Shown piece after piece: positions 1 through 64,000 of a stretch of 64,000 nucleotides of DNA. The stretch is from the NCBI GenBank assembly GCA_016124855.1, contig WGMX01000021.1, positions 62,001-126,000 on the forward strand. Direction: 5' to 3'. Under the pieces are notes generated by a model. It had not been told where the DNA came from and ran no database searches. It worked only from the letters and a program-made list of their open reading frames with translations. A program made the position numbers and the translations under genes. The stretch comes from Anaerolineaceae bacterium (lineage in GTDB: Bacteria; Chloroflexota; Anaerolineae; Aggregatilineales; Phototrophicaceae). Position 1 is the first letter of the stretch; the number at the start of each line of letters is the position of its first letter.

Positions 1-199
1 CATCAATCCCTACAACAGTAAAAAATACAAGTATCGTTCCGCCCCCTATCGTGACTAACGCGGGAATCAGCCATTCACCTTGTTGGGCGGCTAGTTTTCC
101 GCGTTGCCTATCACTCAGCTTACCCAGCCGATTCGCTGCCAAATCCGCTTCAGTAAAGCCAATCATATTTGCGACAGATGTGAGCAAATCAGTACTCAT
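1..199 (-). CDS. N-terminal part of a small membrane protein, truncated by the window edge
   Basis: An open frame starts with ATG at 199 on the minus strand and runs off the window at base 1. It begins MSTDLLTSVANMIGF, has a charged, Gln/Arg-rich stretch (about residues 25-43), then a hydrophobic segment (WLIPALVTIGGGTILVFF) that looks like a membrane helix. The start lies 3 nt after the rarA stop codon, so it is almost surely co-transcribed with rarA. I do not recognise the family and only about 66 residues are visible. The tight spacing and continuous frame support a real gene; the function is unknown. Confidence 0.6.
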   Translation of the reverse strand, partial: MSTDLLTSVANMIGFTEADLAANRLGKLSDRQRGKLAAQQGEWLIPALVTIGGGTILVFFTVVGID

Positions 200-202
200 A
201 GT

Positions 203-1417
203 CTACTTCTTATAATACTTTCGCCCCTTGAGCGCTTCAGGCAGCAAGTCATCTGTCGAATACATCTCATAGCCTTTGCCATAGCCGAGGTCTTTCATCA
301 ACTTGGTCGGCGCATTACGCAGATTCAGCGGAATCGGCAAATTTCCCTGCGCTTTGACATCTTCCAGTGCAGCAAAATAAGCATCCCCCGATGTGCGGTC
401 TTTGGGAGCGAGTGCCAGATAAGCCACGCCCTGCGCCAGATTAAATTGACATTCGGGCAGGCCAATCGTTTCCACCGCGCGGAAAACTTCATTCGCCACC
501 ACTAACGCGGTTGGTTGGGCATTACCAACATCCTCGCTGGCAAAAATCACCATCCGTCGGGCGATAAACTTCGGGTCTTCGCCACCGTTAATCATCCGCG
601 CCATGTAATACAAGGCCGCATCCACATTACTCGCCCGCATACTCTTGATAAAAGCGCTGATCGTATCGTAATGTTCTTCAGCCGCTTTGTCGTATCGCAA
701 AAACTTGGATTGCAGCGCGTTTTTGAGATTATCCAGCGTCACGGTCTTGCTTTCTTGGGCGTACAGTTCGACCGTCACCTCTAAGAGATTGAGCGACTGC
801 CGCGCATCACCATTAGCAAACTCGGCAAGGAACGACTCAGCATCCGGCTCAATCGTGACTCCAAGTTCAGTCGCGCCCTGCTGGATGATCTCTTTGGTTT
901 CCTCAACTGTCAGCGCCTCAAGGACAAATACACGGCTTCGCGAAAGCACTGCCGAATTCACCTCAAAGCTCGGATTTTCAGTCGTTGCGCCGATCAAGAT
1001 CAGCGTGCCATCTTCCATGTAGGGCAGCAGGAAGTCTTGCTGTGCCTTATTGAAGCGGTGGATTTCATCGAGGAACAGCACCGCACTCCCCCGCGTCTTG
1101 GCCTCCACTTGCGAAAACAGATCGCGCTTATCCGCCGTCTGGATTTGCTCGACAATCGACCGAATTTCAGCTTTCCCTGCCGAAACAGCCGACAGTTCGA
1201 AGTAGGGTCGGTTCGTTGCCGAAGCGATAATCCGTGCCAGCGTGGTTTTACCCACACCCGGCGGCCCCCAGAAAATCATCGAGTAGATTCGGTTCTGGGT
1301 AATCGCCAGATACAGCAGTTTACCTTTCCCGACAAGGTGTTTTTGTCCAATGAATTGGTCAAGTGTTTTAGGGCGAACACGGTCAGCCAGCGGTTGGGCT
1401 TGAGTGGTTGTTGACAT
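203..1417 (-). CDS. rarA: RarA/MgsA replication-associated recombination ATPase
   Basis: AAA+ ATPase of the clamp-loader clade that acts at stalled replication forks. From the chosen start (404 aa) it shows Walker A GPPGVGKT (51-58), Walker B LFLDEIHR (about 114-121), sensor 1 GATTENPS (143-150) and a C-terminal region typical of RarA, including ASEDVGNAQP and the LRNAPTKLMKDLGYGKGY tail. Length is normal. An in-frame ATG two codons upstream (1423) sits directly against the GAGGAG ribosome site, while the ATG at 1417 has a 7-nt spacing, so 1417 is preferred. The first codons overlap a strong promoter that reads the other way (1411-1439). A membrane-protein gene follows after 3 nt. Confidence 0.95.
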   Translation of the reverse strand: MSTTTQAQPLADRVRPKTLDQFIGQKHLVGKGKLLYLAITQNRIYSMIFWGPPGVGKTTLARIIASATNRPYFELSAVSAGKAEIRSIVEQIQTADKRDLFSQVEAKTRGSAVLFLDEIHRFNKAQQDFLLPYMEDGTLILIGATTENPSFEVNSAVLSRSRVFVLEALTVEETKEIIQQGATELGVTIEPDAESFLAEFANGDARQSLNLLEVTVELYAQESKTVTLDNLKNALQSKFLRYDKAAEEHYDTISAFIKSMRASNVDAALYYMARMINGGEDPKFIARRMVIFASEDVGNAQPTALVVANEVFRAVETIGLPECQFNLAQGVAYLALAPKDRTSGDAYFAALEDVKAQGNLPIPLNLRNAPTKLMKDLGYGKGYEMYSTDDLLPEALKGRKYYKK

Positions 1418-1439
1418 TATCATGCTCCTCGGCTATATT
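1411..1439 (+). promoter_or_regulatory. Sigma70-type promoter for the sulfur leader/sseA-sufE transcript
   Basis: TTGACA at 1411-1416 and TATATT at 1434-1439 are separated by exactly 17 nt, close to a consensus vegetative promoter. The expected transcription start, about 7 nt past the -10 box, is 1446-1447, which is the A of the leader-peptide ATG. The transcript would therefore be leaderless. The promoter overlaps the first codons of rarA on the opposite strand. The start site is inferred, not measured. Confidence 0.75.
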
Positions 1440-1446
1440 CTAACCC

Positions 1447-1539
1447 ATGAACAAGTCCAATCTCTACCCGGTAATGATGTGTTGTCCCATGTGTATGTGT
1501 TGTACACAGGAATACCCACGTCTGCGTTCGGGTGAGTAA
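1447..1539 (+). CDS. Met/Cys-rich leader peptide (30 aa), candidate sulfur-amino-acid attenuator
   Basis: A 30-codon frame ATG (1447) to TAA (1537-1539). Residues 10-19 read MMCCPMCMCC: nine of ten are Met or Cys, and all five Cys codons are TGT. There is no Shine-Dalgarno, but the predicted transcription start coincides with the ATG, so translation is probably leaderless. A hairpin and an intrinsic terminator follow, then a sulfurtransferase and sufE. Cysteine-rich leaderless reading frames that attenuate sulfur operons are known in mycobacteria, so the architecture has precedent. Bases 1522-1527 (codons 26-27) can pair with 1589-1594 in the terminator, which would give a classical ribosome-stalling switch. 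The peptide itself probably has no function after synthesis. Confidence 0.75.
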   Translation: MNKSNLYPVMMCCPMCMCCTQEYPRLRSGE

Positions 1540-1605
1540 GGTTGTTTTGCGAGAAATCATCAGGATCATGAACAACCAGAGCCGACCTACGCAGGTCGGC
1601 TTTTT
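1540..1605 (+). terminator. Attenuator: pause hairpin plus intrinsic terminator ahead of sseA
   Basis: GGTTGTT at 1540-1546 pairs perfectly with AACAACC at 1571-1577 just after the leader stop codon. It is followed by GCCGACCT (1581-1588), loop ACGC, AGGTCGGC (1593-1600) and five T residues. This strong terminator ends no gene except the leader peptide and stands about 105 nt before the sulfurtransferase start. CTGCGT at 1522-1527 is complementary to ACGCAG at 1589-1594, a possible antiterminator pairing. Confidence 0.8.
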
Positions 1606-1709
1606 GTTTGGGCAGTGCAAGCCCAAACCGGACTGAGATTATCCCGCATCACACGAAAAGTGAAGTTATTTTGGTCAATTAAGCAGGCAACAGAAGGAGC
1701 GAGGAAAAA

Positions 1710-2579
1710 ATGAGTGACATTGCAAGCCGTGGTTACGCAAACCCTGATGTACTGGTTTCCACCGATTGGTTGGCACAACACCTAAACGATGCCAACATCC
1801 GCATCATTGAGTCCAATGAAGACCCGCTGCTCTATCCGTCGGGACACATCCCCGGCGCGGTACAGGTCGATTGGACCAACGACCTCAACGACCAAGTGCG
1901 CCGCGATTATCTCAACCGCGATGGTTTTGAGAAACTGGCCTCAAAGATCGGCATCACCCCCGACACCACCTTGATTTTCTACGGCGACAAGAATAATTGG
2001 TGGGCAGCTTACGCCTATTGGGTATTCCGTCTGTTTGGTCATACCAACGCCAAATTGGTCGACGGTGGTCGCCTAAAGTGGGAAAAAGAAGGTCGTGAGC
2101 TGACCAAAGAAGTTCCCAGCTATGCCCCGACCACTTATAAAGCACCCGAACGCAACGACAGTGAAATCCGTGCCTTCCGCGATCAAGTGCTGAAGCATGT
2201 CGAAGCCGGTCTGCCCTTGGTCGATGTCCGCAGCCCGGATGAATACAGCGGCAAGCTGACCCACATGCCCAACTACCCGCAAGAAGGTGCGCTGCGCGGC
2301 GGTCATATCCCCGGCGCTAAGAGCGTTCCTTGGGCCAAGGCTGTCAACGCCGAAGACGGAACATTCAAGTCTGCCGCAGACCTCAAGGCCATCTATGAAG
2401 GCGAACAGGGACTCAAGCCCGGCGATGACATCATCGCTTACTGCCGCATTGGTGAACGCAGCAGCCATTCATGGTTCGTCCTGACCAATCTGCTCGGTTA
2501 CAAAAACGTCCGCAACTACGATGGCAGTTGGACGGAATGGGGTAACTCGGTCAACGTGCCGATTGAAAAATCAGTGTAA
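1710..2579 (+). CDS. sseA: Thiosulfate/3-mercaptopyruvate sulfurtransferase (tandem rhodanese)
   Basis: 289-residue two-domain rhodanese that moves sulfane sulfur from thiosulfate or mercaptopyruvate to an acceptor thiol. The N-terminal domain (about 13-125) is the inactive rhodanese fold ([12 protein letters not shown]). The C-terminal domain (about 155-285) carries [21 protein letters not shown] and the active loop CRIGERSS with catalytic Cys245. The loop matches the actinobacterial SseA/CysA2 type. A clear AGGAGCGAGGA ribosome site precedes the ATG. It lies between a Met/Cys leader with terminator and sufE, so expression is probably coupled to sulfur amino acid supply. The sseA-sufE pairing resembles the arrangement seen in mycobacteria and suggests sulfur supply to iron-sulfur assembly. 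Confidence 0.93.
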
Positions 2580-2625
2580 GCTGCATCCGGTTTGAGGCGT
2601 CAATAACATATTAAGAGATTGTTCG

Positions 2626-2654
2626 GGAGGGTGTAAAAACCCTCCTTTACTTTC
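2626..2654 (+). terminator. Terminator-like hairpin between sseA and sufE
   Basis: GGAGGGT (2626-2632) pairs with ACCCTCC (2639-2645) around a GTAAAA loop, followed by TTTACTTT. The T tract is broken, so it may only partly terminate and set the sseA:sufE ratio. The gap to sufE is about 65 nt. Confidence 0.55.
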
Positions 2655-2720
2655 CCGTGATCGGCGCGTCACAATGTGGTAAGATGCGCGCCATATGTTA
2701 ATCCCTATAAGGCGTTGAGA

Positions 2721-3164
2721 ATGACCAATTACCCCGAAAAACTGAACGATATCCTTGACGATTTTTCGATGATCACCGACCGTAACGAACGTGCGGAATA
2801 TCTCATCGAAATTGCCGACCGCTTCCCCGAAGCCAAAGTCCCACCGACCATCGCCACCCAACCCTATGACGAATCGCACCGCGTTCCGGCCTGCGAGTCC
2901 GAAGCCTTCGTTTGGGCGGTGGATAATCCCGATGGCACGATCAAGTATTATTTCGATGTCCTCAATCCGCAGGGGCTTTCTGCCAAAGCCATGTGCGCCG
3001 TGCTAGATGAAACCTGCTCCGGTCAACCATTGGATAAAGTCGCGTCCTTACAAACCGACATCGTCTATGACCTATTCGGCAAAGAAGTTTCAATGGGCAA
3101 AGGTCAGGGCTTGATGGGCATCGTCAATATGGTGCAGTACGAAGCCAAGAAACGCCTCTCATAA
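2721..3164 (+). CDS. sufE: SufE-family cysteine desulfurase sulfur acceptor
   Basis: 147-residue SufE protein, which accepts persulfide sulfur from a SufS-type desulfurase for iron-sulfur cluster assembly. The family signature is present around Cys58 (RVPACESEAFVW, the counterpart of the GCQS motif), as is the C-terminal helix with GLMGIVNMV. ATG 2721 is preferred over the frame-open codon at 2676 because it gives the normal SufE length and starts MTNYPEKLNDIL; an AAGG lies about 9 nt upstream. No SufBCDS genes are in the window. It follows sseA and is probably read from the same promoter once attenuation is relieved. Confidence 0.9.
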   Translation: MTNYPEKLNDILDDFSMITDRNERAEYLIEIADRFPEAKVPPTIATQPYDESHRVPACESEAFVWAVDNPDGTIKYYFDVLNPQGLSAKAMCAVLDETCSGQPLDKVASLQTDIVYDLFGKEVSMGKGQGLMGIVNMVQYEAKKRLS

Positions 3165-3181
3165 ACCCATCTGAACTGGAG

Positions 3182-3207
3182 AAAGGCGAGACAAAGCCTC
3201 GCCTTTT
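3182..3207 (+). terminator. Intrinsic terminator after sufE
   Basis: AAAGGCGAG (3182-3190) pairs perfectly with CTCGCCTTT (3198-3206) around ACAAAGC, running into TTTT. It lies 18 nt after the sufE stop codon and closes the sulfur operon. Confidence 0.85.
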
Positions 3208-3664
3208 GCTTCCCAAGTTTGAAAACTCGAACCGAATCATGTTGACCAAAACAGCACATTTGTGCTACACTCATTAGAGATAATGATTACATAGCATCGG
3301 ATCAAATGTGACTTCGGCCTCAAAACGTCCAGAATTGTAGGGGCACGATAATGATTATTAACTATTTAATGCGGATTATGCCCTTGTAGGGAAGGCCCTA
3401 AGAGCCTTCCCTATGGTTTCCTCCCGCGTATACGGGGGAGGATTAGGTGGGGTTCTTTATCCGCCTTAATTTGTTAAACGTCATTATCGTGTCCGGTATT
3501 TTCATCTTCGATCAGCACTTACTTTTTACCAGTTGCCATCTTAGAGGTTATGGTCACAGCTAACACCGCCCGAAACACATTTCGACCATTAACATTTACA
3601 ACGACCATCCCGCACGTTGTAAGCAGTACCGTTTGATAACAGCTTTTTGTAGGAAAGCGCAGCC
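3208..3664. other. Gene-free stretch with two perfect hairpins
   Basis: No credible reading frame. TAGGGAAGGC (3387-3396) pairs with GCCTTCCCTA (3404-3413), a 10-bp stem with a 7-nt loop. Immediately after, 3420-3441 is a near-perfect palindrome (CCTCCC..GGGAGG with one mismatch) belonging to the dispersed C-rich hairpin repeats seen again at 41461, 42584 and 47367. The next gene is preceded by a weak ribosome site (AGGAAAG). Confidence 0.6.
3415..3457 (-). repeat. Dispersed C-rich intergenic hairpin repeat, copy A
   Basis: Reverse-complemented it reads like the copy at 47367 (CCCACC..CCTTCCCCCGTAAACG..GGGAGGAA pattern). The core 3420-3441 folds into a stem of ten base pairs with one mismatch. 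Probably a non-coding dispersed element. Confidence 0.55.
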
Positions 3665-4609
3665 ATGACCGCACACACGATACTGATGGCCCTTGTCGGT
3701 TTCAATCAAGCTATGAACGAACGCCTCTGGAACATCATCATAGAGCATCTGACCGACGAACAGTTCGTCCAGCCCAATACTTACTCGCGCGGCTCCATTC
3801 GGGATCAAATCATCCACATGGCAGATGCCCAGCACTATTGGCTCAGGAGTGTGCTGGACGAATCCAGTTTGCCTGAAATTCAGCCCCAAGATTACCCGAC
3901 CCGCGCGGCGGCACGCACTGTCTGCCAGCAGTCGGATCAGACATTTCTCGACAAGTTGCAAAGCCTGAGCGAAGATGATCTGGAGCATATACCCGACGGA
4001 TGGACTCAACCCGTGTGGGTCGCCTTCATGCAGGTGTCACATCATGCGGTTGACCATCGCGCCCAGATTCTCCGTATGCTGTCCGATTTCGGCGCACCCA
4101 CTTTCGACCAGACCTTTGCTGTCTATATGGAAAACACCACGCCCATGTCCATAGATGAACTGCGAGAGCGCGTCAAGGAGAAGCGCGTCGAATGGGACAA
4201 TTTGCTGCAAAAGCTATCGCCTGAACAGATGAATCAACGGCTGATGGACAACTGGACAGTCCGTGATGCGGTCACCATCGTCATGTGGAAAGAACGTCGG
4301 CTAATGCACTACATCCGTAAACGAGTTGTCGAAGGCTTCAGCTTCAGCGAACTGCCACAGGCCGAACAGGCACAGATTCTCGATGCCAATCGCATCCTGC
4401 CGCTGGAAACCTTACTCGCTGAGCACAAGGCGACGAACGATGAATTGCTGCATATGATTCGGGGATTGCATGAAAATGATCTCAAAGCGTCGCAAGGCAT
4501 AACCGGATGGCCACCCGACGAACCGTTCTGGAAAGTCATCGGGGGCATGACATGGTGGAGCTATCCGACTTTTTCCACAGCACTCCGGCAGTTGTTGGAT
4601 AAAGCGTAG
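3665..4609 (+). CDS. Two-domain DinB/YfiT-like protein (metal-binding domain plus second four-helix domain)
   Basis: 314 residues made of two DinB-like four-helix bundles. The first (about 1-155) keeps the probable metal triad His51, His127 and His131 (HMADAQHYW and HHAVDHRAQI), the family pattern for thiol-dependent or hydrolytic enzymes. The second (about 160-312) resembles DUF1706/ClbS-type proteins (NWTVRDAVTIVMWKERRLM), but the His normally found before the tryptophan is absent, so it may not bind metal. The substrate cannot be predicted. It stands alone between hairpin-rich intergenic regions; its stop is only a few bases before a repeat copy (4613-4826). Confidence 0.75.
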   Translation: MTAHTILMALVGFNQAMNERLWNIIIEHLTDEQFVQPNTYSRGSIRDQIIHMADAQHYWLRSVLDESSLPEIQPQDYPTRAAARTVCQQSDQTFLDKLQSLSEDDLEHIPDGWTQPVWVAFMQVSHHAVDHRAQILRMLSDFGAPTFDQTFAVYMENTTPMSIDELRERVKEKRVEWDNLLQKLSPEQMNQRLMDNWTVRDAVTIVMWKERRLMHYIRKRVVEGFSFSELPQAEQAQILDANRILPLETLLAEHKATNDELLHMIRGLHENDLKASQGITGWPPDEPFWKVIGGMTWWSYPTFSTALRQLLDKA

Positions 4610-4612
4610 GCT

Positions 4613-4826
4613 GCATACTTGTGGCGGCGCTCTCTCCTAAATCCGCTGCGACGGCACTGCCATTTGTGCAGCGGCGGCATTAGCTGAGCCATCCGCTGTA
4701 AATGTGCCAATTCAGCGGCATCGGGTAAGCCTCCCGCCGGCATAAAATGTCAATTCGGCGGCATCCCGGCAGCTTCCCGCCCGACGTTTCAGCGGGAATA
4801 ATGCAAAATCTGCGAAATATGCAGTA
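4613..4826 (+). repeat. HTH-gene remnant plus hairpin tail, repeat copy 1
   Basis: In the frame ending at TAG 4681-4683 the bases from 4624 read AALSPKSAATALPFVQRRH, which matches the C-terminus of the intact small HTH protein at 41722 (AAASPKPAAAAVPIVQRRT). The stop is followed, as in the intact copy, by three units of about 41-43 nt, each an inverted repeat (for example CCGCTG/CAGCGG and CCCGC/GCGGG on the reverse strand). The outer edge near 4826 ends in the TTCGCAGATTTTGCA-type sequence shared with the other copies. The upstream part of the gene is gone. Confidence 0.7.
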
Positions 4827-4870
4827 ACAACTGCAATATTTTCAACTTATTCAACAATTTAGGAATAAAA

Positions 4871-4904
4871 AACCGGGGAAGGCTGCCCCATTCCCCGGTT
4901 TTCG
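4871..4904. terminator. Strong bidirectional intrinsic terminator
   Basis: AACCGGGGAA (4871-4880) and TTCCCCGGTT (4891-4900) form a perfect 10-bp stem flanked by an A run on one side and a T run on the other. It can end minus-strand transcription from the exopolysaccharide operon (last stop at 5087) and plus-strand transcription from the DinB gene. Confidence 0.85.
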
Positions 4905-5086
4905 CGAACTTATCCCCTATAAGCGCCCATTGCACCCCAGATAAGTCGCGACAAAGTGTTCATGTTGTCTATTAAAGACTATAACACTTTTAGTGCCAAA
5001 AGATGTGGGACAGTCGTCCTATTTTGAACCAATTGTCCCAACACTTGCGTAGTAGCCAAATCGCCTACCACAAATCTATCTCGCCG

Positions 5087-6610
5087 CTAGTATGCTCCCC
5101 GACTCATCAGCACAGCGGGAATCGTCTGCACCACAATTTGCAGGTCAATCCAAATGGAATAGTTGCGAATGTAGTTCATATCAAGCCGGACACGCTCTTC
5201 GTAAGTGAGTTCACTACGTCCCGTTATCTGCCACAGGCCGGTTATACCGGGCTTGACGGTATGGAGATTCAAACCCCACTTACCATATTTTTCAACTTCT
5301 TCCATCGTAATCATCCGTGGGCCGACGATACTCATCTCACCCCGCAAAACATTAATCAATTGCGGCAGTTCATCAATACTGGTTTTACGCAAAAACGCAC
5401 CAATCTTGGTGATGCGCGGGTCATCCTTGAGCTTATAGTATTTGTCGTATTCTTCTCGCGCTTTTGGATCACGCGCCAGCAGATCGTCCAGCACTTCTTG
5501 GGAATTGACAACCATCGTGCGGAACTTAAAAGCGTCGAATTCTTTGCCCCCTACCCCCACCACACGGCGACGATAAACGATTGGGCCGGGATCCGTAATT
5601 TTCATCACAATTGCGATGAAGAGGAATAACGGTGACAATGCAACCAATCCCGCGATGGCCCCGAGATAATCAATCAGGGCTTTCAAAACGATGTTGATAC
5701 CCGTTAGCCGAACACGATTGACGCTGACCATCGGTACGCTGCCGACATCTTGTATTTGCACACCCGTCGTCAAAATTTCATACATTCCGGACGACAACCA
5801 CATGGTCACATCCGTCGAGTTCACAAAACGGCGAAACAGATCAACCATGTTTTCGCGGTGAATACCACTGGTAGCAACGATTAAGCGTTCTATGCCAAAA
5901 CGCTGCACCAGTGTTTCAGCACGATTTGTCGGGCCATGTACGACAAGACCGGGTAATACTTCTTCACCGGGGTTAATGGTGTCATCCAAAAAACCGATGA
6001 TATTTACACCGGTGGCTGAACTGCTCATGAGCTGCTCGGCAATCGCCACCCCTTCGGGATTTGCACCAACGATATAGGTTGGTGACATAAAATGTCCCCT
6101 GCTGCGCAGCCAGTAAATTAACCGGCGGAAGGTAAACCGCTCGATCATCATCAGCAAAATTGCCAGCCCCCACGCGATAATCAACCATGCGCGCGCCAGT
6201 ACAAGAGATGGATCGAGATATCCGGCAATGATGACCAACATGAAACCGGAGGTGCAGCCGTTAAAAATGTTCGCGTATTCGCGCAGCCCACCAAAAAGAA
6301 TCGTTGGATCATACAACCTGAAAACAAAAAACAGCGCAATCCACACAGGAACCAATATCAACATAAACTGCAAGTAGAAATTAGGATCCTTAAAACCGGT
6401 TGCGTCGAAAAACGATGTGGTTGGCGCAATAAATCGAATATTAAACGCCACTTCAAAAGCAATAATTAGCGCGACAACGTCCAGTAGAAGCAGTGCAACT
6501 TGTACCACACGAAATTTCGTGTGGATATTGCGTCGAAACAAGTTATTAACGAGCGATTTTGGACTGTGTTCGACAAATTTGAGATTATTCTCTACGACTC
6601 CTGTATTCAT
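5087..6610 (-). CDS. Exopolysaccharide polyprenyl glycosylphosphotransferase (initiating sugar-1-P transferase)
   Basis: 507-residue membrane enzyme that transfers a hexose-1-phosphate from a nucleotide sugar to undecaprenyl phosphate, the first step of repeat-unit assembly. It has four N-terminal helices (about 35-160), a Rossmann-like CoA-binding segment (around FMSPTYIVGANPEG) and a C-terminal bacterial sugar transferase domain with FKFRTM, DPRITKIGAFLRKTSIDELPQ, MSIVGPR and PGITGLWQ. The long frame could start at 6742, but that overlaps the previous gene; ATG 6610 has an AAGGG upstream and sits 13 nt after that gene's stop. It is the last gene of the operon. Confidence 0.92.
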   Translation of the reverse strand: MNTGVVENNLKFVEHSPKSLVNNLFRRNIHTKFRVVQVALLLLDVVALIIAFEVAFNIRFIAPTTSFFDATGFKDPNFYLQFMLILVPVWIALFFVFRLYDPTILFGGLREYANIFNGCTSGFMLVIIAGYLDPSLVLARAWLIIAWGLAILLMMIERFTFRRLIYWLRSRGHFMSPTYIVGANPEGVAIAEQLMSSSATGVNIIGFLDDTINPGEEVLPGLVVHGPTNRAETLVQRFGIERLIVATSGIHRENMVDLFRRFVNSTDVTMWLSSGMYEILTTGVQIQDVGSVPMVSVNRVRLTGINIVLKALIDYLGAIAGLVALSPLFLFIAIVMKITDPGPIVYRRRVVGVGGKEFDAFKFRTMVVNSQEVLDDLLARDPKAREEYDKYYKLKDDPRITKIGAFLRKTSIDELPQLINVLRGEMSIVGPRMITMEEVEKYGKWGLNLHTVKPGITGLWQITGRSELTYEERVRLDMNYIRNYSIWIDLQIVVQTIPAVLMSRGAY

Positions 6611-6623
6611 CACATCAGCCCTT

Positions 6624-7844
6624 CTACTTATGTGCCGATTTGCTGTGCCACAAATTGGCGGCCTCAGCATACATATCTTCGAGAATTGATACCGAGCGAT
6701 CCCACGTTTGGTAAGTTTCAACATATTTACGGGCAGCAACACCCAAGGCGCGTGCTTGCTCCGGATTTCGGATGAGAGTCACAATGTGGTCGGCAATCGC
6801 CTGTTGCGTATCCCCGATCATGACTTCGCACCCATGCTGAACTTTCAAAGTTGAAACAGCGTGTGGTGTTGCCACCACAGCGCTGCCCATCGCCATTGAC
6901 TCGACGGTTTTGGTGGTCAAGCCCACACCATATCGGACATAACAGACGGCCACATTCGCCTTTGCGATGTATGGCCGCAAATCCGGTACAAACCCATGTA
7001 CTTCAACATTTGGGAACTGCTCCCCATAAGCCAAAATAGAATCGGGCGGGTCTTTGCCTACAATCTGCAAACGGGCATTAGGTTCCTGCTTCCAAACCAG
7101 CGGCATAATCTGCTCAACCAGATCAGTCACCGCCGCAATGTTCGCGTGATAACTCAGTTTCCCCGTAAAAATCAGTTGCAGAGGGTCGCGCTCGACGGTT
7201 TGTGGCTGGAAATATTCAACATCTACACAGCTTGGCACGTAATAGATACGGTTAGCGGACGCCCCCAATTTGACACAAGCCGCTTTATCCAACTCACTGC
7301 AAATGGCCGTATGGGTAAAATGCTGGGTCATCACCTGACCTTCAAAGTGGCGTGTACGCCCAAGATCAAGCTGTGCCATCAGTTTACTTTTAAGGCTCGG
7401 AGCCTCCTTAACCGTCTTTTCAAACAACAGGGTGATGCTGTCCACAGCATCAAACACCACCGGCAGCTGCTTCTCCAAACCATCGGCTAAGAGATAACCA
7501 CGAATATGTTCGATATGAGCCACATCAAAGGTGTTTCGTGCCAAAACCTCTTGAACTTTGGCAGCAAATGCCGGTGAGTAAGAGTACGACGCCTGTAACG
7601 GTAGTGAACTGAATAATCCGCGCACACCGTTCATTAACACTTGGCTGCGGCTGTGAGGCACAGTATAAACTTCCTTGCACCATTCCCGTAATTTACCCAA
7701 TGTACTGTCTGGCTCATTGGGCGGCGTAAGCACAATTAGAGTGACTTCGTGGCCACGCTTATGCATGGTACGAATAAAATTAAACGAGCGAACCCGTATC
7801 AGTGACGGGACATAAGGACAAATAAACAGTATACGCATTGGCAT
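6624..7844 (-). CDS. Glycosyltransferase, GT4 family
   Basis: 406-residue GT-B glycosyltransferase. The N-terminal acceptor domain begins MRILFICPYVPSL. The C-terminal donor domain shows LIFTGKLSYHANIAAV, QIVGKDPP, VHGFVPDLRPYIAKANVAVCYVRYGVGLTTKTVESMAMG and VVATPHAVS, the usual donor-binding layout. It is translationally coupled to the upstream fusion gene by a TAATG overlap at 7844-7846. It probably adds one sugar to the lipid-linked repeat unit; donor and linkage cannot be read from sequence. It resembles the other GT4 enzymes at 10345 and 60938. Confidence 0.9.
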   Translation of the reverse strand: MPMRILFICPYVPSLIRVRSFNFIRTMHKRGHEVTLIVLTPPNEPDSTLGKLREWCKEVYTVPHSRSQVLMNGVRGLFSSLPLQASYSYSPAFAAKVQEVLARNTFDVAHIEHIRGYLLADGLEKQLPVVFDAVDSITLLFEKTVKEAPSLKSKLMAQLDLGRTRHFEGQVMTQHFTHTAICSELDKAACVKLGASANRIYYVPSCVDVEYFQPQTVERDPLQLIFTGKLSYHANIAAVTDLVEQIMPLVWKQEPNARLQIVGKDPPDSILAYGEQFPNVEVHGFVPDLRPYIAKANVAVCYVRYGVGLTTKTVESMAMGSAVVATPHAVSTLKVQHGCEVMIGDTQQAIADHIVTLIRNPEQARALGVAARKYVETYQTWDRSVSILEDMYAEAANLWHSKSAHK

Positions 7845-9211
7845 TAGTTAGCCTTCACCAATTCTGGATAGAGTGCGCGTTCGGCTAAATGACAGATGAT
7901 ATGACCGACCGCGATATGAGCTTCTTGTATGTATTGGGTGACAGTACTCGGCACTTTGATTGCCACTTCGGCGACATCAGCCATTTGGCCACCTTTTTCT
8001 CCGACAAAAGCAATCGTGTGGATTTCATGCTGACCAGCATATTGCAGCGCTCGCAGGCAGTTTTCCGAATTGCCGCTGGTACTGATGCCAATCACCACAT
8101 CTCCTGCTTTTCCGAGCGCCTGAACCTGTCGCTCAAAAATGCCCGCAAAGCCGAAGTCGTTAGCACTTGCCGTCAAGATAGATGAGTCGGTCGTCATTGC
8201 GATAGCGGGTAAGCCCGGTCGCAAAAAGTCTTGCGTCAGCACACTAACAAACTCGGCAGCAATATGCTGGCTATCGGCAGCGCTGCCACCATTACCACAC
8301 AGCAGAACTTTATTACCCTTCGCCAAACATTCAGCGACTAACAAAGCAGCTTGTTTAATCGCAGGTAGGCATTCGTCCGCCACACGCTTTTTGACCTCAG
8401 TGCTGTTCAGCATATGTTGGCGAATAGTGTCCTCTGCACTGGCAGGTAAGCTAACAGACGATGCGGCTGGCATGGTTGCGGTAGCGGATCGCTTGTCCAT
8501 CGACTTGAAAAAGGCTTCGGTTGCAGCCAACGTTTCAGGTGTACCAATATCGATAAATTCCGTTTCAACACAGAACCCGCCGATGCCACGCTGCACCCAC
8601 TCAGGAAACGTCTCACGCTCGATTGAAACGGCATGGTCAGTCGGAATACTTTCCAATAGCTTACGTGAGAACAGATAAATGCCCGCGTTAATCGCACCGG
8701 GAACGGCTAAACCCTGTTTCTCTTTAAAGGCTGTAATTTTGCCTTTTTTGTCTGTTTCAACCGTGCCAAAACGTCCGGCATCAGGCACACGCGTCAGCAG
8801 CAAAGAACCCTCGAAACCGGTGGCATAATGCCATTTCATAAAAGCGCTCAAATCCGCATTAACGTAGGAATCACCGTTTAGTGCAAGGCAGTTCTCACTT
8901 TTGACCAGTGACAATGCATTGCGAAGCGCGCCACCTGTTCCGAGCGGTTCGGTTTCAGTCGAATAAGCCAGTTCACACGAGCGGTATTGATTACCGAAAG
9001 CTTCTTCAATTTGTTCACTCTTATAACCCGTGCAAAGGATAATCCGCTTGATACCCGCGTCAATCAATTGGTCGAACAGATACGTCAAAAACGGACGACC
9101 CAAAACCGGAGCCATCACTTTGGGCTTATCAGCAAGGACACCACGCAGGCGTGTTCCAAGACCACCTGCAAGGATCATCGCATCGACACTTAGTGGGAGC
9201 GGCTGTGCCAT
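7844..9211 (-). CDS. Fused HddC-type guanylyltransferase and GmhA-type phosphoheptose isomerase
   Basis: 455 residues with two enzymes of the GDP-D-glycero-alpha-D-manno-heptose route. Residues about 8-240 are a sugar-1-phosphate nucleotidyltransferase (ILAGGLGTRLR, DKPKVMAPVLGRPFL, LNGDSYVN, INAGIYLF, DIGTPE). Residues about 262-455 are a SIS-domain sedoheptulose-7-phosphate isomerase (LCGNGGSAADSQHIAAEF, STSGNSEN, Gln429/His432-type zinc ligands). A Ser/Ala-rich linker joins them. The two activities are the last and first steps of the pathway. The start overlaps the hddA stop by 22 nt; an alternative internal start MILAGG is possible. The bisphosphate phosphatase GmhB is not in the window. 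Confidence 0.88.
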   Translation of the reverse strand: MAQPLPLSVDAMILAGGLGTRLRGVLADKPKVMAPVLGRPFLTYLFDQLIDAGIKRIILCTGYKSEQIEEAFGNQYRSCELAYSTETEPLGTGGALRNALSLVKSENCLALNGDSYVNADLSAFMKWHYATGFEGSLLLTRVPDAGRFGTVETDKKGKITAFKEKQGLAVPGAINAGIYLFSRKLLESIPTDHAVSIERETFPEWVQRGIGGFCVETEFIDIGTPETLAATEAFFKSMDKRSATATMPAASSVSLPASAEDTIRQHMLNSTEVKKRVADECLPAIKQAALLVAECLAKGNKVLLCGNGGSAADSQHIAAEFVSVLTQDFLRPGLPAIAMTTDSSILTASANDFGFAGIFERQVQALGKAGDVVIGISTSGNSENCLRALQYAGQHEIHTIAFVGEKGGQMADVAEVAIKVPSTVTQYIQEAHIAVGHIICHLAERALYPELVKAN

Positions 9212-10254
9212 GACTGAAGCCCTGTATTATCGAATGTTATGTCCATCAATTGACCACCTGCCGCTTCTAACGCTTTACGGACAGCATATTGACGATTTAC
9301 CTCGCAATACAGCAAAAGATAGCCACCACCGCCCGCGCCCAACAGCTTGCCGCCTAAAGCGCCATTTTGTAAGGCAAGTTCGTACAATTCATCTGCGATT
9401 GTTCCGCGAGAAACATCCGGATTCATGCGCTTTTTGTTGACGTAAGCTTCATTCAACATCCGTCCGAACTGGTCAAGATTGCCCTTTAGAAGCGCTTCTT
9501 TCATCTCAAAAACCATTTCATAAAGACGCTTCATGCCTTCCAAAGTTTCGAGGCGACCTTCCTTCGCAAATCGCACCTGATTGCTAATCAGTCCAAGATC
9601 AGAACGTGCCTTACCGGTGTAGCAAAGCAGCGTATGTTCCTCAAGATCACTAATAATATCGGATTCAACACGCAGTGAATTGACCACAACACGGTCAGCA
9701 TGGAACTCCATCAGATTAAAACCACCGAATGTGCAAGCATATTGATCCTGCTTACCACCGGCTATGCCGAGGTCAATGCGTTCAATCGTGTGGTTAAGTT
9801 CGGCTAAATCATAGCGGTTAATCATTTTGCCCGTATGCATGGCAACTGCGCCGAGGATAGCCGTAGTTAAGGCAGATGAACCGCCTAAGCCACTGCCCGG
9901 AGGCGCATCCGAACGGATGTCGAGTTCCATGCCTTGAGTCGCACCTAAACGTTTAATTGCCGCTTTGGCGAGATCAAGCACACCGTCATATACCGGCTCA
10001 TCTCCAAGGCTGTATTTGACCGAGTATCCCAGCGCCACCGAGTGAATATACACTTCTTGATCGACACGCGGGTAAAGACTGACATGAGCATAACGATTGA
10101 TGGTGCTGGAAAGCGTTGCACCACCGTGTTTTTCATACCAATGTGGCAAGTCCGTGCCACCACCGACAAAACTAATTCGCAAAGGGGCGCGAGAACGAAT
10201 AATTCCGCTTGATGTGCGTAATGAAGTTTCAGATAAAGTTGGTTGTGTCAACAT
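9190..10254 (-). CDS. hddA: D-glycero-alpha-D-manno-heptose 7-phosphate kinase (GHMP family)
   Basis: 354-residue GHMP kinase that forms D-glycero-alpha-D-manno-heptose 1,7-bisphosphate. Motifs: RAPLRISFVGGGTDLPHW (residues 22-39), the ATP loop PPGSGLGGSSALTT (about 107-120) and the C-terminal LLGAGGGGYLLLY. The HddA-type GGGTDLP signature and the neighbouring fused gmhA/hddC give the substrate. Start 10254 is chosen over 10284 because a perfect AAGGAGG lies 5 nt upstream. It overlaps the following fusion gene by 22 nt. Confidence 0.9.
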   Translation of the reverse strand: MLTQPTLSETSLRTSSGIIRSRAPLRISFVGGGTDLPHWYEKHGGATLSSTINRYAHVSLYPRVDQEVYIHSVALGYSVKYSLGDEPVYDGVLDLAKAAIKRLGATQGMELDIRSDAPPGSGLGGSSALTTAILGAVAMHTGKMINRYDLAELNHTIERIDLGIAGGKQDQYACTFGGFNLMEFHADRVVVNSLRVESDIISDLEEHTLLCYTGKARSDLGLISNQVRFAKEGRLETLEGMKRLYEMVFEMKEALLKGNLDQFGRMLNEAYVNKKRMNPDVSRGTIADELYELALQNGALGGKLLGAGGGGYLLLYCEVNRQYAVRKALEAAGGQLMDITFDNTGLQSWHSRSH

Positions 10255-10290
10255 AAAGACCTCCTTCAGTACCCCATATACCATTCAACG

Positions 10291-10327
10291 TGCAAAGACT
10301 TGCATCCAACTAAAAAGGATGCAAGTC
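10291..10327 (-). terminator. Perfect 11-bp hairpin between GT4 and hddA
   Basis: GACTTGCATCC (10297-10307) and GGATGCAAGTC (10317-10327) pair fully around a 9-nt loop. On the minus strand it lies 18 nt after the stop of the upstream glycosyltransferase and is followed by only TTT, so it may reduce rather than end read-through into hddA, or stabilise the mRNA end. Confidence 0.55.
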
Positions 10328-10344
10328 GTTATTATGAGATTGAA

Positions 10345-11529
10345 TTAGCCGTAGATTTGGTCGAGAGGTAAACAGGCGCGACGGTAGTCGTATTTTTGTT
10401 CAGCCGTTTCACGACCATGTTGTGTCAACTGGTCGTTTAACGTTGAGTCAGTCAGCAGTCGTACCGATTGATCAGCAAATTCTTCAGGCGAGTCAGCGAT
10501 CAAAATATCATAACCGTCGGTGACATGAATACCTTCGCAGCCAACAGCAGTGGTTACCATCGGCAGGCCTTGAGCGAAGGCATTCAAAATTTTGACCCGC
10601 ATTCCCCCGCCCGCCCGCAGAGGCACAATCATCATGCTGGAATCCTGCAAATAAGGCAAAGGATCATCGACATAGCCAGTGACCTTTAATGAGGAATCCG
10701 TCTGCTCACGATCCTTGATGTCTTGCGGTGGGCGTGCGCCAATCAAGGTACAACGGACATCAGGCACTTTTTGTTTGATAAGCGGGTAGATTTGATCCAA
10801 AAACCAGCGAATACCATCAATATTGGCAGGCCAATACATTGTGCCGATATGGACAATATGTGGTGATGACGGCGCGCGATGGATAAACGGCTGTTTATCA
10901 ATATCAATGGCAATGGGCAGCACGATAATATCAGGGTTTGCGCCAGCCTCAATCAACGACTGCTTGTCTTCATCACTGACGGCGGTCACCGCATCAAACG
11001 TGCGACACATATCGCCTTCGTATTTTTTGAGCAACCGCCAATCCCGCAACAGCAAATACTTCATCGGATTAGTCAGCGGCAGGGTTGATGCCATCCGTTT
11101 GTAAAGGATCCACAGGGCATTGTGCAAATCCAATACCTTATGACTTTTGGCAAACGGCAGCGCATATTGACCCATATTCAACTGGTCAGCATGAACCACA
11201 TCAAAGTCAGTAGTTGCCGCTAATTCTTGCAAGGCAGCACGCATCTCAGGACGCTCATCCCGCAGCATCATCCACGGTTGATTGGTGAGCAGGCTCTTAG
11301 CTAAAAAGACCAAGTCCCTTAGCGGAGAGCGCTTGATCGGAACCGTAATCACCTTTTCACATAAGGTTTTGAGATGCTCAATATATTCTGGCTTATCCGT
11401 ATCACGCACGAATGATACCAGCGTAACCTGATGTTTTTGCACTAAATACTTGAGTACGTGATAGGTTTTTACTTTTGGACCGCTGTCCGGCGGATACGGC
11501 AATACCTGTGTCAGCAGCAAAACACGCAT
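10345..11529 (-). CDS. Glycosyltransferase, GT4 family
   Basis: 394-residue GT-B enzyme. The N-terminus MRVLLLTQVLPYPPDSGPKVK is typical of EPS glycosyltransferases. The C-terminal half has VHIGTMYWPANIDGIRWF, TLIGARPP, VTGYVDDPLPYLQDSSMMIVPLRAGGGMRVKILNAFAQGLPMVTT and GCEGI, the donor-site architecture. It starts 1 nt past the stop of the FAD oxidoreductase and is therefore in the same operon. It probably adds a sugar to the growing repeat unit; specificity is unknown. Confidence 0.9.
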   Translation of the reverse strand: MRVLLLTQVLPYPPDSGPKVKTYHVLKYLVQKHQVTLVSFVRDTDKPEYIEHLKTLCEKVITVPIKRSPLRDLVFLAKSLLTNQPWMMLRDERPEMRAALQELAATTDFDVVHADQLNMGQYALPFAKSHKVLDLHNALWILYKRMASTLPLTNPMKYLLLRDWRLLKKYEGDMCRTFDAVTAVSDEDKQSLIEAGANPDIIVLPIAIDIDKQPFIHRAPSSPHIVHIGTMYWPANIDGIRWFLDQIYPLIKQKVPDVRCTLIGARPPQDIKDREQTDSSLKVTGYVDDPLPYLQDSSMMIVPLRAGGGMRVKILNAFAQGLPMVTTAVGCEGIHVTDGYDILIADSPEEFADQSVRLLTDSTLNDQLTQHGRETAEQKYDYRRACLPLDQIYG

Positions 11530-11530
11530 G

Positions 11531-12841
11531 TTATACCGCCATCGAGATCGGTTGAGTGGTCAGCATCCGCTCTGCGACCTCCCGTGCGTGTACAATCACC
11601 GCTTCGCTGGTAGACAAGTAAGGGTAAACCTGTGCGGTATTTGCCAAATACAAACCCGCATAAGGCGTTTGAATATCCAATTTATTTTGCAGCATATTTA
11701 CCATGTGGATAGGTTCAGCATAGCGTGAACGGCTGACCGCGAAATGAATAATCTGGTCTTTAGAAAACGTAGGGAAGATTTTCTTCAAGTGTACGAACCA
11801 TGCTTCAGCTATATCACCATCAGATACACCCATCCAGTCGTTATCCGGCGCGGTATAACGCGGCAGATAAACAATATAATGACCGGGTTTTTCTGAATGA
11901 GGCGTTTGAATAATTGTAGCAAACGGATAGGTTGGATCCGTTAAATTCAACGTCCAAAAATTTGATAAGGGTCTATCCAGCACTATTACCGGACAAATTA
12001 ACCCCAAATATTTCGATTTCTCGAGACGGGCACGGTATTCCAGATATGGGGCAGGTAGTAATCGGGCAAAAATGGGTGTTGCAATCGCAGCCACTAAAGC
12101 ATCATATTCAAATGTTCCGGTTGATGTGCGAACCCGTTGAAATTGTCCATTCTGAACTTCAATTTCACGGACACGCATGTCATATTTAATTTCACCGCCT
12201 AATTGGATAAAGGCATCTGCCAGTGCCTGAATCAGCGAGAAATGTCCACGCTTCAGATAACCGATTGTGCCGGAAAGCTGCGGAACTTGTCGGACAGTTG
12301 ACATGCGGTTTAGCCATGCCCAAACGTATGTCGCCGAAACATTATCATAAACACCATCAAACTTGGCTTCTAGTAAAGGACGCCAAATCCGTTCAAAGGC
12401 TTCGACGCCACCGATCCGCACAAGCCAGTCTTTTGCAGTTAGCTTATCCAATTCATGTAAATTTGAAGTCGTGCGGGTTAACAAAATCATTCGCCCCAGA
12501 CGCAGCCGGTCGCGCAAGCCAAGCATTGAAAACGAAACAAAATCAAGAATGTTGCTCATAGGATAAATGGAATCGTTATTCACGAAGCCTGCGCGCGCAT
12601 TCTGAAAAATCAGATCATCTTCTAAACCCAGTTTGGCACAAAGTTCACGCAAGGTTGTATCCGTTGGCATCAGGGCATGTTGATAACGTGGAACAACCAA
12701 CCCGTCATCAAATTCTAGTTGATCGTTCAATCCGCCAAGATGTGTGCCCTGTTCCAAAATAGTGACTTGATGGTTCGCTTGGCTCAAATTATAGGCCAGC
12801 GCAACACCCATCAAACCACCGCCAATAACACCTATGCGCAT
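11531..12841 (-). CDS. FAD-dependent amine-oxidase-like oxidoreductase of the EPS cluster
   Basis: 436 residues. The N-terminal dinucleotide-binding motif GVIGGGLMGVALAYNLSQ with a downstream acidic residue (TILEQG) and the GGL segment mark the amine oxidase/protoporphyrinogen oxidase/UDP-galactopyranose mutase-like superfamily. A second FAD motif (GLYLANTAQVYPYLSTSEAV) ends the protein. Such genes are frequent in polysaccharide loci, where they may oxidise or isomerise a sugar or lipid intermediate, but the substrate cannot be assigned. It lies 2 nt after the EamA-like gene and 1 nt before a glycosyltransferase. Confidence 0.8.
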   Translation of the reverse strand: MRIGVIGGGLMGVALAYNLSQANHQVTILEQGTHLGGLNDQLEFDDGLVVPRYQHALMPTDTTLRELCAKLGLEDDLIFQNARAGFVNNDSIYPMSNILDFVSFSMLGLRDRLRLGRMILLTRTTSNLHELDKLTAKDWLVRIGGVEAFERIWRPLLEAKFDGVYDNVSATYVWAWLNRMSTVRQVPQLSGTIGYLKRGHFSLIQALADAFIQLGGEIKYDMRVREIEVQNGQFQRVRTSTGTFEYDALVAAIATPIFARLLPAPYLEYRARLEKSKYLGLICPVIVLDRPLSNFWTLNLTDPTYPFATIIQTPHSEKPGHYIVYLPRYTAPDNDWMGVSDGDIAEAWFVHLKKIFPTFSKDQIIHFAVSRSRYAEPIHMVNMLQNKLDIQTPYAGLYLANTAQVYPYLSTSEAVIVHAREVAERMLTTQPISMAV

Positions 12842-12843
12842 AA

Positions 12844-13287
12844 CTAGCTCTTTTTCTGCTCACTACGTGCAACAATCCACACGCCCGCGATAACAACCGC
12901 GAAGCCTAGCACACGAGGGAGTGTTACCTGATCTTTAAAAAGAAGTGCGCCGCCCACGAGGACGACTAAGTAGGTAAGGCTAAGGAATGGGTAAGCAAAG
13001 CTGAGATCGGCCTTTGCCAGTGCAAATAGCCACAACAACGTACTTATGCCAAAGATAGCAATCCCCACAATCAACAGTGGATTGGTCGCCATGTGTATAA
13101 AGGTGTCGACCGAAAGTTGCAATTTACCATAAGACTGAACAACGCTGTTCATACCTGCTTTCAGCATTAGCTGACCAACAGCGCCAAACGCCACACTACC
13201 AAGCACCATCCCTAAGGATTGCATATTAGCATTAGGCGTGGATTTAGTTTCTTCAGGCGGTAAAGGTGTAGATTTGGAAACAGACAT
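12844..13287 (-). CDS. EamA/SMR-like small membrane transporter (ArnE/ArnF type)
   Basis: 147 residues with a hydrophilic N-terminal 25, then four hydrophobic helices with the internal pattern of EamA half-units (GQLMLKAGMNS, LLWLFALAKADLSFAYPFLSLTYLVVLVGGALLF, VLGFAVVIAGVWIV). In polysaccharide clusters such proteins flip polyprenyl-phosphate-linked monosaccharides; that role is an inference here. The locus shows no obvious Wzx flippase, so this could fill part of that function. It ends 2 nt before the oxidoreductase start. Confidence 0.75.
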   Translation of the reverse strand: MSVSKSTPLPPEETKSTPNANMQSLGMVLGSVAFGAVGQLMLKAGMNSVVQSYGKLQLSVDTFIHMATNPLLIVGIAIFGISTLLWLFALAKADLSFAYPFLSLTYLVVLVGGALLFKDQVTLPRVLGFAVVIAGVWIVARSEQKKS

Positions 13288-13321
13288 ATCAAATGAATCC
13301 CGATTACTGAGTTAAGCAATA

Positions 13322-13416
13322 TAAGGGCAACAATACGCTAATGCCCTTACATCAACCTTTCGAAAATAAATCGTATTGGATAGAGGAAAAGTTCAGGGGC
13401 ATTGGAATATGCCCCT
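13322..13416 (-). terminator. Two hairpins downstream of the BNR protein gene
   Basis: AGGGGCAT/ATGCCCCT (13395-13402 with 13409-13416) and TAAGGGCA/TGCCCTTA (13322-13329 with 13342-13349) both form perfect 8-bp stems. They occupy the 139-nt gap between the BNR protein stop and the EamA-like start on the minus strand. T tracts are short, so partial termination or mRNA processing is likely rather than a full stop. Confidence 0.5.
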
Positions 13417-13426
13417 CGTGAAAAGT

Positions 13427-14971
13427 TCAGCGCCGCAAACGAAGCAGGATGACAATTGCGCCGCAGAATAGCGCAGAAATAAACATACCGCTCAAAAAGG
13501 TTTGGGAGGCATAATTGTCTACCGTTGTAATGGTCAAGCTTGATCGAACACCTTCCAAAGTCGGGAACGGCGTAGTAGTAGGTTCATGGTAGATAAATAC
13601 AGTTGCCGTTGGCATCGGCGTAAAGGTTGGCTTAAACGCACGAGTCGGTTCGGGAACGATATTTCCCGGAAGATAACTGTAATAAACTTTCAATACACAC
13701 GTATTGCAGTCTGAGTTTGGAATAATGCCACGATTGAACCATGTAAGATGAATATCATTGGCTGGGCCTACAACTGCTTCCGGCCATTCCGGGCGCTCAC
13801 TGGCGTTATAGTAAATACGCTGCGGGTCAATCCAATATTTCGAAGATGGTACATAGGTAATATCATAGAGTTGCTCGGTGCGTTCAATCTCTAGGTTACT
13901 CTGCCCTACCGCAAACAAATGGATTACACCCAGCCGATCAGTGATTAATTCAAAGTGATCTAACGTACTCTTCGAGGCGACACGCGCATATATTCCGGGT
14001 ACAGGTTCTGGATCGGTCCATGTTATGCCCAGATCAGAAGAAATTTGATAGTAGATATGACGGTCTTGATCGCTATCATAACGCCAAACCATCATTATGG
14101 TGCCGTCACGCAGCTCCGTCAAAGTACCTTGAATAGGCTTACGATCTGGTAAGTTGCCTCCATCCAGAATGCTTGGTTTAGACCATGTCAAACCGTGATC
14201 ATCCGAATACGACATACGCACATCTTGAGGGGCTCCGCCACCCGTGTACCAATCCTTACCTTCATCCCATGTAATGTATAACCTACCGGAGTTACCCTCC
14301 TGAATTTTGGGTCGGTCAGAACCACTTTCCGTCTCGAGCGAGATAGGCACAACATCCGTCCACGTTTTACCACCATCAGTAGAACGGCGATAAAACAAAT
14401 CAAAGCACAAAAAACACTTTGCGCCCTCGGCAAATACTTCTTGGTTTTCCCTAACCGGAAACTTACTCCGTTCGCTGAGGACGAGATGCAAAGTATCGTA
14501 TCGATCCGCGATCATATCGAGGTAGTAACCATCCGTTCCAACCTGATTAGGCGCAGACCAATTTGCGGCATTTAATGCACCAAAAACTGGCGCACTAGAT
14601 ACATCATGATCCCCTTGTAGACGGTAAGCAACATGCAGCATGCCATCGCTGGTTACAGTAATGGCGTTTCGTATGGTCAAGCCGCCATCACCCGTATATA
14701 TAGCATCATAAGGGGCTGTCCACGTACCGTCATTCCGTTTCATCATATACTTAAACAGGTCGTGTGCTGCTCCGTCAGCACCGGTAAATCCACCATACCA
14801 GCCGATATGGAGATTATTCTCCGAGTCGAGCGTTATTGACTCCCACCAACCATCACCCAAATACTTTGCGGGTGTCCAACTTTGTGGCGCCGCGGCGTCC
14901 TGTCCCATTACAGGAACCGAGGTGACAGCTATCAAAGCAAGGAAAAATATCGCCAGCCATTTACTTAACAT
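13427..14971 (-). CDS. Secreted sialidase-fold (BNR/Asp-box) protein with C-terminal membrane anchor
   Basis: 514 residues. A signal peptide (about 1-23, FFLALIAVTSVPVMGQ) is followed by a beta-propeller with three Asp boxes (STDGGKTWTD, SDDHGLTWSK, SSDLGITWTD). A Pro/Thr-rich linker (about 450-480) leads to a final membrane helix ending LLRLRR. The fold is that of exo-sialidases and related glycoside-binding proteins, but I cannot confirm the catalytic Arg triad, so it may bind or trim the exopolysaccharide at the cell surface. It sits in the EPS operon between the polymerase and EamA-like genes. Confidence 0.78.
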   Translation of the reverse strand: MLSKWLAIFFLALIAVTSVPVMGQDAAAPQSWTPAKYLGDGWWESITLDSENNLHIGWYGGFTGADGAAHDLFKYMMKRNDGTWTAPYDAIYTGDGGLTIRNAITVTSDGMLHVAYRLQGDHDVSSAPVFGALNAANWSAPNQVGTDGYYLDMIADRYDTLHLVLSERSKFPVRENQEVFAEGAKCFLCFDLFYRRSTDGGKTWTDVVPISLETESGSDRPKIQEGNSGRLYITWDEGKDWYTGGGAPQDVRMSYSDDHGLTWSKPSILDGGNLPDRKPIQGTLTELRDGTIMMVWRYDSDQDRHIYYQISSDLGITWTDPEPVPGIYARVASKSTLDHFELITDRLGVIHLFAVGQSNLEIERTEQLYDITYVPSSKYWIDPQRIYYNASERPEWPEAVVGPANDIHLTWFNRGIIPNSDCNTCVLKVYYSYLPGNIVPEPTRAFKPTFTPMPTATVFIYHEPTTTPFPTLEGVRSSLTITTVDNYASQTFLSGMFISALFCGAIVILLRLRR

Positions 14972-14995
14972 TAGATTTGCTCTGGATCATTTATG

Positions 14996-16516
14996 CTAAT
15001 CAGTACCGGATAATTCAAGTGCAGGAACAAGTGCCCGTTCTACAGGTTTTTCCTGCTCTTGCGGGTTGAGATTCGGGGCGAAGTGATACAAAGCAATTGA
15101 AATGCCTGAGATCATCCACGCCCAGATTGTATAGTCGATACCTGTAAGCGATTGTGTATAGGGAAATGGTGTAATCCAATCTCCCAGCATCATCGCAACC
15201 AAAATAGCGGGGTAACAAGCAATTAACGAATACTTGAGCGCCCTAAGGAATGGATCGTCAAACCGTTTAAAGAACAGCTTCAATAGCATCCAACCTTGGC
15301 CACCCCACATGAGTACCCATAGCGCAAAGCCTACCACACCAGTTTGGGCAATAATATCGATATAGTTATTGTGCGAAAGGTCGGCAGTACCAACAGAACC
15401 ATCGTAATAACCATAAACTTCGAAATAATACTCGTATCCGGCAGGTCCCGCGCCAAACAAAAAATGTTTGGCAACGACATCAAATGCGCGGGCCCAAGCC
15501 GTCGAACGTGTACCGCCCGATTCATCCTGCTCCTTACCGAAGGTGTGATTAATAAAATCTGCGTTCAACACCCCCCACGCAACGACACAAAGAAGAGCAA
15601 AAATCAACAGTTTGCGCGAATAAAATGTGAGTAATACCGCAATAACAACTACAACTGGAAACCACCCGCTTAACCACGTTATCCCTAACCCTAAGGTAAT
15701 CTGTGCCCACATTAGAACCCCAATCAGTAAAAGCAATCGCATATACCAACGTAGGTTTGTGTTAAATAAAGCCTGACCAAGGGCGAGTGCAACGAACCAT
15801 GTTGGAAACTGTCCTTTACCATTTAAAGGCGGTGGAGTATCTCCGACAGTTAAACGCATGGTCGCCATATACAGGCCAAACCCAATAAACCACCACGTAA
15901 ACGTTCGGAATGCACTCTTGGTGCGAAACGCATTTGCAAAAAGTACTAACGTCACCGGAGAAATAATGAGGACCAGACCTGTCATCAACCGGACAAGCGA
16001 TTTTTGGGCGAAAACATAACTCGCTTTTTCTTCTGCGTATGCACCGCTCCATACAAAAGCAATGATGACAACAATGCAAAAAAGGGCAATTGGCCAGTTC
16101 GGCAAAGCAGTTTGTATTTTAAAATTACGATCCACGATGGCTTTCTTAAACAGCCAGACAACCATCCACATCATGAGAGCAAGGAATGTGAATGTCAACT
16201 TGGTACCTGTACCCGTGCTGATGCCGTCGTTAACCAGTGTTGACAATATAAATATGACTAGCGCTGTCGCCTGCATATTCCGATACATAAATATCGAAAT
16301 AGTCAGACCGAACATAAGCAAAATGAGAATTACGGACTTGAAGATACTGTTGAAGTTATAAAAATCAATATCACGACTGAGGATAGCGGTTAAGGCCGAA
16401 AAACCGAAACAAGCTCCAATCAGCATCACTCGTAACGTGATATTGTAATAACGATCAAATAGCCAGTAGCGAATCCAACCGAGAAAGGAGAATCGCTGTA
16501 ATACTGCGGAAAACAT
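14996..16516 (-). CDS. Wzy-like O-antigen polymerase/ligase family membrane protein
   Basis: 506-residue polytopic protein with about twelve hydrophobic segments and the Wzy_C/O-antigen ligase pattern: a large loop with GTRSTAWARAFDVVAKHFLFGAGPAGYEYYFE and ADLSHNNYIDIIAQTGVVGFALWVLM. It most likely polymerises lipid-linked repeat units at the outer face of the membrane. An AAGGA ribosome site sits 6 nt before the ATG. It follows the chain-length regulator/kinase gene after a 36-nt gap, the usual Wzz-Wzy pairing. A second family member with TPR repeats is at 26674. Confidence 0.88.
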   Translation of the reverse strand: MFSAVLQRFSFLGWIRYWLFDRYYNITLRVMLIGACFGFSALTAILSRDIDFYNFNSIFKSVILILLMFGLTISIFMYRNMQATALVIFILSTLVNDGISTGTGTKLTFTFLALMMWMVVWLFKKAIVDRNFKIQTALPNWPIALFCIVVIIAFVWSGAYAEEKASYVFAQKSLVRLMTGLVLIISPVTLVLFANAFRTKSAFRTFTWWFIGFGLYMATMRLTVGDTPPPLNGKGQFPTWFVALALGQALFNTNLRWYMRLLLLIGVLMWAQITLGLGITWLSGWFPVVVVIAVLLTFYSRKLLIFALLCVVAWGVLNADFINHTFGKEQDESGGTRSTAWARAFDVVAKHFLFGAGPAGYEYYFEVYGYYDGSVGTADLSHNNYIDIIAQTGVVGFALWVLMWGGQGWMLLKLFFKRFDDPFLRALKYSLIACYPAILVAMMLGDWITPFPYTQSLTGIDYTIWAWMISGISIALYHFAPNLNPQEQEKPVERALVPALELSGTD

Positions 16517-16552
16517 AGATTGTCCTTCTAAAACATCTGCATTGGGCGATTT

Positions 16553-18541
16553 TTATTCAGCATCTTCAGGCGGATTATTGTCTCGCGCTGAAGCCAGAAG
16601 TGCGTCACGCTGCCCCCCCAGTAAATCGCGCAATTTACCGCTGGACAATTTCCCTGTCGCATTTTTGGCGGGTAAATTGGCTTGGGCACTCCCAACTGGT
16701 AATTCATGCCGGGGCAAGCGCTCAAGCAATTGAGAGATTTCATTTTCAGAAATCCATTCGCGGCGATTGCGCTTTTCTGCTTTGATAAATCCTGTGCGAA
16801 CCCATTCCTGCAGCGTTTCTTTGCTCACACCCAATTGGATAGAAGTCGCAGCAACAGAATACAACCGTGTACCACTCGCATCAATCATCACGTTGGAATT
16901 ACGCCCTGCCAAAGCGGGTCGCTTGCCTGCGTTAATCATTTCCTGATCTAATTTTTCAGGGCTAATCGCCAGATTACGACGATAATACGGTTGGTTGTAA
17001 GTGCTCGTTAATTGCAGTGCTATTCTGTTAAACACGATCCCATAAATGTTAACGCTGCGATTGGCTCCTTGGCGTAATGTTTGCAAGGTTCGCCGCAGCG
17101 AACGGCGGGTTGTACGCTGCCCGTGAACAACGATCACAACCCCATCAGACTGTTCGGCAAGGAAGGCCGAGTCTGGCCCGCCAATACTGGGAACAGAGTC
17201 CATAATAATCGCATCAAACTGGCCTCTTAAAAGACGTAGCAAATCCCCAAAACGCGGCTTACTCAGCAATACAGCAGGATTTGAACTTGCCCGACCAGAT
17301 GTCAATAAGGTCAAGTTATCAAATTTGCTATCAAGCAGTGCGCGAGAGAGCAATACACCTAAATCATCACGACCTGCCAGAATATCGGAAAGACCCATCA
17401 CATTGGGCAGGCCAAAAAACTCATGCAGATTACCTTTGCGGATGTCGCCGTCAATCAGCAAGGTGCGCAAACCTGACTCAGCAGTTGCCAAAGCGAGATT
17501 GGCTGAGGTCACCGATTTACCATCACCCGAATCGTAGCTCGCAATAGTTACGACTTTCGGTTGAGCGCCATCTGTTGCTAAAACCAGTTTGGCACGCAGC
17601 TGCCGCACAACTTCAGCCTCTATGCTTCCGGGCATTGTATTGACGTACAGCGGAAGTTTGTTTCGTGGAACTACACCCAACGGGCCGATAACCTTAACCC
17701 CGTCAAGCTGTTCCAAACTGTCCTGCCACTGAAGACGATCATCAAAGAAACCTATCAGAATGATTGTCAAAATAGATAGGATGAGACCACCGATAGCTGC
17801 GAGGATGACACTCGAAAATGAACCCGTTATGACCGCGACGTTTTTGACTTGAGCTGCGGTAAAAATAGTGAGCACATTACTTGTATCCGGCATTCCACTG
17901 CTCATATCGGAATACAACTTACGCAGTGATTGAAGTGTAGCCTGAGCCGAATCGATTTGCGCTTTATTCTGGGCAATTTCAAAAGCCGAAGTCAGTCCCG
18001 CACCTTTAGCAATAAGATCATCATACTCAGCCTGAAGCTGCACGATCTGCTTTTGAATTTGCGTAAGCTGCTGCGCCCTAAAAGCGATATCTTGTGACGT
18101 TTGACTAACGAGACCACTGTTAATTAACTCTTGAGCAACGGCATTAGCCATATTGACAGCGTTATCCGCGTTTGTATCCGAAACAGCGATGTCTAATAGG
18201 GGCAAATTAGGTTCTTCATAGACAGTCAGGCGTTTATTAAAATCCTCGACTGTTATCGGCAAACTTAGATTATCAATGACCGGTTGTAAGACGTTTGCCT
18301 CGCGTGCTAAATTCGTATAAGTCGCGATTTGCTGGCGAATTTCGTCCAGAGATTGACGCTGTCCGCTTGGTTGAAAGAATTGCCCGAATAAAACGCTCGT
18401 TTTTGCAACATAAACATTGGGTTGTTTAGAGCGGACGAAGTAACCTACCCCGCCGCCAATAGCTACAGCGATAGCTACAAGCCACCACCACTTTAGTAAA
18501 AGCCGCAAAACAATTGTTAAGGGGGAGGCTGATGCATTCAC
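16553..18541 (-). CDS. Wzz/BY-kinase polysaccharide co-polymerase with a C-terminal MerR/excisionase-type HTH
   Basis: 662 residues. The chain-length determinant domain (about 1-265) has helices at about 17-36 and 243-265 and a coiled periplasmic stretch. The tyrosine-kinase domain (about 305-520) has P-loop SYDSGDGKS (335-343), Walker A' LLIDGDIRKG (361-370) and Walker B DAIIMDSVP (443-451). Tyr515, Tyr519 and Tyr520 form a short tyrosine cluster. Unusually, about 560-608 looks like a helix-turn-helix of the excisionase/MerR type (LYSVAATSIQLGVSKETLQEWVRTG). The start is GTG with AGAGG upstream. It is the first gene of the EPS operon, so autoregulation is conceivable. Confidence 0.85.
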   Translation of the reverse strand: MNASASPLTIVLRLLLKWWWLVAIAVAIGGGVGYFVRSKQPNVYVAKTSVLFGQFFQPSGQRQSLDEIRQQIATYTNLAREANVLQPVIDNLSLPITVEDFNKRLTVYEEPNLPLLDIAVSDTNADNAVNMANAVAQELINSGLVSQTSQDIAFRAQQLTQIQKQIVQLQAEYDDLIAKGAGLTSAFEIAQNKAQIDSAQATLQSLRKLYSDMSSGMPDTSNVLTIFTAAQVKNVAVITGSFSSVILAAIGGLILSILTIILIGFFDDRLQWQDSLEQLDGVKVIGPLGVVPRNKLPLYVNTMPGSIEAEVVRQLRAKLVLATDGAQPKVVTIASYDSGDGKSVTSANLALATAESGLRTLLIDGDIRKGNLHEFFGLPNVMGLSDILAGRDDLGVLLSRALLDSKFDNLTLLTSGRASSNPAVLLSKPRFGDLLRLLRGQFDAIIMDSVPSIGGPDSAFLAEQSDGVVIVVHGQRTTRRSLRRTLQTLRQGANRSVNIYGIVFNRIALQLTSTYNQPYYRRNLAISPEKLDQEMINAGKRPALAGRNSNVMIDASGTRLYSVAATSIQLGVSKETLQEWVRTGFIKAEKRNRREWISENEISQLLERLPRHELPVGSAQANLPAKNATGKLSSGKLRDLLGGQRDALLASARDNNPPEDAE

Positions 18542-18865
18542 GTCCCGATACCTCTCTAATTAAAACACCACCCGAAAATGAACAAGCTGGCACAAACTCA
18601 ACTAAATGGGCGATGATCAGATAAATCTTAACACAGATTACAAGGAAATTATGATGGAAAGCAAGTGATAAAGACGGTTGATTTGTCAGAATCTGCGTAC
18701 CATTTATACAAAAGGAAGTAGCACAAGGGGAATACTAAAGGAATGACCTAACAAAAACATAACGCGAGTTCGGAACAAACCAACTTTGTCAATTTGCTCC
18801 GAACATCAAGTGCAAAAGTTTGACTTTTGTTACAACAGGAAACGAACTTCCACCATAATTTCTAC
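18542..18865. other. Gene-free upstream region of the EPS operon with hairpins
   Basis: Must hold the operon promoter for the minus-strand EPS genes; no convincing -35/-10 pair was found. GTTCGGA (18768-18774) pairs with TCCGAAC (18798-18804), extended by CAAA/TTTG after one mismatch. CAAAAGT (18813-18819) pairs with ACTTTTG (18823-18829). The second lies 37 nt past the stop of the acidic protein gene and may end its transcript. Confidence 0.45.
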
Positions 18866-19165
18866 TTAATAGTCGTCATCATCTTCGTAGAAATCATCGT
18901 CATCGTCGTCATCGTCGTCATCAAAATCATCGTCGTCGTCGTAAAGAAAGTCATCGTCTTCATCGTCAAACTCAGAGATGTCATATCCGTCATCATCGAC
19001 GAAATCTTCTTCAACTTGAACTTCTTCGATAGCTTCGTCCTCATCTTCAAAGTCAAGTTCTTCGAGGTCATCATCCTCAAAGTCCAGATCTTCATCATCT
19101 TCGAGTATTTCGTCCTCGTCATCCCCAGCATCAATTTCATTCAAAAATAGATCGTCTTGGTACAT
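18866..19165 (-). CDS. Extremely acidic low-complexity protein
   Basis: About 99 residues starting MYQDDLFLNEIDAGDDED; more than half are Asp or Glu and the last 40 are almost pure Asp with Phe/Tyr spacers, ending DDDY. Two in-frame ATGs (19171 and 19165) are possible; the second lies at a normal distance from GGGG. No fold or family is recognised. Such tails can resemble the C-terminal region of RNA polymerase delta or a protein chaperone tail, but nothing here proves it. Asp is encoded by many GAT codons, which explains the repetitive DNA. A similar acidic stretch occurs inside the NB-ARC protein at 30945. Confidence 0.6.
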   Translation of the reverse strand: MYQDDLFLNEIDAGDDEDEILEDDEDLDFEDDDLEELDFEDEDEAIEEVQVEEDFVDDDGYDISEFDDEDDDFLYDDDDDFDDDDDDDDDDFYEDDDDY

Positions 19166-19501
19166 ACTCATTGCCCCGGTTGTCAAATTATGGAATTGCG
19201 GGCGATATTTTAGCAGGTTATCAGCGTTTGTGAACGGCAAAAATCCGGCTAATTTTGAATCCCTATCAATCCATATGCCAATTACGAAATTATCATAACA
19301 TCAGTACATGCCAATAATCATTAAGATGATATCTATTTTTCACACAATTGTGGATAAAATGACCATCTCAATTCGAGTGGTATTGTCGATTTATATAGTG
19401 GTGTTTTTGACAAACAATGTCAAGTCGTTATCGAACCAAATTATGACAAATGACTGTGAGCAAGGATGAAGCGCATTTCACCTTTGCTCACAGTTATAAA
19501 G
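19166..19501. other. AT-rich gap with histidine-kinase terminator
   Basis: Contains no gene. ACTGTGAGCAAGG (19453-19465) pairs with CCTTTGCTCACAGT (19481-19494) with one bulge; on the minus strand this is just after the hybrid kinase stop and followed by CATTTGTC, a likely terminator. The rest is AT-rich and should include the acidic gene promoter. Confidence 0.55.
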
Positions 19502-22264
19502 TTATTGCGAAACCACTACCGATTCTTGAGTTGACGATTTTTGTCCCATGTCTTTGAGCAGATGATGTACTTCACCGAGCAGTTGCTCTTGGCTGTATGC
19601 GCCTTTCTGCAAAATCTGTTCAACCGAACCGTTCAGCCGTTGATGATCGCTACTACTTAAGTCCATCGCGGTAATAACGATTACGGGTAAGTTGCGCCCA
19701 ACGGGCATCTTACGTAGTTCACTCAAAAATTCAAACCCATCCATACGCGGCATCATCAAATCGAGCAAAATGAGCTGGGGTGGCTTTTGACGAACGACAT
19801 CCAATGCTTCGATTCCGTCCTGTGCCTGCTGCACATTCCAGCCTTCTTTTTGCATTGTGCGTTCAATGATTTCGCGAATTTGTGGTTCATCGTCAACAAC
19901 AAGAACGTCACATCCCGGAACCTTGCATTCATAACGCTTCAAAATTTTGAGCAACCGATCACGATCAATTGGCTTTGTTACGTAATCCGCGGCACCAAGG
20001 GCAAAGCCCATATTCTGGTCGCTCACCATCGTCAACATAACAACGGGAATTGACGCCAACTGTGGATCACTCTTAAGGGCATTCAGAACTGACCACCCGT
20101 CCATGCGCGGCATCATGACGTCAAGGGTTATGACGTCTGGTCGGATTTCACGAGCCATCTTCAAGCCCATTTCACCATCATCAGCCGTGTAGACGGTATA
20201 ACCTTCTTTGAGCATAAACCGGTTGATGAGTTCGCGCGCACTGGGGTCATCATCAATGACAAGCAGTGTGCCAGCGAAAGCCTGAATCGGCTGGGTCTTG
20301 CGCTTGGCACGAATTGGAGTCGGCGCAGGTTGTTCGGTTTGGGGCAAAAGTTCACGGTTAACTGGCAGCTTAAGCGTAAATGACGAACCAACACTTATTT
20401 GACTGGTGACCGTAATATCACCGCCCAACATTTGGGCAAAACGCCGGCTGATTGAGAGTCCCAAACCGGTACCGCCGAATTTGCGCGTCGTCGAGTTATC
20501 CGCTTGCGAGAAATCCTTGAATAATTTAATGAGTTGTTCTGAAGTCATACCAATACCGGAGTCAGTGATGATGAAACTAACAACTTCGTCACCATTTTCT
20601 ACACGGCGGTCAACTTCCAGTTTTATCAATCCCTTTAGTGTGAATTTGCTGGCATTACTTAACAGATTGAAGAGAATTTGCCGTGTTTTTGTCAGGTCGG
20701 TTTGCATTGAGCCAACCCAGTCTGGACATTTGACTTCTAGACGGTTTCCATTCTTTTCGACCAGTGGCAAAATCGTATTGGTCACTTCGTTAACCATTGC
20801 CGATACATCCACAGGCTCCATGAAAAGTTCCATCTTGCCCGCTTCAATTTTGGACAAATCAAGGATGTCGTTAATCAGGGTTAGAAGATGGGCGGCTGCC
20901 GTTTGAATCTTTTTCAGATCAGGGACAAATTCATCTTCACCCTCGTCGGTCATTTCTTCTTCAATCAATTCGCTGTAGCCAATAATAGCATTGAGCGGGG
21001 TTCGCAGCTCATGGCTCATATTCGCGAGGAATGTACTTTTGGCACGGTTCGATTCAAGTGCTTGATCGCGGGCGACCATTAACTCACTGGCGATGTTGTT
21101 AAATGAAACAGCCACCTGCGCCAATTCATCACGGCTGGTCGGTATAAAACGGTAGTTCATATCCCCCTTGACCATACGCTGTGTAGCAGCATCTAATCCT
21201 GCGATGGTCTCTTTAACAGCCAGATAGAAGCCAACCATCAAATAAACTGTCGCGATCAACACAATAAAGGTGAAAACAGAAACCCAATTGCGCCGAACAT
21301 AAAATTTATTGATACGAGCCACCAGCAAGTCATCCAGTTCAGCCGATACCTTGGTGTAAAAGGAATAAATTTGGTCAATCGGCTCAGATGCTGTCGTATA
21401 GACCGCCTGCGAAGTCATACTTTCGTTAGCGAGATTGGCTTGAGTCAGTTGAGAATTGATTTGATCAAGAAAATTACTCAGCCCTGCGTTGTAGCCATTT
21501 ACATCTTGCTGAAGAAGGTTTCTTACTTGTGGATTGAAATCATAAGCGTAACCGAAGCCATTCAGATTATATCCGAGGACATTTTTAACCAACCCGGTAA
21601 GGATAGTGAGCCGTGTTATATCTTCGGGTGAAATTTTTTTGGAGATGGGGACTACTGCGCCGTAGCTCCGTATTTGGCTTAAATACTCCGTCAGAGGCGG
21701 CAGTTTATTGATTACCGTGTCCATCAAATAATAGCTGTCAATGTCCGGGTCAAGAATCAGGTTTGAAGTGTTACCCGAGATAACTACTAACTTCAAAATG
21801 TCATTCGTCAAATCAGCAAAAGACGAGGCACTGGTAGCGGGATTCATATTCGGTGATGCTTTTTTGAGAATACCCCACTTGGTCTTGATGCTTGACCACG
21901 CCGCGCTGGTCTCAAGTACATCTCCGTATTGTTGGTCAACCGCATCAACAGTCTGGGCTGCTAAATCAGCCGAGCGTTCTTCCGATTCAAGAACCGGTTG
22001 AAAACTGGCATCACCGTTCAAAATAGCCATTTTGAGCGAAGCGTAGCGTTGAGTATGTTGCAGAAAATCCATAACGGGCGCGTTGTAAATCAGGCCCATC
22101 CGCTCCTTAGCAGCAAAATCAATATCTTCGTTGATTTTGGCGAGGAATTGGGTCAATACAACAATCAAGGGCAAAAGCAGCAAGATGCCAATGAGGAGAA
22201 ATTTCTGCGGATATTTTAGACGACTCATTAAGCGCGAGGCAGGTCGAAAAAATGATGCCAGCAT
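19502..22264 (-). CDS. Hybrid sensor histidine kinase with two receiver domains
   Basis: 920 residues. A membrane helix (about 21-40), a long extracytoplasmic sensor region, a second helix (about 327-350) and HAMP precede HisKA with His418 (NMSHELRTPLNAIIGYSELI). The ATPase follows with N box NLLSNASKFT, DSGIGM and GGTGLGLSI. Two receivers come after: REC1 with Asp715 (TLDVMMPRMDGW) and REC2 with Asp835 (LLDLMMPRMDGF). Start 22264 is preferred over 22282 because AAAGG lies 7 nt upstream. No separate response regulator is adjacent; the output may pass through a distant phosphotransfer protein. It is divergent from a second kinase. Confidence 0.92.
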   Translation of the reverse strand: MLASFFRPASRLMSRLKYPQKFLLIGILLLLPLIVVLTQFLAKINEDIDFAAKERMGLIYNAPVMDFLQHTQRYASLKMAILNGDASFQPVLESEERSADLAAQTVDAVDQQYGDVLETSAAWSSIKTKWGILKKASPNMNPATSASSFADLTNDILKLVVISGNTSNLILDPDIDSYYLMDTVINKLPPLTEYLSQIRSYGAVVPISKKISPEDITRLTILTGLVKNVLGYNLNGFGYAYDFNPQVRNLLQQDVNGYNAGLSNFLDQINSQLTQANLANESMTSQAVYTTASEPIDQIYSFYTKVSAELDDLLVARINKFYVRRNWVSVFTFIVLIATVYLMVGFYLAVKETIAGLDAATQRMVKGDMNYRFIPTSRDELAQVAVSFNNIASELMVARDQALESNRAKSTFLANMSHELRTPLNAIIGYSELIEEEMTDEGEDEFVPDLKKIQTAAAHLLTLINDILDLSKIEAGKMELFMEPVDVSAMVNEVTNTILPLVEKNGNRLEVKCPDWVGSMQTDLTKTRQILFNLLSNASKFTLKGLIKLEVDRRVENGDEVVSFIITDSGIGMTSEQLIKLFKDFSQADNSTTRKFGGTGLGLSISRRFAQMLGGDITVTSQISVGSSFTLKLPVNRELLPQTEQPAPTPIRAKRKTQPIQAFAGTLLVIDDDPSARELINRFMLKEGYTVYTADDGEMGLKMAREIRPDVITLDVMMPRMDGWSVLNALKSDPQLASIPVVMLTMVSDQNMGFALGAADYVTKPIDRDRLLKILKRYECKVPGCDVLVVDDEPQIREIIERTMQKEGWNVQQAQDGIEALDVVRQKPPQLILLDLMMPRMDGFEFLSELRKMPVGRNLPVIVITAMDLSSSDHQRLNGSVEQILQKGAYSQEQLLGEVHHLLKDMGQKSSTQESVVVSQ

Positions 22265-22487
22265 ATGTAGACCTTTCGCCATCTAGTGATGAACTAGCGA
22301 CCAAAACCTAACCATCCTAAAACGTTGTTATATCCTGATGATATGGGAATATGCTATTTCACAATAATTGAGATGCTACAAGTTCTTCACAAATCACACT
22401 TTTCACGAATAATTCAGTTCTGATTGCGACTCAAAGCAAAATTTTAATTTACATTAGATTAAGGGGGAGAACAACGGGGATGCTATC

Positions 22488-24440
22488 ATGACGCTATATC
22501 GACGGATTATTCTGGGGATAGTTGTAATATCATTTTGCCTCATTGGCTTAACACTCTTAAGCAGCCAATTTATCTTAGCAGATGGCTATCGACAACTAGA
22601 AGAAATCAACGCCACACAAAATATCGAACGGGTATTACGCGTTTTACAGGATGATATTGACTCACTTCGGGTCGACGATGTTGCTTGGCTAGAACAACCC
22701 CCACCCCCCGTGCGTTATTATCCTCAAAGTCTAGACACCGGTTTCATGAATGATAATTTATTTCGTAAAATGAGCCTCGGCACGAAACTAAATATTGCTG
22801 TCGTTTTAGATCATGAAAACAATATTGTTTTCCGCAAATCAGTTGATTCAAACAGTAATGAAAACTATGCTGTTCCACCAATTATCCTGAATGCAGTTAA
22901 GTCCGGCAGCCCCTTACTTCCCGGAACCAACTCACTCGCCATCGTCAAAGGCATCATCGCCATTCCTCAAGGACTACTGATGACCATTTCAGTACCAGTT
23001 TACCCGCGAGGAGGAAACAGCGCGAGTTGGGGCAGGCTCATTGCTGGCCGTTATATTGATGACAACGAAATCCAGCAAATCGCCAACAACACAAAGTTAG
23101 ACGTCGATATTGCAGCATATAACGACGCGCAAATCCCGGGTGATTTCAAAGCCGCTCAAGCCAAACTAGACGAGGGACATGATTTTTATGTCGATTCTGG
23201 AAACGGCCCCATAATTTCTAGCTATACGCGAGTGAATGATATTTACGGTAAGCCAGCGTTTATACTGCGGGCACAGACACCACGCTACATTTTTCAGACT
23301 GGCCAACAAAGCATCAACGCGTTTTTCATTACGCTTATTTTGATCGTCTGTCTGTTAACCGGAATCGCTTTACTATTCTTGGAGCGTGTTGTACTTTCGC
23401 GGTTGATAACACTGAACACAGGGCTTACCCAACTAAAAGCAGCCAACAATTTCACATTAGAAGTGCCTTCGAGCGGTCACGATGAAATCACAGACGTGAC
23501 CACCACGATAAAACAGTTGTTGAAGGGTTTTTCGCAAACACATTCAGAGTTACAAGCTGTACAAAGTCATTTGGAGCAGCGTGTTCTCGAACGTACGAAC
23601 GAACTGAGTGGGAAAAATGCGCGGTTAGAGAAAGAAATCGCAGAACAGCAGCAAGCCTATCAAAAATTGCTACAAACCCACGATAAAGCGGTATCCGACC
23701 TTCAAATGAAGTCTCAACTACTAGCGAATGTCAGCCACGATGCGCGCACTCCACTTACCATCATCGGATTGAATACAGAAATGTTGCAGCAGGGACGGCA
23801 TGGTGATTTGAACAGCAAACAGAATGAGGTTCTGGATCGCATTCTGAATGCCACCCGTCAACTGCTCAACTTCATGACCAATATGCTGGATGAGGCTCAG
23901 CTAAAGCACGGCAAACTGTCATTCGTAAACGTCACTTTTGAACCTAAGCTGTTGATCGAAGAATTAGTCAGTATGCTGGAACCTTTAGCTGAATCCAAAG
24001 GCATCAAACTTAAGGCGGAATTAGACTTAGCCTTACCCGGTCAAATCAAGGGTGATCCAGATCGCTTCAAACAAGTTTTAACTAACCTCACCGAAAATGC
24101 TATCAAGTTTACGGATAATGGGACGGTGACGATTAAGGCACTGCGAACCGATGCTCAGCATTGGGTCATTCAAGTTGCTGATACTGGACGTGGCATCCCA
24201 ACCGAAGCCCAGAATCGCATTTTCGAGGCGTACTGGCAGTTAAACAGCACTTTGAAACCCAGTTCAAGCCGCGGTGTTGGATTAGGGCTTTCCATCGTCA
24301 AGCAGATTGTCCAGATGATGAACGGCAGCATAGTTGTCGAAAGCAAAGTTGGGCAGGGAACGACTTTCACTGTGACCTTACCTATCGCAAAAGATTACGA
24401 CAAAATCATCACGGAATCAGTGAGCCCGATTAAGATTTGA
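22488..24440 (+). CDS. CHASE4-HAMP membrane sensor histidine kinase
   Basis: 650 residues. Helices at about 8-30 and 277-299 flank an extracytoplasmic CHASE4-like sensor with the family DDVAW motif (residues 63-67). HAMP and a coiled coil (about 350-400) lead to HisKA with His417 (LLANVSHDARTPLTIIGLN) and a HATPase domain (NLTENAIKFT, DTGRGIP, GVGLGLSIV). Output is only autophosphorylation; no receiver gene is adjacent. It is divergent from the hybrid kinase across 223 nt, which raises the possibility of one signalling pair. A GGGG lies before the ATG. Confidence 0.9.
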   Translation: MTLYRRIILGIVVISFCLIGLTLLSSQFILADGYRQLEEINATQNIERVLRVLQDDIDSLRVDDVAWLEQPPPPVRYYPQSLDTGFMNDNLFRKMSLGTKLNIAVVLDHENNIVFRKSVDSNSNENYAVPPIILNAVKSGSPLLPGTNSLAIVKGIIAIPQGLLMTISVPVYPRGGNSASWGRLIAGRYIDDNEIQQIANNTKLDVDIAAYNDAQIPGDFKAAQAKLDEGHDFYVDSGNGPIISSYTRVNDIYGKPAFILRAQTPRYIFQTGQQSINAFFITLILIVCLLTGIALLFLERVVLSRLITLNTGLTQLKAANNFTLEVPSSGHDEITDVTTTIKQLLKGFSQTHSELQAVQSHLEQRVLERTNELSGKNARLEKEIAEQQQAYQKLLQTHDKAVSDLQMKSQLLANVSHDARTPLTIIGLNTEMLQQGRHGDLNSKQNEVLDRILNATRQLLNFMTNMLDEAQLKHGKLSFVNVTFEPKLLIEELVSMLEPLAESKGIKLKAELDLALPGQIKGDPDRFKQVLTNLTENAIKFTDNGTVTIKALRTDAQHWVIQVADTGRGIPTEAQNRIFEAYWQLNSTLKPSSSRGVGLGLSIVKQIVQMMNGSIVVESKVGQGTTFTVTLPIAKDYDKIITESVSPIKI

Positions 24441-24519
24441 AGCTGACGACGAATCTTACCTCTTGCGCTGCGCTATAGTCGAATATCACTCGCTATCCAC
24501 TTGTGCGTCTGGCACAATC

Positions 24520-24576
24520 ATGTTAGGCAACCGCAATTCGCAGTCCGTAAACTAGGACTATCTTTCTGCCTAACAT
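24520..24576 (+). promoter_or_regulatory. Structured 5' region ahead of the GHMP-kinase fusion gene
   Basis: ATGTTAGGCA (24520-24529) and TGCCTAACAT (24567-24576) form a perfect 10-bp stem. Inside it AGTCC (24542-24546) pairs with GGACT (24555-24559). No T run follows, so it does not look like a terminator; it ends 37 nt before the GTG start. It may be a regulatory leader or a protein-binding palindrome. Confidence 0.5.
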
Positions 24577-24612
24577 AGCTCTATTGGTGTACCTAAACTG
24601 AAGGAGTATTGT

Positions 24613-26532
24613 GTGAAGATTTTTGTTCCGGGTCGCATCTGCCTGTTTGGTGAGCATTCTGATTGGGCGGGGGGCTATCGCCGCACCAACGCCGCCGTAG
24701 AAAAAGGCTATGCGATAATCGCGGGTACGAATCAAGGGATTTATGCCGAGGTTCAACCGCATCCCAATTCATTGGTTCTGTACTCCACTACACCTGACGG
24801 CGTACGACAAGGCCCTTACCAGATTCCAATGGAAGCCAAAGCCTTATTAGAAGAGGCCGAAAAAGGTGGCTTCTGGAGTTATATGGCGGGTGTTGCCTAT
24901 CAGATTTTGACTCATTACCATGTGCGCGGCTTGGTGATCGACAATTACAAAACTGATATGCCCGTTAAAAAAGGATTATCCTCTAGCGCGGCGATCACTG
25001 TTTTGACAGCCCGTGCCTTCAACCGGATTTACGATCTGAAGATGACCATTCGCGGCGAAATGGAAATGGCTTATCAAGGGGAGATTCTCACACCGTCGCG
25101 CTGTGGACGTTTAGATCAAGGCTGTGCGTTTGGAAACCGCCCCATTCTGATGACATTTGATGGCGACCGTTTAGACACGACCGAACTTCAGGTCAAGCAG
25201 AATTTGTACTTTGTCATTGTCGATTTACACGCGAGGAAAGACACACGTAAAATTCTAGCGGATTTAAATAAAGCCTATCCCTTTGCGAATAATGACATCG
25301 AGCAAGGGGTGCAGTCGTTATTCGGCAGCATTAATAAGCGTATCGCCCATCAAGCGTTGGAAGCGCTTCAGGGATCAGACGCCGAGAGGCTCGGAACCCT
25401 CATGAACGAGGCGCAGGAGTTTTTTAACCGCTATGCAACTCCGGCTTGCCCTGAGGAGCTTACTGCTCCAATTTTGAATCATGTGCTGAATTACGAGCCG
25501 TTAAAACCACATATTTGGGGCGGCAAAGGTGTAGGCAGCCAAGGCGATGGCACGGCCCAATTCATCGCCCGCAGCGAACTTGACCAGCAAGCCATCATTG
25601 ACATTATCGAGCGCGATTTGAAGATGACTGGCCTCAAGCTGACGATCTACGCCGGAGCGCAGGTTCGCAAGGCAGTCATACCAGCAGCAGGATTCGGAAC
25701 GAAATTATTTCCTGCCACAAAAGCGACCAAGAAAGAACTCTTCCCGGTTGTTGACCGGGATGGAATCGCCAAACCCGCGATCTTGCTGGTTGTGGAAGAA
25801 GCCCTAGCTGCCGGCATGGAAGAAGTCATTATTATCGTGCAGGAGCAAGACTTACCCGCATTCCAGTCGTTCTTTAGTGAACAGGTCACGATTGAGAATT
25901 ACAACAAACTTCCCCGTCAATTTCAGGAGTATGCCCAAAAGCTGCTTGAAATGGGGCAGAAGGTCAAGTTTGTTGTTCAGCGAACACAAGAGGGGTTAGG
26001 TCATGCCGTTTATTCTGTACGGGAACTGATCGGCAGTGAACCGTTTTTGTTGATGCTCGGCGACCATATCTATCGTTCAGACAGCGACCGCTCATGCGCT
26101 CAGCAAATGGTGGAAGCCTTCAATCATCAAGGTCGCAGTGTGGTTGGACTGCGAAAAACAGCCGAAAACGATATCGCGAATTTTGGAACCGTCACCGGTC
26201 ATTGGGTAGTCAACAACGAATTACTCAACATTACCGAGTTTGCCGAAAAACCAACGATGGAATACGCGCGCAATCATTTGCGGATTGATGGATTAGAAAA
26301 CGAATATCTGACATTATTCGGTCAGTACATCATCAAACCCCAAATTTTCGATTACCTCGAAGAACATATCGAAAATAATGTTCGCGAACACGGGGAATTC
26401 CAATTGACTTCAGCCCTTGACCGCCTGCGAAAAGAAGATGGATTTGCCGGCGTCACCATTGACGGCAAACGCTACGATATCGGTTTACCTGAATATTATC
26501 TGGACACTCTGCAAACCTTTCGGGAAAGATAA
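24613..26532 (+). CDS. Fused GHMP sugar kinase and GalU-type nucleotidyltransferase
   Basis: 639 residues. Residues 1-350 are a GHMP kinase: PGRICLFGEHSDWAGGYRR, the ATP loop PVKKGLSSSAAITVL and the C-terminal GGKGVGSQGDG. Residues about 352-639 are a UTP-hexose-1-phosphate uridylyltransferase-like domain: KAVIPAAGFGTKLFPATKATKKELFPV, LMLGDHIY, EFAEKP. The two would phosphorylate a free sugar at C1 and charge it to a nucleotide sugar in one protein, by analogy to FKP or the glucuronokinase route. The sugar is unknown. Start is GTG with AAGGAG 6 nt upstream; no ATG fits. It precedes a polymerase/ligase gene. Confidence 0.85.
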   Translation: MKIFVPGRICLFGEHSDWAGGYRRTNAAVEKGYAIIAGTNQGIYAEVQPHPNSLVLYSTTPDGVRQGPYQIPMEAKALLEEAEKGGFWSYMAGVAYQILTHYHVRGLVIDNYKTDMPVKKGLSSSAAITVLTARAFNRIYDLKMTIRGEMEMAYQGEILTPSRCGRLDQGCAFGNRPILMTFDGDRLDTTELQVKQNLYFVIVDLHARKDTRKILADLNKAYPFANNDIEQGVQSLFGSINKRIAHQALEALQGSDAERLGTLMNEAQEFFNRYATPACPEELTAPILNHVLNYEPLKPHIWGGKGVGSQGDGTAQFIARSELDQQAIIDIIERDLKMTGLKLTIYAGAQVRKAVIPAAGFGTKLFPATKATKKELFPVVDRDGIAKPAILLVVEEALAAGMEEVIIIVQEQDLPAFQSFFSEQVTIENYNKLPRQFQEYAQKLLEMGQKVKFVVQRTQEGLGHAVYSVRELIGSEPFLLMLGDHIYRSDSDRSCAQQMVEAFNHQGRSVVGLRKTAENDIANFGTVTGHWVVNNELLNITEFAEKPTMEYARNHLRIDGLENEYLTLFGQYIIKPQIFDYLEEHIENNVREHGEFQLTSALDRLRKEDGFAGVTIDGKRYDIGLPEYYLDTLQTFRER

Positions 26533-26673
26533 ACCACAGAGTAGAAATTGAGCCTCATGGTCTGACAAGAAATGCTTCTCATCGCAGTTTTCAGAATGCA
26601 TTGTGATCGGGGCATTTCGTATCATGCTACAATGAAACTGGCATGATTATTCCCTAAATTGAGGCTCAAATTT

Positions 26674-29130
26674 ATGCGGTTTGGACGGATTGCTTTCATA
26701 CTGTTTGCCATTTATTTGGTCTTTATCGGGGGCAGCGCTTATTACTCCCTGATTTTCCCCATTCGTCAAGTCCATCATATTCTGATTACCCTCGTTATCG
26801 CTTATTGGTTAGTCCTGCGTTTCCGTCGTGGAGGTTTCCCGCAAACCCCGCTTAATTACCCGATTGCGGCTGCCATAGTCGTCTGGTTTTTCAGCGCGTT
26901 AATGAGCGCTGACCGACGCATGGCATTTGAAAACATGTGGTTTTTGTTCGTCCACGTTTTTTTCTTCTTTGCACTGGTCGATATGTTCCAGCGTGGGCGA
27001 CAGCGGCTGGTTATGGAAACACTTTTCATGATTAGCGCGGCAGTCGTTCTGTTAAGCGGCTTTGAACTCGCCTCATGGTATTTTGGCCTCGGTTTTATTC
27101 CCGGGACTAGCGTAGGATGGTTTAATGTCATCGGCACCGGTGCGTGGCTGCCCCTTAAACCAATCCGACTGGCATTAGCCATGAATATCAGCACCTTACT
27201 CGCCGGATTTGTAGCCCCGCTAATCACAATAACCGCTGCTTGGGCCATGACCGTCCGCAGACGAGATTACCGCCGCACTTTGTGGGTGCTTGCTGGAGCA
27301 TTGTTAGTGGTTCTCATTTTGACCTTTTCGCGAGGCGGGCTGCTCTCCATTCTTGCGGCGGTCGGCACTATCGGAGCGTTCCGGTTATCTCAAATAAAAG
27401 GAATAAATCAGCGTATTTCAGGGCGTGTGTTACTTAGTGGTGCGGCATTTATCGGCGTGGCAATGGTCGCGGCCTATGTTATCGTATCATTGACGCAGGA
27501 ACGAACAAGTAACTCGGGTGATTCGGGGCGGCTTGATATGTGGCGCAGCGCCGCAGCCATGACCCAAAATCATCCTTTTACCGGTGTTGGAATTGGCACG
27601 TTTGGGCGTGCGTTCCGCGACTACCGCGACAATAATATCGTTCAAGACAAATTGGCTTCCGCCCATAATGCTTTTTTGAACACAGCCGCCGAAACGGGTT
27701 TACCGGGCATCATCGTGAGTGTTTGGCTAGGTATTGCTTTAATCCGCGCATGGTACACCAATTGGAAACAAGCGGATTCAGATGCGCGTAAACTCCGGTT
27801 AGAAGCTGCCTTTGCCGCGTTGATCGGTTTAGGTGTGCACAGTTTGGTGGATGTATTCACCATTACGCCGATAGTGCTGCTCATCGTCGGGCTGGCGGCA
27901 TACTGTGTAACGCCAACCGATATGGTTTATGAGGGAAAACGTGATATTCTCTCCCCTACTCTCCTCCAGAAAATTTCGCTCAGCGCAGCCCTTGTCATCA
28001 CAGTGGGATATGGCATCTGGTTATTTCAACTTGACCGCGCCCAAGCCGAATATCTAAAAAGCTTTGACAATGGAACAAACGCCTTCAGCAGCGCCCAAGC
28101 GGCATCCGAACTTGATCCGACGCTGCATTTATATCCCCTGCAAGTCACTTACTTGACCGGACAAAGTGTTCTGGCTGACGCTCAAGCAGATATAACGCAG
28201 GCTATCGCGCGTTATCAAAATGCGCTGCTGCTGGAACCCACATGGGACACGGGTTGGATAAACCTCGCCGCACTTTCAGTCCGTCAAGGGAATATTGACG
28301 TCGCATTGGAATATCTTAATAAAGCCCGCAAAATCAACACGCATAATTTAGCTGCGCTCAATTGGGCGAAATTAGCTGACAGCCTCAATGTCAGTGAACG
28401 AGATGCAATCATCGCTGCCTATGTGGATGCCATCCAAAACAGCGATTCGTTACCCTTATCCGCCTTCTGGCAAGAAACCCCTCTACGACGTGAAGCACTT
28501 GAACAATTCTTGAAAGATCAAACGGTCGATATTCAGTATCGCATTCTGATTACCTACGACCCAACACGGGCTGCTCAACTCGTTTCGTCCAATCCACAAA
28601 ACGCGGCTGAATGGTGGGCAGCCGGGGAAAACGCCCTCACCGTCAAGAATAATGCCGCAGAAGCCCAACAAGATTTTACTGAAGCCATTAAGCTTGCCCC
28701 CACCAACGGCGATTATTATGTTTCACGCGCGAGAGCGACTTATTTATCAGACCCGACCGCCGCTTTACGCGACCTTAATCTTGGTCAACTGCTCGGAACA
28801 AATGCCGAATATCCGAATGCCATCAGAGCCGAACTCGCCACTGATCCCCAAAAGGCGGAAAGTTTACGGGCGCAAGCGCTGCCTAATCCGTCCAATCCAC
28901 AGGAATTTGCAGCCGTTCTCTTTGACCGTCCCTCACAATTTCAAGTTTTCCCCGAAATGCAGCGGATTGGGCCGGGACGAAAAGCGATGCAGCCGTGGTA
29001 TACAGTGGCTGATGACCGCTTAAAAGCCGGAAACACGGATGGGGCAATTCATGCCTATCGTGCCATCCTTGACTATGCCCCTGACGAACAAGAAGCCCGT
29101 AGAATGTTAGCCCAACTGACAGGGGGATAA
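26674..29130 (+). CDS. O-antigen ligase/polymerase-like protein with C-terminal TPR domain
   Basis: 818 residues. The first 460 hold about twelve membrane segments with the Wzy_C loop (SGRLDMWRSAAAMTQNHPFTGVGIGTFGRAFRDY and SAHNAFLNTAAETGLPGIIVSVWLG). After about residue 465 come TPR-like helices (YQNALLLEPTWDTGWINLAALSVRQGNIDVALEYLNKA; AQQDFTEAIKLAPTNGDYYVSRA; AIHAYRAILDYAPDEQEARRML). It likely polymerises or ligates glycan chains outside the membrane, the TPR part probably recruiting partners. ATG 26674 is preferred over the upstream TTG because GAGG is correctly spaced. It follows the kinase/nucleotidyltransferase fusion after 141 nt. Confidence 0.85.
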   Translation: MRFGRIAFILFAIYLVFIGGSAYYSLIFPIRQVHHILITLVIAYWLVLRFRRGGFPQTPLNYPIAAAIVVWFFSALMSADRRMAFENMWFLFVHVFFFFALVDMFQRGRQRLVMETLFMISAAVVLLSGFELASWYFGLGFIPGTSVGWFNVIGTGAWLPLKPIRLALAMNISTLLAGFVAPLITITAAWAMTVRRRDYRRTLWVLAGALLVVLILTFSRGGLLSILAAVGTIGAFRLSQIKGINQRISGRVLLSGAAFIGVAMVAAYVIVSLTQERTSNSGDSGRLDMWRSAAAMTQNHPFTGVGIGTFGRAFRDYRDNNIVQDKLASAHNAFLNTAAETGLPGIIVSVWLGIALIRAWYTNWKQADSDARKLRLEAAFAALIGLGVHSLVDVFTITPIVLLIVGLAAYCVTPTDMVYEGKRDILSPTLLQKISLSAALVITVGYGIWLFQLDRAQAEYLKSFDNGTNAFSSAQAASELDPTLHLYPLQVTYLTGQSVLADAQADITQAIARYQNALLLEPTWDTGWINLAALSVRQGNIDVALEYLNKARKINTHNLAALNWAKLADSLNVSERDAIIAAYVDAIQNSDSLPLSAFWQETPLRREALEQFLKDQTVDIQYRILITYDPTRAAQLVSSNPQNAAEWWAAGENALTVKNNAAEAQQDFTEAIKLAPTNGDYYVSRARATYLSDPTAALRDLNLGQLLGTNAEYPNAIRAELATDPQKAESLRAQALPNPSNPQEFAAVLFDRPSQFQVFPEMQRIGPGRKAMQPWYTVADDRLKAGNTDGAIHAYRAILDYAPDEQEARRMLAQLTGG

Positions 29131-29160
29131 GTTTTTCTGAAATCGTGAAATTATGCAAAT

Positions 29161-29340
29161 GATTCGCAAATTTCGCAGTTTGTGCATATTTTCCGCTGAA
29201 ATGACCGGCGGAAGTAAGGGAGCTAGGCGCTGATTCGACATTTTGTGTCGGCGGGAAGCTCGGCTAACGGCGCTGAAACGACACCATTGCAGCGGATCGC
29301 TCGGCTAGTGCCACCGCTATGCAAAAGTGGCAAGAATCAA
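29161..29340 (-). repeat. HTH-gene remnant plus hairpin tail, repeat copy 2
   Basis: Starts with GATTCGCAAATTTCGCAGTTTG, matching copy 3 at about 41569. Three hairpin units follow: TCCGC/GCGGA, CGACA/TGTCG and CGCTG/CAGCG. The end of the HTH gene is represented on the minus strand by TAG at 29305-29307 preceded by a decayed version of the CCAATTGTGCAGCGGCGG segment with small insertions. Only this 3' part remains. Confidence 0.65.
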
Positions 29341-29512
29341 GTTTCAAGTCACAAGTTTTAAGCCCTTTGTTGAAACCCGATTCCATCTGTGCCACCCTTT
29401 AATTAAATCATTCCTTGAACCTTAATTGTAGAACAAAAGTTCAACATTGTAAAGCGATTTCGGTTCGAGTTTCCTAACTTTTGGTAGATTAAAATTTTGG
29501 GATACCCCGTCA
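29341..29512. other. Short AT-rich gap between convergent genes
   Basis: No gene, no strong hairpin. It separates the polymerase/ligase-TPR gene and repeat copy 2 from the convergent MFS transporter gene. Confidence 0.5.
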
Positions 29513-30715
29513 CTAAGACTCATTGGAGGCTTCGACCTTTTTCAGTGTTCTAGGCAAACCAACGATCAGTGCTATAGGGCCAAGCAATATGAACCACATG
29601 GCGATGCCGAGACCAAAATGCTCGGCTAACAGCCCAATAATAATCGGAAACAGTCCGCCAAGAATACCACTGACGTTGCTGAGCGCCATTACCGCTCCGC
29701 CTTGCCCCGGCATGGCTGAATAGAACTGCCCTTGAAGGATGGCATACCAACCGGCATTGAAAAATCCGATCATGCCGATGATGACCATTTTAATCAGCGG
29801 AGAGTCCACCAGCATAAAGGCCGCGAATAAGAATAACTCGATAACTGCACTGACGCGTAAATAATCCAAACCGCGAATCCGTTCCAAAAGCGGAATCAAC
29901 AAGGCATCACCGATCAAACCGACACCCGTAAAAATGGCGACGGCGATTCCGGCCTGTGTTTCGCTAACATGAACCACATCCACAAAATACAGCGCCAGAT
30001 AGCCGAGCAAAATATCGAGGATGAGGTTCGAAAATTCCAGCAGCACCAACCAGCGTAAAACATCACGACGTCGCAGCGCGTTAACCGCCAGACGCAATCC
30101 GGTAACAAAGCCGATAGTTTCCTCATCACTGTCAGAACCATTGGCAATTGAAGACCGGCGCACCATGAAGGCCATAATGATACTTACGACACCGATTAAA
30201 ATAAATAAAGCCCGCCAACCTCCACCAACAGCGACGGATAGACCCAGCAGTATCGGGCCGATAACCTGCCCGACTGAGCCGGCTAATGTCCAACGTGCCA
30301 TATTTTGTTCATGACGCTGGGGGGCATGATCCATGAGTGCGACCTGTGAAAGGCTCACAAACGCGCCCGAAGCCGGAAACATGACGATGAAAACCAGCAT
30401 GAGTACGCCAAAGTTACTGCTTAAGGCCATCAGGATCGAGGTAAGGCCAAAGACAATACCCCCGATGACTATCAAGGTACGGCGCTTCCATGTGTCACCG
30501 AGAATGCCGATGGCGGGTTCAACGACATTCGCCAGCAAGGTTGGTACGGTCGTCAACAAACCAATCTGAACATAGGTCAAACCGAGGTCATTACGGATGA
30601 GCGGCCAAGCGGCTTCACGCGCACCGAAAAGTATCTCATCTAACAGTTCGATGATGAGCAGCATTAAAACAAAGCCCGACATCCGCGTAAGGTAGCGGCG
30701 CAAGGTTGCAGACAT
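29513..30715 (-). CDS. Major facilitator superfamily transporter
   Basis: 400 residues with twelve hydrophobic segments and the MFS layout: the loop-2 motif GILGDTWKRRTL, a central cytoplasmic loop at about 195-205 (RRSSIANGSDSDEE) and two six-helix halves. Substrate is unknown; drug/H+ antiport or solute export is plausible. The start at 30715 has AAAGGA 9 nt upstream; an upstream TTG is less likely. It follows the NB-ARC protein gene on the same strand after about 230 nt, with hairpins between. Confidence 0.85.
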   Translation of the reverse strand: MSATLRRYLTRMSGFVLMLLIIELLDEILFGAREAAWPLIRNDLGLTYVQIGLLTTVPTLLANVVEPAIGILGDTWKRRTLIVIGGIVFGLTSILMALSSNFGVLMLVFIVMFPASGAFVSLSQVALMDHAPQRHEQNMARWTLAGSVGQVIGPILLGLSVAVGGGWRALFILIGVVSIIMAFMVRRSSIANGSDSDEETIGFVTGLRLAVNALRRRDVLRWLVLLEFSNLILDILLGYLALYFVDVVHVSETQAGIAVAIFTGVGLIGDALLIPLLERIRGLDYLRVSAVIELFLFAAFMLVDSPLIKMVIIGMIGFFNAGWYAILQGQFYSAMPGQGGAVMALSNVSGILGGLFPIIIGLLAEHFGLGIAMWFILLGPIALIVGLPRTLKKVEASNES

Positions 30716-30904
30716 ATTCAGTTGTCCTTTCAAAGACTGTGGAGCAGAACTGTGGGGAACGCAAAAAGGCGAAACTCAACAAGGAGTGTTCGCCTGTGAA
30801 TACCGCATTTAAAAATTTACAGAGGACTACAGTCTAATTGGGTGGCATACTCGTTATTCCAATTTAATGGCGTCATCTCACAAATCATTTGGTGATTGTA
30901 TAGA

Positions 30905-30920
30905 GCGGGAAAAATCCCGC
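30905..30920 (-). terminator. Hairpin after the NB-ARC/TPR gene
   Basis: GCGGGA (30905-30910) and TCCCGC (30915-30920) form a 6-bp stem with a 4-nt loop, extended by flanking G/C bases, 25 nt past the gene's stop on the minus strand. The following sequence TCTATAC is only weakly T-rich. Confidence 0.5.
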
Positions 30921-30944
30921 CCCTACAAGAATACAATTTACGCG

Positions 30945-33668
30945 CTAACCTTCTAACATCTTATATGCATTGGCGGCATAATCTTTGGCTGTTCCGCTCA
31001 CGGGCAGCATCTCGATATTATCCGCAATGGCTTGCATTTTGGCACCCGTGACCACTTCTTTCAACTTCAGTACGTCACGGTCAGTCGGGTCAAGCGGGAT
31101 CGCATCATTTAAGAGCAGATCGGCAATCGCCAAGTGCTTAGGACTCTTCGCCAGCAGGCGCACAATATCGACAATGTTACTGACGATATTTTCGCGGTTA
31201 TTGGTTTCGTAGGCCAGATGCAGCGACTGACGATAGCGAATCAGAGCCTGCCCCAATTGGTTGGCTTTATAAGACGCGTAACCCAGATTACTGAGTTCAA
31301 GGGCTTCGACATCTCTGTCCTTGACTTCACGGGCAATATAGAGCGCCGAGTTGTGGAAATTGATGGCTTCTGTCCAGCGATCAAGATCACCATAAGCTGT
31401 CCCTAGTCCACCCAAAACCCGCCCTTCATAATCACGCTTACCCTGCGTCTTAAACAGCTTGAGTGCCTGTTCCCATGTTTCAGCGGCGATATCCGGTTGG
31501 CTGCTATCCAGTTGAGCGTAACCGAGTTTGTAAAGAATAAGCGCTTCATTCTGGGCATCATCTTCGGTGCGGGCAATCTCAAGCGCTTGACTATAGGAAC
31601 GAACAGCATCTTCACTTTCGCCCAACTGCTGGCGCGCATCCGCTAAGGTAATCAAGATGTGCATCTTGGTTTCGACGTCGTCTAATTCTTCAGCCAGTGT
31701 GATGCCGCGTGTGGCATGAAGCACAGCCGCGCTCGAATTCTCGGTTTTGACCATCAACACCGAGAGTGTATCCAGCAGCTGCAAGATATGTTCCGGCTCA
31801 TCCAGCTTTTCATAGGCAGCCAATGCCTCGGTATAAGTGGCAATAGCCTCGTTGTCCATACCGCGCGAAGCTTCTAACTGCCCCAGCTTATCCAACCATT
31901 CAACCTGCTTCTTAAGGTCATTTTGTTGGCGTGCCTGCCGCAGCCCATTTTGCAGACGGGTTAATTCATCAACAGGCGCTTCATCTACAGAGGATTCTAC
32001 ATTGGTTGAGTCGACTGATGAGCTGTCATCATCCAAATCAACTTCCGTATCTTCGTCTTCATCCTCTTCTTCATCAAGATCAAGCAAAGAATTTGCTGGC
32101 TTCGCCGGTACAGCGGGAGATACCGGCACAGTCTGGGCGGCAGCCGGTGCAGGCGGCTTGCTTTGCTCGACTGATTTCCAGAGTGAGCCAACCGCTTCTG
32201 ATGCAGCAGGACGAATGCCTAAGCCGACATCGTCTTCACTATCGTCAACATCGTCCTTGTCTTCCTGCAAATCGTCATCAAATTCTTCGTCTTCGTCAAA
32301 CTCATCAAATGGCTCTTCATCATCAAAGTCATCGTCATCGTCCATATCATCAGCATCGATGTCGCCCAAATCCATGTCTTCAGGCGCAACTGGCGCGGAA
32401 GCCGGATTAGCAGGGAACGGACTGGTAAAACTGGAAGCCATCTCACGAAGTTTTAGTAATTCAGAAACATAACCGCGCTCGTTCACAAAATCACCCGACT
32501 GCATCAAGCCGACCACGATTTGATTCACAAGGTCACGTTCGCCTTGATCGGCACTCCAGCGGGCAACAGCCATAATTAAGTCCATCGCGGATGCCAGTTT
32601 TTCATGAGCAGCCGGACTGTTGTTGCTATATTTCTTGACGTAAGCCAAAACCGAGTCGCGTACTTTTCCTTGCAAGGATTCTAAGCGACCGTTGGGACGC
32701 AGCCACGCTGTCGCAAAGGTCGATGTGATTTCATGAAGTTGATAATAAGGCGAGTCGTAGCGGTGAAACCGTTCAACCAGATGATTGTTCACCAAGGTAT
32801 TCATCACTTGATCGGTGGTTTCCTGGGGCGCGCCTGCCATCATGCTTAACAGTTCAGCATTTGTACCCATGCCAAACGTCGCACCAAGCAGCAAAAGCAC
32901 ACCTTGAAATGCATTGCTTAGTTTACGAAAGCCAATCGTCAGGGCTAAGAGTTGAGGTGTAGCACCGGAGTTACTGGGGATTTTTTCAAACTCGGCTAAA
33001 TAATCCGCCGGAGACATTTTGGCGGCACGCATTGTTCCACCGGCAACACACAGGGCAAACGGTATGTAGTCGAGAATACTTGCCAGTTCATCAAGATCAT
33101 CATCCAGACCAGTGGCAGATTCTAAACCGGCAGACTGCTTGAGAAGGGAAATCGCGAAATTGTCCGCCAGCTTGTCGAGTTCAAGAACAGTCCATGGGCC
33201 TTCGAAAGCCTCTTTGGATAGTATCATGGCGGGCAAATTGCCGGCACAGCGGGTAATAAAATCAGCGGTCGCCTTTGGATCGGGTTCCCCATCTATTACG
33301 ACTAATGGTTTACTGCTGGCAAAAGTGCTGGCAACCGCCGCGACCATGCCTACCGGATTACTACTTGCGGAAATTTCGAGGACATTATAGGCACGCCCCG
33401 TTCGGACAATCAGCTCCGGTAAAGAACTTTTATTAACATTTAGCCAGAGCGCACCGCCGGGAAGTTCCGTATAAGCGCTGGCAAGAGTTGCCGCCAGAGC
33501 CGTCTTGCCAATGCCAGATTCACCATGAATTAAAACTGCTTTGTTCGCCTTTAGTTGACCATAGACTTGCGCCAACGTGCTGTCTCGCCCAACCAATTTA
33601 CCGGGCAATTGAACAGGGAGAGATTGGGCTTTGTGAGCCGGGGCTTCGTGGGATGTGAGTTCGGCCAT
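30945..33668 (-). CDS. NB-ARC/STAND-like ATPase with acidic linker and C-terminal TPRs
   Basis: 907 residues. The N-terminal P-loop domain has VGRDSTLAQVYGQL and Walker A HGESGIGKTALA (about 53-64). Walker B is short and unusual (PLVVIDGEPD). A winged-helix-like region follows (about 245-330). Two Asp/Glu-rich blocks lie at about 440-490 and 535-570 around a Pro/Ala linker. About 600-850 carries six or more TPR repeats (ALEIARTEDDAQNEALILYKLGYAQL). This is the plan of STAND switches that sense a ligand through repeats; the output is not evident. Start 33668 has GAAGG at good distance. No toxin or effector domain was recognised. Confidence 0.78.
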   Translation of the reverse strand: MAELTSHEAPAHKAQSLPVQLPGKLVGRDSTLAQVYGQLKANKAVLIHGESGIGKTALAATLASAYTELPGGALWLNVNKSSLPELIVRTGRAYNVLEISASSNPVGMVAAVASTFASSKPLVVIDGEPDPKATADFITRCAGNLPAMILSKEAFEGPWTVLELDKLADNFAISLLKQSAGLESATGLDDDLDELASILDYIPFALCVAGGTMRAAKMSPADYLAEFEKIPSNSGATPQLLALTIGFRKLSNAFQGVLLLLGATFGMGTNAELLSMMAGAPQETTDQVMNTLVNNHLVERFHRYDSPYYQLHEITSTFATAWLRPNGRLESLQGKVRDSVLAYVKKYSNNSPAAHEKLASAMDLIMAVARWSADQGERDLVNQIVVGLMQSGDFVNERGYVSELLKLREMASSFTSPFPANPASAPVAPEDMDLGDIDADDMDDDDDFDDEEPFDEFDEDEEFDDDLQEDKDDVDDSEDDVGLGIRPAASEAVGSLWKSVEQSKPPAPAAAQTVPVSPAVPAKPANSLLDLDEEEDEDEDTEVDLDDDSSSVDSTNVESSVDEAPVDELTRLQNGLRQARQQNDLKKQVEWLDKLGQLEASRGMDNEAIATYTEALAAYEKLDEPEHILQLLDTLSVLMVKTENSSAAVLHATRGITLAEELDDVETKMHILITLADARQQLGESEDAVRSYSQALEIARTEDDAQNEALILYKLGYAQLDSSQPDIAAETWEQALKLFKTQGKRDYEGRVLGGLGTAYGDLDRWTEAINFHNSALYIAREVKDRDVEALELSNLGYASYKANQLGQALIRYRQSLHLAYETNNRENIVSNIVDIVRLLAKSPKHLAIADLLLNDAIPLDPTDRDVLKLKEVVTGAKMQAIADNIEMLPVSGTAKDYAANAYKMLEG

Positions 33669-33843
33669 CGCTTGCCACACCTTCGTTTACATAAAAAGCG
33701 CATCGGAGGAATTTAATGAAAGTATAGCATGATCGCCTGTAATACAAAATGTGTCGGCTAAATCAGACAATTACCAGCTTTCAAGACGTGAGAATAGTCA
33801 CAAGCCTATCAGCAATAGCAGTGAGATATTTTGATGGGCGAGA

Positions 33844-34653
33844 CTAGCGACGCTGCTGACGCTGTGGTTGTTCGTCACCATCCTGAAAGGACAAGAGTTC
33901 GTCCAAACTCATTTTGCCGAGACGATTTTCAGCCAGTGAAGCCCGTAATTCGTTGCTCAGCTCGCCATCGGCAGTGATGTGACGGCGAATGGCACGGGTG
34001 CTGGTTTCTGCCCACCTAAATTTATGCACAGCTAGGGGCATTCCGTCCGCAGTGATGCGAATTTGCCAATTGCCCGACATGGCATGAGCATCATGAATAG
34101 GCAAACGTGCAGACGGAGTGACCAAATTGCGTCCACGTTCAAGGTTGTTTACATCTTCGTGGATAAAAATGATCTGCCCATCACTGTCAATAATTTCGAA
34201 CTTGATGCGACCAATCGCCCGTGTCGGCAAGCGTAGTTGAACGAATGGTTGAACATAGTCAGCATCATCGGGAATCGGCTGGGTACGGTAAACAACCGGA
34301 TCATTGTCGCCTTGAAATACCATCACGCCTAAGTCAACCGGCAGAACTTGAGCCGTATCAGGGTCTAATCCGGCCTGCTCCACTGCCCTTAAGGCATGTG
34401 CATAGACTTTTTCAGCACCCGTTTGGCGCGGGGCATAATCTTCATCAATATCGAAATCAGCATCATCGTCGGAACGGGTAAAGACCGTTGCTAGATCGGC
34501 GTTAGCATTCAGTTGTTTCCACAATAACCAACCGCCAATGGCCATTAAGATCAGGCCAATGGGGGCTTCTCCGGGCAATGCGGACAGTCCAAAAAGCAGC
34601 AAAAAAATGCCGCCTAAAATTTGCCACTTTCGCTGTGGTTGAGTATCCGTCAT
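33844..34653 (-). CDS. Membrane-anchored protein of unknown function, member 1 of a paralogous pair
   Basis: 269 residues with two hydrophobic helices near the N-terminus (about 12-45), an acidic stretch (DDDADFDIDEDY), then a beta-rich domain with RIKFEIIDSDGQIIFIHEDVNN and GNWQIRITADGMPLAVHKF, and a C-terminal helix MSLDELLSFQ ending in QRQQRR. The layout is shared with the next gene, which also has GDWDLRISVDGL and MTLEDLMRS..QRQRR. No family is recognised. It follows its paralog by 10 nt and is therefore co-transcribed. Confidence 0.7.
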   Translation of the reverse strand: MTDTQPQRKWQILGGIFLLLFGLSALPGEAPIGLILMAIGGWLLWKQLNANADLATVFTRSDDDADFDIDEDYAPRQTGAEKVYAHALRAVEQAGLDPDTAQVLPVDLGVMVFQGDNDPVVYRTQPIPDDADYVQPFVQLRLPTRAIGRIKFEIIDSDGQIIFIHEDVNNLERGRNLVTPSARLPIHDAHAMSGNWQIRITADGMPLAVHKFRWAETSTRAIRRHITADGELSNELRASLAENRLGKMSLDELLSFQDGDEQPQRQQRR

Positions 34654-34663
34654 GGTGATTCCT

Positions 34664-35446
34664 TCAGCGGCGCTGACGCTGTTGTTTCTCGGCAGACCGC
34701 ATCAAGTCTTCTAGAGTCATGGGGGTTGAGTCGTCGGCCTCATCTTGCAGCCGAATCGGCGCATCAGCCACCGGTGGGGCATATTGACGGCTACGGGCAA
34801 TAATCGAAGGCGTGACGGTAAAACTGAGCAACCCCATCGTCAGTCCATCCACTGATATACGCAAATCCCAATCGCCTGCCCCCGGCAAACGGTCATTATC
34901 TAACAAAGGCAGTTGGGTGTCGGCAAGAATATTCATCTCGCCGTCACGCAGGAAGGTTTTCATTTCGTGGACGTATTGGGTTTGTCCGTTGTGATCCAAG
35001 ATTTCGAAGCGAACGGTAGCGTTACGGTCTGCTGACTGAGGATCAACGTTCAACGTGATATAAGGACGCACACCTTTATCATCGAGCGAAACCTGCCGTC
35101 CGCGCCGCATAACCATGCTGCCGTCAGGGCTGGTCACGAGGGCAATTAGGCCAACATCCAATAAGGTGAGGCCGGATGGCGTAATACTATTGCGACGGCG
35201 CGCACGTTCACTGGCTTCACGAGCCTGTGCACTCATTCGCATCATCGCCAAAGGTGAAGTGGGCATGGCTTCGCGCAGACGATTAGGGCGCAGTTCCACA
35301 AAAGAAGCTGCTAACGCCACGCCTAGCAGTGCAATTAAGGCAAATAATGCCGCCGGCGTTGCTGCTCCTGATACCCCTGCTACCACTATCAAGGCTGTTA
35401 AAGCTGCAAGCCAAGCCGTATTTCGTCTTCGAAAACGCATATTCAT
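34664..35446 (-). CDS. Membrane-anchored protein of unknown function, member 2 of a paralogous pair
   Basis: 260 residues. Two N-terminal helices (about 11-49), an Arg-rich cytoplasmic segment, then a beta-rich domain with ATVRFEILDHNGQTQYVHEMKTF and AGDWDLRISVDGLTMGLLSF, ending in a Gln/Arg-rich tail. The matching core and tail with the neighbouring gene suggest an old duplication. The core resembles immunoglobulin-like beta folds; a structural search would be needed. First of the two genes in transcription order. Confidence 0.7.
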   Translation of the reverse strand: MNMRFRRRNTAWLAALTALIVVAGVSGAATPAALFALIALLGVALAASFVELRPNRLREAMPTSPLAMMRMSAQAREASERARRRNSITPSGLTLLDVGLIALVTSPDGSMVMRRGRQVSLDDKGVRPYITLNVDPQSADRNATVRFEILDHNGQTQYVHEMKTFLRDGEMNILADTQLPLLDNDRLPGAGDWDLRISVDGLTMGLLSFTVTPSIIARSRQYAPPVADAPIRLQDEADDSTPMTLEDLMRSAEKQQRQRR

Positions 35447-35570
35447 CTCTAGTCGTTAGTTGATCGCTGTCAGATACAAAACGAATCAAATTACTTTCAG
35501 GTTATATGTTCATTATACGCCAAATAAGATTGAAGGTTGCATTTCCTAACCCCCAAAAAGAACTGTGTTT

Positions 35571-36398
35571 TCACGAATTGAGCGTAGTATAAGCCTGAGT
35601 CAACACCGCCCATTCATCTAGCGTAAGAGTCTCGGCGCGACGACGTGAGTCAATTTTGGACGTATCGAACACGAATGCTGTCTTTTCGGCATCCAAGCCT
35701 AAACCGCTCGAAAGTGCATTTTTGAGCTGCTTTCGCTTTTGTCCGAAGCCTGCACGTACAACCCGAAAAAAGGTTTTGTAGTCTGAAATATCTACGATAG
35801 GCTTGTCATAGATGTCGATACGGACAACCGCACTTTCCACCTCGGGACGCGGCCAGAATACACTGGGATTCAAGCGGGCGGCAATCTGTGGACGGCCAAA
35901 AACTTGTACGCTGACGCTCAAGATACTCATATCGTCCGGTTTGGCGATCATACGCTCGGCGACTTCCATCTGCATGGTCAAAACCATCCTCGTCGGGCGA
36001 TGATCACTTTCTAGCAAGTGGCGCATGATGGCACTGGTGATGTAATAGGGCAAATTCGCAACCACCACATAAGGTTGATTTTCGTAGAGTTTATTCACGT
36101 CAAGTGTCAAGATGTCCTGATAACGAATGGTCAGGTTTGGGTTTTGCGCAACAATGTCCTCTAACACGGGTTGAAGGCGTTCATCGACTTCAATCGATGT
36201 GAGCTGCTTCGCGACTTTGGCTATCCGCTCGGTCAATAAACCGGTGCCGGGGCCGACTTCGAGCACCAAATCATTGGGAGTTAGTTCGGCAATCGAGACA
36301 ATTTTATCCAGCATGTTGGGGTCATGCAGAAAGTTCTGCCCCAAACTTTTACGGGGAACGATATCGTATTCTTCGAGCAAGGTTTTAGGATTCATCAT
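35571..36398 (-). CDS. rsmA: 16S rRNA (A1518/A1519-N6)-dimethyltransferase
   Basis: 275-residue KsgA/RsmA enzyme that dimethylates two adjacent adenines near the 3' end of 16S rRNA during 30S maturation. Visible are RKSLGQNFLHD (16-26), the S-adenosylmethionine loop LEVGPGTGLLTE (about 46-57), IEVDERL, and the catalytic NLPYYITSAIM (about 114-124); the C-terminal helical domain is present. Two adjacent ATG codons (36398 and 36395) are equally plausible starts. Downstream of the YabE-like gene, matching the Bacillus-type yabE-ksgA order. Confidence 0.95.
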   Translation of the reverse strand: MMNPKTLLEEYDIVPRKSLGQNFLHDPNMLDKIVSIAELTPNDLVLEVGPGTGLLTERIAKVAKQLTSIEVDERLQPVLEDIVAQNPNLTIRYQDILTLDVNKLYENQPYVVVANLPYYITSAIMRHLLESDHRPTRMVLTMQMEVAERMIAKPDDMSILSVSVQVFGRPQIAARLNPSVFWPRPEVESAVVRIDIYDKPIVDISDYKTFFRVVRAGFGQKRKQLKNALSSGLGLDAEKTAFVFDTSKIDSRRRAETLTLDEWAVLTQAYTTLNS

Positions 36399-36433
36399 TT
36401 TTTCCGTTTTATGAACGGCGCAGGATAAAATTA

Positions 36434-37906
36434 TTAATCCGGCAGCAGATAGACAATATTAGCAGGGATGGGGGTTAGCAAGTAAACATCGCTATATTTC
36501 GACCATGAAACCCAGTTGGAGTCATCGTAGCCCAAATCAATCCACAATTTGAACTTGCGCGGGCCACCGGTATCGCCTGCTACACCGATACCGTAATTAG
36601 GCACAAAAACCTGTGTACCGTAAGGAATGATTTTCGGGTCGATGCCGACTACGCCTTTGGTTAGTTTTCGTCCGGTAGCCGTTACGTCGTCGCCCCCAAG
36701 CGCGGCTGGATGATAACTGGTGGTATACATGCGCAGCACACGCCAGTATTCCTTAGGGCCGTCCGGCGTATCGACCGTACGTAATACAATGTTCGTGCCA
36801 TAAGCGATGACACGATTTATTGGCGCACGCGCTACATTACTCTCTTCTTCGGTGCGACTGACTTCCACCCCGTTTTCGTAGCGAATGCGGATATTGGTTT
36901 CGCGGATGCCTTTTTGCCCTTCTTGCAGAACGACCTTTTGATCCAGTTCCATATTGGCATCGGCCTGATACACAATTTCGAAGGGCAGCACCGACTGCTG
37001 AACATCCACCTTCTCGTTCACACGAATGACGCGAATACTCATTCCCGGCTGGAGGAGACTGTTTTCGGACGGAATGGTGTAATCCAAGCCACCGAGTATA
37101 ACACCCGCCCCAACCAAAGCGCTGGCAACCGTCGTGCCTTGTGTACGTGTGTCGAGCGTCACGCCATCGGCAACGATTGAGATGGGCTGCGACCGTTGAA
37201 TGTTGATGACTAAACTGGCTGTTATTGGCGTACTCAAAGCGGGACTAACTTCATCAGCCAGATAAAGAGTCGTGCCTGTTTCAAACAGAGCTTCACCAAC
37301 GGTCGGTGCGGTTGTTTCGACAGTCATCACTTGATTGCCATCTACAATTTGCACAGGCACGGCGCGCTGAATTGTGATGTTGGTCACAGGAACGGGCCAA
37401 ACTAACAAATCATTCATGCTGGTTAGTGTACCATCCACCAGCACACGATCTTTCGAACCTACGCTGACACCGGCAACCCGTAAAATATCGGTCGGATTGG
37501 TGTAGACGGTTTGTACAGGCTGAACCGCACCATCAACAGTTATCATCACCTGTCGGGCGCGATCAACCCGCACGACCATACCAGCCACAACTGAAGAATT
37601 GAGGTCAGGCGCAACGGTATCCCCGGCACCTAGTGGAATTGAGAATTCGCGCAACAAGTCTCCAACAGTTTGGGAATGGGTTTGCACTTCATAACCTATT
37701 CCGGCGACAACGACCGTAGCTGTGGTAGTCGGTGTTTGACGGATTAAGTTCAAGGCAAGACCCAAAATGCATAAGACTGCACAACTCAATAACAGCCCAA
37801 CTCCACCCACGACAAGCCAAAGGGCACGGCGTGTATTACGCGGTTTTACCAGTAACGATGGAGAAGGCGGTGAGAAATTGTCGATTGAGTTAGGGTCTGT
37901 GGACAT
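36434..37906 (-). CDS. YabE-like cell-wall protein with DUF348, G5 and 3D domains
   Basis: 490 residues. One membrane anchor (about 27-52) is followed by three DUF348 ubiquitin-like repeats (about 58-285), a G5 domain (about 290-370) and a C-terminal 3D domain (about 385-490) with TSYHPAALGGDDVTATGRKLTKGVVGIDPKIIPYGTQVFVPNYG and the Asp motif AGDTGG. Proteins of this plan (YabE, Rpf relatives) are lytic transglycosylase-like wall remodelling enzymes. Next to rsmA as in Bacillus. Signals a cell envelope with accessible peptidoglycan. No strong ribosome site precedes the ATG, so the start is tentative. Confidence 0.88.
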   Translation of the reverse strand: MSTDPNSIDNFSPPSPSLLVKPRNTRRALWLVVGGVGLLLSCAVLCILGLALNLIRQTPTTTATVVVAGIGYEVQTHSQTVGDLLREFSIPLGAGDTVAPDLNSSVVAGMVVRVDRARQVMITVDGAVQPVQTVYTNPTDILRVAGVSVGSKDRVLVDGTLTSMNDLLVWPVPVTNITIQRAVPVQIVDGNQVMTVETTAPTVGEALFETGTTLYLADEVSPALSTPITASLVINIQRSQPISIVADGVTLDTRTQGTTVASALVGAGVILGGLDYTIPSENSLLQPGMSIRVIRVNEKVDVQQSVLPFEIVYQADANMELDQKVVLQEGQKGIRETNIRIRYENGVEVSRTEEESNVARAPINRVIAYGTNIVLRTVDTPDGPKEYWRVLRMYTTSYHPAALGGDDVTATGRKLTKGVVGIDPKIIPYGTQVFVPNYGIGVAGDTGGPRKFKLWIDLGYDDSNWVSWSKYSDVYLLTPIPANIVYLLPD

Positions 37907-37977
37907 CGCGTATGGAGGATATTAGGTAATTGAGTTTACTTGTCTGGAGTTGAATAGTGAGGTCTAGAAAAGGAAGA

Positions 37978-38112
37978 GGTTGTTGACGGTGCGATCAGGC
38001 CGGGTTACCTGCAACACCCAGAAGAGACTCCTTAGTGCTGCTATCTTCCGATCCTGACACGGTTCGAAGGTTCTGCCGTGCAGGACCCAGTCTGACCGTA
38101 CTGTCAACAACC
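37978..38112 (-). ncRNA. ffs: Bacterial SRP RNA (4.5S-like)
   Basis: On the minus strand the sequence has the helix 8 signature GTGTCAGG, ATC-GGAA-GAT tetraloop (GGAA opposite 38046-38049), then AGCAGCACTAAGG, and the preceding CCTTCGAACCG typical of SRP RNAs. The ends close by GGTTGTTGAC (5', 38112-38103) pairing with GTCAACAACC (3', 37987-37978), a perfect 10-bp helix. About 135 nt, fitting the eubacterial class without an Alu domain. A T-rich stretch (TCTTCCTTTTC) follows as terminator. It binds Ffh and targets membrane proteins. Confidence 0.9.
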
Positions 38113-38425
38113 CCAGTAAAAATGTATTGAGAAGAAAGGCGATATAGTTTAATAAGTTTAAGTTGTGCATATTGTAGTGGGCAGCCAGCAGGTTGTCAAC
38201 CATTTTGCACAGATTTCATTCTGAGTAACCATCATTTGCCAGATTTTGTCTATTATTAGCCACCGCATTAGTGATATATGAATTTCAGAACCTCTCAACT
38301 CTTTCGTACAGCTATGTAAGTGAATATGCTTCTATAATAAAAATGAGGCATTATTTTCTCTGGTTGAGTGCTGTTTCAAGCCCAGAAAGACGGCACAAAC
38401 ACCGTGACTGTGGAGCAAGTCATTT
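38113..38425. other. Divergent intergenic region between ffs and a sensor kinase
   Basis: AT-rich, no coding frame. It must carry the minus-strand promoter for the SRP RNA; TACATT opposite about 38124-38129 is a possible -10 box but the -35 box is weak. It also carries the plus-strand promoter for the TPR kinase. No hairpin of note. Confidence 0.4.
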
Positions 38426-40297
38426 ATGTCAGAGTCTCAGGTTATCAATAAGGAGGATGCCACCAGCACGGTCGAGCAGGTTGAGTCTTTGTTTAGCAAA
38501 ATCGAAACGATTCGTTATGATGATTACCAACAAGTTATTGTTCTAGCGAGCGAAGCCCATTCCATCTCGCTCTACGCAAAACATTGGCGAGGTGTAGCGA
38601 AGAGCCTGTATCACATTGCCGACAGCTACCTGAGATTAGGCAATTATGCTAGTGCCAGCGCCCCTGCCCAACAAGCGCTCATCACCGCGCGCCAACATGG
38701 ATTCGCAGTTGAAGAAGCTTATGCCTTAAGTGCTTTGGGCGCGGTTTACAGCTACCTAGGTGATGAAGCCGAAGCCACAAATCTATTTTTTCAACAACTG
38801 GATATTGCACAAGAACATAAACATCTGACACTGATGGGTTATGCGTTCGGTGATTTAGGGGCAATGTACTTACGCACCGAGGACTTTAAAAAAGGTCTAG
38901 AACTCATTCAAAAATCGAACCAAATTTTCGATTCAATGGGGCGTGAGGAAGAAAAATATCTCTGGTATTTTGATATAGGCGGTTTTTATACGCAACGCGG
39001 CGAATATGAAAAGGCTTACGAATCATACGAGAAAATGTATTCGTTAGGCGAAAGTAAAAATATAACCGAGGCCAAGATTCTGGGGCTCACTGGAATGGCA
39101 AGAGCCAAGTCTGAAATGCGGGAATACATTGTCGCGCATGAGTTCCTCGATAAAGCCCTAGCAGTCGTCCATTCGTCGCGGTCCCTGCTTGAGTGTGAAG
39201 TAACACTTGAACGGGGGAAAATTTACAGCCGAGAAAGCCGGCAGGAAATGGCGCTAGAGGTTTTGAACAAGGCACTAAACCTCGCAACCCAAACCGAGCA
39301 TGTGAACATTATCATGGAAGCGCGACGGATGCTTTGTGATGTTTACGAGCAGACCGGTGATTTTAAACAGGCGCTTGTTCATAACCGCGCATACCACGAA
39401 GCACGCGACAAAACTTTTAATGACCGATCATTCATCAGAACTCAAGCGCTGCGTACTTTATATGAAATTGAAACCGTCCGCAAAGAGTCAGAAATCCACC
39501 AACTGCGATCAGAGGCAGCCGAGCACGAGCTTATTGAGTATAAACAGGCGGAAGCCCGCCGTTTGGAGGTAGAGCGGCTTAAACTAACGCTCGACAAAGA
39601 ACGGGATCTGGTAACGATAAAAGACCGAATACTAACCCGTATTTCACACGAGTTTCGTACACCGTTGGCTATTATTCGGACTTCAACGGAAATTTTGACG
39701 CGCTATAGTGAACGCCTAACCGAGGAAAAGAAAGATACTCACCAACAACGGATTGACCAACAATTCAAATTAATTGAAAAACACCTGAATGATATTGGTA
39801 TGGTGTTAAAGGCAGATAATCAGACTGTAGCTAGTGCAAAAGAAGAGTCTTCGATCTTTTATTTATGTACAACTGCTATCCAGAACGCCCAATTTCAAAC
39901 GAACAGTTTCGACCGAATATACCTTGAAATCAACACTTTATCCGACGCCGTTTGGATTGAGAAACAAATCTTTCTAGAAGTGATGAGCAACCTTCTATCC
40001 AACGCGCTCAAATTTTCAGATGCGTCGGTCACTTTTAACGTGACCGTTGACACTCATACACTGGTTGCGCAAATCGATGATAAGGGAATTGGCATCCCTG
40101 AGGATGAGCAAGAAAAGGTTTTTGAGTCCTTATATCGTGCCAGCAACAATGATGAAGTGCGCGGAAATGGTTTAGGACTGACCATCGTGAGGGATTATGT
40201 AATCTTAATCGGTGGCAGTATCCAACTGAAAAGTGTTGTAAACGAAGGAACACAGGTCACTGTTTCTATTCCCCTAGCAGTTCAACCCGTTGCCTAA
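38426..40297 (+). CDS. Cytosolic TPR-containing sensor histidine kinase
   Basis: 623 residues without membrane segments. About 35-330 contains six to seven TPR repeats (for example GVAKSLYHIADSYLRLGNYASASAPAQQAL), then a coiled coil (about 340-400), HisKA with His408 (TRISHEFRTPLAIIRTS) and HATPase (NLLSNALKFSD, DDKGIGIP, RGNGLGLTIV). The TPR module probably senses a protein or peptide, as in MalT- or Rap-like sensors. No response regulator is adjacent, so its partner must be elsewhere. The start follows a weak ribosome site. Confidence 0.88.
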   Translation: MSESQVINKEDATSTVEQVESLFSKIETIRYDDYQQVIVLASEAHSISLYAKHWRGVAKSLYHIADSYLRLGNYASASAPAQQALITARQHGFAVEEAYALSALGAVYSYLGDEAEATNLFFQQLDIAQEHKHLTLMGYAFGDLGAMYLRTEDFKKGLELIQKSNQIFDSMGREEEKYLWYFDIGGFYTQRGEYEKAYESYEKMYSLGESKNITEAKILGLTGMARAKSEMREYIVAHEFLDKALAVVHSSRSLLECEVTLERGKIYSRESRQEMALEVLNKALNLATQTEHVNIIMEARRMLCDVYEQTGDFKQALVHNRAYHEARDKTFNDRSFIRTQALRTLYEIETVRKESEIHQLRSEAAEHELIEYKQAEARRLEVERLKLTLDKERDLVTIKDRILTRISHEFRTPLAIIRTSTEILTRYSERLTEEKKDTHQQRIDQQFKLIEKHLNDIGMVLKADNQTVASAKEESSIFYLCTTAIQNAQFQTNSFDRIYLEINTLSDAVWIEKQIFLEVMSNLLSNALKFSDASVTFNVTVDTHTLVAQIDDKGIGIPEDEQEKVFESLYRASNNDEVRGNGLGLTIVRDYVILIGGSIQLKSVVNEGTQVTVSIPLAVQPVA

Positions 40298-40491
40298 CTG
40301 GTATCGCATCAATCTCGATTTCGAGCTATTGTTTTCCCAATTTACTTTTTGATAAGTGAATCATAGAGTCTGTCTATATTCTAACCGACTTGACGCGACC
40401 TAATCCTCATATTGGATCGGTTGTGGATTGGCCGAGGGTGGGATAGGCTTATCGTTTACGGCACGAACTCATTGTCACTGAGGAGAGGGTT

Positions 40492-41460
40492 ATGGCGCGA
40501 GCATTCATTATCGACACCGATACGGCTTCGGACGACGCAGTAGCCCTGATTATGGCACTACGATGGCCTGAGGTTCAGGTAAAAGCAATCACGATGGTGG
40601 CAGGAAATGTAGGCTTGGAACAGGCGACGCGAAACGCGCTTTATACGGTGGGATTGTGTGGGGCAAACGTGCCGGTATATATGGGCGCGAGCAGACCCCT
40701 AACGCGCAGGCATGAGGATGCCCAATGGTTTCATGGACAGGATGGCCTTGGCGACCAAGGATACCCGCCTCCAATACTGAAGGCGCAAGATACTCACGCG
40801 GTTGAGGCGATTATCCAGACGGTGAAGGCAAACCCCGGTATCGTCATGGTGACATTAGGGCCTTTGACCAACATCGCGCTGGCAGTGAGCAAAGCCCCAG
40901 AAATTATCCCATTGATCAGCCGATGCGTGGTGATGGGCGGGGCGGCAAACTGCGTAGGCAACGTGACGCCAGCAGCCGAGTACAACATCTGGGTTGATCC
41001 TGAGGCGGCACATATTGTGTTCTCATCCGGCTTAGCGATTGAGATGGTGGGATGGGAGTTGTGCAGAGGCGATGCAAATCTACGACAGAACGATATTGAT
41101 TTTATCCGTGACATGAACACGGTGTTGGGACACTTTACGATTGATTGTAACAGCGTGGCGATGAGGGCCAACTTTAAACAATCAGCAGAGGTCGGCATTG
41201 CTCTGCCCGATCCGGTAGCGATGTCGGTTGCGCTTGATCCGGCGGGCGTGGTCAAGCGAGCGAGCAAACATCACGTCATGATTGAGCATAAGAGCGACCT
41301 GACACGCGGTATGACCGTAGTCGATGAGCTAGGCGTGACAGGAGAGGCACTGAATGCAGCGGTGTGGGGAATGGAGCGCCAGCGGGAGGCGACCACTACC
41401 GTGATCTGGGAAATTGATATTCCCCACTGGAAGCAGATGTTGTTTGGCGTTTTAAGTTAA
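40492..41460 (+). CDS. Inosine-uridine-type nucleoside hydrolase
   Basis: 322 residues. Hydrolyses the N-glycosidic bond of ribonucleosides, giving ribose and base for salvage. The Ca2+-binding motif DTDTASDDA (Asp8, Asp10, Asp14, Asp15) opens the protein, followed by VTLGPLTNIALAV, VVMGGAANCVGNVTPAAEYNIWVDPEAA and the final HWKQML. Preferred base cannot be told from sequence. GGAGAGG lies just before the ATG. It stands alone. Confidence 0.92.
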   Translation: MARAFIIDTDTASDDAVALIMALRWPEVQVKAITMVAGNVGLEQATRNALYTVGLCGANVPVYMGASRPLTRRHEDAQWFHGQDGLGDQGYPPPILKAQDTHAVEAIIQTVKANPGIVMVTLGPLTNIALAVSKAPEIIPLISRCVVMGGAANCVGNVTPAAEYNIWVDPEAAHIVFSSGLAIEMVGWELCRGDANLRQNDIDFIRDMNTVLGHFTIDCNSVAMRANFKQSAEVGIALPDPVAMSVALDPAGVVKRASKHHVMIEHKSDLTRGMTVVDELGVTGEALNAAVWGMERQREATTTVIWEIDIPHWKQMLFGVLS

Positions 41461-41516
41461 CACGTACCCCTAACTCCCCAACCCTCTTTCCCCATAGTAA
41501 TGGGGCAAGAGGGAGC
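41461..41516 (+). repeat. Dispersed C-rich intergenic hairpin repeat, copy B
   Basis: CCCTCTT (41482-41488) pairs with AAGAGGG (41507-41513) and CCCCAT (41490-41495) with ATGGGG (41500-41505) around a 4-nt loop; one mismatch between the two blocks. The preceding TAACTCCCCAACC belongs to the same family as copies at 3415, 42584 and 47367. It directly follows the nucleoside hydrolase stop. Confidence 0.6.
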
Positions 41517-41568
41517 CAAGACAAACCCAAAAATCAAAATACAAATCTCAATCCAATTTGAGTAACTT

Positions 41569-41725
41569 GATTCGCAAAATTCGCAGTTTGTGCAGATTTT
41601 GCAGATTTCCCGCTGAAATGACAGGCGGGAGACAGCCGAGAAGCCGCTGAAACGACATTTTGTGTCGGCGAGAAACCCGGCTGATGCCACTGAAATGGCG
41701 CAAGTGCAGCGGGTAGTTCGGCTAT
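41569..41725 (-). repeat. Hairpin tail of the HTH element, repeat copy 3
   Basis: From GATTCGCAAAATTCGCAG, 41569 onward, three inverted-repeat units lead up to the stop of the HTH gene: CCCGC/GCGGG, CGACA/TGTCG within GCCG/CGGC, and CACTG..CAGCGG. Units are about 41-43 nt and share GCTGAAA(C/T)G(A/G)C. The same units, in the same order and position relative to the HTH stop, occur at 4684-4826 and 29161-29304. Confidence 0.75.
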
Positions 41726-41922
41726 GTCCGCCGCTGCACAATTGGCACTGCCGCTGCAGCGGGTTTAGGGGAGGCTGCCGCACGGCGTGCTGCATAAACC
41801 CAATCACGGAGGGTACGTTCGGGGATGCCGGTATAGCGAGAAGTCGCCACGACATCCTGCTTAAAGACTTCTTTAAAGAGGCGGAGGACGAGCTTTTTGT
41901 GGGCGGGAGAATAACGAGTCAT
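41722..41922 (-). CDS. Small HTH protein, transposase-like N-terminal domain
   Basis: 66 residues: MTRYSPAHKKLVLRLFKEV then a helix-turn-helix (DVVATSRYTGIPERTLRDWV, about 24-42) like the DNA-binding head of IS-type transposases or terminase small subunits. The tail is Ala/Pro-rich (AAASPKPAAAAVPIVQRRT). GGAG is spaced about 9 nt from the ATG. No catalytic domain follows. It is the only intact copy; the last ~20 codons recur, decayed, at 4624-4683 and 29305-29332. It may be a stranded transposase fragment or the protein of a very small mobile element. Confidence 0.65.
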   Translation of the reverse strand: MTRYSPAHKKLVLRLFKEVFKQDVVATSRYTGIPERTLRDWVYAARRAAASPKPAAAAVPIVQRRT

Positions 41923-42292
41923 TGTTGGAGTCTCCAGTTACAAGTTACAAGAAAAGTCACCAGCTACTAGCCCATGCGGAAATGCGGTTGGCTGATGGTG
42001 AGAGAAAGACACAGGTATATCGTAGCACAAATGTTTTACGAACGGGTTACCAAAATGTAACTCTTTCTAGACGAGTTTGTTAACCCTTTTGAGGGAAAAA
42101 GATTGTTAAATTGGTCGGAGAATGGTTAGAAATTGGTAGAGTGGTGTTATCGCCCAACAAATACGTGTGATTTCACAAATTCGCAGCAACTCTCGAAAAT
42201 TGGATAGGAATAAACGGCGGCAGAGAAAGAACCGCTACCGGAATGCCATTTCGGCGCAGCAGTAGAAGCGCGTTATTGCTCCATCAATAGGT
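41923..42292. other. Gene-free AT-rich stretch upstream of the HTH gene
   Basis: No gene seen. ACAAATTCGCAGCAAC at about 42176-42191 weakly resembles the outer edge of the HTH element, and CCGGAATGCCATTTCGG at about 42238-42254 is a loose inverted repeat; both could be decayed traces. The promoters of the HTH gene and of the structured region that follows are not recognisable. Confidence 0.4.
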
Positions 42293-42536
42293 CAGGCAAC
42301 CCTGCGATTTGTGGCCAGATGGCTCAGTGAATAAGCGCGCATGTTGGATATGGTGAAAGTAGGCTTCAAATTGAGGAGGGTGTTTTTCAATGTTTCAATG
42401 AGCAACAACAGCCATCTGGAAACATTTTTAGACGCCCTTCTTTCGTGTGTTATCGCTTTAGAGAGCAAGGCCAGCTATCCAGCAGTCCGTAAACCTGCTC
42501 TCCCCCTTGGACAGGATTCTATTTACGACTGATGAG
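42293..42536 (+). ncRNA. Candidate structured RNA with two interlocking pseudoknots
   Basis: Helices visible by eye: CAGG/CCTG (42293-42296 with 42301-42304); a 13-bp helix 42373-42385 with 42430-42442 (three to four G-U pairs); its loop carries AGCCATCTGG (42410-42419), fully complementary to CCAGATGGCT (42315-42324), which makes a pseudoknot. Further on GAGAGCA (42461-42467) pairs with TGCTCTC (42496-42502) while CAGTC-c-GTAAA (42483-42493) pairs with TTTACGACTG (42522-42531), a second pseudoknot. A terminator follows at once. The pattern does not match SRP, tmRNA, RNase P or a riboswitch I know. A 63-codon frame (42341-42532) crosses it but lacks a ribosome site. Confidence 0.5.
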
Positions 42537-42568
42537 ACCGCCCCACCACCACATTATCGGGGCGGTTT
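42537..42568 (+). terminator. Intrinsic terminator of the candidate RNA
   Basis: ACCGCCCC (42537-42544) and GGGGCGGT (42559-42566) make a perfect 8-bp GC-rich stem followed by TTTCGTTT on the plus strand. No plus-strand protein gene ends here, which supports a non-coding transcript upstream. Confidence 0.75.
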
Positions 42569-42583
42569 CGTTTGTGGGATTAA

Positions 42584-42656
42584 CCCCCTCATCCCAACCC
42601 TTCTCCCCCGTCCACAGGAGGCTTCGCACAACTCAAGGGAGAAGGGCTAAATCCTA
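42584..42656 (+). repeat. Dispersed C-rich intergenic hairpin repeat, copy C
   Basis: CCCTTCTCCC (42598-42607) pairs perfectly with GGGAGAAGGG (42637-42646), loop 29 nt, within a CCCCTCATCCCAACCC context shared with the other copies. It is adjacent to the 3' end of the convergent secreted protein gene. Confidence 0.6.
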
Positions 42657-42664
42657 AGTACTTA

Positions 42665-43852
42665 TTAATCAGTGGATTTGACGGAGGTGATGACCGCAAG
42701 GGCAGTTGGCTGCCAGCGTGCGGATTCATTGGGCGCAGTAAGCAATTGAACGGTTATGATAGCCCCTTTTTGATACTCGACGATCCATGCCGTGCCTTCA
42801 AAGCCTTCTCCGGCAAAATTTACGGAGGCGGCGCGTTTGTCATTCAGTGTAGATGTTTGCGGTGTGGCAAACTTTAAGGAATCCCCTACCACCTTGATGG
42901 TGGTTTGCAGCAGTTCAAGAGGAGAGGCATCGGCTGCGAGAGGCAACTGAGCCTGCTTGATATATTCGTCTATGGGGCTGAGGGTCACAAGGATATTGAC
43001 TTCACCTGCGGCAAAGGATGAGCCAAAAGACTTATCCAACGCCGTTTTGGTGTTGGCGATATAAACGCTTTCGCTGCCAAATTGACGGCTGACCCATGTG
43101 CCGGGATAGGAGAGCGAACCTAAGCCATTGGATGTTTTGGCGGTTTGCGTCAGAGCAAGCGGATCAGCAGTGGATTCAAACGGCGGTTCGTCGGTTGATT
43201 CCAGATTGGGTTGGGTTGTGACTTCGGCAGCAGGCAAAATTGTAATGGAGGCGAGAACATCACGGGCGATGATGTCCCATTTATCGCCTTCGCCGGGGGC
43301 TGCATAAACGATCAACGCGGCTATCCATTTTTTGTCCAAGATGGTCAGCAGGAGTTGACCTTCACCGCGTTTATCGGCTGAGAGGTTCATACGAACGGCG
43401 GGGTTATCGTTGATCGTGATCGCGCCGGGGTCGCCAAATTTAAACTCGTCCGGCATTCCCTGTTTGGCTAGAGCCTGTACAATTTCAAGCGGTGTGGGAT
43501 CGGTTGACACTGTACCAGCGGGTAAGCCACTGACCAACTCCGTCAGCGAAATGACGGCGACTTCGATATGCACCTCACCCGATTGGAAAACATCGTCTTT
43601 ATTAAAGAGTTCTTTTTTTAGGGATGAGTCACTGCTTGCCAATTTTACGCTAAGCAGGCCACTGCTATTGTCCTTCTCGAAAACCCATCCAGCCGGAAAC
43701 TGAACCGAGGCCGTTTGGTCTTCATTGGTGTAGGTCTGTAGGTCAGCGGAAGGGGTTACTTCCGGGGTCGACTCTTGAGCCAAGGTGGGCAACGTCAAAG
43801 TAAAAGACGTGAAACATAATAGAGCCAATGTGGTCAGGCGACGTAAATTCAT
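42665..43852 (-). CDS. Secreted protein with two related PsbP/DUF1795-like domains
   Basis: 395 residues. Signal peptide (about 1-25, LALLCFTSFTLTLPTLAQ), a short Thr/Pro linker, then two similar domains (about 40-205 and 235-392), each with a YTNEDQTASVQFPAGWVFE or LGSLSYPGTWVSRQF start, a VHIEVAVISL or EVNILVTLSPI strand, PLEIVQ/PLELLQ and a final W..I.....ASI/ALAVITSV strand. The fold resembles PsbP/Mog1-type beta sandwiches; function is unknown. The true start is 43852 (AAAGGA upstream); the frame is open to 43978 but without signal. Single-gene unit. Confidence 0.72.
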   Translation of the reverse strand: MNLRRLTTLALLCFTSFTLTLPTLAQESTPEVTPSADLQTYTNEDQTASVQFPAGWVFEKDNSSGLLSVKLASSDSSLKKELFNKDDVFQSGEVHIEVAVISLTELVSGLPAGTVSTDPTPLEIVQALAKQGMPDEFKFGDPGAITINDNPAVRMNLSADKRGEGQLLLTILDKKWIAALIVYAAPGEGDKWDIIARDVLASITILPAAEVTTQPNLESTDEPPFESTADPLALTQTAKTSNGLGSLSYPGTWVSRQFGSESVYIANTKTALDKSFGSSFAAGEVNILVTLSPIDEYIKQAQLPLAADASPLELLQTTIKVVGDSLKFATPQTSTLNDKRAASVNFAGEGFEGTAWIVEYQKGAIITVQLLTAPNESARWQPTALAVITSVKSTD

Positions 43853-44135
43853 GGGTGGTGTCCTTTCGTGCAATGGTATCAGTATGCATGGTCGTAAGAC
43901 GTTGAGGCAACCCAAGATGTTCCTAGTACGGGTACAGGATAACACAGGATTATTATGGTTCAGCTCTGCCCAAAGCATCTTTATGACACGATACTATTGG
44001 TAATTGAAGGGAAAAGAATAAGGCTCTGAGAGCCGTCCCTAGGCAAAGAAAATACATCCGATTATAAAAGTGTCGTCTCGTAAATCGGAGCATCAGGGAG
44101 AAAACTCACCCACCGTTTAGTAAGGTGCTCAACAA

Positions 44136-44984
44136 TTACTTGGCGACAGGTTCGGATGCGCCCATTGTCTCGATGTCATAGCCATTAGGATAGGTCAGAT
44201 TAGGTTCTTGTGTGCGGCGATAGGGTTTGCGGCGCGGCGGGAACAGGCGAATAACACGGGCGACGAACTTCAAGCTGCCCACCAAGAATGATTTGAAAGC
44301 GGGCGATGGCGCGGGATAGTGAAAGGCTTGGCGCAGCGGATCATCAAGTAAGGCGTAAATCGTCCGAAGTACCATTGGACGCGTGAAAGACGGATACCAA
44401 CTGAGAAAGACGTTGATGGTGGCATCAGCAACACGGCGGCCCTCATCCGAATAGGCGAAGTGCTGATGTTCATAATCCCGAAAATACGTTTCGAAAGTGG
44501 CATCGGTTTCGGGAATGTTTTTCAATCCCATCAATTTGCCGACTTCGACCCAGAAGTAATACATGGCGAGCATTTCTTTTTCGGTGAGAGAACGTGTGCC
44601 GTACATAGCATACCATTCGCGTGGGACATAGATAAAGCAAGAGAGAACGTAAAGATAATCGTCGTTGCTGATGGACCAATGGTGATGGAGTTGATTCATG
44701 CGCTTGATGGCGGCGCGTCCCTTTTCGCTGTCGTAACCATTTTCAACCCACTCGGCAATGAGGAGCGCGGTGTCATCGTAACGCTTCTGACCTTCTTTAT
44801 GAAAGTGGTTGGTGTAATCAAGCAGCTTGCCAATCGACGGAACAGCATAGGTGCGAAAGAGGGCAAACTCTAAGGCTTTTTGCATCAGGAACGGGTACTC
44901 ATAGGCCGTTGTGGTACGGATAATTTCTTGGTGATCGGCCTTTGCATCCAGATGTTCGATTTTTTGTAAAACACTTTGAGTCAT
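44136..44984 (-). CDS. DUF2236/MpaB-family oxygenase-like protein
   Basis: 282 residues of the oxygenase MpaB (DUF2236) family, haem-containing or haem-like all-helical proteins that include the latex-clearing rubber oxygenases. Characteristic are MNQLHHHWSISNDDYLYVLSCFIYVPREWYAMYG (about 95-130) with a conserved His in HHHW, and RPMVLRTIYALLDDPLRQAF. Substrate is unknown. ATG 44984 has TTGGAGA about 9 nt upstream and is preferred over 45017. It is followed by the secreted protein gene on the same strand after a 280-nt gap, probably not in one operon. Confidence 0.78.
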   Translation of the reverse strand: MTQSVLQKIEHLDAKADHQEIIRTTTAYEYPFLMQKALEFALFRTYAVPSIGKLLDYTNHFHKEGQKRYDDTALLIAEWVENGYDSEKGRAAIKRMNQLHHHWSISNDDYLYVLSCFIYVPREWYAMYGTRSLTEKEMLAMYYFWVEVGKLMGLKNIPETDATFETYFRDYEHQHFAYSDEGRRVADATINVFLSWYPSFTRPMVLRTIYALLDDPLRQAFHYPAPSPAFKSFLVGSLKFVARVIRLFPPRRKPYRRTQEPNLTYPNGYDIETMGASEPVAK

Positions 44985-45043
44985 TTTTGGTTCTCCAATA
45001 TCGATTTGTATTGGCATACGGCAGAGAATACAAAATCAGATTT

Positions 45044-45061
45044 AACCACAGAGTCACAGAG
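45044..45061 (+). repeat. AACCACAGAG-type dispersed repeat, copy 1
   Basis: AACCACAGAGTCACAGAG followed by an A/G-rich tail. The same phrase occurs at 46698-46724. It is short, non-coding and common between genes in many bacterial genomes; its origin is not clear. Confidence 0.55.
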
Positions 45062-45120
45062 AAAGGGGAGAAAGGAATTAAAAGGGATTTGCCGATGGCA
45101 AACCCCTACGGAGCCAACGA

Positions 45121-46587
45121 TTAAGCAGTGGCGAGGGCGGGACGCTGTTTATGCCAATTGGTGGCTTGTTCGTAGGCGTGACCGACGCGGAGAATGGTCT
45201 CTTCAGCGAAGGCTTTGCCCATAATCTGCAAGCCGATAGGCAGGTTTTGACTGTCAAAGCCGCAGGGAATGTTTAAGCCACAAATTCCGGCGAGGCTCGG
45301 CGGCAGGGTGAAAACATCTTCGAGATACATCGAGAGCGGATCACTGCTGTTTTGTCCGATTTTAAAGGCCGTCTTGGGAGCGGTGGGCGCAACAATCACA
45401 TCAACTTCTTTGAACGCGTCGTCGAAGTCTTTCTTAATGAGGGTGCGGACGGCCTGTGCCTTGCCATAATAGGCATCATAGTAACCAGCAGAGAGTGCAT
45501 ACGTGCCGAGCATGATGCGGCGTTTGACTTCAGCACCGAATCCCTGACCGCGCGTCGCTTTATAGGTCGGCCACATTTCACCTTTATCGACCTTTTGACC
45601 AAAGCGGATGCCATCGTAACGGGCGAGATTGGCACTGGCTTCGGCGGGAGCGATGATGTAGTAAACGGGCAAGCTGTATTTTGTATGTGGCAGGCTGATG
45701 GGAACGGCTTTCGCACCGAGTGATTCGAGCGTGGCGATGGCTGCACGAACGGCAGTTTCAACGTCGGGCTGAATACCTTCAATGAAGTATTCGGCGGGAA
45801 TACCGACCTTCAAGCCTTTAATATCACCTGTGAGCGCAGCGAGATAATCCGGCACATCGACGGGCATACTGGTGGCATCCAGCGGGTCTTTGCCAGCAAT
45901 CACCTGCAAAATGCGGGCGGTATCTTCGACGGAACGTGCCATTGGCCCTGCTCCATCAAGCGATGAACCGAAGGCGACGAGGCCGTAGCGGGAAACGCGT
46001 CCATAGCTGGGTTTGAGGGCGGCGATGCCACAAAAGGAACCGGGTTCACGGATGCTGCCGCCGGTATCGGTGCCAATAGCTCCGGCGGCCATGCCTGCGC
46101 TAACGGCTGCAGCGCTGCCACCACTGCTGCCACCGGGAACCCGTTCGGTATCCCAAGGATTGCGGGTGATGGCATAAGCCGAGTTTTCGGTGGAAGAACC
46201 CATTGCGAATTCGTCCATATTGACTTTGCCAAGCATGACCATGCCCGCATCAGCAAGGCGCTGAACGACAGTAGCATCATAAAGCGGTTTGTAACCTTTG
46301 AGGATTTTCGATCCGCAGGTGGTTTCGATGTCTTTAGTGGAGAGTACATCTTTTATGGCAAAAGGGATGCCGAGCAAAGGACGATCATCGCCATTGGCGC
46401 GGGCTTGGTCGGCGGCTTCGGCATCGGCTAAAGCGCGTTCTTTGGTGACTATAAGATAGGCTTTTAAAGTCGAGTCCAGCTTTTCAATTTGGTCGAGATA
46501 AGCCTGAGTAAGCTGAACGGCGGTGATTTCTTTTGACCGTAGTTTTGCCAGCGCCTCAGTAATGGTCAGTTCTGTGAGTTGAGTCAT
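45121..46587 (-). CDS. gatA: Glutamyl-tRNA(Gln) amidotransferase subunit A
   Basis: 488-residue amidase of the GatCAB complex, which amidates Glu-tRNA(Gln) (or Asp-tRNA(Asn)). The amidase signature is complete: Lys79 (FAIKD), cis-Ser154 in PGGSSGGSAA and nucleophile Ser178 in TDTGGSIR. Also present are CGFDSQNLPIGLQIMG and the usual 480-490 length. No gatB or gatC is adjacent. The start is not preceded by an obvious ribosome site (AGAAGCTCTGAAC). Alone on its strand. Confidence 0.93.
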   Translation of the reverse strand: MTQLTELTITEALAKLRSKEITAVQLTQAYLDQIEKLDSTLKAYLIVTKERALADAEAADQARANGDDRPLLGIPFAIKDVLSTKDIETTCGSKILKGYKPLYDATVVQRLADAGMVMLGKVNMDEFAMGSSTENSAYAITRNPWDTERVPGGSSGGSAAAVSAGMAAGAIGTDTGGSIREPGSFCGIAALKPSYGRVSRYGLVAFGSSLDGAGPMARSVEDTARILQVIAGKDPLDATSMPVDVPDYLAALTGDIKGLKVGIPAEYFIEGIQPDVETAVRAAIATLESLGAKAVPISLPHTKYSLPVYYIIAPAEASANLARYDGIRFGQKVDKGEMWPTYKATRGQGFGAEVKRRIMLGTYALSAGYYDAYYGKAQAVRTLIKKDFDDAFKEVDVIVAPTAPKTAFKIGQNSSDPLSMYLEDVFTLPPSLAGICGLNIPCGFDSQNLPIGLQIMGKAFAEETILRVGHAYEQATNWHKQRPALATA

Positions 46588-46697
46588 GTTCAGAGCTTCT
46601 CGTGTGTGCGGCGAATGATGCGGGGAAGTATAGCATAAAACAGTCGATAGTCTTTAGTTGGTGGTCCATAGAGAAAAGGCAAAGGCAAATACGAACT

Positions 46698-46724
46698 AAC
46701 CACAGAGACACAGAGGACGCAGAG
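46698..46724 (+). repeat. AACCACAGAG-type dispersed repeat, copy 2
   Basis: AACCACAGAGACACAGAG and a GGACGCAGAG extension, 1.65 kb from copy 1. It lies in the 5' region of the broken SAP/DUF6434 gene; translating through it yields the artefactual NHRDTEDAE peptide, so the gene start should be placed after it. Confidence 0.6.
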
Positions 46725-46775
46725 ATAAGAAGTGAGATTTTATATAATAGGGTGAACGGGAAAGGGATGGATGAT

Positions 46776-47336
46776 ATGGCAGATGAAACCAAACAGCGAC
46801 CGACACTCGATTTAGAAATCAACGTCAACGATTTTTTGGCGTTTTACTGGTTGAAAGATGAATTGGTGGAATTTTGTCGGGCGAACGGTTTGCCAACCAG
46901 TGGATCAAAAGGCGAAATCTCCGAACGCATCGCTCATTTTCTAAGGACGGGTGAACTCTTGCTGCAGGAGAAGCGACCGAAGCTCAAAGGCGATGGGCAA
47001 GTGCCGACGTTGGATACGGTAATCACAGGCGATTATCGTTCCGACCAGATCAATCGGGCGTTTTTTGAGGAAGTCATCGGTAAGCACTTTCATTTTTCGA
47101 CCGCGTTCCAGCAATTTTTTAAGGACAATGTGGGCAAGACTTTTGGCGATGCGGTGAAATAGTGGTACACGCTGGAGGAACGCGCAAAACGCGGCGAGAA
47201 AAAAGCGATTGCGCCTCAGTTCGAGTACAACCGATTTATCCGCGAGTATCACGAACAGAACCCTGATTCGACACACGCGGCGGCGGTGGCGGCGTGGAAA
47301 GTCTATCGGGGACAGCGGCGGGGAGGTGCGGGGTGA
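46776..47336 (+). pseudogene. SAP-domain/DUF6434 protein interrupted by an in-frame amber codon
   Basis: From ATG 46776 (AAAGGG 9 nt upstream) a 128-codon frame runs to TAG 47160-47162: residues about 10-50 are SAP-like (LAFYWLKDELVEFCRANGLPTSGSKGEISERIAHFL), then TGDYRSDQINRAFFEEVIGKHFHFSTAFQQFFK. After the TAG the same frame stays open for 57 codons to TGA 47334-47336: WYTLEERAKRGEKKAIAPQFEYNRFIREYHEQNP..., which is the normal C-terminus of this family. So a full protein of about 186 residues is split by one stop codon. Causes could be a mutation (CAG, AAG or GAG to TAG), a sequencing error, or read-through. The rest of the frame shows no decay. Confidence 0.78.
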
Positions 47337-47366
47337 GGAGTGACGGGTTAGAATAGGTAAATTCAA

Positions 47367-47413
47367 CTCCCACCCCAGCCTTCCCCCGTAAACGAGGGAG
47401 GAAGTAAAACCAA
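47367..47413 (+). repeat. Dispersed C-rich intergenic hairpin repeat, copy D
   Basis: CTCCCACCCCAGCCTTCCCCCG, then TAAA, then CGAGGGAGGAAG; the core pairs CTTCC/GGAAG-like arms around TAAA with mismatches. It closely matches the reverse complement of copy A at 3415. Confidence 0.55.
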
Positions 47414-47478
47414 AGCGATAACAGTGGTGATGGGTAAGAAAATAATAAAAATGACTTACGGTAAAAGGAACAGGCATT

Positions 47479-48870
47479 ATGGTAGCTTCAATCCGTGAAA
47501 ATCCGGTGATTAATCCCTATGACGGCAGTGTGATTGGACATGTGCCGGAGTTCAGCGAGCAAGATGTACGCGATGCGATTGGTCGGGCAGCGGCGGCGGC
47601 TCCAATGATGGCAGCAATGCCGGCCCACCAACGCGGCAGCATTTTGAACAAAGCGGCGCAAATTATCGCCAGCCAAGCCGATGAAATCGGGCGGATTATG
47701 GCGCGGGAAAATGGCAAGCCGATGAAGTATGCTAAAGGCGAAGCGATGCGGGCAGTTGATACATTTAACTTCGCGGCAGACGAGGCGCGGAGGCTGCATG
47801 GCGAAACCATTCCGCTGGATGCTTCTCCGGGAGGTGTGGGCAAGATTGGTTATTACATCCGTGTGCCGGTGGGTGTGGTGGCAGCGATAACACCGTTTAA
47901 TTTTCCGTTGAATTTGTCTGTTCACAAACTTGCTCCGGCGATTGCCGCGGGCTGCCCGGTGGTGATGAAACCCGCACCGTTCACACCGATGACGGTGCTG
48001 AAGCTGGCGGAGATTATGCGCGAAGCCGGTTTGCCTGATGGCGCGTTTGAGGTCGTTACAGGTGGAGCAGAAGTCGGCAGTTGGCTAACGACTGATCCGC
48101 GCATTTCGATGATTTCCTTCACAGGCAGTCCGGCAGTGGCACATCATATCAGCAAGGCGGCTGGTTTACGGCGGGTGGTATTGGAACTGGGCGGCAACGC
48201 GGCGACGATTGTGGATGAAGACGCTAATATCGACGCGGCGGTGAACCGGACGGTGATGGGCAGCTTCGCTTACAGCGGGCAGGTGTGCATCAGTGTGCAG
48301 CGGTTATATATCCACCAGAAGCGTTATGATGAGTTTCGGAGCAAGTTCCTCGCGGCAACCGAGAAGTTGGTTTTGGGCGATCCGTTGAATGACGCAACCG
48401 ATGTTGGGCCGTTGATTAATGATGCTGCAGCCGAACGGATTGATATGTGGTTGAAGGAAGCCGTTAATCAAGGGGCGACGGTTGCGATTGGTGGCACGCG
48501 CGACGGACGGATGTATAAGCCAACCGTTTTAGAGAACGTCAAACCGGATATGCAGATTATGTGCGCCGAGGCATTCGGGCCGCTGGTGAACTTCGTCCCG
48601 TTTGACAATTTTGAAGACGCGCTGGCGATGGCTGATGAAGGGACATTCGGTTTGCAAGCTGGTGTCTATACGCGCGATTTGAACAAGGCGATGCGGGCAG
48701 TTCAGCGTTTGAATGTGGGCGGCGTTATTATCAACGATGTGCCAACGCTGCGAATTGATAACATGCCCTACGGCGGAAACAAAGACAGCGGCGTTGGACG
48801 TGAAGGGCCGCGCTTCGCCGTCGAGGAAATGACGACGCTTAAAGCCGTGATTATCAATATGGGCGTATGA
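47479..48870 (+). CDS. Aldehyde dehydrogenase, NAD(P)-dependent
   Basis: 463 residues of the ALDH superfamily oxidising an aldehyde to a carboxylate. Catalytic Cys270 (FAYSGQVCISVQ) and general base Glu236 (LELGGNA) are both present, as are TPFNFPLNLSVHKLAPAIAAGCPVVMKPAP, SFTGSP and PYGGNKDSGVGREGPRFAVEEM. The pattern is near the lactaldehyde/succinate-semialdehyde/GapN-like branch; the substrate is not settled. AAAGGA lies 8 nt before the ATG. Two aldo/keto reductases follow on the same strand, so a role in small aldehyde detoxification is plausible. Confidence 0.92.
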   Translation: MVASIRENPVINPYDGSVIGHVPEFSEQDVRDAIGRAAAAAPMMAAMPAHQRGSILNKAAQIIASQADEIGRIMARENGKPMKYAKGEAMRAVDTFNFAADEARRLHGETIPLDASPGGVGKIGYYIRVPVGVVAAITPFNFPLNLSVHKLAPAIAAGCPVVMKPAPFTPMTVLKLAEIMREAGLPDGAFEVVTGGAEVGSWLTTDPRISMISFTGSPAVAHHISKAAGLRRVVLELGGNAATIVDEDANIDAAVNRTVMGSFAYSGQVCISVQRLYIHQKRYDEFRSKFLAATEKLVLGDPLNDATDVGPLINDAAAERIDMWLKEAVNQGATVAIGGTRDGRMYKPTVLENVKPDMQIMCAEAFGPLVNFVPFDNFEDALAMADEGTFGLQAGVYTRDLNKAMRAVQRLNVGGVIINDVPTLRIDNMPYGGNKDSGVGREGPRFAVEEMTTLKAVIINMGV

Positions 48871-48930
48871 GTCTCATAGATTTCTGTTAGATCGGTAAGA
48901 CGACTCCGAGAATTTCCGTCATTTGTTAAA

Positions 48931-48963
48931 GCAGCGACCTGCTCTTTTTAGTCTTGTCGCTGC
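48931..48963 (+). promoter_or_regulatory. Hairpin ahead of the first aldo/keto reductase
   Basis: GCAGCGAC (48931-48938) pairs perfectly with GTCGCTGC (48956-48963). A CTTTTTAG tract lies inside the loop, so it is not a standard terminator. It stands 60 nt after the aldehyde dehydrogenase stop and 45 nt before the next start. Confidence 0.4.
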
Positions 48964-49008
48964 GCAATTTCTTCGACGACAGCATTTATTCAAAGAGAGA
49001 AATGAAAT

Positions 49009-49893
49009 ATGACCACAGCGACTGCAACCGCAAGCGGAACATTTATGTTGGGTGGGGACATCCAGATCAACCGGATGGGATTTGGTGCGATGCGCATCAC
49101 GGGTAAGGGCATATGGGGCGAACCGGAAGACCGCCCTGAAGCGCTGCGGGTACTCAAACGTTTGCCTGAATTGGGTGTGAACTTCATTGATACAGCAGAT
49201 GCTTACGGGCCAGATGTGAGCGAAGATTTGATCCATGAAGCGCTGTATCCTTATGGTGACATCATCATTGCCACGAAGGGAGCACATACGCGGCAAGGGC
49301 CAGATCAATGGGTTCCGGTTGGTCGTCGTGAGTATTTGATACAAGCCGTTAAGATGAGTTTGCGGCGGTTGGGACTTGAGCGTATCGATTTGTGGCAACT
49401 GCACCGCATCGACCCTAAAACGAGCTACGAGGAACAATTTGGCGCGATTGCCGACATGCAAAAAGAAGGTCTTATCCGGCATGTGGGGTTGAGCGAAGTC
49501 AGCATCAAAGAAATCGAAGCGGCCCAGAAATATTTCAAGGTCGTCAGCGTGCAAAATTTGTATAATCTGACATATCGTCGTACCGAGGACGTTCTGGATT
49601 ACTGTGAGAAGAACAATATCGCATTCATCCCATGGTTTCCGCTAGGTGGCGGTGATTTGAGCAAAGAAGGCGGCCTGATGGATACGATTGCCAAGAAGCT
49701 GGGGGCGACACAGTCACAGGTGGCGTTGGCATGGGTTCTCAAGCGCAGCCCGGTTATGCTGCCAATCCCCGGCACGAGCAAGGTCAAGCACTTGGAAGAG
49801 AACGTGGCGGCTTCAAGTCTGGAACTTTCCGACGACGATTTCAAGGCACTGGATAAGGCCGGTAACGACGAATGGAAGGCCAAACGCAATTAA
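49009..49893 (+). CDS. Aldo/keto reductase
   Basis: 294 residues with the TIM-barrel NADP(H) reductase pattern. Catalytic tetrad Asp61, Tyr66, Lys90 and His132 is visible ([25 protein letters not shown]). The C-terminal cofactor segment [27 protein letters not shown] matches the AKR family. Substrate unknown. Together with the following reductase and preceding aldehyde dehydrogenase it forms a probable aldehyde-handling cluster. Confidence 0.92.
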
Positions 49894-49928
49894 GTTTGTG
49901 GCGGCAAGCAGGGCATTAGCAATTAATC

Positions 49929-49952
49929 GGGGAGTGTCAGCACTCCCCTTTT
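49929..49952 (+). terminator. Intrinsic terminator between the two aldo/keto reductases
   Basis: GGGGAGTG (49929-49936) and CACTCCCC (49941-49948) form a perfect 8-bp stem with TCAG loop followed by TTTT. It lies only about 20 nt before the next ATG, so the second gene needs its own promoter or read-through. Confidence 0.85.
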
Positions 49953-49973
49953 CATATAAAAATGGAGGTTATT

Positions 49974-50924
49974 ATGCAAACACGACAGCTTGGTAATTCC
50001 GATTTACAGCTTACGCGGATTGGTTACGGCGCATGGGCAATTGGCGGCGGAGATTGGCAGTTTGGATGGGGCAACCAAGATGATGCGGATTCGATTTCAG
50101 CTATTCACGCGGCATTAGATGGCGGCATCAACTGGATTGATACAGCAGCAGTCTATGGATTGGGACATTCTGAAGAAGTCGTGGCGAAGGCTTTAAAAGG
50201 TCGGAGCAAACGACCTTATGTTTTCACCAAGTGTTCGCGGCGTTGGAATGACGAACGGATTATTTACAGTAGCCTCAGAGAAATCCGCAAGGAAGTCGAA
50301 AACAGCTTAAGACGACTGCAAGTCGATGTGATTGACTTGTACCAAGTCCATTGGCCTAACCCTGATGAAGATGTCGAAGTGGGTTGGACGGAAATGGCGA
50401 AGCTCAAAGAAGAAGGCAAGCTTCGCTGGATTGGAGTTTCGAACTTCAACGTGGCACAGATGGAACGGGCAGCGAAGATCGCGCCGATTACATCTTTGCA
50501 ACCACCTTACTCGCTGATTGAGCGAAAAGTCGAGGCGGAAATTCTACCTTACTGCGAACAGCATAACATCGGCGTGATCAATTACTCGCCAATGGGTGCC
50601 GGATTATTGACTGGCGCGATGACTATGGAGCGGGCACGTAACTTGCCAGACAACGATTGGCGAAGCCGCAGCGATAACTTCCGTGAACCGCGCATCTTGC
50701 GACATCTTCAGTTGGTGGAGATTTTAAAGGCCATTGGCGAGAAACACGGCAGATCATCAGGCGAAGTGGCGGTTGCGTGGACACTGCGACTGCCTACGGT
50801 CACGGCAGCGATTGTCGGGGCGCGAAGTGCGAAACAAGTCGAGGGCATTATCGGGGCATTGGATTTTGGTTTGAGCGCGGACGAGGTTGAGCAGATCGAG
50901 GCGTTTTGTCGCGCTAACCCTTAG
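49974..50924 (+). CDS. Aldo/keto reductase (second)
   Basis: 316 residues. MQTRQLGNSDLQLTRIGYGAWAIGGGDW starts the barrel; tetrad Asp56, Tyr61, Lys86 and His126 is visible (WIDTAAVYG, VFTKCSRRW, LYQVHWPNP). VGARSAKQVEGIIGALDFGLSADEVEQIEAF ends it. ATG 49974 is preferred over 49962 because TGGAGGT is then correctly spaced. It belongs to a different AKR subgroup than the first one, so it is not a recent duplicate. Confidence 0.9.
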   Translation: MQTRQLGNSDLQLTRIGYGAWAIGGGDWQFGWGNQDDADSISAIHAALDGGINWIDTAAVYGLGHSEEVVAKALKGRSKRPYVFTKCSRRWNDERIIYSSLREIRKEVENSLRRLQVDVIDLYQVHWPNPDEDVEVGWTEMAKLKEEGKLRWIGVSNFNVAQMERAAKIAPITSLQPPYSLIERKVEAEILPYCEQHNIGVINYSPMGAGLLTGAMTMERARNLPDNDWRSRSDNFREPRILRHLQLVEILKAIGEKHGRSSGEVAVAWTLRLPTVTAAIVGARSAKQVEGIIGALDFGLSADEVEQIEAFCRANP

Positions 50925-51008
50925 GATTATGACACAAATAGATGTACAGAACGGTCCCACAACCGCTCTGTACACGCGCAAATGGTATTGGCACTTAACA
51001 AACCATTA

Positions 51009-51173
51009 TTAGCCAGATGAAACCGGGGCATGACCGGTGCGACGCGAGCGACGACGAATGATTTTAAGGTTCTGCTTTTTTTCGCGCCGTTTTTGATGCT
51101 TGGCCTCAACATCCTCATCATGATAAGGGTTGTGCTTACGATTCTCGGCGCCGGGTCTATCTTTACTTGCCAT
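51009..51173 (-). CDS. Small highly basic protein (54 aa)
   Basis: 54 codons from ATG 51173 (AGGGGAGA upstream) to TAA at 51009-51011. The sequence MASKDRPGAENRKHNPYHDEDVEAKHQKRREKKQNLKIIRRRSRRTG is strongly basic in its second half. No family recognised; the composition suggests nucleic-acid or ribosome binding. It is below usual gene-caller limits but has a good start context. Flanked by an aldo/keto reductase and a DUF4013 membrane protein. Confidence 0.55.
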   Translation of the reverse strand: MASKDRPGAENRKHNPYHDEDVEAKHQKRREKKQNLKIIRRRSRRTGHAPVSSG

Positions 51174-51290
51174 GATGGTCTCCCCTCAAACAAATAAATC
51201 ACCTCAACTGTGACTATACCCGTTTAATGAGTTTCGTCCACGTGACAAATGAACTCGGGTTAAGGTGATATTCGTCGTAGGAAAGACAAT

Positions 51291-51983
51291 TTAGAGTGTG
51301 CGTCTGCGTTTGGGGCGCGGCATGTCTTCGATACGCGCGGTGAAGTGTGATGCCATATATCCATAAATCGGAACAGCCAAAGCAGGCGCCGCTGCTTGTC
51401 CGATGCAAGGAATAGCAAACAAAATCAGCAGGATAAAATTAATGACAAGTGTGAAGAAAATCCACTGCAAGGTGTCGTTAAAGTGGCGGTAGACCGTTCC
51501 AAATAAGTCGCCAAATTGAAAGAACACGCCAATATTATCTTCTTCGGCATAGCGTCCTATGGCAAGGGCAAACATCGGCCACGTAATGAAGTTATAGAGC
51601 AGCAGCAGCGGCACGATACAGCACCAGACCCCATAACCAATGGCACTGCCGATAAAATTATCACCCCAAAAGCTGGAAGTCGTGACGTAACAACAGATTG
51701 GAATGAGCAAGGGCAAGTTATAGACAATCAATGCAGCTAGAACATTGCCGCCCTTACGGAGTTTTTCGGTGAAACCTGCCCAGTGGGGTAAAGGCGTGGT
51801 TAGGCCACTGTTGATATTATGGATGAGTTCGACCATATAACCGAAGAGCAGCGCCCATCCAAGCAAGCCGATTAGCAAAACAGAACCAAAGGTCGAAAAT
51901 AAGGCAATGCCAGCACTAATGAGCAGCTTGGTAGCCCATTCGCGATCATCGAGAATATAGGTAAACGCTCGACCAATATCCAA
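51291..51983 (-). CDS. DUF4013 membrane protein
   Basis: 230 residues with six hydrophobic segments, of the DUF4013 family of unknown function. It begins (M)DIGRAFTYILDDREWATKLLISAGIALFSTF, the usual family opening. I place the start at TTG 51983 because AGGAGG lies 7 nt upstream and the family begins there; the frame is open to 52040 but that N-terminus (CSCPC) is atypical. The C-terminus is basic (RPKRRRTL). Confidence 0.75.
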   Translation of the reverse strand: MDIGRAFTYILDDREWATKLLISAGIALFSTFGSVLLIGLLGWALLFGYMVELIHNINSGLTTPLPHWAGFTEKLRKGGNVLAALIVYNLPLLIPICCYVTTSSFWGDNFIGSAIGYGVWCCIVPLLLLYNFITWPMFALAIGRYAEEDNIGVFFQFGDLFGTVYRHFNDTLQWIFFTLVINFILLILFAIPCIGQAAAPALAVPIYGYMASHFTARIEDMPRPKRRRTL

Positions 51984-52224
51984 TTGCAGACCTCCTGCGG
52001 AAGATGCGGGGATTATGCATGGGCAAGAGCATTTCGACAAGATAGAGACAAGTTGAACGTCACTAATCAGTCAAGCTGATAGATGAGCCCTTATTGCAAA
52101 GAGCGGCAGTAGGGAAGACATAATCGTCGTATGGTTGTGGAGAAAGATTTGAACCGTTATCAGAATTGGGCTATGCTCATCGGGCTATCTATTATATAAA
52201 CTAGATCAATATGGGGTGAGAAAG

Positions 52225-52593
52225 ATGACCACAAACAATGATACGCTAAAACAAATCCTTGATGCATTCAACCAACACGATCTTGACGCGATTATGGAAT
52301 TTTTCGCCGATGACTGCGTATTCGACATGCCGCGCGGCCCACATCCATGGGGCAGCCGCTTCGTGGGAAAAGCGGAAGTAAGAGAAGGACTCGCCAGCCG
52401 CTTCAGTGGTCTACCCGATGTGCATTACGGTGATGACACACACTGGGTGTGTGGTGATCGCGGTGTTTCGGAGTGGCTGCTGACAGGGACGACTATGTCC
52501 GGCGTTTCGGTGCGGGTACGGGGCTGTGACCACTGGCAGTTCCGTGACGGCAAAGTGGTGCGGAAGGACTCTTACTGGAAGATTGTCGAATAA
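52225..52593 (+). CDS. SnoaL/NTF2-like protein
   Basis: 122 residues with the alpha+beta cone fold of NTF2-like enzymes: DTLKQILDAFNQHDLDAIMEFFADDCVFDMPRGPHPWGSRFVGKAEVREGLASRF, and C-terminal GCDHWQFRDGKVVRKDSYWKI. Could be a small-molecule isomerase or binding protein; ligand unknown. ATG 52225 has GGGGTGAGA upstream. It converges with the TlpA-like gene with only 10 nt between them. Confidence 0.78.
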   Translation: MTTNNDTLKQILDAFNQHDLDAIMEFFADDCVFDMPRGPHPWGSRFVGKAEVREGLASRFSGLPDVHYGDDTHWVCGDRGVSEWLLTGTTMSGVSVRVRGCDHWQFRDGKVVRKDSYWKIVE

Positions 52594-52603
52594 AGTTGGC
52601 CGA

Positions 52604-53209
52604 CTAAGTGGATGCCAGCTTACTCATGTATCCGTCGATGTCTTCTTGGCGCAGCATTCCGAAGTGGCGGAAACGAATCACACCATCTTTATCCACAATA
52701 AAGGTGGTTGGCAGCGCGTTGATGCCATAGGCTGTGTAGACTTCGATATTTGAGTCGAGCAGCACGTTTAGTCCACTAATTTCATTTTGTTTGAAGTAAG
52801 TGGTAATTTGATCGGCTGATTCGCCGGCATTGACGGCCAAAACCATCGCACCATCACTGCCCTGCTGTGTCATAAACCGTTCTAAAGTCGGCAATTCCAC
52901 CTGACACGGGCCGCACCATGTGGCCCAGAAGTTGACAAAGGTGACACGGCCTTTGTAGTCGGTCAGTTGGTGCTTGGCACCATCCAAACCGGTGAGCGAA
53001 AAATCCGGCGCGGCTTCGCCAACTAAGGACACAAAATCGGATGACACCGCTTGGGGAGTCGGTGAAACAGGCTGACTGCCGAACCCACCTTCGCTAATCG
53101 CCAGTGCAACAGCCGCAATAATGCCAAACAGCGGGATAATCAGAAAGACTAAGAGGATGGGAGATGGGCCGTTTGGCTTCACCGGCGGCTGTGATGTTAC
53201 TTCACTCAT
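52604..53209 (-). CDS. Membrane-anchored TlpA/ResA-like thioredoxin
   Basis: 201 residues. One membrane helix (about 18-38), a Pro/Ser linker, and a thioredoxin domain (about 60-200) with the redox site WCGPC (Cys99, Cys102) and cis-Pro LPTTF. It reduces disulfides of extracytoplasmic proteins, often in cytochrome c maturation. It lies 28 nt after the TolB-like gene on the same strand and so is likely co-expressed with it. Confidence 0.88.
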   Translation of the reverse strand: MSEVTSQPPVKPNGPSPILLVFLIIPLFGIIAAVALAISEGGFGSQPVSPTPQAVSSDFVSLVGEAAPDFSLTGLDGAKHQLTDYKGRVTFVNFWATWCGPCQVELPTLERFMTQQGSDGAMVLAVNAGESADQITTYFKQNEISGLNVLLDSNIEVYTAYGINALPTTFIVDKDGVIRFRHFGMLRQEDIDGYMSKLAST

Positions 53210-53237
53210 GTTTCGTCCTAAGCACTACACTACAACA

Positions 53238-54773
53238 TTACGGAACCCAACGCGGAAAGTAAGCGTTATCCACTACTTTCACCAACGCCTTGGTTTGCAT
53301 ATCATACGTCCAAATTTGCGGAAGACCACGGTTATTGGGATCATTCATGGCAACCGGATCAGGAAAGCGCTGCATCACAAGCTGTGTTCCCGTTGGGTCT
53401 AGAGCGAAAAAACCATTCTGATAATCGGGGTCTACAACCAGTGGTTCGGCCTTTGAGTCCAGTGGATTAACCTCGTAAATTTGTCTGCCGCGTGTGGTTC
53501 GTTCGTCCAAATAACGCCGTCCAACAACCAAAAATTTGCCATCGGGACTCCAGACGGCATCTTGATCATCCACCGGATCATCAGGCGTGGTTAGGCGCTG
53601 AATATTCTTGTTGACCAAGTCCACAATTTGCATGTAGCTGGTGGCTTCATTGTTGGCCAGCGTGACTTCAGGGTATATCAATTTCGTGCCATCCGGTGAA
53701 AGTTCACCGGGATTGCCATATTTGCTGGGCACGACCTCGGTGGTGCTGTCGCGGAAATCGTGCACTAAAATTCCTTGACTTCTAAAATCAAACATCGAGA
53801 TACGTGTGCCATCCGCCGACCAACGGACGCCGTAACCCAGAATTTGCGAGTCATCAAACAAGGGGCGAGTTGTGGCAGGTGTACTGCTGAGGTCAATTAT
53901 CCAGATGCGGGTGGGACTCGCGCCGACTTGATTGGACATAGCGCTGTTCAGGTCAATCCGTTCGTAGGCAATCAACTGACCGTCAGGCCGCCAAACGGGT
54001 GTTTTGCATTCGGCATCAGCACAGTTGGTCAATTGTTGGATAGCGCCGGACTCCACATCTAACATTTTGATGTCCATCGTGCCTGTGGTGGTGTTTTTCT
54101 CGGTAAAGGCGATTTTACTGCCATCGGGACTGACACCATAATCATAAATACCTGATGGACTGTTGGTCACTTGATGCGCCGAACCGGGAACCAGCGGATC
54201 GGCTACCCACAGGTTCATCGGAACGCTGTCAGAAGGGGCTAAATAAGCAACTCGTGGCGTTCGAACCGTGAAACTATAGTGATATTCCGAAATGACCTTG
54301 CGCCCACTATCACTGGTCGCACCGGGTTTTAACTGAACTTGATAAGCCGCGCCGAGAATCAGCGGTTTAGTCGGGCGAAAATTAAATGTTGTTCCGCTCC
54401 ACGTCACAGTGCCGTCGACTGTTGCCAAAATATCGCTGTCGGTCAAATCGGCATCTTTTTTATCCGGCGAAACTTGCACGACTTTGATGCTGGGCGGCAC
54501 CGTCACACGGTTCATACTTTCGCTGAACTGCATAACTATTGAACTGGTACTGCGTGCCACACCCAAGGGCGCAACTCGCTGCAACGTCACGCCGACACGA
54601 TCACCCAAGATCATGACAAAACCTGTCAGCCCAAGTAACAATAACAAAATGAAAAGAACACGGCGGTCAAAGTGATTGAGCTTTAAGAAGGTCGTGCGGG
54701 ATGTTACTAAACGTGCTTTGGGAACAGATGATGTTTTGGCAGGCCGTTGTAAATCTGATTGATCCGATTGCAT
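53238..54773 (-). CDS. Membrane-anchored TolB-like beta-propeller protein with Ig-like domain
   Basis: 511 residues. A cytoplasmic tail (about 1-40), one membrane helix (about 42-60), an Ig-like domain (about 65-170: SIVMQFSESMNRVTVPPSIKV..TFNFRPTKPLILGAAYQVQLKPGATSDSG), then WD40-like PD40 repeats (YGVSPDGSKIAFTE, PVWRPDGQLIAYER, VRWSADGTRISMF, GELSPDGTKLIYP, AVWSPDGKFLVVG). Ligand unknown; likely an extracytoplasmic binding or sensing protein. Start 54773 is chosen because the upstream part (to 54824) is not conserved-looking. Upstream of the TlpA-like gene. Confidence 0.78.
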   Translation of the reverse strand: MQSDQSDLQRPAKTSSVPKARLVTSRTTFLKLNHFDRRVLFILLLLLGLTGFVMILGDRVGVTLQRVAPLGVARSTSSIVMQFSESMNRVTVPPSIKVVQVSPDKKDADLTDSDILATVDGTVTWSGTTFNFRPTKPLILGAAYQVQLKPGATSDSGRKVISEYHYSFTVRTPRVAYLAPSDSVPMNLWVADPLVPGSAHQVTNSPSGIYDYGVSPDGSKIAFTEKNTTTGTMDIKMLDVESGAIQQLTNCADAECKTPVWRPDGQLIAYERIDLNSAMSNQVGASPTRIWIIDLSSTPATTRPLFDDSQILGYGVRWSADGTRISMFDFRSQGILVHDFRDSTTEVVPSKYGNPGELSPDGTKLIYPEVTLANNEATSYMQIVDLVNKNIQRLTTPDDPVDDQDAVWSPDGKFLVVGRRYLDERTTRGRQIYEVNPLDSKAEPLVVDPDYQNGFFALDPTGTQLVMQRFPDPVAMNDPNNRGLPQIWTYDMQTKALVKVVDNAYFPRWVP

Positions 54774-54957
54774 CGCGTATCTAATCTCACGATTGGTATA
54801 CACCTTGCCCGGAACACAACCCATAGTTTATAAAGCTGCTTCCGAGAAGGTGTTACGATAGCACAGGTTGCCGCCTGCCGCGAGTGCGTGTATGCTGTTT
54901 CTCATGTCGCGATAAGCTATCCTCCAGATTCTTTACAAGATTGGCTGATTTCAATTT

Positions 54958-56064
54958 ATGCTCAATATTAACCCGACCAACAAGAAAATGATTCTTTCGG
55001 TAGATGGCGGAGGTGTGCGCGGCATCGTGACGATTGCGATGCTGGCAGAATTAGAACGGCAGACCGGCAAAACCTGCACCGAGATGTTTGATATGGTAGC
55101 GGGAACCAGCACGGGCGCGATTATCGCAGCAGGAATTGGACTGGGAATTTCGGCACAAGAACTGCTGCAAGAAGTGTACCGGACACGGCTGCCGCAAGCT
55201 TTTCGATCTCAACCGAGAGGTGTGCTGCTCTATTTGAAATATTTATTGGGCGGACTGCGAAACTTTTATGATCTACAACCGTTTATCGAAGCGCTGGCAC
55301 CGTTCGCACAGGGCAAACAAATCAAGGACTTTAGCAAGCCGATTGTCTTTATGACGACACGGGATGTACGCACCGCTAACACCTATTACATTGTCAGTAA
55401 AGGGCCGGGTGCAGGACGATTCGCATACTGGCCCATTAGTGGGGCAGTCGGTGCAAGCGGTGCAGCGCCCGTTTATTTCGCGCCGGTGCTTGGCAACCTG
55501 ATTGATGGAGGAGTTGGCTTAACTGGTAATCCGTGCTTGGTGGCAACGGTTGAGGCAATGGAATATATCGGCGCGGCAGAAGGCTTTGTCGACGGGAATG
55601 TAATTCATTATTCGCTGGGAACGGGCTATCCGCCGCGAACGTATGTCGATGGCGCGGGAGGCCGCTTCTGGCTACTGGAGTGGGTCAGATATATCATCAA
55701 CCAGACGTTGGATGACACCACGCTGGAACAGGTTTTTATGACACGCAAAATCTACGACAAGCGGGTCGATTTCCGGCGATATAATCCGTATATCCAGACT
55801 GAAAGTGTGCGCGATGTGCTGGGTATTTCGCTGACGGGCAGACCTGACCCTTCGAGCATCGGTTCGGGATTGGAAGATTTTGAACAGCCCCAAATTGAAC
55901 TCCTTGAAGAGATTGGGCGTATATACGCTACCAAAGTCGATTGGACTGAATCCGGTTATCTGCCGTGGCTGGATTCAGGGCCAGATAAAGGGGATGGGCG
56001 TGATGGTGGGCATCCCCTGCCGGGAATTGCGGACACCAATTGGGTAGGGTCAGCATATATCTAG
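54958..56064 (+). CDS. Patatin-like phospholipase
   Basis: 368 residues with a patatin domain (about 10-215): oxyanion-hole DGGGVRG (16-22), nucleophile Ser51 in GTSTG and catalytic Asp183 in IDGGVGL. Hydrolyses acyl ester bonds of lipids; cellular role may be lipid turnover or defence, not determinable here. The C-terminus (216-368) is unassigned. Two 61-residue membrane peptides follow. Confidence 0.9.
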   Translation: MLNINPTNKKMILSVDGGGVRGIVTIAMLAELERQTGKTCTEMFDMVAGTSTGAIIAAGIGLGISAQELLQEVYRTRLPQAFRSQPRGVLLYLKYLLGGLRNFYDLQPFIEALAPFAQGKQIKDFSKPIVFMTTRDVRTANTYYIVSKGPGAGRFAYWPISGAVGASGAAPVYFAPVLGNLIDGGVGLTGNPCLVATVEAMEYIGAAEGFVDGNVIHYSLGTGYPPRTYVDGAGGRFWLLEWVRYIINQTLDDTTLEQVFMTRKIYDKRVDFRRYNPYIQTESVRDVLGISLTGRPDPSSIGSGLEDFEQPQIELLEEIGRIYATKVDWTESGYLPWLDSGPDKGDGRDGGHPLPGIADTNWVGSAYI

Positions 56065-56095
56065 ATGAAACGCGATTTATTCAGGATAAAACCGT

Positions 56096-56281
56096 ATGAA
56101 AGTCTATCGCGGCTGCATGATGGCAGTGTTCGGAGTCATAATCGGCGTATTCTCGCTGCTGTTTAGCCAAACATTCGGACTGTTGGGACTGCTGCTGCCT
56201 CCGGCGATGCTGACCGTCACCTACGCAATCGTATCGGCCATCATTGAAGAACTGGCATGGCTGCTGGGGGGCGACGAATAG
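56096..56281 (+). CDS. 61-residue membrane peptide, first of a tandem pair
   Basis: MKVYRGCMMAVFGVIIGVFSLLF, then FGLLGLLLPPAMLTV with one long or two short membrane helices, acidic end (WLLGGDE). AGGA precedes the ATG. The next gene encodes a same-length paralog aligned at GLLGLL.P. No family recognised; 31 nt after the patatin stop, so probably co-transcribed. Confidence 0.55.
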   Translation: MKVYRGCMMAVFGVIIGVFSLLFSQTFGLLGLLLPPAMLTVTYAIVSAIIEELAWLLGGDE

Positions 56282-56359
56282 ATTAATTCTGTGAAAATTT
56301 TAACAATTAAGTGATAGGCTATAAGTGGTTATGGTGAATACAATACAAAAGGATTTACT

Positions 56360-56545
56360 ATGAACCGCTACCAAAAATTAATGATTGCTGTCATTTTCTT
56401 GATGCTGTGTTCCTATTCAGTAATGCTGGGTCATGGCGCAGGCTTGTTGGGACTTTTGATCCTTCCTGTACTGGCTATCGTTTGCACGTTGATTGTAAAA
56501 ATGCTCATTGATGCCATCTATACCTCGCAACACCACCAACATTAA
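56360..56545 (+). CDS. 61-residue membrane peptide, second of a tandem pair
   Basis: MNRYQKLMIAVIFLMLCSYSVMLGHGAGLLGLLILPVLAIVCTLIVKML, ending YTSQHHQH. Aligns with the preceding peptide (MKVYRGCMMAVFGVI..GLLGLLLPPAML), so the two look like a duplication. AAAGGA lies 6 nt before the ATG. Unknown function; His-rich tail may bind metal. Confidence 0.55.
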   Translation: MNRYQKLMIAVIFLMLCSYSVMLGHGAGLLGLLILPVLAIVCTLIVKMLIDAIYTSQHHQH

Positions 56546-56587
56546 TTCGTGCATCATCACATAACTTTGTTTGGCGTATCAATAAAG

Positions 56588-56617
56588 CAGGCGGGAAAAA
56601 CCCCGCCTGACAAAAGT
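56588..56617. terminator. Bidirectional hairpin between convergent genes
   Basis: CAGGCGGG (56588-56595) and CCCGCCTG (56602-56609) pair perfectly. On the minus strand the loop and flank are T-rich, so it mainly ends the CorC-type gene; it may also close the small-peptide unit. Confidence 0.7.
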
Positions 56618-56664
56618 GTGATCTCAAATTTATCAAATTACCGACCATTCATGAGACGCGGCGA

Positions 56665-57987
56665 TTAGTCGGTGACGATTTGTGGGTGACTCACTGATTC
56701 ATCATTCGCAACAATTTTAACGGGTGACTCCGGTTGGGCGACTTTGCGCGTGACATAGACATTACGGATGCGGCGACCGACTAATGACTCGATGCGCAGT
56801 GTGAGCGAATCGTATTCCAATGTTTCATTTAGTTCCGGCACACGACCGAACTCCGTAAAGAGAAACCCGCCCAACGTATCACTTTCCTCGGTCGGAAGTT
56901 CAACGTCCAGCAAATCATTGAAATCGGTCAGACTGATACCCGCGTCAACACGGTACGTGTTTGGGCCAAGCTCGGTATATTCCTGCTCCTCATTGGTGTC
57001 GTATTCATCTTGAATGTCACCGATGATTTCTTCGATTAAGTCTTCAAACGTGACGATGCCTGCCGTACCCCCATATTCATCAACCACGACGGCGATATGT
57101 ACCTTTTTCACCCTGAGTTCGGTTAGCAATTCGTCAGCCCGTTTGCTTTCAGGCACAAAGAAGGGTTTACGCATCAATTCGGCAATCAGCTTGCGGGTTT
57201 CGGCAGGCTGCTGCAAAACTCGGAGCAAGTCCTTAGCGTAAAGCAAGCCCTTGATATTATCGACCGTTTCTTCATACACCGGAATACGTGAGTGACCGCT
57301 ATCCAGCAAGACCGCAAGCGCTTCGTCAAACGTGGTTTCTAACTCGACGGCCACGACATCGATACGTGGAATCATCACTTCGCGCACGGTTTTGTCGCCA
57401 AATTGCAGTACCGAATAAATCATCTCTTTTTCTTCGTTCTCGATGCTGCCTTCTTTTTCACCAGCATCAAGAATGGTCATGATCTCTTCTTCGGTGTAGA
57501 CGCTGACCTTATCACCGCTGCCAAGTGCCCCTGCTAACCATTTGCTGATTGCCATCATGGCAATGACTAGCGGAGACAAGATGGTGATGAGCAAGCGCAT
57601 TGGGATCACGAACCAACGCGCCAGAGTGTTGGCGCGGGTACTTCCGACAGCCTCGGGTACAAGATCCCCGATTATTAAGGTAAACAAAGCGGTCGGCAGC
57701 AAGACCACAATATCCGCCAATAGACGGCTCAAATCCGCATTTTGAAGATTGATGCTCAAGGCAAGGCTGGGCGCTAAGGCGGAGACAGCTAATCCGGCAA
57801 TTGCAAAACGCAGCAGCAGCAAACTGAGTTGATAAGTGATGTGTAAACGCGGCGGTGCATCCGCATCCGATTCGATTTGTTCGCGCAATAACGGCTCGTG
57901 CGAATTAACGAGGGCTGAATAGGCCAAAGTCACGAGCGCATGAATGAAAATGAGAACAATCAACGGCCCCACACTAGCAACGTCCAA
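56665..57987 (-). CDS. CorC/HlyC-type CNNM-domain membrane protein with CBS pair
   Basis: 440 residues: a CNNM (DUF21) membrane domain (about 1-165) with four hydrophobic segments, two CBS domains (about 200-330; VREVMIPRIDVVAVELE and HSRIPVYEETVDNIKGLLYAKDLL), and a C-terminal transporter-associated CorC_HlyC domain (about 345-425). Family members affect Mg2+/Co2+ export or membrane stability. Start is TTG 57987, with GGGAG about 11 nt upstream; no ATG fits better. A gap of 270 nt to the upstream kinase gene includes a hairpin at 58062-58089. Confidence 0.82.
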   Translation of the reverse strand: MDVASVGPLIVLIFIHALVTLAYSALVNSHEPLLREQIESDADAPPRLHITYQLSLLLLRFAIAGLAVSALAPSLALSINLQNADLSRLLADIVVLLPTALFTLIIGDLVPEAVGSTRANTLARWFVIPMRLLITILSPLVIAMMAISKWLAGALGSGDKVSVYTEEEIMTILDAGEKEGSIENEEKEMIYSVLQFGDKTVREVMIPRIDVVAVELETTFDEALAVLLDSGHSRIPVYEETVDNIKGLLYAKDLLRVLQQPAETRKLIAELMRKPFFVPESKRADELLTELRVKKVHIAVVVDEYGGTAGIVTFEDLIEEIIGDIQDEYDTNEEQEYTELGPNTYRVDAGISLTDFNDLLDVELPTEESDTLGGFLFTEFGRVPELNETLEYDSLTLRIESLVGRRIRNVYVTRKVAQPESPVKIVANDESVSHPQIVTD

Positions 57988-58061
57988 TGTAAATATCTTT
58001 CTCCCGATTCGATCACCCTAAATACAAAAACACCAGACGCTTAAGGCACACGAAAAGTTAC

Positions 58062-58089
58062 CTTAAGCCGGTGTAAAATGTCGGTTAAG
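58062..58089 (-). promoter_or_regulatory. Hairpin upstream of the CorC-type gene
   Basis: CTTAA-g-CCG (58062-58070) pairs with CGG-TTAAG (58082-58089) leaving one bulged G. Lies about 75 nt upstream of the CorC-type start and 170 nt downstream of the sensor kinase stop. Could terminate the kinase transcript or bind a regulator. Confidence 0.4.
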
Positions 58090-58260
58090 AAAATATGCTG
58101 ACTGGGAGGGTGTTCTGAATCTTGTTCGGTCACGGTTTCAATAGACTTACACAGTTAACACTGTTGTGGAAATAGTTTACCATAACAGAACATGTTACGG
58201 CAACATATGCTTATAGGATATTTGTATGATATTGGGAAAACGGCTACCAGTCATTGAATG

Positions 58261-59931
58261 TCAGGCAGACACTAATTGTGGTTCGACAGTGAAAATCGGC
58301 AGATAGACACGAAAGCAGCTTCCCTCGCCCAATTTGCTTTCGACCTTAACCTGTCCATGATGCATCTCCACGATTTGTTTGACCATTGCCAAGCCAATAC
58401 CAGCACCCTGTGAAGATGCACCATGCGTCCGTGCTTTATCGCCTTTGTAAAAAAGGTCGAAGATATGTGGCAAATCTTCGTCGCTGATGCCGGCGCCATT
58501 ATCTTTGATTTCAATAATGACATTGTAAGCATCAGCGCTGGTTGACATGGAAATTTTCCCGCCAGCAGGCGAATAAACAATCGCGTTATCGATAATCCGC
58601 GAGAGCGCATTCCTCAGTTGGCGCGATTCAGCTTCAACCAGCGGCAATTCGGCAGCCGGACGGAGTTCAAAAGACACATTTTTTTCGTGGGCGGCTTCTT
58701 CAGTCAATTGAACAATTTCTTTGACGATGTTATTCACATTAGCACTTGCTACTACGAAATTTTCTATCTGGGTGAGATCAACAAAAGTCTGTAATTCGTT
58801 CACCAAGTTGGTCAAAAAGTTGATTTGCACTTGCATGGTTTCGGCGCGTTTTTGCCGTCGTTCGGGGTCATTATCTTTGACCAACAGGTATAAGCTACTG
58901 TTCATCACCGTCAGTGGTGTTCTGAAATCATGCGAAGTTTTACGCATGAAGCTGGACAATACTTCGACCTTATCTTTTTCCAATGCCAGTTGTAAGGCCT
59001 GTTCTTCGGCCTGCTTCAAAACCGTAATATCCCGCGCTACGCCTATAAGCTGGGCAACATTGCCATCAGCCATGCGTTTAAAAGCCTTTTCATGGGTGTG
59101 CAGCCAGCGATATGTACCATCGCTGTGACGGACGCGGTGTTCACTTTCTTGCACTTCGAAGTCATCGATATTTTGTGCCCGCTCCATACGTTTGAGGCGG
59201 TTGGGCAAGTCATCAGGATGCACAAGATTAGCCATAATCTGCGATCCCATATCTTGTATTTGCTTCGGTGTATAACCCAAGAAATCCATAATATCATGGT
59301 TGACGAAAATGTTTCGTTTCTCGATAGTGTCAAAGACATAGATGATGTCTGGAGCAGTGGTCAAGATCTCATTGACAAAATGCTCACTCTCGCGGAGCTG
59401 TGCTTCAATCCGTTCGCGTTCACGCAGTTCTGTTCGAAGTTCGATTTCTGTCATGACCGAAGCAGCCAAGTCAATTAAAATACTGATGTCGCTGTCAGTC
59501 CATGTGCGCGGTTGTGAATCGATGGCACAGAAAGAACCCACTACTTCGCCTGTATCCAACTTCAATGGAATACCGGCATATGAAATAACATCCAAGTCAC
59601 GAATCGCAAGGTTGTCATACACCAAGTCGTGTTTGCGCGCATTCTCAATGATCAGCGGATCACCAGTGGCGACGACATGTTGACAGAAAGAATGCGAAAG
59701 CGGTGTCTCACGCATAGTAGCCCACGGTTCAGGCACACCCACTTGGCTTTTGAAGAACTGGCGATTGGCATCCACCAGTACAACCAACGCAACCGGCACA
59801 TGGAGAATCCGAGTCACCAGTTTGGTAAGGCGATCAAAAGCAGGATCAGCCGGAGTATCCAGCAAGCATAGGTTACGCAATGCTTTTAAACGATTAGTAT
59901 CTTGGATAATTAAGGGCTCGGCAAGTGGCAT
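58261..59931 (-). CDS. Cytosolic GAF-PAS sensor histidine kinase
   Basis: 556 residues. GAF domain (about 15-165; FFKSQVGVPEPWATMRETPLSHSFCQHVVATGDPLIIENA), PAS domain (about 185-310; ILTTAPDIIYVFDTIEKRNIFVNHDIMDFLGYTPKQI), HisKA with His334 (KTSHDFRTPLTVMNSSLYLL) and HATPase (RIIDNAIVYSPAG, DNGAGISDEDLPHIFDLFYKGDKART, GAGIGLAMVKQIV). No membrane segment, no adjacent response regulator. The start 59931 has GGGA upstream. The conserved GAF start and PLSHSFC pattern are common in bacteria that sense redox or light through other cofactors; the ligand is unknown. Confidence 0.9.
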   Translation of the reverse strand: MPLAEPLIIQDTNRLKALRNLCLLDTPADPAFDRLTKLVTRILHVPVALVVLVDANRQFFKSQVGVPEPWATMRETPLSHSFCQHVVATGDPLIIENARKHDLVYDNLAIRDLDVISYAGIPLKLDTGEVVGSFCAIDSQPRTWTDSDISILIDLAASVMTEIELRTELRERERIEAQLRESEHFVNEILTTAPDIIYVFDTIEKRNIFVNHDIMDFLGYTPKQIQDMGSQIMANLVHPDDLPNRLKRMERAQNIDDFEVQESEHRVRHSDGTYRWLHTHEKAFKRMADGNVAQLIGVARDITVLKQAEEQALQLALEKDKVEVLSSFMRKTSHDFRTPLTVMNSSLYLLVKDNDPERRQKRAETMQVQINFLTNLVNELQTFVDLTQIENFVVASANVNNIVKEIVQLTEEAAHEKNVSFELRPAAELPLVEAESRQLRNALSRIIDNAIVYSPAGGKISMSTSADAYNVIIEIKDNGAGISDEDLPHIFDLFYKGDKARTHGASSQGAGIGLAMVKQIVEMHHGQVKVESKLGEGSCFRVYLPIFTVEPQLVSA

Positions 59932-60110
59932 ATAGAATCCCAATATTTACTTCAAACTATATTCACATATTACACCTCACTACGAGAAAACCGCTCTTAA
60001 CGAATCGAATATTCCATGAAATCTTCATTTGCAAATTTCGAGCTTGAGTGATGAAATGGCTGTGCTACACTGTAAAAGAATTCATCTAAATAAGAGGAAA
60101 TCAACATTGT

Positions 60111-60938
60111 ATGAAATTGGCAATCAACTATTCGCCACAAACGGCTGATCTACTAACATTCAAACGAGTGGAATTCGATCTGTATAAGACGACCGAATGG
60201 CCGGAGATGATCGCGGCAGCGGAAGCGCAGCGTCCGGCATATGTTCATTTTCCGCTGATGGCTGGACGACACAATTTGGAGGCAGTTGGCTTTGACCGCA
60301 TTGAAGAACTGCTACATTCGACAGCCACGCCTTATGTGAATACGCATCTCGCCCCACACGCCAAAGATTTCGGCATGGCCTTTGATACGACTGATGGCTC
60401 GTACATTGAGTCCTTAGTGGACGCAATGGAACGGGATATTACTCAGATGATTGAGCGTTTTGGCAGCGAAAAAGTCATCCTTGAAAATGCCAATTATGAC
60501 CCGAATTATCAAGTACCAACGCTGGTGATTCAACCCGAAGTTATCTCACGGGTCGTCAATGAAACGGACTGCGGTTTGCTGCTTGATCTGGCACATGCGC
60601 GGATGTCGGCTGTGTATTTGGGGATTGATATGCAGGAGTACATCAGCCGCTTACCTCTTCATGCGCTGCGCGAACTCCACGTCGCCGGGACGCGTTATGT
60701 TGAAGAACAACAACGGTTGGTCGATCATTATCCGATGACCGATGTCGATTGGACATTGACCGAATGGGCGCTGGACAATATTCACAAGGGGCAGTGGCCT
60801 GAACCGAATATCGTGGGTTTGGAATATGGCGGCACAGGCGGATTCTTTTCGGCTAACAGCGACATTAATGTACTGGCACGGGATATTCCGCGTTTGCGTG
60901 AACTCGTTTTGGGTGTGGAAGTCACCTCGTCACATTAA
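60111..60938 (+). CDS. DUF692/MNIO-like TIM-barrel protein
   Basis: 275 residues. The arrangement of His79/His83 (THLAPH), Glu125-Asn126 (LENANY), Asp159..His162 (LLDLAHAR), His190 (LHVAG), Asp205-His206 and Glu238 (GLEYGG) resembles the metal ligands of the DUF692/multinuclear non-haem iron oxidase family, which modify Cys residues of peptides. It could alternatively be a sugar phosphate isomerase/epimerase-like barrel. No precursor peptide or partner protein is nearby. It is translationally coupled (TAATG) to a glycosyltransferase, an unusual partner. ATG follows an AGAGGAAA ribosome site. Confidence 0.65.
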   Translation: MKLAINYSPQTADLLTFKRVEFDLYKTTEWPEMIAAAEAQRPAYVHFPLMAGRHNLEAVGFDRIEELLHSTATPYVNTHLAPHAKDFGMAFDTTDGSYIESLVDAMERDITQMIERFGSEKVILENANYDPNYQVPTLVIQPEVISRVVNETDCGLLLDLAHARMSAVYLGIDMQEYISRLPLHALRELHVAGTRYVEEQQRLVDHYPMTDVDWTLTEWALDNIHKGQWPEPNIVGLEYGGTGGFFSANSDINVLARDIPRLRELVLGVEVTSSH

Positions 60939-62149
60939 TGCGTATCCTGCTCATCTCGCGCTGTCCGCCGTGGCCTTTGTATTTAGGTGACCGGCTGATT
61001 GTTTATCACCTAGCCGAAGAACTAGAAGCCCGCAACCATGAGATTGATTTGCTGGCTTTTAGTGACAGTCCCGAAGATGAGCAGGGAAAAAACCATTACG
61101 ATTTTCGGTTTAATGACGTACAGCTTTACCCTGAACCACCGCGCAGCCAATTCAGTTATCTCAAACGACTGCTTTTCCCTCAAACCCGTTTCCCTCGAAC
61201 TGCTGAACAATCATGGTCGCCTGAGATGTGGCAGGCCATTGAAAAAAAGCTGGCGACTAATCACTACGATGCAATTCATCTATTTGGCGGTATTCAAGTT
61301 TATGAGTTCTTTCATGCGCTCGGCGGACGAAAAGCGATAATCACCCCGTATGAAAGTTTTAGCCTATATATAAGGCGGTTGATTGAGAATGCAGTTAGGC
61401 GGGAGGGTCAAAGACCTTTCACTACGAGTATCATGAATCACATTCAACATCAGATTGCACAACGTTTTGAGTCGTTCATGTTCACACCCTATGAAAATAC
61501 GGTGGTCGTTTCGGAGCGTGACCGTGACGAACTGGTGGCGATTAACCCCAAGCTCAACGTAATGGTCATTCCAAATGGTGTGGATATTTACGAATTCCGT
61601 CCGCGTCCCGTAAAGCGCATTCCGGCTCTGCTTTTCGTCGGCAATTATGAGTATGCGCCGAATGTTGATGCGGCGCTGCGCTTGGCAACCGAGATATTTC
61701 CAGCAGTTAAAGTCCATGTGCCGGCGACTCGTTTGTGGTTGGTCGGTAATGCTCCGCCACCTGAGCTGTTAGGCTGTGCCAACGATTCTATCCGCGTCAC
61801 AGGTCGCGTGCCGGATGTGCGTCCCTATTTAGCACGGGCTGGTGCGTTTGTCAGTCCGCTGCGATTGGGTGCGGGTATCAAAAACAAAGTGCTGGAAGCG
61901 TTAGCGATGGGTTGTCCTGTGGTGGCCACACCCATCAGCTTAGATGGAATCGCGGTACTCGACGGTCAAGACGCTTTATCGGCTGATAGTACAGCAATGA
62001 TTGAGGCGATTGTACATCTGCTGCAAGATGAAGCGTTACGATCTACACTTTCTGTCAATGGGCGCAAGTTGATTGAATCCCGCTATAGTTGGGATCATGT
62101 TGCCCAACAATATGAGGATTTGTACAAAAATCTCTCCACTTCTGCGTAA
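60938..62149 (+). CDS. Glycosyltransferase, GT4 family
   Basis: 403-residue GT-B enzyme: MRILLISRCPPWPLYLGDRLIVYHLAEELE at the N-terminus and a donor domain with LLFVGNYEYAPNVDAALRLA, LWLVGNAPP, VTGRVPDVRPYLARAGAFVSPLRLGAGIKNKVLEALAMGCPVVATP. Starts on the last base of the upstream stop (TAATG), so both are one translational unit. It resembles the EPS GT4 enzymes but lies 43 kb from that operon; a separate glycan or glycosylated small molecule is likely. Confidence 0.88.
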   Translation: MRILLISRCPPWPLYLGDRLIVYHLAEELEARNHEIDLLAFSDSPEDEQGKNHYDFRFNDVQLYPEPPRSQFSYLKRLLFPQTRFPRTAEQSWSPEMWQAIEKKLATNHYDAIHLFGGIQVYEFFHALGGRKAIITPYESFSLYIRRLIENAVRREGQRPFTTSIMNHIQHQIAQRFESFMFTPYENTVVVSERDRDELVAINPKLNVMVIPNGVDIYEFRPRPVKRIPALLFVGNYEYAPNVDAALRLATEIFPAVKVHVPATRLWLVGNAPPPELLGCANDSIRVTGRVPDVRPYLARAGAFVSPLRLGAGIKNKVLEALAMGCPVVATPISLDGIAVLDGQDALSADSTAMIEAIVHLLQDEALRSTLSVNGRKLIESRYSWDHVAQQYEDLYKNLSTSA

Positions 62150-62203
62150 ATTGCGTACACTGATGGCGTAACAGTTGGTCATCATGTAAGGAGTTGAACG
62201 GTT

Positions 62204-62806
62204 TTGGCTACTGACACTTTGGAAATTAGTGAATCGCGGGCGCGGGTATTAGACGCTGCCGAGAAGTTGTTTATGGAACGGGGTTATGCTTCGGTCACAA
62301 TGCGTCACATTGCCGATGCGCTGGGGATGAAACAGGCCGCGCTGTATTACCACGCTCCAAATGGCAAGGAGCAGCTTTACCGCGAAGTGGTCAACCGGCA
62401 TATGAGCCACCAGCGGCAAGGCTTGGAAAAGGTGATCGCCGCAGCACCCCCAACATTAGAAGCCCAATTGAGCGCAATTACAGACTGGCTGGTGGAGCAA
62501 GCACCGGTTGATCTCATGCGGATGGTACGCTCAGACGCTGTACAAATTTCCGAAAGCTATGCCCAAGAACTGATTCAACAAGTCGATTACGCGATGATGC
62601 AGCCCATTACCAACATCATCAGGGCGGCGCAGGAACGCGGCGAAGTCCGGCGAATCGTACCGGAAATGGTGTCGGGGATGCTGCTGGCGCTAACCAATTG
62701 GGCGGTTTACTTCGATTCGACTAATCGCTTTAGCATTACTTCTAAAATGATGATGCGGCAGGTGATTGAATTGATGCTGAACGGCATGATCGAACGGAGT
62801 GTCTAG
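62204..62806 (+). CDS. TetR-family transcriptional regulator
   Basis: 200 residues. N-terminal DNA-binding domain (about 10-55) with DAAEKLFMERGYASVTMRHIADALGMKQAALYYHAPNGKEQLYREV, then a ligand-binding helical domain. Start is TTG 62204 with AAGGAG about 10 nt upstream. It precedes an ABC exporter cassette; a palindrome between them (62908-62929) is the likely operator. Ligand is unknown, presumably a drug or lipid exported by the ABC pair. Confidence 0.88.
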   Translation: MATDTLEISESRARVLDAAEKLFMERGYASVTMRHIADALGMKQAALYYHAPNGKEQLYREVVNRHMSHQRQGLEKVIAAAPPTLEAQLSAITDWLVEQAPVDLMRMVRSDAVQISESYAQELIQQVDYAMMQPITNIIRAAQERGEVRRIVPEMVSGMLLALTNWAVYFDSTNRFSITSKMMMRQVIELMLNGMIERSV

Positions 62807-62907
62807 ATTTCTCTCACCTTTTGCTTACCTTTTGTTCAGTAATTGATAAGCTAAAAAGTGAATATTTATGTCTATGCGTTTAATAACGCATTTTGTTTAG
62901 CTCATTT

Positions 62908-62929
62908 ACTTACCGAACATTAAGTAAGT
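62908..62929. promoter_or_regulatory. Candidate TetR operator ahead of the ABC exporter
   Basis: ACTTAC (62908-62913) and GTAAGT (62924-62929) are perfect inverted repeats with a 10-nt centre, in the 164-nt gap between regulator and ATPase genes, about 40 nt before the ATPase start. Size and position fit a TetR dimer site. An upstream direct repeat CCTTTTG is at about 62817-62835. Confidence 0.55.
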
Positions 62930-62970
62930 GACAATCGTAGTCAATTACATCTGCTCAGGGAGCGAAAGAT

Positions 62971-63939
62971 ATGGATAACCGCGAAATTATTGCTGATAAC
63001 CTCGCCAAAAAGTACGGGAATTTCTATGCCGTCAATGGCGTGTCATTTAAGGTCAATTCTGGCGAGATTTATGGGTTTCTAGGGCCAAACGGTGCTGGCA
63101 AAAGTACCTGTGTTTCTATGATGACGACACTCATCTTACCGACCAGCGGCAAAGCAACCGTTGGAGGTTATGATGTGGTAACACAAGCGGCTGAAGTTCG
63201 TCGCCATGCTGGTGTAGCCTTGCAGGACATCGGGCTTGATCCACTGATGAAATCAATGGAACTGTTAACCATTCAAGCCCAGACGTTTGGTTACAGTCGC
63301 AAGCAAGCACAAGCTCGCGCTCACGATTTACTCGACATTGTGAAACTCAGCAACTTTACTGACCGGCGAGTGGGCAAGTACAGCGGTGGTATGCGCCGCC
63401 GTCTCGATCTGGCACTCGCTTTGGTTCATGAGCCTGATATTCTGTTCTTGGACGAACCCACCACCGGACTTGATCCAGCCAGCCGCCGCGATATTTGGAC
63501 AGAAGTGCGCCGTCTCAATAAAGAAGTCGGCATGACCATTTTCTTGACGACCCAATACCTAGAAGAAGCTGACGAACTGGCTGATCGGATTGCAATTATC
63601 ACCAATGGCAAGATTGCGGTTGAAGGCACACCGCTGGAATTAAAATCGAAGCTCGGTACTGAGTCCATCAACATCACATTCCACGAAAACGAGCAGACTG
63701 AAAAAGCGGCTGAAGTCATCCGGTCGATGGCTGATCGCGTCCAAACAGACCGTAAAGTGCTGCGTATTTATATGGCAAAAGCGGCTGCGGCTGTGCCGGC
63801 GGTGATGACAAAACTGCAACAAGCATCCCTCGAACCGATTTCACTCACGTTAACCCAGCCGACATTAGATGATGTGTTCCTAGAGGTCACAGGTGAACGC
63901 TTTGAAGCTGAACGGGCCGAAGAATCGGTCACGGCCTGA
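62971..63939 (+). CDS. ABC transporter ATP-binding protein (DrrA-like exporter type)
   Basis: 322 residues. Walker A GPNGAGKST (about 39-47), signature YSGGMRRR (about 138-145), Walker B DILFLDEPTTGLDP and a switch His replaced by Gln (TTQYLEEADELADRIAII), typical of DrrA/antibiotic exporters. The C-terminal extension carries LTQPTLDDVFLEVTGERFEAE. It likely powers export of a lipid or drug; the permease gene starts just beyond the window. AGCGAAAG precedes the ATG. Confidence 0.9.
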   Translation: MDNREIIADNLAKKYGNFYAVNGVSFKVNSGEIYGFLGPNGAGKSTCVSMMTTLILPTSGKATVGGYDVVTQAAEVRRHAGVALQDIGLDPLMKSMELLTIQAQTFGYSRKQAQARAHDLLDIVKLSNFTDRRVGKYSGGMRRRLDLALALVHEPDILFLDEPTTGLDPASRRDIWTEVRRLNKEVGMTIFLTTQYLEEADELADRIAIITNGKIAVEGTPLELKSKLGTESINITFHENEQTEKAAEVIRSMADRVQTDRKVLRIYMAKAAAAVPAVMTKLQQASLEPISLTLTQPTLDDVFLEVTGERFEAERAEESVTA

Positions 63940-63978
63940 TTATCCAATCAAACTGACCAACCCTATGATTTATAACGA

Positions 63979-64000
63979 GATTACAAGGAAATCTGAAACA
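63979..64000 (+). promoter_or_regulatory. Ribosome site of the next gene (exporter permease) at the window end
   Basis: AAGGAAATCTGAAACA fills the last 16 bases, a good ribosome site with the start codon just outside. Given the preceding ATPase, the missing gene is probably the ABC-2 permease. Confidence 0.5.

Follow-up and report, generated by a model that had tools for sequence, protein, structure and literature searches.

What regulates the sseA gene that lies near the start of this 64,000-nucleotide stretch of an Anaerolineaceae genome (hereafter the window), and does the short Cys-rich frame upstream of it take part? The region is organized as follows:

1411..1439, + strand: sigma-70-type promoter TTGACA-17-TATATT (TTGACA 1411-1416, TATATT 1434-1439, spacer 17 nt), matching 11 of 12 consensus positions
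1447..1539, + strand: putative leaderless leader ORF of 30 codons, its ATG (1447) 7 nt after the -10
1474..1503, + strand: candidate regulatory codon run MMCCPMCMCC, conserved in its Cys codons among 55 leaders compared
1522..1533, + strand: region 2, CUGCGU..GGGU, predicted 5' half of an antiterminator (RNA fold of 1517-1594 and set-wide tests)
1540..1577, + strand: GGUUGUU...AACAACC, a hairpin separating region 2 from region 3, predicted by folding of both 1517-1594 and 1517-1603
1578..1610, + strand: intrinsic terminator, stem 1578-1603 followed by TTGTTTG
1585..1594, + strand: region 3 of the predicted antiterminator, shared with the terminator
1710..2579, + strand: sseA-type two-domain sulfurtransferase (rhodanese, Pfam PF00581) with a CRIGERS loop, led by a Shine-Dalgarno (SD) motif; the putatively controlled gene
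2721..3164, + strand: sufE-like gene (PF02657), possibly partly co-controlled

The leader frame (1447-1539) encodes MNKSNLYPVMMCCPMCMCCTQEYPRLRSGE, with the stop codon at 1537; its cysteines are residues 12, 13, 16, 18 and 19, and residues 10-19 comprise four Met, five Cys and one Pro. The terminator RNA folds at -17.4 kcal/mol (z -6.75 against shuffles), and CTGCGT at 1522-1527 is complementary to ACGCAG at 1589-1594. The original prediction, which read the locus as a Met/Cys-responsive attenuator of an sseA-sufE operon, had placed the promoter, the ATG at 1447, the frame, the Met/Cys run, the CTGCGT/ACGCAG pair and the terminator correctly. When both strands of the 64-kb window were scanned for a leaderless frame followed by a terminator, the sseA leader was the single match, which, together with its recurrence in relatives, confirms that the layout is beyond chance. 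Genome-wide, the strict promoter-ATG pattern retrieved four sites. Besides the window leader, these were one long, regulator-like frame and two frames, of 3 and 10 codons, that lack a Cys run. Clusters of Cys codons alone proved useless as a genome-wide query (2005 matches vs 887 with the reversed pattern). Among Rfam covariance models, only SRP RNA reached its gathering score in the window; a search of eight related loci with E values up to 1 gave three matches, all below the gathering score and outside the leaders.

This layout is best explained, in our estimation, by transcription attenuation in which a ribosome on a leaderless leader frame responds to cysteine (probability of about 0.86, from sequence comparison). 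Transcription would start at or beside the A of the ATG at 1447, and a 70S ribosome would load directly on the 5' AUG. With ample Cys-tRNA, the ribosome would pass the Cys codons, reach the stop at 1537 and cover CUGCGU, so that the 1578-1603 hairpin would form and transcription would stop before sseA. When Cys-tRNA is scarce, the ribosome would stall at codons 12-19 and leave 1522-1533 free to pair with newly made ACCUACGCAG (1585-1594) before synthesis of the terminator's 3' arm is finished; this antiterminator pairing would permit read-through into sseA, perhaps also into sufE. The benefit may be that the sseA product draws on thiosulfate or other donors to provide sulfane sulfur, thereby sparing cysteine, as the chemistry of this family would allow; the protein has PDB sequence matches to thiosulfate sulfurtransferases, including 3hzu (SseA) and 3hwi. 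As for the proposed operon, 27 of the 30 loci L001-L030 encode a SufE homologue downstream of sseA, with the sufE ATG only 2 nt after the sseA stop in L010. In the window, however, the two genes are separated by 141 nt containing a hairpin (2625-2646), which makes it doubtful that this species controls sufE together with sseA.

Among the outcomes that would count against the original prediction was a leader not conserved in relatives, and this outcome did not materialize. We used a scan blind to amino-acid content, defined by a promoter, an ATG 5-8 nt after the -10, a frame of 12-50 codons and a terminator, on 107 sseA upstream regions, each from a different genome. The family contributed 92 of its 93 genomes that had a match (G062 is absent) and the rest of the order 15 from other families; four regions are shorter than 600 nt. 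A leader with a terminator was found in 49/107, as opposed to 0/107 reverse strands and 0/535 shuffles. All 49 matches contain at least two Cys, and 47 contain a Cys-Cys pair. They are distributed over at least seven genera of the family (13/17 loci in the home genus, 29/32 in the sister genus, 7/43 in other genera) and were not retrieved elsewhere in the order (0/15) or outside that order within the class (0/40 loci). Since 42 of the 49 come from two genera, related sequences weigh heavily in these counts. Within the home genus, four of 17 members (L006, L007, L009, L022) yielded no leader, and the Cys runs of L016, L018 and L019 are eroded. Six leaders picked up by eye or with relaxed scan criteria (L027, L123, L129, L194, L202, L205) complete a table of 55, in which hand selection played no part for the 49 alone; no leader was recognized by blind scan, relaxed scan or eye at the remaining 52 loci. 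Among loci from named records, 3/80 display the layout (L032, L037, L041), each with Anaerolineae or Chloroflexi in its title, and these are not independent, as match data suggest that they are identical with G007, G116 and G104. A further record titled Anaerolineae (L033) has a Cys leader detected by a Cys-based scan, which fails the strict one, and short Cys-containing frames occur in a few loci from other orders (e.g. L303, L311, L316, L330).

Relatives carry a similar promoter, equally far from the leader ATG. In the 49 matches the -10 precedes the ATG by 6 nt (32 matches), 7 nt (16) or 8 nt (one), the scan allowing 5-8 nt. An SD-like motif is found in 0/55 leaders vs 55/55 sseA genes of the same loci. 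This spacing and the absence of SD motifs suggest that the start codon lies at the 5' end of the transcript, as in the mycobacterial leaderless class. The last clustered Cys precedes the stop by a median of 6 codons, and the stop is 21-46 nt from the terminator (55 leaders). As in trp-type attenuators, a run of putative regulatory codons precedes the terminator (CC in 47/49 blind matches), and the terminator is situated between leader and gene, as established by folding for the window and by selection for the 49 matches.

An antiterminator that is exposed by the stall and masked by a ribosome at the stop is supported by modelled folds over the leader set, not for the window alone. Nascent-RNA folds after the stall are more stable than those with shuffled leader ends (mean z -1.64; p<0.05 in 25/55), and a loop-centred helix test likewise places complementarity above shuffles (mean z 1.34; p<0.05 in 11/55), with p > 0.4 in eight leaders (L013, L016, L019, L027, L113, L123, L170, L210). 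All 55 leaders are predicted to form the terminator once the ribosome occupies the stop. For the full-length RNA with a stalled ribosome, the terminator is still the minimum-energy fold in 34/55, window included, so kinetic capture of the antiterminator must be assumed. Nascent folds of five sister-genus leaders (L112, L184, L185, L189, L203) contain no leader-terminator pairing. For the window by itself the antiterminator is not significant (loop-centred test, p=0.082; nascent-fold test, p=0.129; plain leader-terminator duplex test, p=0.353); the proposed CTGCGT pairing thus gains its support from the set rather than from the sequence in which it was proposed. The hairpin at 1540-1577, described originally as a pause hairpin, is best read as a spacer inside the predicted antiterminator fold. 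The complementary segments vary by lineage: ACGCAGGT with GTCTGCGT in the window, CACAGG/TCTGTG in L005, TTCCGGT/ACCGGGA in L017, CATCCC/GGGATG in L129, and, in the sister genus, CCCGC/GCGGG in many members and GCCCGTC/GACGGGT in L212. Terminator swaps between groups discriminated only moderately. Plain duplex energies discriminated poorly (p<0.05 in 18/55) because both terminator arms are GC-rich, and cross-pair counts from nascent folds were discarded, since 74% of shuffles show at least four pairs. Two genus alignments were left out of formal covariation counts, as region 2 hardly varies in the sister genus and aligns poorly for several home-genus members.

Which signal the leader would sense, and at which level, can be weighed against three other explanations. 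A combined Met + Cys sensor, as first proposed, would account for the 3-4 Met inside the run in the window and three close relatives (L002, L003, L111). The 55 leaders, however, contain 207 Cys vs 78 non-initiator Met in 1279 residues, at least two Met lie within 5 residues of a Cys in only 11/55, and the sister genus has mostly plain CC or CCC runs and no Met pattern like that of the window. Cys is thus the conserved residue, Met appears to fall outside the conserved signal, and joint sensing seems very unlikely. A cysteine signal also fits because the sister loci are cysteine-synthase genes: those of the genus, of two kinds (cysK-cysE and cysK/M-like), have their own Cys leaders with terminators, and one of the two kinds is present in the window's genome. 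The same loci argue against a Cys-rich peptide that is itself active, as a metal- or redox-sensing arrest peptide or a small metal binder, instead of gauging Cys-tRNA. CC..C..CC patterns could bind metals and some leaders reach 7 Cys in 12 residues, but the peptide is poorly conserved beyond the Cys codons, Cys spacing varies (CCC, CC.CC, C.C.C) and leaders can be as short as 19 residues; this explanation, too, seems very unlikely.

Translational attenuation, in which the stalled ribosome would free the sseA Shine-Dalgarno and the hairpin would be incidental, draws on the leaderless poly-Cys logic shared with mycobacteria, where a Cys-rich uORF before the rhodanese-family gene cysA2 is reported (PMC4633059, PMC9031893). 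Against it, a strong terminator separates the leader from sseA, a leaderless frame joined to a terminator was never produced by shuffles or reverse strands, and every terminator is predicted to fold with the ribosome at the stop; we judge it improbable. Of the original prediction, comparison with relatives supports the leaderless peptide, the proposed stalling at Cys codons, the antiterminator near the frame end and the terminator; Met is taken out of the conserved signal, joint control of sufE becomes doubtful, and the pairing has the set of leaders behind it, not the window sequence by itself. More broadly, a cysteine 'ribulon' is likely to operate in this one Anaerolineae (Chloroflexota) family, in at least seven genera and possibly from its ancestor: independent Cys leaders, either leaderless or preceded by a 5' UTR, would attenuate transcription of sseA, of the cysK/M-like gene and, in some species, of cysK-cysE, selection acting mainly on Cys codons, start mode and geometry, with peptide and antiterminator sequences freely rewired. 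If so, amino-acid-sensing leader peptides extend to Chloroflexota, and the 55 natural variants with differing antiterminators make minimal attenuation rules (codon run, spacing, ribosome mask) directly testable.

The polycysteine leaderless sORF attenuators of mycobacteria, associated with the name of Canestrari et al. 2020, reportedly act by translation attenuation. Leaderless Cys-rich frames in mycobacteria are described by Shell et al. 2015 (PMC4633059), and Seliverstov et al. 2005 (PMC1262725) predicted Cys leaders in Mycobacterium and found no conserved terminator hairpins. The mycobacterial systems share with the present one a leaderless start (here predicted), Cys runs, several loci per genome and a position upstream of sulfur or cysteine genes (here sseA, cysK-cysE and the cysK/M-like gene), including a rhodanese-family gene. 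They differ in being reportedly translational and in the lack of a conserved terminator in the 2005 study, whereas here, in another phylum, terminators are present together with a complementary leader segment. The leaderless trpL attenuator of Sinorhizobium meliloti (PMC7298713) has its 5' end at the leader ATG, as predicted here, with stalling at regulatory codons deciding between terminator and antiterminator; it senses Trp in an alphaproteobacterium rather than Cys, and homology is not implied. Classical leader-peptide attenuators such as Corynebacterium ilvBNC (PMC11857589) have a leader peptide, regulatory codons and alternative hairpins as here, and differ in the amino acid sensed. Within the open-licence full texts searched, the proposed combination of a leaderless Cys leader with transcription attenuation in Chloroflexota is new. 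If it holds, the leaderless poly-Cys sensor of mycobacteria would here be joined to a transcription terminator, and this would suggest that cysteine-sensing ribosome leaders either evolved more than once before sulfurtransferase genes of one class or date back further than supposed.

The leader ahead of sseA, taken together with its counterparts in relatives, is predicted with good support to be a cysteine-sensing transcription attenuator, a reading to which we assign a probability of about 0.86. Re-reading of the window confirmed the promoter, frame and hairpin of the original prediction, and the elements on which the argument turns are the following.

1411-1416 and 1434-1439, plus strand: promoter, TTGACA and TATATT with a 17-nt spacer, 11 of 12 consensus positions
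1447 (ATG), plus strand: leader ORF MNKSNLYPVMMCCPMCMCCTQEYPRLRSGE, 30 codons, with its ATG 7 nt 3' of the -10 hexamer
1578-1603, plus strand: terminator hairpin, 11-pair stem and T-rich tail, 38 nt past the leader stop
1710-2579, plus strand: sseA, two-domain rhodanese (PF00581)
2721-3164, plus strand: SufE-like gene (PF02657)

The terminator RNA folds at -17.4 kcal/mol (z -6.75), and the PDB sequences nearest to the sseA product are sulfurtransferases (8k55, 1uar, 3p3a and 3hzu (SseA)). A leader scan blind to composition, run on both strands of the 64-kb window, gave a single match, the sseA leader. In Rfam the leaders matched no family; the same database places a bacterial small SRP RNA (RF00169, 68.7 bits) at 37995-38092 on the minus strand. 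The divergent rarA/mgsA gene on the minus strand starts at 1423 or 1417, so that at 1411-1423 the beginning of this gene runs into, or right up to, the leader's -35 box, and a -10-like TAGAAT at 1437-1442 of the minus strand overlaps the leader's -10; the two are possibly served by one bidirectional promoter.

Recurrence was assessed in the sseA upstream regions of 107 genomes, one locus per genome (92 from the family, in which 93 genomes had a match, and 15 from other families of the order). The scan ignores amino acids and looks for a promoter, an ATG 5-8 nt past the -10, a reading frame 12-50 codons long and a terminator whose start lies between -12 and +90 nt relative to the stop. It found a leader with terminator before sseA in 49 of the 107 genomes, all 49 leaders containing at least two Cys and 47 a Cys-Cys pair (the exceptions are loci L017 and L019), with Cys accounting for 16.3% of residues. 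Reverse strands (0/107) and five rounds of shuffles (0/535) gave nothing. Matches occurred in 13 of 17 genomes of the home genus, 29 of 32 of a sister genus in the same family, 7 of 43 from other family genera and none of the 15 from other families; the leaders span at least seven genera, yet 42 of the 49 come from two, and they are therefore far from independent. A slightly looser scan of 751,562 bases of other genus loci (both strands summed, overlapping loci counted) returned nothing but Cys leaders, apart from a single unrelated frame of 12 residues. Among 40 loci of other orders in the class the leaderless scan matched none; among 80 named loci drawn from several phyla it matched three, all recorded as Anaerolineae or Chloroflexi, which probably duplicate three of the 107 genomes. 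Two loci of such other orders have Cys-containing frames before sseA (MNACICTCRPRGR at -232 from sseA in L311; ...MMQCPCACSPRGIGPG at -275 in L303) with a terminator-like hairpin, but lack the leaderless arrangement of promoter and ATG. Erosion of the Cys run is seen in L016, L018 and L019, and no leader was found before sseA in the home-genus loci L006, L007, L009 and L022. Six leaders from a relaxed scan or by eye bring the table to 55 (13 home genus, 32 sister genus, 9 other family genera, 1 other families).

The leaders are predicted to start leaderless. An SD-like 4-mer precedes none of the 55, as against all 55 sseA genes at the same loci, a comparison independent of the spacing chosen for the scan; in the 49 scan leaders the -10 lies 6 nt (n=32), 7 nt (n=16) or 8 nt (n=1) from the ATG, within the 5-8 imposed by the scan. 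Leaderless genes are predicted in 4 of 12 Chloroflexi genomes, according to a passage of PMC3160421.

The window leader had been proposed to sense Met and Cys jointly. Cys is the recurrent part, whereas dense Met is common only to the window leader and its nearest relatives: among 1279 residues (start Met left out) there are 207 Cys against 78 Met, at least two Met lie within five residues of a Cys in 11 of 55 leaders, and most sister-genus runs are CC or CCC, the Met pattern being absent. Because Cys outnumbers Met and the sister-genus runs do without it, the signal is most likely cysteine. Leader Cys codons (TGT 167, TGC 40) differ from those of 37 long ORFs, a background drawn from this window only (52 and 41; Fisher p 1.9e-5).

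Across the 55 leaders a median of 6 codons separates the last clustered Cys from the stop downstream, and the terminator begins 21-46 nt past that stop. A ribosome stalled on Cys codons would expose the end of the leader frame, and one sitting at the stop would mask it. Folding predicts the terminator in 55/55 once the ribosome is placed at the stop. In the window fold of 1517-1594, CUGCGU..GGGU (1522-1533) pairs with ACCUACGCAG (1585-1594), enclosing a spacer hairpin. Nascent post-stall folds are stabler than those of shuffled leader ends (mean z -1.64, p<0.05 in 25/55); a test for helices around the loop of the terminator agreed, with a mean z of 1.34 (p<0.05 in 11/55, p>0.4 in 8/55), and a plain duplex test was weaker (p<0.05 in 18/55). 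The proposed pairing of CTGCGT with the terminator thus finds support over the set, but the window leader alone gave p=0.129, 0.082 and 0.353 in the three tests, and we infer its antiterminator from the set. The complementary pairs vary by lineage: GTCTGCGT/ACGCAGGT in the window, TCTGTG/CACAGG in L005, ACCGGGA/TTCCGGT in L017, GGGATG/CATCCC in L129, GACGGGT/GCCCGTC in L212 and GCGGG/CCCGC in much of the sister genus. When the complete RNA is folded with the ribosome stalled, the terminator still prevails in 34/55, among them the window leader, so capture by the antiterminator has to be assumed to occur during transcription. Nascent folds of L112, L184, L185, L189 and L203, a sister-genus subclade, lack the leader-terminator pairing, and these loci may use another; by eye, their leader end GGCTGCT could pair with AGCAGC just 5' of the terminator.

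That the attenuator controls an sseA-sufE operon holds in part: sufE lies downstream of sseA in 27 of 30 loci, but the window gap is 141 nt and holds a hairpin (GGGAGGGTGTAAAAACCCTCC, 2625-2646), and sufE there may be only partly under attenuator control. Similar hairpins occur in L002 and L003; in L010 the genes are 2 nt apart.

Thirty cysteine-synthase-family loci were taken from the home genus. In the cysK-cysE type (8 loci, 7 genomes), a leaderless Cys leader with terminator was found by scan in five (L222-L225, L239) and Cys leaders by eye in L227 and L228; none was found in L226. The cysK/M-like type has a TGTTGTTGTCTGA(A/G)G leader in 11/11 loci examined (L234-L238, L243-L248), a set that leaves out four more loci of this type; in the window's own genome (L237, G000 contig 7, 318-aa product) the leader is MFVCACCCLKRGR. 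In the consensus fold of the 11, the leader forms a hairpin and the terminator is long and nested; six of the terminator's pairs have both partners changed in one or more sequences. At L237:1206-1380, two nested hairpins, each with a T run behind it, resemble one terminator inside another. The leaders of this type appear to carry a 5' UTR, so that leaderless and ordinary designs would coexist. The scan found no leader at the remaining cysteine-synthase-family loci. By analogy, we refer to the Cys leaders of the sseA and cysteine-synthase loci as a putative ribulon, a term that comes from mycobacterial work and on which the open-licence full texts searched contained nothing relevant.

As predicted for the window leader, mycobacterial frames upstream of cysA2, a rhodanese-family gene, and of other genes are leaderless and Cys-rich (PMC4633059, in part). 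They are cited, after Canestrari 2020, as cases of translational attenuation (passages of PMC9031893 and PMC13236596), and Seliverstov et al. found Cys leaders but, in the portion consulted, not conserved terminators (PMC1262725); the window leader, by contrast, has a terminator. Sinorhizobium trpL combines a leaderless leader peptide with true transcription attenuation, according to an excerpt of PMC7298713, as proposed here for the window, and leaderless initiation is under discussion for Corynebacterium ilvBNC (excerpt of PMC11857589). The portion of PMC4833913 consulted reports no comparable leader-peptide attenuation in Chloroflexi. Each element is thus already known; what is new, as far as searches of open-licence full texts show, is their combination and its occurrence in this phylum.
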